The notes under the pieces are model-generated. The model was given only the letters and a program-made list of their open reading frames with translations. It made no database searches and was not told where the DNA came from. The position numbers and the translations under genes were made by a program. Below, piece by piece: positions 1 through 30,983 of a stretch of DNA of 30,983 bases (position 1 is its first letter; the number at the start of each line of letters is the position of its first letter). The stretch covers positions 1 to 30,983 of IMG/VR virus record IMGVR_UViG_3300006350_000069; one strand, written 5' to 3'. The stretch comes from a virus.

Positions 1-1
1 A

Positions 2-730
2 GTAAAAGGTAACACTTATATTGCTTGTGTTGATGTTGCCAGAGGAACACTAAAAGATTATTCAGCATTTATAATCTATGATGTAACCCAATTACCTTAT
101 AGAGTAGTTGCAACATTTAGAGACAATGAATTAAAACCAATATTGTTTCCTGAAATGATTGCGAAAGTATGTACACAATATAACAAAGCACATATACTTG
201 TTGAAGTAAATGATATTGGCGCTCAAATATCTGATGGTTTACATTTTGAGATAGAATATGATAATATATTAATGACAACTCAAAAAGGTAGAGCAGGTCA
301 GATACTAGGTGCAATGTTTAGTCAAAGAGGTTCACAATTAGGTGTTCGTATGACTAAACAAATTAAGAAGATGGGAACTGCAAATATCAAAGCAATCATT
401 GAGGCAGATAAACTTGTTATCAATGATTTTAATATTATAGAAGAAATGTCTACCTTTGTCAGAAAAAATCAATCTTGGCAAGCAGAAGAAGGTTGTAATG
501 ACGACTATATGACCTGTCTCGTAATATTTGGTTGGTTAGTCAATCAAAGATACTTTAAAGAAATGACTGATAGAAATATACGAGCAGAAATGTATAGAGA
601 ACAGGAAAAACTCATAGAGCAAGATATGGCTCCGTTCGGTTTTGTAGATGATGGCACACCTGAAGAGGAAAAACCCACCGTTGATGAGTATGGAACCGTA
701 TGGCATCCAGTTGTACGCAAAGGTCAGTAG
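2..730 (+). CDS. 17: Terminase large subunit (T4 gp17-like), C-terminal nuclease part, 5' end outside window
   Basis: DNA-packaging motor: in T4, gp17 has an N-terminal ATPase that pumps DNA and a C-terminal RNase H-fold nuclease that cuts concatemers. The reading frame is open from base 2, so only about 242 C-terminal residues are present and the Walker motifs are missing. Three acidic positions of the nuclease are visible: the Asp in CVDVARG near the start, the Glu in LVEVNDIG, and the Asp pair in CNDDYMTC. These match the metal-binding triad of gp17 nucleases in order and spacing. Position directly before the sheath, tube and portal genes is the conserved T4 order. The visible nuclease part looks intact, so this is a truncation by the window and not a broken gene. 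Confidence 0.95.
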   Translation, partial: VKGNTYIACVDVARGTLKDYSAFIIYDVTQLPYRVVATFRDNELKPILFPEMIAKVCTQYNKAHILVEVNDIGAQISDGLHFEIEYDNILMTTQKGRAGQILGAMFSQRGSQLGVRMTKQIKKMGTANIKAIIEADKLVINDFNIIEEMSTFVRKNQSWQAEEGCNDDYMTCLVIFGWLVNQRYFKEMTDRNIRAEMYREQEKLIEQDMAPFGFVDDGTPEEEKPTVDEYGTVWHPVVRKGQ

Positions 731-746
731 TGTAGGAATGGCATAT

Positions 747-754
747 AATAAATA
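747..754 (+). promoter_or_regulatory. Probable T4-type late promoter upstream of tail sheath gene
   Basis: AATAAATA differs from the T4 late consensus TATAAATA at one position. It lies in the 136-nt gap between the terminase and sheath genes, where a structural operon would be expected to start. The window also encodes gp55, the sigma factor that reads such boxes. No -35 element is needed for late promoters. Confidence 0.5.
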
Positions 755-820
755 GTATTGATTGAGAAAATTTGCAATGGGCGTATGAATAATACGAATT
801 TTGAACTAAAAGGAAACATT

Positions 821-853
821 ATGTATTTAAATTTAAATACAAAAAACAAATAA
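821..853 (+). CDS. Possible 10-residue leader peptide upstream of tail sheath gene
   Basis: A tiny ORF reading M-Y-L-N-L-N-T-K-N-K starts at an ATG preceded by AAAAGGAAA, a plausible ribosome binding site, and ends 13 nt before the sheath start. Its stop runs into the GAGGAG ribosome site of the sheath gene, so the two could be translationally coupled. It overlaps an 18-bp perfect palindrome, so it may simply be a by-product of a DNA or RNA structure. No homology can be judged at this length. Confidence 0.25.
   Translation: MYLNLNTKNK
823..840. repeat. 18-bp perfect palindrome in the 5' UTR of the sheath gene
   Basis: GTATTTAAATTTAAATAC is its own reverse complement. It sits 26 nt upstream of the sheath ATG and just before its ribosome site. 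A second short inverted repeat (CGTAT/ATACG, 782-796) lies upstream. It could be an operator or an RNA hairpin, but with AT-only arms it would be weak as RNA. Confidence 0.5.
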
Positions 854-866
854 GAGGAGAAACCTA

Positions 867-2801
867 ATGGCATTTCAAGTATCACCTGGGGTTCTCGTAC
901 AAGAAAAGGACCTTACTAATATAGTTCCTGCTGTTTCTACTAGCATTGGCGCTTATGCTTTCAATGCAAAAAGAGGACCAGTTGGAGAGGTTACATTAAT
1001 CTCTAACGAACAAGACCTAGTAAGTGTGTTTGGTAAACCGACAACGGATAATTTTGAAGAGTACTTTACTGCTTCATCTTTTCTGCAATACTCAAACGCT
1101 TTAAAAGTTGTACGAACTGAAAATACAGGTATTAAAAACGCTGTTACCAACGCTGGAACAGCTTTATTGATAAGAAATACAAATGATTATAACACTAGTT
1201 ATTTAGCTAGTGGTGCGTATACTGGTATCTCTGGCGTAGAATTTGTAGCAAGATTTGCTGGTGCTTATGGAAATAGTTTATCTATTTCTGTATGTCCTTC
1301 GGCGACAGCTTACGAAGCGGTAGCGGTAACAACCGTTAACGATAGTGCTGTTTCTGCAGGTGACACTACAATTACGGTTACAAGTGGAACTAATATAGGT
1401 GTAGGCGATGTAATCGCTTTTTCAACAACTGCTGGAACTAACGACTATGATGATGGTGTTGAGTATGAGGTAACTGCTGTTTCTTCAAACGACATTACAT
1501 TAAAGAAAAGAGTAGGTTCAGGTGGTTTAAGTAGAGTTATCACAAACGGTGCAAATGTAAGAAGAAGATGGAAGTATTATGACCAAGTGTCAGGTGCTCC
1601 TGGAACTTCTCCAGATGTATCTGCTGCTGGTGGTTCTAATGACGAAATGCACATTATCGTAGTAGACGCCGATGGTACTATAAACGGAACAAAAGACGAA
1701 GTGTTGGAAGTTTTTGAAGGTGTTTCAAAAGCTAAAGACGCTAAAGACGCAGGTGGAAGTAATAATTTCTATCCAGAAGTTATTTACAGAAAATCGTCTC
1801 TAATTTATTGGGGCGACCATAATTCAAACGGAACTAATTGGGGAGACGCAAAAGCAGGTAAAACTTTTACAGATGTTACCGCTCCTATCGCATTAACTTT
1901 TACAGGTGGTGTAGATGGAACAGCAACTGACGGTGTAAGAAAAACTGCGTTTGAACTATTCCAAGATAGTGAATCCGTTGATGTTAGTTTGATAATGGCT
2001 GGTAATGCTTCAGCAACTTTAATCGGTGATTTAATTACAATCGCTGAAACAAGAAAAGACGCTGTTGTATTTGCAAGTCCAGAAAGAAGCGATGTAGTAG
2101 GAATTACTTCTGCTATCAATCAAACAAACAATGTACTTGCTTTCTTTAACTCAATACAATCATCTTCATATGTCGTATTTGATAGTGGTTACAAATATAT
2201 GTACGACAGATATAATGATGTATTCAGATATGTTCCGCTAAACGGAGATATGGCAGGGTTAGCTGCTAGAACTGATTTAACTAATGACGCTTGGTTTAGT
2301 CCTGCAGGATTAAATAGAGGTATTATTAGAGGTGCTAGTAAACTTGCTTACAATCCAAATAAAACTCAAAGAGACGAATTATACAGAGCTAGAATAAACC
2401 CAGTTGTTTCATTCCCAGGTCAAGGTATTGTTCTTTTCGGAGACAAAACTGGATTGTCAACGCCTTCTGCGTTTGATAGAATAAATGTACGAAGATTGTT
2501 TATCGTTTTAGAAAAGGCGATTGCGACAGCTTCTAAATTCCAACTCTTTGAATTTAATGACGAGTTTACAAGAGCAAACTTTAGAAACCTAGTAGAACCT
2601 TTCCTAAGAGAAGTACAAGGTAGACGAGGTATCACAGACTTTTTAGTAGTGTGTGATGAAACTAACAACACAGGCGAAGTAATTGATAGAAACGAATTTA
2701 TTGCTGAGATTTTTGTAAAACCAGCAAGAAGTATCAACTTTATCACATTATCTTTCGTTGCAACCAGAACTGGTGTCTCTTTTGAAGAGATTGCAGGTTA
2801 A
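867..2801 (+). CDS. 18: Tail sheath protein (T4 gp18-like)
   Basis: Contractile tail sheath subunit of 644 residues (T4 gp18 is 659). The N-terminus SPGVLVQEKDLTN and the block LVSVFGKPTTDN...FLQYSNALKVVRTEN match the conserved sheath start seen in T4 gp18. The C-terminal block (FNDEFTRANFRNLVEPFLREV, then the FVKPARSINFITLSF end) is the conserved core that contacts the tail tube. The middle, about residues 150-330, is Gly/Thr/Ser-rich and looks like the variable surface-exposed insertion domain. The start is fixed by GAGGAG 8 nt upstream of the ATG. It is followed 21 nt later by the tail tube gene, as in T4, with TAATAG tandem stops between. Confidence 0.97.
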   Translation: MAFQVSPGVLVQEKDLTNIVPAVSTSIGAYAFNAKRGPVGEVTLISNEQDLVSVFGKPTTDNFEEYFTASSFLQYSNALKVVRTENTGIKNAVTNAGTALLIRNTNDYNTSYLASGAYTGISGVEFVARFAGAYGNSLSISVCPSATAYEAVAVTTVNDSAVSAGDTTITVTSGTNIGVGDVIAFSTTAGTNDYDDGVEYEVTAVSSNDITLKKRVGSGGLSRVITNGANVRRRWKYYDQVSGAPGTSPDVSAAGGSNDEMHIIVVDADGTINGTKDEVLEVFEGVSKAKDAKDAGGSNNFYPEVIYRKSSLIYWGDHNSNGTNWGDAKAGKTFTDVTAPIALTFTGGVDGTATDGVRKTAFELFQDSESVDVSLIMAGNASATLIGDLITIAETRKDAVVFASPERSDVVGITSAINQTNNVLAFFNSIQSSSYVVFDSGYKYMYDRYNDVFRYVPLNGDMAGLAARTDLTNDAWFSPAGLNRGIIRGASKLAYNPNKTQRDELYRARINPVVSFPGQGIVLFGDKTGLSTPSAFDRINVRRLFIVLEKAIATASKFQLFEFNDEFTRANFRNLVEPFLREVQGRRGITDFLVVCDETNNTGEVIDRNEFIAEIFVKPARSINFITLSFVATRTGVSFEEIAG

Positions 2802-2822
2802 TAGTAGAGAGGAAATAAAACA

Positions 2823-3350
2823 ATGGCAAACATAAATGACTTCAAAACTAAACTTGCAGGCGGCGGCGCTAGAGCCAACCAATTTAAGGTTACAATGCCT
2901 TTTCCTGGTTACGCTCAAGTTGGTGGAGAAACAGAAGAGTTAGCGTTCCTATGTAATGCAACTTCTATTCCTGCTATGAGTATCGGAACTACAACGGTTA
3001 ACTTCCGTGGTAGACCAATATATCTTGCAGCTGATAGAACTTTTGAACCTTGGAACATAACGGTACTTAACGATACAAACTTTAGATTAAGAGACGCTTT
3101 TGAAAGATGGCAAAATGGTATCAACAATATGTCTGATAACGAAGGATTAGTAAATCCAGCAGACTATCAAGTTGACGCTTTTATTGACCACCTTGACAGA
3201 AATGGTGGAACGATTAAGTCTTACACATTAAGAGGATGCTTTCCAGTATCTATTGGTGCAATAGACTTGTCTATGGAACCGACAGAAGCAGTTGAAACTT
3301 TTGAAGTATCGTTTAGATACTTGTTCTTTGAAGCAAGAACAACTACTTAA
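2823..3350 (+). CDS. 19: Tail tube protein (T4 gp19-like)
   Basis: 175 residues (T4 gp19: 163). This is the hexameric inner tube through which DNA passes. Diagnostic stretches are ANQFKVTMPFPG near the N-terminus, CNATSIPAMSIG, the loop FRGRPIYLAADRTFEPWN, and FERWQNGINNMSDN. A good AGAGAGGAAA ribosome site precedes the ATG. It sits between sheath and portal, the standard order. A second, diverged member of the same superfamily is encoded at 9817-10443. Confidence 0.96.
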   Translation: MANINDFKTKLAGGGARANQFKVTMPFPGYAQVGGETEELAFLCNATSIPAMSIGTTTVNFRGRPIYLAADRTFEPWNITVLNDTNFRLRDAFERWQNGINNMSDNEGLVNPADYQVDAFIDHLDRNGGTIKSYTLRGCFPVSIGAIDLSMEPTEAVETFEVSFRYLFFEARTTT

Positions 3351-3356
3351 TAGTAG

Positions 3357-3364
3357 ACTAAATA
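3357..3364 (+). promoter_or_regulatory. Possible T4-type late promoter upstream of portal gene
   Basis: ACTAAATA, matching TATAAATA at six of eight positions, in the 39-nt gap before the portal gene and 26 nt upstream of its ATG. Spacing would give a short leader. The AT-richness of the region makes chance matches likely. Confidence 0.3.
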
Positions 3365-3389
3365 TATAATAAAACTTTGAGGATATAAA

Positions 3390-4916
3390 ATGGCAGAGCT
3401 TTTCGGTTTTCAGATAACTAGAACTAAACCTAAAGTAGACCCTAAACAAAGTTTTACTCAACCTAAAGCGGATGACGGTACACAAACCGTCGCCGCTGGA
3501 GGTTATTTTGGTCAGTACCTTGATATGGAAGGTACGGCGAAAACTGAGCAAGACTTAATTAGGAGATATAGAGAGGTATCAATTCATCCAGAGTGCGATA
3601 TGGCAATAGAGGATATTGTCAATGAAGCCATAGTGGCAAATGAAATTGATAAGGATCCAGTTAGAGTTGATTTATCTGATACAATACTTTCAAGCGCAAT
3701 TAAGCGAAAAATAGAAGATGAATTTAAAGAAATATTAAGACTACTTAATTTTTCTACGAGAGGACACGATATCTTTCGTAGATGGTATGTAGATGGAAGA
3801 ATATACTATCATAAGATTATTGATAGAGAAAGTCCAGTACAAGGTATTACTGAATTACGATATATTGATCCTAGAAAAATTAAGAAGTTAAGAGAAATTA
3901 AAAAAGGTCGTCCAGTTGCTATGGCAAACATACAAGTGGTACACGACTATAACGAATACTTTTTATATAATGAAAAAGGTGTTGCAGGACCTGGTATGGC
4001 AAGTGGTGGTATTAAGATTGCACCAGACGCTATAACTTTTTGTCCAAGTGGTTTAGTAGACTTGAACAAAAATATGGTTATGTCTTATTTACATAAGGCA
4101 ATTAAACCTGTAAATCAATTGCGTATGATAGAAGACGCTGTTGTTATTTACAGAATTGCAAGAGCACCTGAAAGAAGAGTGTTTAAAATTGATGTAGGTA
4201 ATTTACCTAAAGTAAAAGCAGAGCAATATCTCCGTGATGTTATGGCAAGATACAGAAACAAACTTGTCTATGACGCAAGTACAGGAGAGATTAGAGACGA
4301 TAGAAACTATATGTCTATGCTTGAAGACTTTTGGTTACCTAGTAGAGAAGGTGGTAGAGGAACTGATATATCTACATTACCTGGTGGTCAAAACCTAGGT
4401 GAAGTTGCAGATATAGAATACTTCCAAAGAAAACTATATCGTTCTCTAAATGTACCTATTAGTAGATTAGAAAGTAGTCAAGGTTTTAATTTAGGTAGAA
4501 GTACCGAGATTACTAGAGACGAACTTAAATTTACAAAATTTGTACAAAGATTAAGAAAGAAATTTACAGAATTGTTTAATGATTTATTAAGAACTCAATT
4601 GGTTCTTAAATCAGTAATCAATGATGACGATTGGGTAGGAATAAAAGAAAAAATTAAATATGATTTTCTTGCCGATGGTCATTTCAGCGAACTTAAAAAC
4701 GCTGAGTTATTAAGAGAAAGAATTGCTCTTGCTAATGATGTAAGAGACTATGTTGGTAAATATTTTTCAGTTAATTATGTTAGAAAAAACATATTAAAAC
4801 AATCTGAAAGAGAGATTGCTGACATTGATAATCAAATCAAACAAGAGATTGATGATGGTATTATTGCAAGTCCACAAACTAGTGTGTCAGGTAATAATCC
4901 AGACGAAATAATATAG
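3390..4916 (+). CDS. 20: Portal vertex protein (T4 gp20-like)
   Basis: 508 residues (T4 gp20: 524). Forms the dodecameric ring at the unique capsid vertex, nucleates prohead assembly and docks the terminase. Recognisable portal blocks are YREVSIHPECDMAIEDIVNE, the wing/stem region with RRWYVDGRIYYHK, YIDPRKIKK, AVVIYRIARAPERRVFKIDVGNLP, and the conserved SRLESSQGFNLGRSTEITRDE followed by a helix. A GAGGATA ribosome site precedes the ATG. It is followed after 10 nt by the first of four small genes leading to the protease. Confidence 0.97.
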   Translation: MAELFGFQITRTKPKVDPKQSFTQPKADDGTQTVAAGGYFGQYLDMEGTAKTEQDLIRRYREVSIHPECDMAIEDIVNEAIVANEIDKDPVRVDLSDTILSSAIKRKIEDEFKEILRLLNFSTRGHDIFRRWYVDGRIYYHKIIDRESPVQGITELRYIDPRKIKKLREIKKGRPVAMANIQVVHDYNEYFLYNEKGVAGPGMASGGIKIAPDAITFCPSGLVDLNKNMVMSYLHKAIKPVNQLRMIEDAVVIYRIARAPERRVFKIDVGNLPKVKAEQYLRDVMARYRNKLVYDASTGEIRDDRNYMSMLEDFWLPSREGGRGTDISTLPGGQNLGEVADIEYFQRKLYRSLNVPISRLESSQGFNLGRSTEITRDELKFTKFVQRLRKKFTELFNDLLRTQLVLKSVINDDDWVGIKEKIKYDFLADGHFSELKNAELLRERIALANDVRDYVGKYFSVNYVRKNILKQSEREIADIDNQIKQEIDDGIIASPQTSVSGNNPDEII

Positions 4917-4926
4917 GAGAAAAATA

Positions 4927-5292
4927 ATGGCTGATAATGAAAAACAACCAAGTAATGTAGAAACATTTGTTGATAAACTTGCAAGTGGAGATAATACAGG
5001 TGCTGGTGAAGCATTTAAAGACGCAATGAGAGACAAAGTTGGTGACGCTTTAGATACAGGTAGAAAAGAATATGCAAGTAATCTTTTCAATGCCGCTAGA
5101 GATGTTATGACTGGTCAAACTCAAACTCCGTCTGATGGTGCTACAGAAGTAGCAGTTGATACAGCACAGCCTCACTCGGATCCAAAACCAGAAATTGTGG
5201 AACCGTTTACGGCAACAGCTACACAGGACGAAGTGCAAAATGCAATGACGCCTGAAACAAGTACAGAAACAGAAGTTAAAACAGGAGAATAA
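4927..5292 (+). CDS. Small acidic protein, probable prohead core component (gp67/gp68 position)
   Basis: 121 residues with no catalytic motif. The N-terminal half carries a helical block, FVDKLASGDNTGAGEAFKDA, followed by DKVGDALDTGRKEYASNLF. This resembles a short helix-turn-helix-like block seen in prohead core proteins of marine T4-like phages. The C-terminal half is low-complexity and acidic (many Thr, Glu, Gln, Pro). In T4 the slot between portal and protease genes holds core proteins gp67 and gp68, so a scaffold-core role is inferred from position and composition. Ribosome site AGGAGAAAA. The assignment to a specific T4 gene is not secure. Confidence 0.6.
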   Translation: MADNEKQPSNVETFVDKLASGDNTGAGEAFKDAMRDKVGDALDTGRKEYASNLFNAARDVMTGQTQTPSDGATEVAVDTAQPHSDPKPEIVEPFTATATQDEVQNAMTPETSTETEVKTGE

Positions 5293-5294
5293 AA

Positions 5295-5531
5295 ATGGCA
5301 TTAACGGTATCAAGTATAGTTGGTAATGTATCAGGATTTCTAGGTAACGACAAATACAATGCTTTGGCGCCTGCAACAAAAGACGCTATCAAAGGATTGA
5401 TTGAAGGACTAGATGGTATAGATTGGTCACAACCACAAGATTTAGTAAGCATAATTGAAACTAAAGTTGATGAAGTTGCGGCTGCAAGTGGTATATCTGC
5501 TGACGACATTAAAGCATATTTTGAGGAATAA
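5295..5531 (+). CDS. Hypothetical 78-residue protein between portal and protease genes
   Basis: Starts 3 nt after the preceding stop with AGGAG overlapping that gene's end, so the two are probably translationally coupled. The sequence is mostly helical and acidic, with a Gly/Leu-rich first third (VSSIVGNVSGFLG) and a helical C-terminus (VDEVAAASGISADDIKAYFEE). No family recognised. Its place in the head-assembly operon suggests a prohead core or head-associated role. Confidence 0.7.
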   Translation: MALTVSSIVGNVSGFLGNDKYNALAPATKDAIKGLIEGLDGIDWSQPQDLVSIIETKVDEVAAASGISADDIKAYFEE

Positions 5532-5533
5532 AA

Positions 5534-5881
5534 ATGACTTTAAGTGTTGTCTCTAAAACAGATGACGCTACTAAAGCAATTGTTAATGCTAGTGGCGCTG
5601 AAAACGAAAATGGAACTTTGTATAGTTCCGACACTAGCGTTTCATTAGCAAATGTTTATTACGAGATTAGAGGAACAGGAATTGCAACTTTAACTCTCGG
5701 TGAAGATACAATAAGTCTTACAGGTTTTGGTAATTGGGGACTAAAAGGTGGTGAAAAAAGATTAACACCTAAACAAGAACTAAACACAGCAACCGAGTTA
5801 AAAATTACTACGGATGCTAATGTAAGTAAATTTAATATGGCAGTAGAACTGCATAAAGAAACGGAGAGGTATCCAGGATAA
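5534..5881 (+). CDS. Probable beta-rich virion protein, first of a tandem pair
   Basis: 115 residues, predicted here by eye to be mostly beta strand: alternating hydrophobic stretches VYYEIRGTGIATLTLGED, ISLTGFGNWGL and FNMAVELHKE. No signal peptide or catalytic motif. It shares layout with the next gene: a V-Y/W-Y-x-I strand, a turn, an aliphatic-rich strand, a Gly-aromatic turn, and a final strand ending VEL/VEF. I infer a pair of related small structural proteins, perhaps decorating the capsid. Its last base is the first base of the next ATG. Specific function unknown. Confidence 0.7.
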   Translation: MTLSVVSKTDDATKAIVNASGAENENGTLYSSDTSVSLANVYYEIRGTGIATLTLGEDTISLTGFGNWGLKGGEKRLTPKQELNTATELKITTDANVSKFNMAVELHKETERYPG

Positions 5882-6276
5882 TGGCTGACGCAATAACAAC
5901 GCAAATAGTATCAGATACAGCAGGCGTAAAGTTTGTTGTAAAGAGAACAAATCATAGTGATGGTACAGGAGAAACTGATAGTGTATTAGTTGACCCAGCG
6001 ACTTCAAATTTTATGACAGCCGATGGTACTAAAACTATTGCAAAAGTTTGGTACTCTATAAATGTTGCAAACTCAAAATCAGCAGTTGAGTTAGCTTGGG
6101 GAGGCGCAACAGAAAATACTACTACTCTATTATTGAGTGGTAATGGTTACCTAGATTTTAGAACTGCTGGAAATGACATTCCTAATAATGCAACAACGCC
6201 TAATGGTAAAGTGCATTTATCAACGAAAAACTTTGCATTAGGAGATAACTATACTTTAGTTGTTGAATTTAGATAA
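5881..6276 (+). CDS. Probable beta-rich virion protein, second of a tandem pair
   Basis: 131 residues. Core strands are KVWYSINVANSKSAVELAWGG, a Leu-rich strand TTLLLSGNGYLDF and a C-terminal strand NYTLVVEFR. The arrangement mirrors the upstream 115-residue protein, so the two may be diverged duplicates. The ATG overlaps the preceding stop (GGATAATGG). A T4 late box follows immediately, so this gene ends one transcription segment. Structural role inferred from position in the head operon. No specific family recognised. Confidence 0.7.
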   Translation: MADAITTQIVSDTAGVKFVVKRTNHSDGTGETDSVLVDPATSNFMTADGTKTIAKVWYSINVANSKSAVELAWGGATENTTTLLLSGNGYLDFRTAGNDIPNNATTPNGKVHLSTKNFALGDNYTLVVEFR

Positions 6277-6283
6277 AAAATAT

Positions 6284-6291
6284 TATAAATA
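6284..6291 (+). promoter_or_regulatory. T4-type late promoter for the prohead protease gene
   Basis: Exact TATAAATA, 24 nt upstream of the protease ATG and just after the preceding stop. It is an exact match to the gp55-dependent T4 late consensus at a gene boundary in the head operon. Confidence 0.75.
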
Positions 6292-6315
6292 TTAGGAAAG
6301 AGAGGGATAATTCAT

Positions 6316-6963
6316 ATGAAACTAATTACTGAACAAGTTGAAAATGTTGAGTACATATGCGAAGATGTAGGCGGAAAAAAGAATTACAAAATCCGTGGTG
6401 TCTTCTTACAATCAGAAATCAAAAATAGAAATGGACGAGTTTATCCTAAAGAAACTCTAGCAAAAGAAGTAAGCAGATATAATAGAGAATTTGTCAACCA
6501 AAAAAGAGCGTTTGGTGAGTTAGGACATCCTGACGGACCAACGGTAAACCTTGAGCGTGTATCTCATATGATAACAGATATACACGAAGACGGAAATAAT
6601 TTTATTGGTGAGGCGAAGATAATGGACACACCATACGGTAAGATAGTAAAAAATCTTATAGATGAGGGTGCTAAATTAGGCGTATCAAGTCGTGGTATGG
6701 GTTCATTAGAAAGAGGTAGAGGTGGTCAAGCAGTAGTCGGAAAAGACTTCTATTTGGCAACAGCTGCTGATATAGTTGCAGACCCAAGTGCTCCAGACGC
6801 TTTCGTAGAAGGCATTATGGAAAACAAAGAGTGGGTTTGGGACAATGGTGTTATAAAAGAGAGAGAAATTGAAGAATATAAAGAGTATATAGCACAAGCA
6901 AAACGATTAAAAATCGCAGAAGCTAAGGCTAATGTATTCGCTGATTTCTTAAAAAAACTATAA
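6316..6963 (+). CDS. 21: Prohead core protease (T4 gp21-like)
   Basis: 215 residues (T4 gp21: 212). A serine protease of the herpesvirus-assemblin-like fold that cleaves scaffold and capsid proteins after (I/L)xE sites during head maturation. Visible conserved blocks are SEIKNRNGRVYP near the N-terminus, GELGHPDGPTVNLERVSHMI with the probable catalytic His71, and GAKLGVSSRGMGSL with the catalytic Ser at 124 or 125. A candidate substrate site, FLNE/A, is present in the major capsid protein encoded downstream. Ribosome site GGAAAGAGAGG upstream of the ATG. Confidence 0.95.
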   Translation: MKLITEQVENVEYICEDVGGKKNYKIRGVFLQSEIKNRNGRVYPKETLAKEVSRYNREFVNQKRAFGELGHPDGPTVNLERVSHMITDIHEDGNNFIGEAKIMDTPYGKIVKNLIDEGAKLGVSSRGMGSLERGRGGQAVVGKDFYLATAADIVADPSAPDAFVEGIMENKEWVWDNGVIKEREIEEYKEYIAQAKRLKIAEAKANVFADFLKKL

Positions 6964-6964
6964 T

Positions 6965-6988
6965 TTGCGTACAAAAGAACGCAATTTT
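6965..6988 (+). terminator. Weak rho-independent terminator after protease gene
   Basis: TTGCGT and ACGCAA (6 bp) flank an 8-nt loop and are followed by TTTT. The stem is short and the U tract is brief. It runs directly into a late promoter box, so readthrough plus re-initiation is likely. Confidence 0.5.
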
Positions 6989-6995
6989 ATAAATA
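6988..6995 (+). promoter_or_regulatory. T4-type late promoter for scaffold and capsid genes
   Basis: Exact TATAAATA, sharing its first T with the U tract of the hairpin upstream. It lies 49 nt before the scaffold ATG. The leader then contains an AT-rich palindrome (about 7005-7024) and the AAGGAG ribosome site. No later promoter is seen before the major capsid gene, so this one probably drives both scaffold and capsid. Confidence 0.75.
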
Positions 6996-7044
6996 TATTA
7001 TAACGAAAAAAATAATTATTTTTTTAAATTAAGGAGAACTTCAA

Positions 7045-8232
7045 ATGGCCGAAACAGAAAAACAAGTTGCCGAAATGACAGCTCCAGACGCTCCTAAAAA
7101 GAACGCCGTAGCTGCCGAAACTTCACCATTGAAAAATGACGCTGAAGATTTAGGTTCTGCTGTTGTTAAACCAACAGATAGTAATCCAGACGCAACGAAG
7201 AAAGTTAAGCCAGTTTCAGGTGACGCACAACAGAAAAATGCTGGTGCTGCTGATCCAATGCCTTCTGTAAAGAAGGAAGAAGCTGAAGACGCTGACGGCA
7301 AGGAGATATCCGAAGGAGAAATGCCAGACGGTCTGAAAAAATACTTGGACAAGAAAAAAGAAAAATCTGAAACTTCTGACAAAGAAAAAACGGAAGAAGG
7401 TTATAAGATGAAAAAAGAAACTTCACACGAAGATGAGAAGAAAATGAAGTCCGAGAAATCAGAAGACGACCAGAAAGCAAAAGATGTTGATGTAAAAGAA
7501 CACATTGACGCTTTAACCTCTGGAGAGTCCGACTTGTCTGAAGAGTTTAAACAAAAGGCTGCTACAATTTTTGAAGCTGCGATTACTTCTAAAGTAAAAG
7601 CAATTTCAGAAGAAATGCAAGCAGACTACAATAAGAAATTTGACGAAGAAGTATCTAAAGCAAAAACAGACCTTGTTGAGAAGGTAGACGCATATATGAA
7701 CTATGTTGTCAACGAGTGGATGAAAGAAAACGAACTTGCTATTGAAAAAGGTATCAAGGGAGAGATTGCTGAGGACTTCATCAATGGTCTGAAAAAACTT
7801 TTTGAAGACCACTATATTGATGTTCCTGATGAAAAATATGATGTGTTAGAAGACCAAGCTTCAAAAATTGAAGAGTTAGAGAAGAAACTTAACGAACAAA
7901 TTAGCAAAAATGTTGAAATGAACAAAGAAAATTCTTCTTTGAAAAGAACAGACATTATTGCTGAAGTTGCTTCTGATTTAGCAGACACTTCAAAAGAGAA
8001 GTTTGCTAAATTAACAGAAGAAGTTGAGTATTCTAACGCTGATGACTTTAAAAAGAAATGTGAGACTATTAAGGAATCATATTTCGGAAATAAAAAAGAA
8101 GCTAATTCTGACAGCGAAGTAGATAATGCGGTAGCGGACAATCAAGGTGTCAATACTGAAGATTTGTCTAATGCAATGGCTGCTTATACTACCGCTATTA
8201 GTAAAACTAAAGACATTAAGTTGTCAAATTAA
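7045..8232 (+). CDS. 22: Prohead scaffolding core protein (T4 gp22-like)
   Basis: 395 residues, longer than T4 gp22 (269). Highly charged, Lys/Glu/Asp-rich and without globular motifs in the first 150 residues (GEMPDGLKKYLDKKKEKSE, then repeated Lys/Glu runs). The rest is long helices likely to form coiled coil (about residues 155-345: FEAAITSKVKAISEEMQADY, KIEELEKKLNEQISKN). This is the composition expected for an internal scaffold that is digested by gp21. Location between protease and major capsid genes is conserved. AAGGAG lies 9 nt before the ATG. Confidence 0.9.
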   Translation: MAETEKQVAEMTAPDAPKKNAVAAETSPLKNDAEDLGSAVVKPTDSNPDATKKVKPVSGDAQQKNAGAADPMPSVKKEEAEDADGKEISEGEMPDGLKKYLDKKKEKSETSDKEKTEEGYKMKKETSHEDEKKMKSEKSEDDQKAKDVDVKEHIDALTSGESDLSEEFKQKAATIFEAAITSKVKAISEEMQADYNKKFDEEVSKAKTDLVEKVDAYMNYVVNEWMKENELAIEKGIKGEIAEDFINGLKKLFEDHYIDVPDEKYDVLEDQASKIEELEKKLNEQISKNVEMNKENSSLKRTDIIAEVASDLADTSKEKFAKLTEEVEYSNADDFKKKCETIKESYFGNKKEANSDSEVDNAVADNQGVNTEDLSNAMAAYTTAISKTKDIKLSN

Positions 8233-8251
8233 TAGGAGAGAGGAAAAAGAT

Positions 8252-9589
8252 ATGTACTTATCTGAAACTTACCAAAAAAAATGGCAGCCAGTATTAGACC
8301 ATCCTGACCTTCCTAAGGTTACGGATAGCTATAAACGAGCTGTAACCAGCGTTATCTTGGAAAACCAAGAAAGAGCGCTGAAAGAGGACGCTGCTTTCTT
8401 AAACGAAGCTGCTCCTACTAACCAGACTGGTTCTAACATTGCTAACTGGGATCCAATCCTAATTAGTCTTGTAAGAAGAAGTATGCCTAACCTTATCGCT
8501 TACGATATTGCTGGTGTACAACCTATGTCTGGACCGACTGGACTTATATTTGCAATGAGAAGCAGATACAAAGCTCAAGACGGAACTGAAGCGCTTTTTG
8601 ATGAAGCTGAAAGTAAATTTTCTGGAAATGCTGCTAACGCTAACATTCCTGGATCATCTGGAACTTCAACAAATTCGCCTGCACAAAACAACCCTGCTGT
8701 ACTTAACGATTCCCCAGCTGGAACTTATACTTCTGGTGAAGGTATGTCAACGGCTACTGCCGAGGCATTAGGAGACGCTGCTAACAACGCATTTGCTGAA
8801 ATGGCTTTCTCAATTGAGAAATCAACGGTAACTGCTAAAAGTAGAGCTCTAAAAGCTGAGTACACAATGGAACTAGCACAAGACCTTAAAGCAATTCACG
8901 GCTTAGACGCTGAAACTGAACTTGCTAATATTCTTTCTGCTGAAATCCTTGCTGAAATTAATAGAGAAGTTGTAAGAACAATTTACATTAATTCAGAAAA
9001 AGGTGCTGCTACAGATACAACTAACGCAGGAATCTTTGATTTAGATACTGATTCCAACGGTAGATGGTCTGTTGAAAGATTTAAAGGTTTAATGTTCCAG
9101 TTAGAAAGAGACGCTAATGTTATTGCACAAAGAACAAGAAGAGGAAAAGGAAATATCCTTATCTGTTCTTCTGATGTTGCTAGTGCATTACAAATGGCTG
9201 GTATACTTGACTACACACCTGCGTTAAACAACAACTTAAATGTTGATGACACAGGAAACACATTTGCTGGTGTATTAAACGGCAGATTTAAAGTATACAT
9301 TGACCCATATTCAGCAAACGCTGCTACAAAACAATTCTATGTAGTAGGTTATAAAGGAACTTCTCCTTATGACGCTGGTATGTTCTACTGCCCTTATGTA
9401 CCATTACAAATGGTTAGAGCAGTTGGTCAGGACACTTTCCAACCGAAAATCGGATTTAAGACAAGATACGGCTTACAAGCAAATCCTTTTGCTGAAGCAA
9501 GTGCTTCGTCTGACGCTGTTATTGACGGTGCTGGTGCTGCTAACTCAAACAGATATTACAGAAAAGTACAAGTAGTTAACTTGGCGTAA
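8252..9589 (+). CDS. 23: Major capsid protein (T4 gp23-like)
   Basis: 445 residues from ATG 8252, which follows GGAGAGAGG. The frame is open further upstream into the scaffold gene but that part is not credible. Conserved HK97-fold capsid blocks: DPILISLVRRSMPNLIAYDI, GVQPMSGPTGLIFAMRSRY, MAFSIEKSTVTAKSRALKAEYT with the QDLKAIHGLDAE helix, and the C-terminal FQPKIGFKTRYGLQANPF. A probable gp21 maturation site is FLNE/A after Glu52. Shorter than T4 gp23 (521), as usual for marine T4-like phages. No gp24 vertex-protein gene follows within the window. Ends just before a strong terminator. Confidence 0.97.
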   Translation: MYLSETYQKKWQPVLDHPDLPKVTDSYKRAVTSVILENQERALKEDAAFLNEAAPTNQTGSNIANWDPILISLVRRSMPNLIAYDIAGVQPMSGPTGLIFAMRSRYKAQDGTEALFDEAESKFSGNAANANIPGSSGTSTNSPAQNNPAVLNDSPAGTYTSGEGMSTATAEALGDAANNAFAEMAFSIEKSTVTAKSRALKAEYTMELAQDLKAIHGLDAETELANILSAEILAEINREVVRTIYINSEKGAATDTTNAGIFDLDTDSNGRWSVERFKGLMFQLERDANVIAQRTRRGKGNILICSSDVASALQMAGILDYTPALNNNLNVDDTGNTFAGVLNGRFKVYIDPYSANAATKQFYVVGYKGTSPYDAGMFYCPYVPLQMVRAVGQDTFQPKIGFKTRYGLQANPFAEASASSDAVIDGAGAANSNRYYRKVQVVNLA

Positions 9590-9616
9590 TCTGTATATCA
9601 GTTTATACTGAAAACG

Positions 9617-9648
9617 AAAAAAGGCGGCTTTCGGGTCGCCTTTTTTTT
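9617..9648 (+). terminator. Rho-independent terminator after major capsid gene
   Basis: Stem GGCGGCT / GGTCGCC (two G-U pairs) closes a TTCG tetraloop, with an A run on the 5' side and eight Ts on the 3' side. This is a textbook terminator ending the head transcription unit. Confidence 0.92.
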
Positions 9649-9653
9649 AGCCT

Positions 9654-9812
9654 ATGAAAAAGAACAATGTCATAATCTTTGAAGACAATCCTTTATACAT
9701 AAAGAAACTGGTCAAAAATAAATCATTAAATTTATTTGGTGCACCTATTCCTACAGATACAATAGTTAAGAATTTTAGAATATTTAAAGGGATTATTAAG
9801 TCGTATAAATAG
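9654..9812 (+). CDS. Hypothetical 52-residue basic protein after the capsid terminator
   Basis: ORF beginning MKKNNVIIFEDNPLYIKKL and ending IIKSYK. It starts only 6 nt past the terminator U tract with no clear ribosome site, and its last codons (TAT AAA TAG) coincide with a late promoter box. Codon choice resembles neighbouring genes, and the protein is Lys/Asn/Ile-rich with a plausible short beta/helix order. No family recognised. If the terminator works, it would need readthrough or an unseen start, so treat as tentative. Confidence 0.45.
   Translation: MKKNNVIIFEDNPLYIKKLVKNKSLNLFGAPIPTDTIVKNFRIFKGIIKSYK
9804..9811 (+). promoter_or_regulatory. T4-type late box immediately before the second tail-tube-like gene
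   Basis: Exact TATAAATA ending 5 nt before the ATG at 9817. With usual late-promoter geometry the transcript would begin at or next to the start codon, giving a leaderless or near-leaderless mRNA. It also encodes the last codons and stop of the upstream small ORF, so a chance match is possible. Confidence 0.45.
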
Positions 9813-9816
9813 TAGT

Positions 9817-10443
9817 ATGACAACTATTAACTCAATTAGTAGACAACCTACGCAACAAGACTATGCTAGTCCTAGTCAATTTAAATTCAGTATTGCAAAA
9901 CTACCTAAAGTGGAGTTTTTCTGTACAGAAGTTAATATACCAGGTATCAGTCTAGGTAATGCTACACAACTAACTACATTAAGAGATATACCTTTACCAG
10001 GCACTAAATTAGAGTTTGGTGATTTGTCATTAACATTTTTAGTAGATGAAAAGTTTGATAACTTTGAAGAGATATACACTTGGTTAAGAAGTCTAGGTTT
10101 TCCTGCTGACCATACTGAATATGCAAATTTAGTAGAAGCAGGTAGAGATAGATTTCCTACGCAAGGTAAAGAACTATCTGGTGTAAATAAATTTGCAGGT
10201 AGAGAAGGAACTGCTGTAAATGTAGGTGCTACTTTATCAGACGCCACACTATCAATATTATCAGCAAAAAACAATGTAATAAAAGAAGTAAGATTTACAG
10301 ACATATTTCCAACAGGTTTATCTGGTGTTGGTTTCTCAACACAAGCGACAGATGTACAATACTTAACTTCAACGGTAAACTTCAAATATACATTGTACGA
10401 TTTTGCTGAACCAGGTAAAAAATCCACACTTACGCAATCGTAA
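9817..10443 (+). CDS. Tail-tube-superfamily virion protein (diverged gp19-like)
   Basis: 208 residues. The order of motifs parallels the tail tube gene at 2823-3350: SQFKFSIAKLPKVEFFCTEV (compare NQFKVT...FLCNAT), IPGISLGNATQ, a strand LTFLVDEKFDNFEEIYTWL and a C-terminal strand pair (VQYLTSTVNFKYTLYDF). I infer a tube-fold protein used at an end of the tail, such as a tube initiator, terminator or baseplate-hub-linked ring. T4 itself has tube-fold proteins gp48 and gp54, and gp3 caps the tube; which of these it replaces cannot be told here. No ribosome site is visible before the ATG. Confidence 0.75.
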   Translation: MTTINSISRQPTQQDYASPSQFKFSIAKLPKVEFFCTEVNIPGISLGNATQLTTLRDIPLPGTKLEFGDLSLTFLVDEKFDNFEEIYTWLRSLGFPADHTEYANLVEAGRDRFPTQGKELSGVNKFAGREGTAVNVGATLSDATLSILSAKNNVIKEVRFTDIFPTGLSGVGFSTQATDVQYLTSTVNFKYTLYDFAEPGKKSTLTQS

Positions 10444-10447
10444 AAGC

Positions 10448-10476
10448 TTGACAAAGCACTAAAAATAGTATAATAT
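10448..10476 (+). promoter_or_regulatory. Sigma70-like (early/middle) promoter for uvsY
   Basis: TTGACA at 10448-10453 is followed after 15 nt by TATAAT (10469-10474), or after 17 nt by TAATAT (10471-10476). It lies between the tail-protein stop and the uvsY start, with an AAAGGTG ribosome site between it and the ATG at 10506. This switches from the late structural unit to recombination genes. Confidence 0.75.
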
Positions 10477-10505
10477 TATAAGGCTAACAAAGGTGAAAAA
10501 ATAAT

Positions 10506-10934
10506 ATGACACTTGAAGAATTACAAGATATCGTTGAGAAAAAGTTAAAGATTAATGATACGGAGTTGGATTTAGAAGCTCTTAAAACACCACAATTACA
10601 TAATGAATTTTTGAAACATTACAATAAGTTTAAGTTAATGAAAACTAAAGCAAGTGGCGAACTTGCAACAATTAAATTACATAAATGGGAATACTATACA
10701 GGTAAAGCAGACCCTATGGTATATCAACAAAAACCATTCAATCTAAAAATTCTAAAACAAGATGTAGACAAGTATATTGAAGCAGACGAAGACTATCAGA
10801 AGATAAAACAAAAAGTAGATTACTTGGAAACTATTGTTGACTTCCTAGATAGAACAATCAGACAAATACAAAATAGAGGATTTTTAATAAAGGATGCGAT
10901 TGAGTGGCGTAAGTTTACTAGCGGAGCGATTTAA
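10506..10934 (+). CDS. uvsY: UvsY recombination mediator
   Basis: 142 residues (T4 UvsY: 137). UvsY loads the RecA-like UvsX onto single-stranded DNA coated by gp32. Matches to T4 UvsY are visible at the N-terminus (LEELQ), in the middle (WEYYTGKADP; T4 has LDYYSGRGD), and at the C-terminus (VDFLDRTIRQIQNRGFLIKD, then RKFTSGA; T4 has a similar ...IKSRGFAIKH). Rich in Lys and long helices. Stop overlaps the next ATG (TTTAATGG), so translation is coupled to the dioxygenase gene. Confidence 0.93.
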   Translation: MTLEELQDIVEKKLKINDTELDLEALKTPQLHNEFLKHYNKFKLMKTKASGELATIKLHKWEYYTGKADPMVYQQKPFNLKILKQDVDKYIEADEDYQKIKQKVDYLETIVDFLDRTIRQIQNRGFLIKDAIEWRKFTSGAI

Positions 10935-11506
10935 TGGCACACTACATAGGCAATAAGATTTATTGGCGTAGAGATAATGCCTTTAGTAAAGAGTTTCTAC
11001 AAAAGGTTGACGAGATAGCAAAACAGAAAAAACTTGTTGACTTAAAAATTCACGGCAAAGAAGGTATGAATACAATAAGAGATAGCAAAGGCTGTTTCTT
11101 AAATGACAAATATCTTATAGACAATATAACTCCTGCAATCAATCAAGCAAACGAGGAATGTATGTGGCACTTTAAACTAAAAATGTTTGAAGATTTCCAA
11201 TATACAACTTATGGAGTAGGTCATCATTATGGTTGGCACCAAGATACACATACTCACGCTTATAGAGACCAGACGGTACGAAAAGTTAGTTTTACATTAT
11301 GTTTAAATGATGAGTATACTGGTGGTGAATTAGAGATTTGCGAACCACACCCAGACCCAAAGAAAACAAAATTTCATAAGTTTGATAAAATTACACCAGG
11401 CACAATGATTATATTTTATTCTGGTCTATGGCATAGAGTATTACCTGTAAAAACAGGTTTCAGAAAATCACTAGTAGGTTGGACATTAGGCACGAAGTTT
11501 CAATAA
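10934..11506 (+). CDS. 2OG-Fe(II) oxygenase, prolyl-4-hydroxylase-like
   Basis: 190 residues. Iron(II)- and 2-oxoglutarate-dependent dioxygenase of the P4H/PKHD type. The facial triad is visible: His102 and Asp104 in GWHQDTH, and His167 in GLWHRVLPV. Arg177 in GFRKSLVGW is the expected 2-oxoglutarate carboxylate ligand. The block LCLNDEYTGGELEI is the typical double-stranded beta-helix strand pair. Such enzymes are frequent in marine T4-like phages, where targets are mostly unknown. Its place between uvsY and uvsW, with both junctions overlapping or nearly so, suggests co-expression with recombination functions but does not reveal the substrate. Confidence 0.9.
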   Translation: MAHYIGNKIYWRRDNAFSKEFLQKVDEIAKQKKLVDLKIHGKEGMNTIRDSKGCFLNDKYLIDNITPAINQANEECMWHFKLKMFEDFQYTTYGVGHHYGWHQDTHTHAYRDQTVRKVSFTLCLNDEYTGGELEICEPHPDPKKTKFHKFDKITPGTMIIFYSGLWHRVLPVKTGFRKSLVGWTLGTKFQ

Positions 11507-11507
11507 A

Positions 11508-12986
11508 ATGGTAGTAAATCGTTATATTATAATTGAAAAGAAAGACGAGGTGTATCTTACGATAGACGCTGAGAGCGATATTCGTAGAGAGTTAAGTGAG
11601 TTTTTTACTTTTGAAGTACCTGGTTATAAGTTTATGCCACAATATAGAAATAGATATTGGGATGGTAAAATAAGATTATTTAAATATGCAAAAGGTGAAA
11701 TATACTATGGTCTTTTGCCATATGTTAAGAAGTTTTGTGAAGATAATAATATACAAGTTATTACAAAGATAAAAGAAAATAATAAACCACTAGATAAGAT
11801 AGAGTGTGCTAAATTTTGTAAGGCATTAAACATACCTTTACAGATTAGAGATTATCAATTCAATGCGTTTTATCACGCAATACAGGAAGACAGATGTTTA
11901 CTATTGTCTCCAACTGCTAGTGGTAAATCATTGATTGCATATTTGATTTTAAGATTTCAACTATTAAGATTAAAAGAAAGAAAAGCAAATAAAGTATTAA
12001 TTATTGTACCTACAACTTCACTAGTAGAACAATTATATAAAGATTTTAGAGATTATGGATATAATGTAAAACATATTCATAGAATATATCAAGGACACGA
12101 AAAAGATACAACTAAAAGAGTTGTTATATCTACTTGGCAATCTGTATATAAACTGCCTAAAAAGTGGTTTGCAGACTTTGGTGTTGTTATTGGTGACGAA
12201 GCACATTTATTTAAATCCCAGTCCCTAACAACTATAATGACAAAGATGACTAATTGCAAATACAGAATAGGTATGACAGGTACTTTAGATGGTTCTAAAA
12301 CACATAAACTAGTATTAGAAGGTTTATTTGGTGCTGTCAATAGAGTAGCACAAACGACAGACTTGATAGAAAAGAAACAACTAGCGAAGTTTAAAATACA
12401 TTGTTTGATATTACAACACGGTAAAAACGCTAGAGATTATTTAAAAGATAAAACATACCAAGAAGAAATGGATTATTTGTGTGCTAGTAAGAGTAGAAAT
12501 AACTATATAAAAAATCTATGTGTTGGTCTACAAGGTAATACATTGTGTTTATTTCAATATGTTGAGAAACACGGTAAAGTATTAGAAGAACTTATAAGAC
12601 TAAAGGATCCTGAAAGAAAAGTATTCTTTGTATACGGAGGAGTAAACGCTGATGAAAGAGAAGAAATTAGAGCAATTACAGAAAAATCGGATAGTGCGAT
12701 TATTGTCGCAAGTTATGGTACATTTTCAACTGGTATCAATATACGAAACTTACATAATATTGTTTTTTCTAGTCCTAGTAAGAGTAGGATAAGAAACTTA
12801 CAATCTATTGGTCGTGGTTTACGACTAGGAGATAACAAAACAAATGCAACTTTATATGATATTGCTGATGATGTGTCATATGGAGAAAAAGAAAATTATA
12901 CCCTTCAGCACTTCCGAGAAAGAATAAATATTTACAATGAAGAGAGTTTTGATTATGAAATTCATAATGTAGAACTAAAGGAGTAA
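11508..12986 (+). CDS. uvsW: UvsW-type DNA/RNA helicase
   Basis: 492 residues, superfamily 2 helicase. T4 UvsW unwinds R-loops and branched DNA and drives the switch from origin- to recombination-dependent replication. Visible motifs: an N-terminal DNA-binding region with KFMPQYRNRYWDGKIRLF, a Q-like LQIRDYQFNAF, Walker A SPTASGKS (residues 134-141), DEAH at 230-233, motif III GMTGTLDG, and motifs V/VI TFSTGINIRNLHN and QSIGRGLRLGD. Length matches T4 UvsW. It begins 2 nt after the oxygenase stop. Confidence 0.96.
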   Translation: MVVNRYIIIEKKDEVYLTIDAESDIRRELSEFFTFEVPGYKFMPQYRNRYWDGKIRLFKYAKGEIYYGLLPYVKKFCEDNNIQVITKIKENNKPLDKIECAKFCKALNIPLQIRDYQFNAFYHAIQEDRCLLLSPTASGKSLIAYLILRFQLLRLKERKANKVLIIVPTTSLVEQLYKDFRDYGYNVKHIHRIYQGHEKDTTKRVVISTWQSVYKLPKKWFADFGVVIGDEAHLFKSQSLTTIMTKMTNCKYRIGMTGTLDGSKTHKLVLEGLFGAVNRVAQTTDLIEKKQLAKFKIHCLILQHGKNARDYLKDKTYQEEMDYLCASKSRNNYIKNLCVGLQGNTLCLFQYVEKHGKVLEELIRLKDPERKVFFVYGGVNADEREEIRAITEKSDSAIIVASYGTFSTGINIRNLHNIVFSSPSKSRIRNLQSIGRGLRLGDNKTNATLYDIADDVSYGEKENYTLQHFRERINIYNEESFDYEIHNVELKE

Positions 12987-12989
12987 TCT

Positions 12990-13460
12990 ATGCCTAACAA
13001 TCCTAACGAAATGAAACCAGACGGTACTACTAAAATCAAAATCATTAAGTTGATTAATGGTACTGATATTGTATGCGAGATTGCACACGCCGAACAAAAC
13101 AAACCTTTACTTACACTTGATAAACCTTTAGAAGTAAAGTATGTACCTCAAATAACAAACATAGGTATCAAAGATTATATTGCTCTAGTAAAATGGGCAG
13201 GCTACACTAACGATAAATTGGTTACCATACCTAAAGATAAAATTTTGACAATAACAAATGCAAGTAATGAAATGATTAAAAGTTATAGAAGTGTTATCGT
13301 AGATTATAACAACTATGACAAGTTAGTAAGACGAGAAGAAAATGAGAGAACTCGTAAGTTAATGGACCGAGAAATGATGTCGCCGTCCGAACGAGAAGAG
13401 TTTGAGGAAATATTTGATGACTTTGATGACCTTAAAAAGAAAGATAAGACGATACACTAA
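12990..13460 (+). CDS. Conserved-looking small protein with Sm-like N-terminal region
   Basis: 156 residues. The stretch IKIIKLINGTDIVCEIAHAE followed by further short strands is reminiscent of the Sm/LSm barrel (turn between strands 1 and 2 as L-x-N-G-x-x-I). The C-terminal third is charged and helical (RREENERTRKLMDREMMSPS), ending in an Asp/Glu-rich tail. RNA binding is therefore a reasonable but unproven idea. AAGGAG overlaps the uvsW stop, so the gene is coupled to uvsW. A minus-strand promoter just downstream points into it. Exact family not recognised. Confidence 0.75.
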   Translation: MPNNPNEMKPDGTTKIKIIKLINGTDIVCEIAHAEQNKPLLTLDKPLEVKYVPQITNIGIKDYIALVKWAGYTNDKLVTIPKDKILTITNASNEMIKSYRSVIVDYNNYDKLVRREENERTRKLMDREMMSPSEREEFEEIFDDFDDLKKKDKTIH

Positions 13461-13506
13461 TAATAGTATCTCTTTAATATATTCTCTAGCAACCAGCGAC
13501 ACGCTG

Positions 13507-13535
13507 AATATAACACCAAAAATACACCTTGTCAA
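13507..13535 (-). promoter_or_regulatory. Minus-strand sigma70-like promoter
   Basis: On the minus strand: TTGACA (13535-13530), 17-nt spacer, TATATT (13512-13507). Predicted start near 13500, reading leftwards into the 3' end of the Sm-like gene. All supported genes are on the other strand and no credible minus-strand ORF follows, so the product would be an antisense RNA. It is back to back with the plus-strand gp55 promoter. Confidence 0.55.
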
Positions 13536-13572
13536 GCACCTATCATATGGGACGGCAAAATTAGTTAGGAGC

Positions 13573-13601
13573 TTGACCTTAACAACAAAATATAGTATAG
13601 T
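13573..13601 (+). promoter_or_regulatory. Sigma70-like promoter for the late sigma factor gene
   Basis: TTGACC, 17-nt spacer, TATAGT. The -10 ends only 9 nt before the gp55 ATG, so the transcript would carry almost no 5' leader, and no strong ribosome site is present. Early/middle-type control fits a regulator that must be made before late transcription. Confidence 0.7.
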
Positions 13602-13610
13602 GAGATAATT

Positions 13611-14180
13611 ATGGCAAGAAGAAGTACAACTAAAAAAGAACATTATGTTGATAACAAAGAGTTTCTAGCCGCTATGATTGAATACAAAGAGAAGTGTGAG
13701 AAGGCAAAAAAACGAAAAAGAAAGAACCCACCAGTAACCAATTATATAGGTGAGTGTTTTTTAAAAATCGCTAACCATTTGTCTTACAGACCTAACTTTA
13801 TCAATTATACATTTAGAGACGATATGATATCAGATGGCATAGAAAATTGTTTGCAATATCTGGATAACTTTAATCCTAAAAAGTCAAACAATCCGTTTGC
13901 GTATTTTACGCAGATAATTTATTATGCCTTTGTGAGAAGAATACAAAAAGAAAAGAAACAAACTACTATTAAACAGAAACTAATCCAAGACGCAAATTAT
14001 GATGATTATGCTTTGCAACCTGGTGACGATAGAGAGTTTAAAAATCAATTTACAGAATTTCTACAAAAGAATATACCGACAGATGAAAAGACTAGTGAAC
14101 CTATTAAGAAAACAACAACTAAAGGTGCAACAAAGAAAAGGGTAAGAAAGGCAAAAGCAAACTTGGAGGATTTTCTATGA
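13611..14180 (+). CDS. 55: Late sigma factor (T4 gp55-like)
   Basis: 189 residues (T4 gp55: 185). A minimal sigma factor that directs host RNA polymerase to TATAAATA late promoters, activated by the gp45 clamp. The region FRDDMISDGIENCLQYLDNF, followed by NPFAYFTQIIYYAFVRRIQKEKKQ, is the conserved sigma region 2-like core-binding and -10-recognition block. The C-terminal tail is very basic and ends in LEDFL. In T4 gp55 the extreme C-terminus is a hydrophobic/acidic clamp-binding motif, and this ending fits. Several matching late boxes occur in this same window. Confidence 0.93.
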   Translation: MARRSTTKKEHYVDNKEFLAAMIEYKEKCEKAKKRKRKNPPVTNYIGECFLKIANHLSYRPNFINYTFRDDMISDGIENCLQYLDNFNPKKSNNPFAYFTQIIYYAFVRRIQKEKKQTTIKQKLIQDANYDDYALQPGDDREFKNQFTEFLQKNIPTDEKTSEPIKKTTTKGATKKRVRKAKANLEDFL

Positions 14181-14353
14181 CAGAAAAGCAGAAACACAAA
14201 GACTTGAAAAAGTTAGTATTGACTAAAGAAATGGAAAGAAAAACGGACCGAGGTTGGAAGTCTTGGTTTGATTTAAAAAATTTAAAGAAACTAAAATTAA
14301 AAGCAAAGGACAAATTGAAGGCTACAAAATGGCCTCCTGATGATGTATTATAA
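14177..14353 (+). CDS. Hypothetical 58-residue basic protein between genes 55 and 47
   Basis: Starts with ATGA overlapping the gp55 stop and ends with TAATG overlapping the gp47 start, with GGAGGA upstream of its ATG. These junctions make it a convincing gene despite its size. Very Lys-rich helix (KNLKKLKLKAKDKLKATKWP) with RGWKSWFDL in the middle. Possibly DNA- or RNA-binding by composition. No family recognised. Confidence 0.8.
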   Translation: MTEKQKHKDLKKLVLTKEMERKTDRGWKSWFDLKNLKKLKLKAKDKLKATKWPPDDVL

Positions 14354-15414
14354 TGAAGATAGCACTACTTAATGACACACATTTTGGTGCTCGTAATGAT
14401 AGTCCTGCATTTATAAAATATTTCAATCGTTTCTATGATGAGATATTTTTTCCTTATTTGCAAGAACACAATATTACGACACTTATTCATTTAGGTGATG
14501 TAGTTGATAGACGAAAGTTTATTAATTATAACACGGCACATAACTTTCAACATAAGTTTTGGAAGAGACTTTGGGATAAGAAGATTGATACTCATATTAT
14601 ATTAGGTAACCACGATACCTATTATAAGAATACAAATGAGATTAATGCTATGCAACAACTTATTACTTCCCACGATGGTGTCAACGAACCTTTTATATAC
14701 GAGAAACCGACAACGGTTAACTTTGATGGTTTAGATATATTATTATTACCTTGGATTGCACCTGATATTGAAGAAGAAAGTATCTATGCAATAGACAACT
14801 CAACTGCTCAGATTGCAATGGGTCATTTAGAAGTTAAAGGTTTTGAAATGCACAAAGGACATATTAATGAACACGGTTTAGAAATGCAACAATTTAATCG
14901 TTTTGAAAAAGTATTATCAGGACACTTTCATAGAAAGTCAGACAACGGAACAATATATTATCTAGGTACTCAATATGAAATAACTTGGTCAGATTATAAC
15001 TGCCCTAAAGGTTTTCATATATTTGATACACAAACAAGAGAACTAACAAGAGTGCCTAATCCTATTACTATGTTTGAAAAGATAGTATACAATGATACAA
15101 AACAAAGTTATTCTAATATTGATATATCACAATACAAAGATAAACATATTAAAGTTATAGTAGAAGAAAAAACAGATACAAATATGTTTGGTCAATTTAT
15201 AGACAGATTACATAATGAAATAGATACACACGAAGTTAATGTTATAGAAGATAGTTTTAATATTAACGCAAGTGCTGATGTCAATGTTGTAGACCAAGGT
15301 GAAGATACTTTAACTTTTTTACAGAATTACATTGATAGTTTAGATACTGAACTAGACAAAGGTCGTATGAAAGATATTACTAAAGAATTTTATAATGAGG
15401 TACAGGATAGTTAA
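14353..15414 (+). CDS. 47: Recombination nuclease subunit gp47 (Mre11/SbcD-like)
   Basis: 353 residues (T4 gp47: 339). Manganese-dependent calcineurin-like phosphoesterase that with gp46 resects DNA ends for recombination-dependent replication. Phosphoesterase motifs in order: NDTHFG (Asp8, His10), IHLGDVVDRR, ILGNHDTY, AMGHLEV and LSGHFHRKS. The C-terminal third is less conserved and would contact gp46. Overlaps neighbours by one base on each side (TAATG), typical of tightly coupled subunits. Confidence 0.96.
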   Translation: MKIALLNDTHFGARNDSPAFIKYFNRFYDEIFFPYLQEHNITTLIHLGDVVDRRKFINYNTAHNFQHKFWKRLWDKKIDTHIILGNHDTYYKNTNEINAMQQLITSHDGVNEPFIYEKPTTVNFDGLDILLLPWIAPDIEEESIYAIDNSTAQIAMGHLEVKGFEMHKGHINEHGLEMQQFNRFEKVLSGHFHRKSDNGTIYYLGTQYEITWSDYNCPKGFHIFDTQTRELTRVPNPITMFEKIVYNDTKQSYSNIDISQYKDKHIKVIVEEKTDTNMFGQFIDRLHNEIDTHEVNVIEDSFNINASADVNVVDQGEDTLTFLQNYIDSLDTELDKGRMKDITKEFYNEVQDS

Positions 15415-17129
15415 TGGTTATATTTCATAAAATAAGTTGGAAGAACTTTTTAAGTACAGGTAATACAAAGATAGAAATTAATTTAAGAGAAAGTCCTACT
15501 ACTCTTATCATAGGTAAAAATGGTTCAGGTAAGTCAACTATACTAGACGCCTTATGTTTTGCTTTGTTTAATAAACCTTATAGAATTATTAAGAAAGACC
15601 AGATGATTAATACTATCAATAATGCAGATAGTATGGTTGAAGTTTATTTTAGTATAGGTCCTAAGGCATACAAAGTAAGACGAGGTATTAAACCTAGTGT
15701 ATTTGAAATATACCAAGACGGCGAACTTATAAATCAAAATGCAAGTGGTGTAGATTATCAGAAATACCTAGAACAAAATATTTTAAAATTAAATTACAGG
15801 TCATTTTGTCAAGTTGTTATATTAGGTTCCTCTTCATATGAACCATTTATGAAGATGAGAGCAAGTTATAGGCGTGATGTTATTGAAGAGATATTAGATA
15901 TTAAAGTCTTTGCAAGTATGAACTTGTTATTAAGAAGTAAACAACAAGAACTTACAAAAGATATTACTACATTAAGACATAGTGTAGACTTGATAGAAAA
16001 TAAAGTTAATCTACAAGAACAACACTATAATGATTTATCTAAAAGAGATACAGACCAGATAGATATAAAACAGAAAGATATTGATAAAGCACAAAACGAT
16101 AAAAGAGATTATATGTTCAGAATAGAAAGTCTGAATAAAGAGATTACACAAAATCAATTACAGATAGCAGATAAAACTAAAGTGTCAGCAAAGATGACAC
16201 AACTACAAAAACTAGAAGCAAAGATAGACCAGAATTTAAAAACACATAAAAAGGCATTGAAATTTTTTGAAGAGAATAAAAATTGTCCTACTTGTACACA
16301 GGATATTAAAGAAGAATTTAGACAAGATAAGATAGATGAAGAACGAAGAGCAGTAGTTAAATTACAAGATGGTTATAAACAACTATTAAGTGAGATAACA
16401 AAACAAGAAGAGAAAATATCTAACTTTGATAAAGTATCAGAAAGAATTAGAAGTATAGAAACTAATGTTGCAAAACTTAATACTTCTATTGATGAATTAA
16501 AAAGATATTCAGATAGACTTGAAGACGAGATAGAAAAATTAAGAATAGAAGATACTTCAGGCCTAAATATAAAAGAAGAGATTGTAAGACTAAAACAAGA
16601 ACTTGTCAAAACAAAAGAAGATAGAGACAAAGTTATTGATGAGAAAAAGTATATTGATGTATTAAGACAGATAGTAGACGATAGTGGTGCTAGAGCACAA
16701 ATTATTAAAAAGTATCTACCTGTTATGAATAAATTAATTAATCAGTATTTACAATCTATGGACTTCTTTGTATCATTTCATTTAGATGAAGAGTTTAAAG
16801 AAACGGTACGAAGTAGACATATGGACACCTTTAACTATAATAACTTTAGTGAAGGTGAAAAGATGAGAATAGACTTGTCATTATTATTTACTTGGCGAAG
16901 TATTGCAAAGATGAAAAATAGTGTCAACACAAACTTATTAATATTAGATGAAATATTTGATAGTAGTTTAGATGGTCAAGGAACAGATGATTTCTTTAAG
17001 ATTGTCAAAGGACTTACAAAAGAAAACATTTACATTATATCACACAAAGGAGATATAATGTTTGATAAGTTTACTAACATAATTAAATTTGAGAAATACC
17101 AAAACTTTACGAGGATAGTAGATGTCTGA
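15414..17129 (+). CDS. 46: Recombination nuclease ATPase subunit gp46 (Rad50/SbcC-like)
   Basis: 571 residues (T4 gp46: 560). SMC-like ATPase partner of gp47. Walker A GKNGSGKST at residues 34-42; long coiled-coil arms about 180-450 interrupted by a zinc-hook CPTC at 291-294; the ABC signature FSEGEKMRIDLSLLF and Walker B LLILDEIFDSSLDG near the C-terminus; final His switch in ISHKGD. All expected parts are present. Its stop lies 8 bases inside the peptide deformylase start region. Confidence 0.97.
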   Translation: MVIFHKISWKNFLSTGNTKIEINLRESPTTLIIGKNGSGKSTILDALCFALFNKPYRIIKKDQMINTINNADSMVEVYFSIGPKAYKVRRGIKPSVFEIYQDGELINQNASGVDYQKYLEQNILKLNYRSFCQVVILGSSSYEPFMKMRASYRRDVIEEILDIKVFASMNLLLRSKQQELTKDITTLRHSVDLIENKVNLQEQHYNDLSKRDTDQIDIKQKDIDKAQNDKRDYMFRIESLNKEITQNQLQIADKTKVSAKMTQLQKLEAKIDQNLKTHKKALKFFEENKNCPTCTQDIKEEFRQDKIDEERRAVVKLQDGYKQLLSEITKQEEKISNFDKVSERIRSIETNVAKLNTSIDELKRYSDRLEDEIEKLRIEDTSGLNIKEEIVRLKQELVKTKEDRDKVIDEKKYIDVLRQIVDDSGARAQIIKKYLPVMNKLINQYLQSMDFFVSFHLDEEFKETVRSRHMDTFNYNNFSEGEKMRIDLSLLFTWRSIAKMKNSVNTNLLILDEIFDSSLDGQGTDDFFKIVKGLTKENIYIISHKGDIMFDKFTNIIKFEKYQNFTRIVDV

Positions 17130-17802
17130 TAAAATAGAAGTGACCAAAGAAGATACAAAAGCAGAAGTAGCACCTGCTGTAGAAGAGAAAGCAGAAATAA
17201 GAAAAGGTGTAAATCCAAAAACATTTCACTATGAATTGTTACCACCTAACGATCCAAGAGTTAGAGTGCCAGTTGCACCTTTCAAAGACCATATGTTAGA
17301 AGAGTATGGTATCAAAGATAGAAAAGAATTAGTATCAGGTATGTTTGAACTTATGCACAAATATGGTGGTATAGGTTTAAGTGCTATACAAGTAGGATTA
17401 CCATTTAATATGTTTGTTGCAGGTGACCATAAATCAGTAGAAAATGGTTTAAAACTTGCAATGTTTAATCCTGTAATAATGTCTTCAAGTAAAGAAGAGG
17501 TTTTAATGAAAGAAGGATGCTTGACTTTTCCTTTTTTATTTGTTAGCATTACAAGACCTCGTAAATGTTTGATGAAATACGAAGACGAGAATGGTGATTT
17601 AAAAGAGGCACAACTAGACGGTATGATGAGTAGAGTTTGTCAACACGAATATGACCATCAAGCAGGTATACTAATGGTACAAAAAGTTAGTAAAATGAAA
17701 TTAGATATGGCATATAAAAAAGCAGAAAAGGAGATGGACAAGTGGAAGCGATATCAAAAAGCGCTGAAAGCGGCACAGAAGAAGTCAGTAATAAAGAATT
17801 AA
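17122..17802 (+). CDS. def: Peptide deformylase
   Basis: 226 residues. Removes the N-terminal formyl group from nascent proteins on the ribosome. All three metal-site motifs are present: GIGLSAIQ (83-90), EGCLTF with Cys133, and QHEYDH (174-179) with the two zinc/iron His ligands and catalytic Glu. Motif 2 has Thr in place of the usual Ser (EGCLS). The first about 35 residues are an acidic/Lys-rich extension not needed for the fold. It overlaps gp46 by 8 bases. Deformylases are known in marine T4-like phages, where they are thought to favour processing of phage-encoded or photosystem proteins. Confidence 0.95.
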   Translation: MSDKIEVTKEDTKAEVAPAVEEKAEIRKGVNPKTFHYELLPPNDPRVRVPVAPFKDHMLEEYGIKDRKELVSGMFELMHKYGGIGLSAIQVGLPFNMFVAGDHKSVENGLKLAMFNPVIMSSSKEEVLMKEGCLTFPFLFVSITRPRKCLMKYEDENGDLKEAQLDGMMSRVCQHEYDHQAGILMVQKVSKMKLDMAYKKAEKEMDKWKRYQKALKAAQKKSVIKN

Positions 17803-18953
17803 AACCTTGGCAAAAAGGTTTTGAACTAGATTACTTAAAAGAACTAGAAAAAAGATTTAATAGTTATAACGAATACGCTCAGCACGAATTATCTAAATTT
17901 AAGAAAAATAATATTGCAGAAGCATTGTCTAAAGACCAATTACATTTATTAGGTAAAGGTCTTATTCATAAAACAGAAGTTAAAGTTAAAACTAAAATCA
18001 ATATGTTTCCTGGTGTAGTTATAGGAGAAAAACTACCTGGTGATATAGAGATTAAACATTTAGGTTATTCAGACGAATTTGATAGACGAAATATTATCAC
18101 AACATTAATGGAAGATACTTACTATACAAATAACAATGTATGGTTATTAATTAACGAAGAGAGTGGTCCTGATAAGTCAATCGCTAGTGAAGCACACTTT
18201 GAAAAAGTAGGTGTTAAATATAATTCAGTTGCAGATATTATAGGTGTTTATTTTAGACACGCTGGCAATGTATTAGAAGATAGACAACACCCTAAAGTAC
18301 CTGTCTATGAGAACTATACATTGAAACCTTTACAAGTGTCATTTACAGATATTACAAAACAACTTGCAAAACAATTAGAAGAAATGAATATAGAATATAC
18401 AAATCATTATTCTAATTACAACAAAGCAAAGTCTTGGTCTGCTATCTCATTAAGAGGTTATAAAAACGATTATAGATTTATTACTAAACCTGTTGAAATG
18501 AATAAGAAGTGGCAGAAAGAAAATGAGAACGAAGTTTTTGAAATGCAAGATACAGATTGGCGTAAGAAGTTTCCTCTAGTAGAAAAAATATTAGATGTAT
18601 TTGAAACAGAAATACATAGAGTTAGATTTATGAAATTAAAACCTGGTGGTGGTGAACTAGAAAGACATACAGACCAAGTTGATCCAGATGTAGGTATACA
18701 AGATGGTAAGTTAATGAGAATACATATTCCTATTAAGACTAATCCTAATGTAGAGTTTACAAGTTGGTCAACAACAGGTTCTAAAGTTATTGTTAATATG
18801 GAAGAAGGTCATTGTTGGTACCTAGATATTAGAAAACCACATATGGCGATTAATAATGGTGATGATTGGAGAACACATTTAGTTATAGATGTAGTTGCTA
18901 ACGAACAAGTGAGAAGTTTATTTAATGCTGACGCCCATAGAAAAATACAATAA
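17742..18953 (+). CDS. Aspartyl/asparaginyl beta-hydroxylase-like 2OG oxygenase with N-terminal extension
   Basis: 403 residues from a GTG start with AAGGAG 8 nt upstream, overlapping the deformylase by 61 bases. The C-terminal domain is the beta-hydroxylase type: LKPGGGELERHTDQ (His309, Asp311), MRIHIPIKTN, GHCWYLDIRKPHMAINNG (His367) and WRTHLVIDV (Arg377). Iron and 2-oxoglutarate ligands are thus all present. The first about 190 residues are helical and not recognised; they may bind the target. Second 2OG enzyme in the window, not closely similar to the one at 10934. Substrate unknown. The C-terminal domain is certain to family level, the N-terminal role is not. Confidence 0.87.
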   Translation: MEAISKSAESGTEEVSNKELKPWQKGFELDYLKELEKRFNSYNEYAQHELSKFKKNNIAEALSKDQLHLLGKGLIHKTEVKVKTKINMFPGVVIGEKLPGDIEIKHLGYSDEFDRRNIITTLMEDTYYTNNNVWLLINEESGPDKSIASEAHFEKVGVKYNSVADIIGVYFRHAGNVLEDRQHPKVPVYENYTLKPLQVSFTDITKQLAKQLEEMNIEYTNHYSNYNKAKSWSAISLRGYKNDYRFITKPVEMNKKWQKENENEVFEMQDTDWRKKFPLVEKILDVFETEIHRVRFMKLKPGGGELERHTDQVDPDVGIQDGKLMRIHIPIKTNPNVEFTSWSTTGSKVIVNMEEGHCWYLDIRKPHMAINNGDDWRTHLVIDVVANEQVRSLFNADAHRKIQ

Positions 18954-19821
18954 TATATATTTTAAACGAGACGATAAGTTTGCACCATACGGAGATGTTA
19001 ATGGTGGTAAAATGAGACAGACAATTGCCTTGTTTGAAAAATACAAAGATAAGATAAAAAATGAACATAATAACGGAGTTATACAATCTGTTTCAGTACA
19101 TAGTCCTACCGCTAGTGTTATCAGTAGGGTTGCAAAAGAGTATGGTTTCAATTCAATTTTTGCAGTTGGTGGTACTAAACCTGAAACTTTACAGAAACGC
19201 CACATAATACAACTTGCACAATATTATGGTGGTGAGATAAGAATAGTTGCAGGTCACGGTATCAATAGTGTACTTGCAAAGAGAACTAAAGATATAATTG
19301 AACAAAACAATTATTTCTATACTTCTTTTGATAAATGGATTATGCAAGAACCTGAACTAATGTTAGAAACAAATGGTGAACAAGCAAAGAACTTACCAGA
19401 TGAAATGGATACTTTAGTTATGAGTTGTGGTGTAGGTATTCAAATGTCTGCTGTTATGTATGGTATTAAAAAATACAATAAGAAAGTCAAACGAATAATC
19501 GGTGTTGGTGTAGGACCAGATAGAACTAAAAATATTAGAAGTTATTTTGGTTTAGAAAGTGGCGATTATGACTTTGAATTTTACACTCCCAAAACAAGTT
19601 ATAGTACTCCTCTCAATATTACTATTGATACACCTATGTATGATGAGAAAGAGTATCAACCAGAACAACCTTCATTTAAATTAGATGACTTATACGAAGC
19701 AAAAGCATATAAATGGATGCTTGAAAATGTTGACACAGGAACAGGTACTAATGTATTCTGGTGTGTAGGTAGAAGATTAAGTCCTGAAGAAGTTTGTAAT
19801 ATAAAAGGTAGTATACAATGA
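18925..19821 (+). CDS. PLP-dependent enzyme, ACC deaminase/D-cysteine desulfhydrase-like (fold type II)
   Basis: 298 residues. The start IYFKRDDKFAPYGDVNGGKMRQ matches the family block K-R-D-D...G-G-N-K-x-R; Lys29 would form the Schiff base with pyridoxal phosphate. SVHSPTASVISRVAKEYG corresponds to the substrate-binding S/N-H-x-x...A-A-x-G stretch, and MSCGVGIQMSAVMYGIKK to the glycine-rich cofactor-phosphate loop. Family members break down D-cysteine (releasing sulfide), ACC or related amino acids; some PLP enzymes in phages act in DNA base modification. Overlaps the beta-hydroxylase by 29 bases and the next gene by ATGA. The family is fairly sure, the reaction is open. Confidence 0.8.
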   Translation: MLTPIEKYNNIYFKRDDKFAPYGDVNGGKMRQTIALFEKYKDKIKNEHNNGVIQSVSVHSPTASVISRVAKEYGFNSIFAVGGTKPETLQKRHIIQLAQYYGGEIRIVAGHGINSVLAKRTKDIIEQNNYFYTSFDKWIMQEPELMLETNGEQAKNLPDEMDTLVMSCGVGIQMSAVMYGIKKYNKKVKRIIGVGVGPDRTKNIRSYFGLESGDYDFEFYTPKTSYSTPLNITIDTPMYDEKEYQPEQPSFKLDDLYEAKAYKWMLENVDTGTGTNVFWCVGRRLSPEEVCNIKGSIQ

Positions 19822-20249
19822 AATATGTAGATGAAAAATTATTTAATGAAAGTGGTTTTGATATACACGAATTAGATTTTGATGTATCAGCATTTCATAA
19901 TGAAAAATCAGATAGAGCAAATGCAGAATTAGATAAGATAGTAAAACAACTAGATAAAATAACAGATGGTAAATGTTTAGAAAGACCAGTTGTTCACATA
20001 GGTCCTAACGAAGATATATTAAGAGATAGAAATATCAATGTGTTAGTATACCTAGAGGAAGTTATGCCTGAAATGGAAAACTTTGTAGAAGTTGTTAATA
20101 AAGTTGATAGATGTCGTATAGTTTGTAAACCAAAAGAAGCAGTATTATTTAACGACATAAATTTATTTAATAGATATAGTACAAGAGGTGCAGGTTCTAT
20201 TAAAGTTTTATTATGCAAATATGAATATGATACGAGAAAAAAAACTTAA
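19818..20249 (+). CDS. Hypothetical 143-residue protein after the PLP enzyme
   Basis: Begins at an ATGA overlap with the PLP gene. Acidic N-terminal helices, then an alternating strand/helix C-terminal half: INVLVYLEEVMPEMENFVE, RCRIVCKPKEAVLF and a final GAGSIKVLLCKYEYDT strand. The layout might suit a small alpha/beta domain. No catalytic motif identified and no family recognised. Tight coupling suggests it works with the PLP enzyme. Confidence 0.75.
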   Translation: MKYVDEKLFNESGFDIHELDFDVSAFHNEKSDRANAELDKIVKQLDKITDGKCLERPVVHIGPNEDILRDRNINVLVYLEEVMPEMENFVEVVNKVDRCRIVCKPKEAVLFNDINLFNRYSTRGAGSIKVLLCKYEYDTRKKT

Positions 20250-20445
20250 TGAATTTGATATAGAAGCAAAGACTTCTGGTGGTGCAGTATTTGAGTTAGG
20301 TGTAAAAACTTCTAAACATAGTAAAGCAATTAGAAGAATAGCAGAACCTCTAATGAAAAAACATTGGAAAGGTAAGGTGACTAATTTACATAGAATTTAT
20401 AGAGTAGCAGAATATCTACATAAAAGAAGTAAGAGAATAAAATGA
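20221..20445 (+). CDS. Hypothetical 74-residue basic protein
   Basis: Lys/Arg-rich (KTSKHSKAIRRIAEPLMKKH, then HKRSKRIK at the C-terminus). I chose ATG 20221, which overlaps the previous gene by 29 bases. A GTG at 20188 in the same frame would extend it by 11 residues, and ATG 20227 is also possible. None has a clear ribosome site. Ends with ATGA overlapping the DUF4385 gene. Nucleic-acid binding is suggested only by charge. Confidence 0.65.
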   Translation: MNMIREKKLNEFDIEAKTSGGAVFELGVKTSKHSKAIRRIAEPLMKKHWKGKVTNLHRIYRVAEYLHKRSKRIK

Positions 20446-20915
20446 TTGAGTTTGATTACAAATTAAATTATAAACAATTAGATTTTACAGATAAAAAAGT
20501 TAGAAAACTTTATCGTATAGGTAGAGGCGAACAAGGTGTATTATTAGTTAGACCTTACACAAACGATATCTGTAAATACTGGAGATTTAAAACACTCAAA
20601 GAAGCCGAAGTATCATCACAAAAAATATTTGATATGTATTTAGATTATAGAATACAAAAAGACTTTATTGGTATGGATATGTGTAGAAAGTTTTTAGAAA
20701 TGGGTTTTACAAGAGCAAGAAGATATGCTAATCATAAAGATGGTAATAAGTATGATAGTAATGGTAAAGTAAAACCACAAGAAAAAGATTGGGCAACAAG
20801 TGAGAAAGCAAAGTCTGCTAGAAGATTTAAAGAGTTTAGAGATTTGGTGACAAAAGATGAATTTTATATTTCATTGAGAAAGAACTGGAGAGAATATGAA
20901 CAACATAATCAATAA
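20442..20915 (+). CDS. DUF4385-like protein
   Basis: 157 residues. FDYKLNYKQLDFTDK at the N-terminus, YRIGRGEQGVLLVRPYTNDI, the WRFKTLKEAE block, and FLEMGFTRARRYANHKDG are the hallmark stretches of DUF4385, a family of unknown function in bacteria, cyanobacteria and T4-like marine phages. The conserved GRGEQGVL and TRARRYANHK motifs are rich in Arg and Gly and might bind nucleic acid or phosphate. Lies within the overlapping accessory operon, directly before a methyltransferase-fold gene, overlapping it by 20 bases. Confidence 0.82.
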   Translation: MIEFDYKLNYKQLDFTDKKVRKLYRIGRGEQGVLLVRPYTNDICKYWRFKTLKEAEVSSQKIFDMYLDYRIQKDFIGMDMCRKFLEMGFTRARRYANHKDGNKYDSNGKVKPQEKDWATSEKAKSARRFKEFRDLVTKDEFYISLRKNWREYEQHNQ

Positions 20916-21588
20916 TTTCATACACGGAGACGCCTTTGATGTATTTAAACAAATGCCAGACCAAAGTGTTAACTTAACATTTACTAGTTTACCAGATATA
21001 TCACAAACGCCTTATGGTAAAGATGTTAAGAAATATCAAGTATTACAAAATCAAGCGTGTGATGAAATGGCAAGAACAACTAAAGATGATGGTTTTGTAG
21101 TTATATCACAAACAGATAGAAAAATAAACGGCGAGATATTGCCTAATCATATTACATATTACAATGCAATGTTAAGAAATGGTTATGTTTTAAAAGACTA
21201 TAAGATAATGGTCAGAAACTATCCAGTAGATAAAAGAGATATGTATTATTTCAATTATCAACATTGTTTAGTATTTACAAAGAAAGGTACAATTAAAAGA
21301 AGTGGTGATTGGTTAAAGAACATATTAGTATATGATACGAAAAGACTAGGAAATGTAAAAGGTCCTTTTAACTTATATGTGTGGAACGATAACTTCATTA
21401 AACTTGTAATTGAATATCTATCAAAAGAACAAGATATAGTATCTGATCCATTTGCAGGGTCAGGTGTTGTGCCTTGGATTGCAAAAGAAATGAGAAGACA
21501 ATATATAGGCGTAGAACTAGATAAAGAGGTATATGATAAATCATACTTTAAAAGACTAGACCTGCTTGACAGGTTTGGGAAAGTATGA
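20896..21588 (+). CDS. DNA-methyltransferase-fold protein (N6-A/N4-C type layout) with altered catalytic motif
   Basis: 230 residues. The circularly permuted amino-methyltransferase layout is clear: GDAFDVFKQMPDQSVNLTFT at the N-terminus (motif IV region first) and SDPFAGSGVVPWIAKEMRRQ with IGVELD near the C-terminus (S-adenosylmethionine site, DPFAGSG at 184-190). At the place of the catalytic (D/N/S)PP(Y/F/W), however, it reads SLPD (31-34). Cofactor binding looks intact while the base-binding catalytic tetrad is changed, so its target may not be the usual exocyclic amino group. GGAGAG lies before the ATG, inside the DUF4385 gene. Strong family call, uncertain reaction. Confidence 0.82.
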   Translation: MNNIINNFIHGDAFDVFKQMPDQSVNLTFTSLPDISQTPYGKDVKKYQVLQNQACDEMARTTKDDGFVVISQTDRKINGEILPNHITYYNAMLRNGYVLKDYKIMVRNYPVDKRDMYYFNYQHCLVFTKKGTIKRSGDWLKNILVYDTKRLGNVKGPFNLYVWNDNFIKLVIEYLSKEQDIVSDPFAGSGVVPWIAKEMRRQYIGVELDKEVYDKSYFKRLDLLDRFGKV

Positions 21589-21594
21589 TAGCGT

Positions 21595-21792
21595 ATGAGT
21601 ATTATGTTATTTGAAGAATTATTAGAAGACTTGAAAAAGCACAGAAACGATATGGTTGCTAGAAACTATCCGTTTCAACAACTATCAAATTTAATATTGA
21701 AGTATGAAGATAAAGCAAAAGAAGTAAAAGACACTCCACAAGAAGAGTGGATTGAAGGATATAATAAATGGCGAAAAGAGCAAAACAAGTAA
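21595..21792 (+). CDS. Hypothetical 65-residue protein
   Basis: Short helical protein: FEELLEDLKKHRNDMVARN, then a second amphipathic segment ending in WIEGYNKWRKEQNK. Starts 6 nt after the methyltransferase-like stop; ATG 21604 is an alternative start. Its end overlaps the next small ORF. No family recognised. Confidence 0.6.
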   Translation: MSIMLFEELLEDLKKHRNDMVARNYPFQQLSNLILKYEDKAKEVKDTPQEEWIEGYNKWRKEQNK

Positions 21793-21938
21793 GAGAAAAA
21801 ATATATGAGAGGAACCCTAATACAGGAGTTATTCGTTGGCGTTATGTAGGCGAAAGTCCTGATAAGTTTGGTTGGCCTAATTATGGCAGAATATTACAAG
21901 AGCGAAAACGGAAAAAGAACACTAATGGCATTAAGTAA
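21768..21938 (+). CDS. Hypothetical 56-residue basic protein
   Basis: MAKRAKQVREKIYERNPNTG followed by VIRWRYVGESPDKFGWPNYG and a Lys/Arg tail. The middle resembles a small beta-hairpin with a Trp-Pro-Asn-Tyr turn. Overlaps genes on both sides by 25 and 56 bases. Composition supports translation: many Arg/Lys and few low-quality codons. No family recognised. Confidence 0.6.
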   Translation: MAKRAKQVREKIYERNPNTGVIRWRYVGESPDKFGWPNYGRILQERKRKKNTNGIK

Positions 21939-22089
21939 AATAAAACAAGACAAACAAATTAAAGTTGATATTACAGATTATCAGGACATTGCTGATTGTA
22001 TAAGAAGTGACCAAGTACCTGCTAATCATATTGCAGAATATTTTAATGATAAGAAGTTTTATAAATGGTACAAAAAGAAATACTTATGA
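21883..22089 (+). CDS. Hypothetical 68-residue protein
   Basis: ATG 21883 gives MAEYYKSENGKRTLMAL...; ATG 21925 would give a 54-residue form starting MALSKIKQDKQ and shorten the overlap with the upstream ORF to 14 bases. The rest, VDITDYQDIADCIRSDQVP and HIAEYFNDKKFYKWYKKKYL, looks like a compact two- or three-helix domain. Ends in ATGA with the next gene. Confidence 0.65.
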   Translation: MAEYYKSENGKRTLMALSKIKQDKQIKVDITDYQDIADCIRSDQVPANHIAEYFNDKKFYKWYKKKYL

Positions 22090-22364
22090 AAAAAGAGAGT
22101 ATAGAAGAGTTTTTAAAAAGAGGTGGTAAAGTACAAAAATTAAGACCTGGTTATCCTTTAGATGTAGGCAGTTTAGATAAATCAAAGAAACCTAGATTTA
22201 ACAAATATGAAGTTGAAAGTGGCAAAGATAAAGGAACAGCACCTATGCCTGATTTAACTTCAATAAGAAAACAAGAAGCGTATGGTGGCAATACGGTTAC
22301 TTATTCAGATAAAGTGCCAACAAATAGTAAAGGCACAGGTAAAGCAGATACAAGTGGACAATGA
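22086..22364 (+). CDS. Hypothetical 92-residue protein
   Basis: Begins MKKESIEEFLKRGGKVQKL, a start resembling many tiny proteins of marine T4-like phages; the rest is Gly/Lys/Ser-rich and probably disordered. I prefer ATG 22086 (ATGA overlap with the preceding stop) over an in-frame ATG 21 bases upstream. Ends in ATGA with the large methyltransferase gene. Confidence 0.7.
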   Translation: MKKESIEEFLKRGGKVQKLRPGYPLDVGSLDKSKKPRFNKYEVESGKDKGTAPMPDLTSIRKQEAYGGNTVTYSDKVPTNSKGTGKADTSGQ

Positions 22365-23509
22365 AAAAATTAACTGATATAAAAGGTAGTGCTAGTTTAG
22401 CAGCTTTCGTAGATATACAAGGTGAAGATTTAATCACTAGTAAAGGTAATCTAAAAGGCGAGAAGGTTGATGAAACTGAACTAGAAAAGAATATAGACGA
22501 AGTTTATACTTTCTGGCAGACAAAAGGTTTTCCTTACTACAATACAGATAAAACTTGGCGACAAGAAAAGATGGCTAAGTTAAGAGCAGTTGATTGCAAA
22601 AATTTATTAACTAAAGATAAAGTTATTAAACCTCACCAAGAAGGTTTATCATTAGCGTGGTCTTATATGCCACATAGTTTTGGTATTAGATGTGGTAAGA
22701 TGAAGACACCGATGGAGATATTTGAGAGTGAAGAACATTTTAAGAAAGGTATCAGAAAACTATTAACTGGTTCTTTCTTTGGTAAATACAAAGTAGACGA
22801 TTTAAAACCTCTTGCATATAATCTATATGGTGAAGAGACATATTCATCTGCCGAAAGTAAACACAAAGCAGAAAGTACAATGAGAAGTCTATTAAGAAGA
22901 TATACAGGAACGCAATGTGTATCTAATTTCAGACCTACAGCAGCTGCTTGTTTATATCAAAATTTTATGAAACCAGGCGAACTAGTCTGGGATATGTCTA
23001 TGGGTTATGGTGGTCGTATATTAGGTGCGATTATATCCAATGTTAATTATGTAGGTACTGACCCAGCGACACTAACATTTAAAGGATTAAAAGAGATTAA
23101 AGAAGACTTTGCTAATCCAAATAATCATTACTTCTTAAATAAACAAGGTAGTGAAACATTTGTACCTAAAGAGAATAGTTTAGATTTTGCATTTACAAGT
23201 CCACCTTATTTTAATTGGGAACAATATTCAGAAGACGAGGCACAATCATTTAATCAGTTTTCTACTAACGAAGACTGGAACGAAGGCTTCTTACGAAAGA
23301 CTATACAAAATGTTAAAGTCGGTTTGAAGTCTGGTAAGTATATGGGTCTTAATGTAGCGAACATTAAATCTCATAAAACATTTGAAGACGACACCGTAAG
23401 ACTAGCAGTTGAAGAAGGTTTTGAACATACTGATACATACAAGTTGCAGTTGAGTAGTCAGGAGAGTGGTGCGAAATACGAGCCTGTGTTTATATTTAGA
23501 AAACCCTAA
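22361..23509 (+). CDS. DNA methyltransferase (N6-A/N4-C type) with N-terminal extension
   Basis: 382 residues. The C-terminal half carries SNFRPTAAACLYQNF, the S-adenosylmethionine motif VWDMSMGYGGRILGA (Asp211), VGTDP, and a proper catalytic tetrad FTSPPYFNWEQYS (SPPY at 280-283). The first about 180 residues (VYTFWQTKGFPYYN, then PHSFGIRCGKMKTPMEIF) form an unassigned domain that may recognise the target. Last gene of the accessory operon; a C-rich stretch and a new promoter follow. Possible roles are self-protection against restriction or a base-modification step together with the other methyltransferase-like protein. Family is clear, specificity unknown. Confidence 0.85.
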   Translation: MKKLTDIKGSASLAAFVDIQGEDLITSKGNLKGEKVDETELEKNIDEVYTFWQTKGFPYYNTDKTWRQEKMAKLRAVDCKNLLTKDKVIKPHQEGLSLAWSYMPHSFGIRCGKMKTPMEIFESEEHFKKGIRKLLTGSFFGKYKVDDLKPLAYNLYGEETYSSAESKHKAESTMRSLLRRYTGTQCVSNFRPTAAACLYQNFMKPGELVWDMSMGYGGRILGAIISNVNYVGTDPATLTFKGLKEIKEDFANPNNHYFLNKQGSETFVPKENSLDFAFTSPPYFNWEQYSEDEAQSFNQFSTNEDWNEGFLRKTIQNVKVGLKSGKYMGLNVANIKSHKTFEDDTVRLAVEEGFEHTDTYKLQLSSQESGAKYEPVFIFRKP

Positions 23510-23510
23510 A

Positions 23511-23537
23511 ATCCCTAGATACAATCTATCGTGGGAT
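23511..23537 (+). repeat. Hairpin just after the methyltransferase stop
   Basis: ATCCC-TAGAT, a 3-nt loop, then ATCTA, a 4-nt bulge and GGGAT: two 5-bp helices, coaxial apart from the bulge. No T run follows, so it is not an intrinsic terminator. It could protect the mRNA 3' end or precede the C-rich island. Confidence 0.45.
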
Positions 23538-23540
23538 AGC

Positions 23541-23580
23541 CGTAATCGCCCTCCAGCGCCCTCCAGACCCGCCGAAAACC
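23541..23580 (+). promoter_or_regulatory. C-rich island with tandem decamer, possible Rho-loading site
   Basis: 20 of 40 bases are C and 7 are G, in sharp contrast to the AT-rich surroundings. It contains CGCCCTCCAG twice in direct tandem (23547-23556, 23557-23566). The C-over-G bias, many pyrimidine-C steps and lack of strong pairing resemble Rho utilisation sites, and it sits between the end of the long operon and the promoter of the next gene. The 197-nt gap up to the cobT-like promoter otherwise shows no convincing gene. Confidence 0.4.
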
Positions 23581-23646
23581 TACGATTTAAGGGTCATTAT
23601 AACAATATATTAAAAAACCCTTATATATCAACGCTAAAAAAAATTA

Positions 23647-23706
23647 AAAAAATGCTCATATTTCGCTTGACATATGTTTCAATATATGGTAGCATATGTG
23701 TATAAA
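23647..23706 (+). promoter_or_regulatory. Sigma70-like promoter module, copy 1 (cobT-like gene)
   Basis: TTGACA (23667-23672), 17-nt spacer, TAGCAT (23690-23695), preceded by an A tract and TGCTCAT. About 60 bp are repeated at 26092-26151 with 7 mismatches. TATAAATG just downstream (23701-23708) is one base off the late consensus. Confidence 0.8.
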
Positions 23707-23729
23707 TGATAAACAAAGGACACAACACT

Positions 23730-26051
23730 ATGAATTTGAACATTGATTCCAAATCTCAATTAGCAAAATTACTTGCTACAGAAAACATTACAATTCAACA
23801 CAACAATGTAGCGACTGCTTCTTTTAATTTAGAAGACAGGGTACTTACTATTCCAGTTTTTAAAAATCCTAGAGGTGCTGTTTATGATATGTTAATTGCA
23901 CACGAAGTTTCTCACGCTTTAAATACTCCTGCTGAAGAGTGGAAGAATTGTTTAAATGGTGACAATAATTTACTTGATATTAAAGATTACATAAATGTTA
24001 TTGAAGATGTTAGAATTGACAAATTAATTCAAAAGAAATATCCTGGTGTTGTACAAGATTATAAAGATGGTTTCAATATTCTTTGGAATGATGACTTCTT
24101 TAATGTTAGAAATAAGAATTTAAATACTGAATTAATGTTGATTGATAAAATCAACCTATACTTTAAATCTTCAAAACAATTAGATAGTATCAAATTTTCT
24201 AATGAAGACAAATTATTTGTAGACCTAGTTGATAGTTGTAAAACTTTTAAAGATGTTATTGAGGCTGCAAAAAAATTATCTGATTGGCAGAAAAAACAAA
24301 ATGAAAGTCTTAAAAAATTACCTGACTTTGATAGTCATCCTTTAGTAAAAATGTATGGCGAACAAGAAAAATCAGAAGAGGAAGATGATGAAAATTCACA
24401 ATCAAATTCAGATAGTAAATCATCTGACCAGAATAACGAACAAGAGAAGAGTGATTCCGATAGTCAAAACGAACCTACTAAATCAGAAGACGCAACAAAA
24501 GAAAACGGCGATGGTTCAAAAGAAACTGAAGGTGAAAAAGAAAATTCAGAAGACAAGTCTGATAAAGTAAAAAATCAATATGGTAATCCTGATGGTGCTG
24601 GTGGTGATAATGTTAAGATTAATATGCCACTTAAATCTATAACTCAAAACAATATTGACAATTCAATTCAACAAAGATATGTAGATGGTGAAAGTAGAGG
24701 TTACAATTACTTTCAAATACCTGACGCAAATTTAGATGAGATTGTTTATTCTAATAAGAACTGGTTAAAAGTTAATAACGAATATATGGTTAAACACCAT
24801 AGTAAAAATGCTATTAATCAAAACTTTGAAGAATACAAAAAATTCAAAAGAGATAGTAAGGCAACTATTTCATACCTTGTTAAAGAGTTTGAAATGAAGA
24901 AATCTGCTGAAGGTTACAAGAGGCAGACTACTGACAAGACTGGAATTATTGACCCACTTAAATTACACAAATACAAAATATCAGAAGACATATTTAAAAG
25001 ACTATCAGTAATACCTGACGCTAAAAACCACGGGATGATTTTATTACTTGATTGGTCAGGTAGTATGTCAAATTGTATTGGCAAGACGGTTGACCAATTA
25101 TTACAATTAGTTTGGTTCTGTAAACAAATTAATATACCTTTTAAAGTATATTTCTTTTCAGATAGAATACAAAATGCTTCTTGGAATGAAAGAAGATTTG
25201 ACGCAAAAGAGAATAAGAAAACTTGTTTTAAATTCAAAGCAGGTGATAGTGTGTTTGAAGCATTTAATTTAGTTGAGATTGCTAATCATACTATTAAAAA
25301 ACAAAAATTAGACCAATCATTATTTTACTTATATGCTTATGGTAAGTATTACAATGACAATTATTCATATAGAAGAAACTTGGAATACATTGAAAGATTA
25401 TATCCGCCTAGTGAGTTTCATCTTTCTTCTACTCCTTTGAACGAGGCACTTGCTACTATGTACAAGATTGTTCCTTTGTTTAAAACAAAGTATCAAGTGT
25501 CTAAACTTTCATTAATTACTTTAACTGATGGTCATAGTAATAGAGATAACAAAGGTAACTTTATGACCGTTGATGGTGTTGTTAGAGAAATGCCTGAAAG
25601 AGGTTATGGTTCGCAAGGTATCTTAAAATTATCTAAAGGAAAAGAAATTAAAGGTCAAGGTGGTACAACAGGATTATTACTGACTGGACTTAAAAAGAAA
25701 TTTGGTATTACTACTATCGGTTTCTTTATTTTAAAATCTAGTAGAAGATGGGAGTTTGATAGATACGCATTATCTCAAAGACAACATAAATTATCTTGGG
25801 AATTGCAAGACCAGATTAAACTTAAAGTTAGAGCAGAATATAATAAACACAAAGCTGCTTCAGTTGAAGCATATGGTTATAACGAATTTTATCTAATCAA
25901 TGGTAAAGATATGCAAGTACAAAATGCTAACCTAGATGAGATAAAAGAAGACGCTAAAAAAGGTGATATCAGAAGAGCGTTTAGTAAATCAATGAAACAA
26001 AGAACCGTTTCCAGAGTATTATTAAACAAATTTATTAAACAGGTCGCCTAG
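23730..26051 (+). CDS. CobT-like VWA protein with N-terminal HExxH metallopeptidase motif
   Basis: 773 residues from ATG 23730, which has AAAGGA upstream; an in-frame ATG at 23706 is too close to the promoter start point. N-terminal part: LIAHEVSHALNTP with zinc motif H58-E59-x-x-H62. Residues about 210-290 are a Ser/Glu/Lys/Asp-rich linker, like the acidic region of CobT. C-terminal VWA domain: LLLDWSGSMSN gives the MIDAS DxSxS (Asp441, Ser443, Ser445), with a later LTDGHSN acidic site. The partner AAA+ ATPase is the next gene. This layout matches AAA+/VWA chelatase or chaperone pairs; here a role in cobalt chelation is doubtful since no other cobalamin gene is present. Confidence 0.85.
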   Translation: MNLNIDSKSQLAKLLATENITIQHNNVATASFNLEDRVLTIPVFKNPRGAVYDMLIAHEVSHALNTPAEEWKNCLNGDNNLLDIKDYINVIEDVRIDKLIQKKYPGVVQDYKDGFNILWNDDFFNVRNKNLNTELMLIDKINLYFKSSKQLDSIKFSNEDKLFVDLVDSCKTFKDVIEAAKKLSDWQKKQNESLKKLPDFDSHPLVKMYGEQEKSEEEDDENSQSNSDSKSSDQNNEQEKSDSDSQNEPTKSEDATKENGDGSKETEGEKENSEDKSDKVKNQYGNPDGAGGDNVKINMPLKSITQNNIDNSIQQRYVDGESRGYNYFQIPDANLDEIVYSNKNWLKVNNEYMVKHHSKNAINQNFEEYKKFKRDSKATISYLVKEFEMKKSAEGYKRQTTDKTGIIDPLKLHKYKISEDIFKRLSVIPDAKNHGMILLLDWSGSMSNCIGKTVDQLLQLVWFCKQINIPFKVYFFSDRIQNASWNERRFDAKENKKTCFKFKAGDSVFEAFNLVEIANHTIKKQKLDQSLFYLYAYGKYYNDNYSYRRNLEYIERLYPPSEFHLSSTPLNEALATMYKIVPLFKTKYQVSKLSLITLTDGHSNRDNKGNFMTVDGVVREMPERGYGSQGILKLSKGKEIKGQGGTTGLLLTGLKKKFGITTIGFFILKSSRRWEFDRYALSQRQHKLSWELQDQIKLKVRAEYNKHKAASVEAYGYNEFYLINGKDMQVQNANLDEIKEDAKKGDIRRAFSKSMKQRTVSRVLLNKFIKQVA

Positions 26052-26091
26052 TATATGCAAAAAGCGTTGATATATATGACAAAAAAACTTG

Positions 26092-26151
26092 AAAAAATGC
26101 TCATTTTTTGCTTGACATATGTATCAAAATATGGTAGCATATATACATAAA
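26092..26151 (+). promoter_or_regulatory. Sigma70-like promoter module, copy 2 (cobS-like gene)
   Basis: TTGACA (26112-26117), 17-nt spacer, TAGCAT (26135-26140). Fifty-three of 60 positions equal copy 1, including the non-consensus -10 and the upstream A tract plus TGCTCAT. The gene has AAAGGAG before its ATG. Confidence 0.82.
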
Positions 26152-26173
26152 CTAAAAAAAGGAGAACTACATT

Positions 26174-27424
26174 ATGTTAACTTTGAACACTAAACAAAAA
26201 GAGTTTGTTGACGCTGCCCAAAAGATGTACAACAAACCTACTTTGAATAACGAGGAGTTATTGAAAGTATCCAAGTCTCTTGGAATGAATTTCAAACCAC
26301 AATGGTTGGTAAGAAATCCTGAATTGAGAGTTGGTAGAGGCGAATATAAATTGCCTTTAGACGGTATCCCTGCCGTTGATCCTGTATCTAATGACAAAGT
26401 TTTGTCTGATACAAATACTTCAACTAAAGTTGAGAAGAAACCAGAAGTTGTTTCTGAAACACAATCAGAAGCTGCTTATGTGATTTCATCTTTACAAGGT
26501 GATATTGTTCCACAAAAAGACAATGGCTTCGTTTCATTTGGTAACCATCCAGATGTAAGAAGTATTGTTAAATCAAAAAGATTTTATCCGATATTCATTA
26601 CTGGTCTTTCTGGTAACGGTAAGACTTTTTCTGTTGTTCAGGCTTGTGCCGAGAGTAAGAGAGAAATGATTAGGGTAAACATTACTATTGAAACAGACGA
26701 GGACGATTTACTTGGCGGTTACAGACTTAAAGATGGTCAAACCGTGTGGCAGAATGGTCCTGTTATTGAGGCAATGGAGAGAGGTGCAATATTGCTCCTT
26801 GATGAGATTGACCTTGCGTCTAATAAGATAATGTGTTTACAACCAATCCTAGAAGGTAATGGTGTCTATGTTAAAAAGATAAACAAGTTTGTTAAACCTG
26901 CTCAAGGTTTCAATGTTGTTGCAACTGCTAACACTAAAGGTCAAGGTAGTGAAGACGGCAAGTTTATCGGTACTAACATATTGAACGAAGCGTTCCTGGA
27001 AAGATTTCCAGTTACCTTTGAACAGAAATATCCTGCTGTAAAAACAGAGCAGAAAATTCTTAACAACACTCTTGCTGCCGCTGGCAAAAAAGATGAAAAG
27101 TATGTTGAGAAGTTATCAACTTGGGCTGATGTAATCAGAAAAACCTACTTTGATGGTGGGGTTGATGAGATTATATCAACAAGAAGATTAGTCCACATTG
27201 TTCAAGCATATTCAATCTTCGGTAATAAGATGAAGGCAATTGAATTGTGTACTAATAGATTTGATGATGATACAAAAGCTTCTTTTGTTGACTTGTATAC
27301 TAAAGTGGATGCTGGGGCAACTGCCGAAAGTATCGCTGAAGAACAAAAGGCTGAAGCCTTGAAAGCTCAACAAATGATGTCCAATGATAGTGAGGAAGAA
27401 GAGGACGAGGAAGAACTTGTTTAA
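26174..27424 (+). CDS. cobS: CobS-like MoxR-family AAA+ ATPase
   Basis: 416 residues. Core AAA+ domain at about 135-330: Walker A GLSGNGKT (144-151), EDDLLGGYRL, Walker B LLLDEID (Asp210, Glu211), sensor block FNVVATANT, and the arginine-containing FLERFPVTFE. GGYRLKDGQTVWQNGPVIEA is the typical CobS/MoxR insertion. N-terminal 130 residues and the extremely acidic C-terminal tail are less conserved. Called cobS in cyanophages, where it was proposed to assist cobalamin synthesis; in this window the adjacent CobT-like VWA-peptidase protein suggests a two-part remodelling machine. Followed by a strong terminator. Confidence 0.93.
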   Translation: MLTLNTKQKEFVDAAQKMYNKPTLNNEELLKVSKSLGMNFKPQWLVRNPELRVGRGEYKLPLDGIPAVDPVSNDKVLSDTNTSTKVEKKPEVVSETQSEAAYVISSLQGDIVPQKDNGFVSFGNHPDVRSIVKSKRFYPIFITGLSGNGKTFSVVQACAESKREMIRVNITIETDEDDLLGGYRLKDGQTVWQNGPVIEAMERGAILLLDEIDLASNKIMCLQPILEGNGVYVKKINKFVKPAQGFNVVATANTKGQGSEDGKFIGTNILNEAFLERFPVTFEQKYPAVKTEQKILNNTLAAAGKKDEKYVEKLSTWADVIRKTYFDGGVDEIISTRRLVHIVQAYSIFGNKMKAIELCTNRFDDDTKASFVDLYTKVDAGATAESIAEEQKAEALKAQQMMSNDSEEEEDEEELV

Positions 27425-27452
27425 TTCTAAATCTATCCATAGTGTGGTCCTT

Positions 27453-27484
27453 GGAGAGGCGTGTAGTGGCGCCTCTCCTTTTTT
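27453..27484 (+). terminator. Strong rho-independent terminator after the cobS-like gene
   Basis: Perfect 9-bp GC-rich stem GGAGAGGCG / CGCCTCTCC around an 8-nt loop, followed by six Ts. Separates the AAA+/VWA module from the DUF3310-S21-Hsp20 region. Confidence 0.95.
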
Positions 27485-27514
27485 ACCATACTATATAAAC
27501 ACAAAGAGGACTAT

Positions 27515-27823
27515 ATGAAATATAATGAAGATACAATATTAGATGAGATAAAAAGTTATATAAAGAAAACATATGGAGAGCATTACTCTTCAACTAAAGA
27601 TGGATTTCAAGTCCAAGATATGTTAAGACATTTAAACATAGATAAGGACTTCTGTCAATCAAATGCGATTAAATACCTATGCAGATATGGTAAGAAAGCA
27701 GGCAGAAATAAAATGGATTTATTTAAGGCAATACACTACATAGTTTTATTACTAGATAGTGAAGACAAGTCTAACAAAAAACCAGATGTTGGTATTGATG
27801 TAGACGCTTTTAATGGTAGTTAA
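27515..27823 (+). CDS. DUF3310-like protein
   Basis: 102 residues. The block FQVQDMLRHLNIDKDFCQSN, then AIKYLCRYGKKAGRNKMDLF and KAIHYIVLLL, matches the DUF3310 pattern (F-x-V-x-D...N-x-x-K-Y-x-x-R-x-G-x-K...D-L-x-K-A-x-x-Y), common in phages and sometimes labelled nucleotide-kinase-like without proof. Ribosome site AGAGGA before the ATG. The stop codon is part of the next gene's AAGGAGG, so bS21 translation is probably coupled to it. Confidence 0.82.
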   Translation: MKYNEDTILDEIKSYIKKTYGEHYSSTKDGFQVQDMLRHLNIDKDFCQSNAIKYLCRYGKKAGRNKMDLFKAIHYIVLLLDSEDKSNKKPDVGIDVDAFNGS

Positions 27824-27836
27824 GGAGGTAATGTAA

Positions 27837-28046
27837 GTGAGTATAACGGTTGTTGTAAGAAATAATAACTTGGAACAAGCAATGCGTGTACTAAAAAAGA
27901 AGGTACAAAAAGCAGGTCTTGTTAAAGAGTTGAGACAAAGGCAATATTATGAAAAGCCTTGCGATAAAAGAAATCGTAAAAAGAAAGAAATGACTGCTGC
28001 CTGGAAGAAAAAACAGAAGAAGTTAAAAGCACAAAGAGGTTATTAA
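27837..28046 (+). CDS. rpsU: Ribosomal protein bS21 homologue
   Basis: 69 residues beginning at GTG. Matches bacterial bS21 along the whole length: VVVRNNNLEQAMRVLKKKVQ, KAGLVKELRQRQYYEKP (E. coli has ...LAEVRRREFYEKP), then a Lys/Arg-rich tail. bS21 sits next to the anti-Shine-Dalgarno end of 16S rRNA and affects start selection. Phage-encoded bS21 is known from marine phages including pelagiphages and is thought to bias host ribosomes to phage mRNA. Start chosen because AAGGAGGT lies 8 nt upstream; the ATG six bases earlier is followed at once by TAA. The gene upstream of a large noncoding interval. Confidence 0.95.
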   Translation: MSITVVVRNNNLEQAMRVLKKKVQKAGLVKELRQRQYYEKPCDKRNRKKKEMTAAWKKKQKKLKAQRGY

Positions 28047-28050
28047 CGGA

Positions 28051-28242
28051 TTTTACGCCGTATATATATTATACTAGGCTGTTCGTAAGTCCTAGTGAGG
28101 CGTAAAAGGTTGCCGCTACCAGATTTTAAAAATCAAATGCGGTGTCGCTGTTGTATGTTTGGGATTAGTCCCTTTGTTCAACAACTAAAAAAAGAACAAA
28201 AGCGCTAGAGTTTTGGCTGTATACTCTTTAAAGAAACAGCCA
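28051..28242 (+). ncRNA. Candidate structured RNA between rpsU and hsp20
   Basis: No convincing ORF in 297 nt. Instead there are nested inverted repeats. TTTTACGCC (28051-28059) pairs with GGCGTAAAA (28099-28107), enclosing two small hairpins GTATA/TATAC (28060-28074) and TAGG/CCTA (28075-28094), which makes a three-way junction. Further stems follow: GATTT/AAATC (28122-28134), GTTGT/ACAAC (28150-28154, 28181-28185) around GGGA/TCCC, and TGGCTGT/ACAGCCA (28214-28242). It does not fit a tRNA, tmRNA or hammerhead on inspection. Could be a 3' UTR element of rpsU, an independent small RNA or a processed leader. Confidence 0.45.
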
Positions 28243-28243
28243 C

Positions 28244-28275
28244 TTGACATTTATATAATAGTGATTATATAAATA
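28244..28275 (+). promoter_or_regulatory. Overlapping sigma70-like and late promoters for hsp20
   Basis: TTGACA (28244-28249) with a 16-nt spacer to TATATA (28266-28271). Overlapping the -10 is an exact late box TATAAATA (28268-28275). Both would start transcription a few bases on, next to the hairpin at 28281. Confidence 0.7.
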
Positions 28276-28280
28276 ATAAT

Positions 28281-28300
28281 GACACGCCTTATAGGGTGTC
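28281..28300 (+). promoter_or_regulatory. 5'-proximal hairpin in the hsp20 leader
   Basis: GACAC, bulged G, CC, loop TTATA, GG, GTGTC: a 7-bp stem that would form within the first few bases of the hsp20 transcript. It does not mask the AAGGAGG at 28331. A 5' hairpin of this kind can stabilise mRNA. Confidence 0.5.
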
Positions 28301-28343
28301 GTAATATAAAGAAAATAACTTTGCTTAATAAAGGAGGTTAGAA

Positions 28344-28784
28344 ATGACACATAAAGCACTATCTATTTTCAATCAATTAAGACCAGTATCAGTAGGATTT
28401 GATAATGTCTTTGACCATTTTGAACAAATGTTTGAAGGCGATATGTTATCAAGTATGCCTAGTTTTCCACATTACAATATTGTGAAAACTGATAAGAACA
28501 AGTACGATATAGAAATCGCTCTTGCTGGTTATTCAAAAAAAGACATTGAAGTAAACCTTGAAGAAGGTGTACTATCAATTAAATCAAAAAAAGAAGACAA
28601 AGAAGAAACTAAAGATGGCGAAGTAATCCATAAAGGTATCGCTAAAAGGTATTTTTCTAAATCTTTCACAATCGCTGATGATGTAGAAGTCAAAGGTGCC
28701 GAGTTGAAAGACGGTCTTTTAAAGGTATCTATGGAAAGAATTATCCCTGACCATAAGAAACCTAGAAATATTGCGATTAAGTAA
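28344..28784 (+). CDS. hsp20: Small heat shock protein Hsp20 (alpha-crystallin family)
   Basis: 146 residues, with the alpha-crystallin domain at about 40-140. YNIVKTDKNKYDIEIALAGY is the IbpA-type domain start, KKDIEVNLEEGVLSIKSKK the central strands, GIAKRYFSKSFTIADDVEV the following strands, and LKDGLLKVSMER the G-x-L-type end block; C-terminal KPRNIAIK carries the I-x-I anchor motif. ATP-independent holdase chaperone, nearly universal in T4-like cyanophages and present in marine relatives, possibly helping capsid assembly or host-protein stability. AAGGAGG just before the ATG, stronger than most genes here. Confidence 0.96.
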   Translation: MTHKALSIFNQLRPVSVGFDNVFDHFEQMFEGDMLSSMPSFPHYNIVKTDKNKYDIEIALAGYSKKDIEVNLEEGVLSIKSKKEDKEETKDGEVIHKGIAKRYFSKSFTIADDVEVKGAELKDGLLKVSMERIIPDHKKPRNIAIK

Positions 28785-28795
28785 TATTTAAATAG

Positions 28796-28821
28796 ATAGT
28801 CTGGCCTTCGGGCCAGGCTAT
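28796..28821 (+). terminator. Stable C(TTCG)G hairpin after hsp20, no U tract
   Basis: ATAGTCTGGCC pairs with GGCCAGGCTAT (11 bp with one G-U) around a TTCG tetraloop, as in the unusually stable hairpins known from T4 mRNAs. No T run follows; the next bases are the -35 box of the peroxiredoxin promoter. Likely an mRNA 3' end or processing barrier, perhaps a weak terminator. Confidence 0.6.
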
Positions 28822-28849
28822 TGACAATCCTACCACAATTTGATATATT
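28821..28849 (+). promoter_or_regulatory. Sigma70-like promoter for the peroxiredoxin gene
   Basis: TTGACA, 17-nt spacer, TATATT. The -35 shares its first base with the hairpin above. A GGAG ribosome site lies upstream of the ATG at 28890. Confidence 0.8.
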
Positions 28850-28889
28850 CTTTGAATTGATTTGTTAAATTATAATATGGAGAAAATAT

Positions 28890-29429
28890 ATGCAAGGAAT
28901 GAAAATCCCAAAGGTTACATTTAGAGTTAGAGTTGGTGACGAAGAACCAACAGACGGCGGCTGTGCAATCGGTGGCGAGTGGAAGAATATGACAACAGAC
29001 GATTACTTCAAAGGTAAGCGTGTTGTTCTTTTCTCTCTCCCAGGTGCATTTACGCCAACTTGTTCTTCACAACAACTTCCATCTTTTGAAAAGGAGTATG
29101 GTCAGTTAAAACTGCTAGCTGTTGATGAAGTTTATTGTGTATCTGTTAATGACAGCTATGTAATGAACGCTTGGGCAAAACATATGGGTATTGAAAGTGT
29201 CAAATTAATACCAGATGGCTCAGGAAATTTTACACGATTTATGGGTATGCTTATAGGTAAGAACCATCTAGGTTTTGGTATGAGGTCTTGGAGATATATG
29301 GCTGTTATCAATGACGGAGTTGTTGAGAAATGGTGGCAAGAACCAGGAATTAATAACGAAGGATTAGATGATGACCCTTACTTTGAAAGTACACCTAAAA
29401 ATGTTATTGACTATTTACGAAATAATTAG
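28890..29429 (+). CDS. Peroxiredoxin (Prx5/AhpC-TSA type)
   Basis: 179 residues. Reduces hydrogen peroxide and organic peroxides through a peroxidatic Cys. Active-site signature PGAFTPTC at 51-58 is the Prx5 form, with Thr55 and Cys58, followed by SSQQLPSFEKEY. Later blocks DEVYCVSVNDSYVMNAWAKH and LIPDGSGNFTRFMGM match the Prx5 family. Arg in FGMRSWRYMAVINDG fits the catalytic Arg. Length is close to bacterial Prx5-like proteins. Has its own promoter, so it is an independent early/middle gene. ATG 28899 is a possible alternative start. Confidence 0.93.
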   Translation: MQGMKIPKVTFRVRVGDEEPTDGGCAIGGEWKNMTTDDYFKGKRVVLFSLPGAFTPTCSSQQLPSFEKEYGQLKLLAVDEVYCVSVNDSYVMNAWAKHMGIESVKLIPDGSGNFTRFMGMLIGKNHLGFGMRSWRYMAVINDGVVEKWWQEPGINNEGLDDDPYFESTPKNVIDYLRNN

Positions 29430-29436
29430 TCGCCTA

Positions 29437-29465
29437 TTGACAAAGGACCCACACTATTATATAAT
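29437..29465 (+). promoter_or_regulatory. Consensus sigma70 promoter for the sliding clamp gene
   Basis: TTGACA, 17-nt spacer, TATAAT: a perfect match with optimal spacing, followed by AAGGAG and the clamp ATG 27 nt beyond the -10. Strongest host-type promoter in the window. Confidence 0.95.
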
Positions 29466-29491
29466 GAAAACAATTAAGGAGAAACTTTATT

Positions 29492-30157
29492 ATGAACCTA
29501 TCTAACGATACAATCGCAATACTAAAAAACTTTGCGAATATTAATCAGAATATTCTGGTTAAACCTGGTGAGAAATTAAATACAATTTCTACTATGAAAA
29601 ACATACTGGCAACTGCTAGTGTTAAAGAAACCTTTGAGCAAGAATTTGCAATATATGACTTGCCAGAGTTTTTAAGAACTTTAGATTTATTTGAAACTCC
29701 AACATTGAAGTTTAATGGTGGGACAAGTGTAGGTATATCTGGAAAAGACGGTAAGTCTTCTAGTAAATATACTTTCGCTGATAAATCTGTTATTGTTGCA
29801 CCTACAAAAACAATAACAATGCCTGATACAGAAATCGCATTTAAATTAACCAAAGACAACTTATCTAAATTAATGAAAGGTGTGGTTACTCTTAACTTGC
29901 CTGACATTGAAGTTATCGGTAATGGTAGTACAATTTCATTAGTCGCTAATGATAGAAAAAACAAAGCGTCTAATAAGTTTAGTATTGATATCGGTACAAC
30001 TGATAAGAACTTCAAAGCGTACTTCAAAGCAGAAAACTTTAAAATGATTGAAGACGATTATGATGTTGTTGTTTCAAAACAGAAGATAAGTCATTTTGTT
30101 GCGAGACAAAAACCAGTACAATATTGGATTGCATTAGAACCTGAAAGTGAGTTTTAA
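29492..30157 (+). CDS. 45: Sliding clamp (T4 gp45-like)
   Basis: 221 residues (T4 gp45: 228). Trimeric DNA clamp that tethers the polymerase and also activates gp55-dependent late transcription. Similar to T4 gp45 at the N-terminus (LSNDTIAILKNFANINQNIL; T4 has LSKDTTALLKNFATIN), at FAIYDLPEFL and at the VVAPTKTI strand. The C-terminal strand QYWIALEPESEF fits T4's VVALEADSTHDF. Its stop overlaps the ATG of the small membrane ORF. Confidence 0.95.
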   Translation: MNLSNDTIAILKNFANINQNILVKPGEKLNTISTMKNILATASVKETFEQEFAIYDLPEFLRTLDLFETPTLKFNGGTSVGISGKDGKSSSKYTFADKSVIVAPTKTITMPDTEIAFKLTKDNLSKLMKGVVTLNLPDIEVIGNGSTISLVANDRKNKASNKFSIDIGTTDKNFKAYFKAENFKMIEDDYDVVVSKQKISHFVARQKPVQYWIALEPESEF

Positions 30158-30267
30158 TGAAATATCTACAAAATACATTTGGTAGAATTATAGTAGGTTT
30201 AGTAGCCATCGGTCTATTCATATTTTTGTTAGCGTTGACACTAAATCTACTACAAGGAACAATTTAA
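30157..30267 (+). CDS. Tiny single-span membrane protein between clamp and clamp loader
   Basis: 36 residues. After the basic start MKYLQNTFGR comes one continuous hydrophobic segment (about residues 11-31, IIVGLVAIGLFIFLLALTL), then a short tail. TAATG overlap with the clamp stop supports coupled translation. An inner-membrane location is likely. No family can be named. Confidence 0.65.
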   Translation: MKYLQNTFGRIIVGLVAIGLFIFLLALTLNLLQGTI

Positions 30268-30284
30268 ATTATGAGGTATATATT

Positions 30285-30983
30285 ATGGCAGATTTTTTAT
30301 GGGTTGAGAAGTATCGCCCAAAACAAATTAGTGAGTGTATCCTACCAGAGGATATCAAAACTACTTTTCAAAACTTTCTAAAACAAGGACAAATAAGTCA
30401 TTTACTTTTATCAGGTACAGCAGGCACAGGTAAAACAACCGTTGCTCGTGCTTTGTGTGAAGAACTAAAGTGTGATTATCTTATTATCAATGGTTCAGAC
30501 GAAGGTCGTCAAATTGATACATTGAGAACAAAGATAAAAAACTTTGCGAGTACCGTAAGTCTTACAGAAGATTCCCCACATAAAGTTATTATATTAGACG
30601 AGGCAGATTATATGAACGCTGATAGTGTTCAACCTGCGTTAAGAAACTTTATGGAAGAGTTTCATAAGAATTGTAGATTTATTTTTACTTGTAATTTCAG
30701 AAATAAAATCATACCTGCTTTGCAATCAAGGTGTACGGTTATTGATTTTAAAGTAGTTAATGGTCAGAAAAAGAAATGTGCTGACCAATTATTAACAAGA
30801 TTAATAAGTGTTCTAAATGATGAGAAGATACCTTTTGATAAAAAAGTATTAGCAGAATTAATTATCAAACACTTCCCAGATTTTAGAAGAACTATCAACG
30901 AACTTCAAAGGTATTCAGTTAGAGGTAAGATTGATAGTGGTATCTTATTTACATTATCAGAAGCGAATAATAAAGAACTTATT
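30285..30983 (+). CDS. 44: Clamp loader large subunit (T4 gp44-like), 3' end outside window
   Basis: 233 residues are visible and the frame stays open to the window end (T4 gp44: 319). AAA+ ATPase that with gp62 loads the gp45 clamp at primer ends. Start block WVEKYRPKQISECILP, Walker A SGTAGTGKTT, Walker B VIILDEADYM, sensor FTCNF and the SRC arginine-finger motif in LQSRCTV are all present. ATG 30285 has GAGG 8 nt upstream. Same order as T4 (45 then 44). Confidence 0.95.
   Translation, partial: MADFLWVEKYRPKQISECILPEDIKTTFQNFLKQGQISHLLLSGTAGTGKTTVARALCEELKCDYLIINGSDEGRQIDTLRTKIKNFASTVSLTEDSPHKVIILDEADYMNADSVQPALRNFMEEFHKNCRFIFTCNFRNKIIPALQSRCTVIDFKVVNGQKKKCADQLLTRLISVLNDEKIPFDKKVLAELIIKHFPDFRRTINELQRYSVRGKIDSGILFTLSEANNKELI

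Follow-up and report, generated by a model that had tools for sequence, protein, structure and literature searches.

Two near-identical promoter modules precede two consecutive genes of a T4-like pelagiphage, one encoding a peptidase/VWA-like protein (pep) and the other a cobS-like AAA+ ATPase. These modules are probably two separate, long-established promoters of a phage-wide class, nested one within the other's reach and kept alike by conversion or by shared selection. Computation established that both modules are there, which class they belong to, that relatives conserve them and that the two resemble each other specifically as a pair.

A repeated module flanks pep

The window, the whole stretch of DNA analysed here, comprises 30,983 bases of a virus record and carries T4-like structural and replication genes; it belongs to a T4-like phage that has the pelagiphages Mosig and HTVC008M among its relatives. 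The closest annotated phages for the AAA+ protein are Mosig EXVC030M (70% identity) and HTVC008M (62%), both of which have the pep and cobS-like pair in identical order. The 2.3-kb pep gene is flanked by both promoter copies, and its HExxH and DWSGSMS motifs are unchanged in the three relatives compared. The AAA+ gene failed the equivalog test for a true cobaltochelatase CobS (TIGR01650, 63.1 bits against a cut-off of 558.55), and the best solved relatives of its product by sequence are midasin and CobS. Judged by gene family, the two proteins are plausible partners. The features of the region are as follows.

21566..21594, + strand: third, weaker match to the promoter class, TTGACA-17-TAGCGT (score 18.8), within the end of a methyltransferase gene
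23622..23634, + strand: TATATATCAACGC, found by reading the sequence, directly 5' of the module 1 A-tract; reverse complement of the element at 26065-26077
23638..23706, + strand: module 1, predicted promoter (matrix score 36.4), with A-tract, TGCTCAT (23653-23659), TTGACA (23667-23672), 17-nt spacer and TAGCAT (23690-23695)
23730..26051, + strand: pep, peptidase/VWA-like protein (PHROG 459, E 2e-183), with HExxH and DWSGSMS motifs
26065..26077, + strand: GCGTTGATATATA, found by reading the sequence, directly 5' of the module 2 A-tract, in the orientation opposite to 23622-23634
26083..26151, + strand: module 2, predicted promoter (matrix score 36.1), with A-tract, TGCTCAT (26098-26104), TTGACA (26112-26117), 17-nt spacer and TAGCAT (26135-26140)
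26174..27424, + strand: cobS-like/MoxR-type AAA+ ATPase (PHROG 249)
27453..27478, + strand: strong intrinsic-terminator-like hairpin followed by a T-run (fold z -3.98), at the end of the presumed operon

The initial annotation had described a duplicated 60-bp module, and the copies at 23647-23706 and 26092-26151 indeed agree at 53/60 positions, with every named part (A-tract, TGCTCAT, TTGACA, 17-nt spacer and TAGCAT) present in both. The best register of the repeat starts at 23638/26083 (54/60), and no further non-overlapping 60-mer pair in the window attains 44/60. Gapped BLAST extended the repeat to 23606-23742 / 26052-26189 (78% over 142 columns, E 2e-22), and this pair was the sole self-match of the window at E 1e-4. 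The weaker match at 21566..21594 overlaps coding sequence, which leaves its conservation ambiguous.

Several other observations concern the surrounding DNA. Upstream of module 1, a tandem 10-mer (CGCCCTCCAG, 23547-23566) forms a GC-rich island in sequence of 33% G+C, and relatives L009-L017 hold other GC-rich sequences at that place. A phage-encoded ribosomal protein gene, bS21 (27837-28046), lies between the AAA+ gene and Hsp20; a search by bS21 for the SAR11 host met 14 loci, none of them labelled SAR11. The peroxiredoxin gene at 28890-29429 is 80% identical in L090, where neighbour genes are 96-97% identical, and local exchange between the window and L090 is possible. A perfect TTGACA-17-TATAAT of a different flavour (CTATTGACAAA) stands before the sliding-clamp gene at 29437-29465 and recurs in G001 and G003.

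Both copies resemble T4 early promoters

By their sequence, both copies are predicted promoters of the T4-early type, made of A-tract, -35, TGn and -10. The description of each as promoter-like is borne out by the elements found in both: a -35 and -10 within 16-18 nt of each other (TTGACA-17-TAGCAT, 10/12 matches) and, by inspection, an A/T-rich UP region in the form of the 5' A-tract. Within ATATGG, the conserved end of the spacer, lies a TGn extended -10 that was flagged at both copies and that occurs in 37 of 73 accepted promoters of relatives. The -10 hexamers of these 73 promoters were TAGGAT (44), TAGCAT (8), TATTAT (7), TATAAT (7) and others (7), so TAGCAT, initially called odd, is not unusual for the phage group. 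No known RNA element was found at gathering score.

T4 early promoters are described, in a review of T4 transcription, as UP/-35/TGn/-10 composites with extra conserved regions (PMC2988021). The modules share with them the element order A-tract, TTGACA, 17-nt spacer, TGn and -10, but differ in a -10 that is mostly TAGGAT or TAGCAT, in the GC before TTGAC and in lineage-specific upstream elements; relatives of the window phage infect SAR11, not E. coli. A MotA-type middle promoter is ruled out by spacing, since that type is described in the same review as having a MotA box, centred at -30 and ~13 bp from the -10, in place of the -35 (PMC2988021), and the consensus -35 of the modules sits 17 nt from the -10. 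Homologues of motA and asi are reported absent from pelagimyophages (PMC7029224). The 56-58 bp class I intergenic repeats of halovirus HF2, described as carrying promoters of early-middle genes and as conserved in relatives (PMC8707807), are likewise repeated, promoter-bearing units kept in relatives, but they hold archaeal TATA/BRE promoters of unrelated sequence.

Most relatives have a predicted promoter in front of each gene

Relatives were the best 80 of at least 119 confirmed for the AAA+ gene, with HTVC008M, Mosig and AG-345-L05 added. Contigs nearly identical to the window's phage, among them L001, L006, L086, L087 and L092, plus L007 and L088-L091 in some tests, did not enter the counts, and remaining near-duplicates were recognised by common 8-mers or by identity of the module or protein and dropped. 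An early, lax promoter score that had no control passed 67/67 and 88/88 regions and was replaced by a held-out matrix, trained without the tested lineage and allowing spacers of 16-18 nt; a 40-nt pattern over 20 records was too strict for use. Among the best 80 of at least 119 relatives plus the three added, this matrix detected the promoter class upstream of pep in 36/40 distinct regions and upstream of cobS in 37/43, compared with 0/200 and 0/215 shuffled controls (0/415 together), and a fixed-spacer matrix matched ~2-3% of random 140-nt stretches. The class was missing before pep in L005, L026, L030 and L045 (4/40; L030 narrowly) and before cobS in L018, L020, L027, L049, L081 and L083 (6/43; L049 narrowly). 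On this distribution, pep and cobS have each long carried a separate promoter.

Absence of the module from close relatives that carry both genes would have refuted the initial reading, but the promoters are present there; both modules are common to L008, L009 and L093 of the window's clade. L009 matches module 2 at 58/60 positions, against 71% identity in the neighbouring end of pep and 78% at the start of the AAA+ gene; positions 26073-26132 are identical at 60/60 there, against a mean of 80% for 60-nt windows. About 4% of such windows equal module 2 in conservation. In L012 neither module is conserved above average, which limits strong module conservation to close relatives.

Paired promoters resemble each other within a phage

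If the two promoters had evolved independently, the pep promoter of one phage should be no closer to the cobS promoter of that phage than to the cobS promoter of another. Across 33 genomes, own pairs were more similar than cross pairs over the whole module (0.561 vs 0.489, z 6.4), the spacer (0.499 vs 0.363, z 5.4) and the extended -10 (z 4.8), with 0/5000 permutations reaching the observed value in each case. With the register shifted the signal disappears, the spacer and extended -10 giving z between -0.9 and 0.6, apart from one puzzling comparison, that of the stretch downstream of the -10 (z 3.2 at +4). The -35 (z 2.0) and far upstream segments (z 1.6) carried little pair-specific signal in the same 33 genomes, which counts against conversion, as conversion would homogenise these segments too.

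A genome-wide "dialect" found no support as the source of this resemblance. For the spacer plus extended -10 in 24 genomes, pep-cobS pairs gave z 6.2, whereas comparison with other promoter matches of the same genome (1-17 per genome, false positives included) gave z 0.4 for pep and 1.3 for cobS. In a nearest-relative test the own pair beat the cross pair in 23/30 cases (Wilcoxon p 0.003). In 11/30, the genome's own cobS promoter was a closer match to the pep promoter than the orthologous pep promoter was; in 15/30 it was a poorer match and in 4/30 an equal one. Own-pair closeness is clear in L031, L049, L070, L075 and L093, the last being very close to the window. Because the own cobS promoter was less close in 15/30 and equal in 4, homogenisation is recurrent and not universal.

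We read this pattern as recurrent, pair-specific concerted evolution of neighbouring promoter copies. The initial annotation was right that the spacer is informative, as spacer and extended -10 co-vary between paired promoters, but recent duplication, one of its two readings of the spacer conservation, is not supported. The kind of promoter seems ordinary (T4-early type); what looks unusual, from the sequences compared, is the pair resemblance kept in many lineages and the clade-specific upstream elements.

The same co-variation in spacer and extended -10, restricted to the pair and missing from the genome's other matches, would also be expected if a phage- or host-coded regulator bound the spacer/-10, and perhaps TGCTCA, of only these two promoters, so that their sites co-evolved. 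In some relatives full dyads (TGAGCATTTTGCTCA, GAGCATAATGCTC, GAGCATTTGCTC) stand in place of TGCTCAT, upstream of a 163-aa gene in L137 and L152 and upstream of pep in L010 and L012, and these possible operators would favour such a regulator. We nevertheless consider it unlikely, as the regulator is hypothetical, TGCTCA also stands before other genes and, with the copies adjacent, short-range recombination is a simpler cause of pair resemblance than a pair-specific regulator.

The promoter class occurs elsewhere in these genomes

An IMG/VR scan with the pattern TGCTCAY-NN-TTY-GCTTGAC-W found ~70 matches in 64 stretches. The downstream ORFs were cobS (21), pep (6), a ~70-aa protein (15), a ~72-aa protein (6), a 200-aa protein (5) and three further kinds (2, 2 and 1 cases), placing the TGCTCA-to-TTGAC part before six gene families besides pep and cobS; ~11 of the ~70 matches lacked promoter-like context or a sensible downstream ORF and resemble unrelated coding DNA. 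Genome-wide, a matrix trained without these two phages found 19 class matches in HTVC008M and 14 in Mosig at score >=13. With an earlier matrix, the numbers at score 8 were 27 and 21, against 10 and 5 in reversed controls, and a quarter to a third of these weak score-8 matches may be false. The module is thus not specific to the two genes, given that TGCTCA..GCTTGAC precedes other families and that the two complete genomes hold 19 + 14 matches.

One near-copy in HTVC008M is longer. The region upstream of its pep recurs in front of gp165, a gene 46 kb distant (113/141 positions), and more weakly in front of its own cobS (68% over 98). This 141-bp composite of box, hairpin and promoter, 80% identical between its two sites (L095:37758-37896 and L096:34405-34543, or about 87258 and 133405 in HTVC008M coordinates), had a fold z of -3.2 against shuffles at pep and -1.6 at the other site. 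Self-BLAST of HTVC008M was dominated by matches around 44-54 kb.

Repeated promoter units, and a composite with a hairpin at two places in HTVC008M, are what would be seen if the modules were mobile regulatory cassettes of the PeSL kind, spreading and shuffling genes by homologous recombination. PeSLs (promoter early stem-loops) are reported in T4-type phages and have in common with the modules that early-promoter units recur between the genes of a T4-like phage, with the long near-copy elsewhere in HTVC008M as a further likeness. That the modules are such cassettes is quite unlikely: the stem-loop/terminator that accompanies the early promoter of a PeSL is absent at the window copies, and the genes around pep and cobS keep their order in both annotated relatives. 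PeSLs come in many near-identical copies per genome that mediate gene shuffling; the 31 kb of the window contain two close copies and HTVC008M one 80% copy. We rejected the idea that pep had been exchanged as a block with the modules as its borders, as per-feature identities reveal no swapped block and no sharp borders.

A class that is phage-wide, with its core conserved everywhere, could also suggest that the two copies resemble each other merely through the sigma-70 consensus and shared base composition, with no special process involved. This is very unlikely, as the excess similarity sits in the low-information spacer, is gone in shifted register and is absent in comparison with other matches of the same genome.

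Apparently nested promoters argue against matched protein amounts

A scan, which is weak evidence, found no terminator-like hairpin between pep and the AAA+ gene or just before pep, and neither copy of the module showed a terminator, a hairpin or an unusual fold. The promoters therefore look nested, and with no terminator between the genes the AAA+ gene would be readable from both promoters, making equal amounts of the two proteins unlikely. The matched protein amounts proposed at first fit poorly with this layout, in which the strong terminator follows the AAA+ gene; for the amounts to come out equal, translation of the two genes would have to compensate. An excess of an AAA+ ring subunit over its VWA partner would be sensible.

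Our preferred explanation, two long-established promoters kept alike, can be set out as follows. The modules would be strong promoters for host RNA polymerase before two consecutive genes of a T4-like pelagiphage. Transcripts from module 1 would cover pep and, with no terminator to stop them, continue through the AAA+ gene; module 2 would supply additional AAA+ message, and transcripts from both would stop at the terminator at 27453. Short homologous recombination (conversion), or shared selection on the pair, would from time to time reset one copy to the other. Activity, early timing, nested read-through and conversion as the cause are what we infer from the sequences. Recent duplication of a promoter, giving matched amounts of two partner proteins, is hardly credible despite the high identity of the copies and two gene families plausible as partners, because both promoters occur in most relatives, most distant relatives included, the clade members L008, L009 and L093 share both, and the layout is nested.

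Many relatives carry LexA-type boxes in front of pep

GTTC-N7-GTTC, in either orientation, was found in 37/62 pep upstream regions, against 0.28 expected by shuffling, and in 0/79 cobS upstream regions. With near-duplicates removed, 23/39 distinct pep upstream regions had the repeat at N7, compared with 0 at N3-N6 and N8-N11, 4 at N2 and 1 at N12. The boxes lie ~85-200 nt upstream of pep in L003, L004, L019, L022, L030, L037 and others. In HTVC008M 4/8 boxes, and in Mosig 3/4, had a promoter match no more than 110 nt downstream, where 0.12 and 0.05 were expected.

GTTC-N7-GTTC is the form of the alphaproteobacterial LexA box (PMC7987155), and the host HTCC1062 is reported to possess lexA, recA and umuDC (PMC12753301). 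A strict box was present near lexA in 32/40 alphaproteobacterial loci, including 6/6 with <37% G+C (not necessarily SAR11), in a non-random set of the 30 best-scoring and 10 hand-picked loci, mostly from small genomes. The repeats upstream of pep in many relatives have the exact N7 spacing of this SOS box, but none was found at pep in the window or its close relatives, and the modules in that clade lack it too. The literature searched, covering few subscription journals, held no report of GTTC-N7-GTTC boxes in pelagiphages.

It is possible, though doubtful, that in T4-like pelagiphages the two promoters of the peptidase/AAA+ pair co-evolve, lineage after lineage, as parts of an operon under special control, that many lineages link the first of them to the SOS repressor of the host through an upstream LexA-type box, and that the TGCTCA element has replaced this box in the window's clade. 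If true, damage to the host would feed into a T4-like phage that is lytic.

Implications for pelagimyophage gene control

Pelagimyophages are abundant, and the group is not known to be temperate. Prediction of middle and late promoters is reported to have failed in them (PMC7029224). A concrete early-promoter class together with lineage-specific upstream elements makes gene control in these phages testable, and the pep/cobS pair is a clear-cut case in which to test whether neighbouring promoters evolve in concert. If the LexA-type boxes are bound, the SOS status of the host would feed into pelagimyophage infection.
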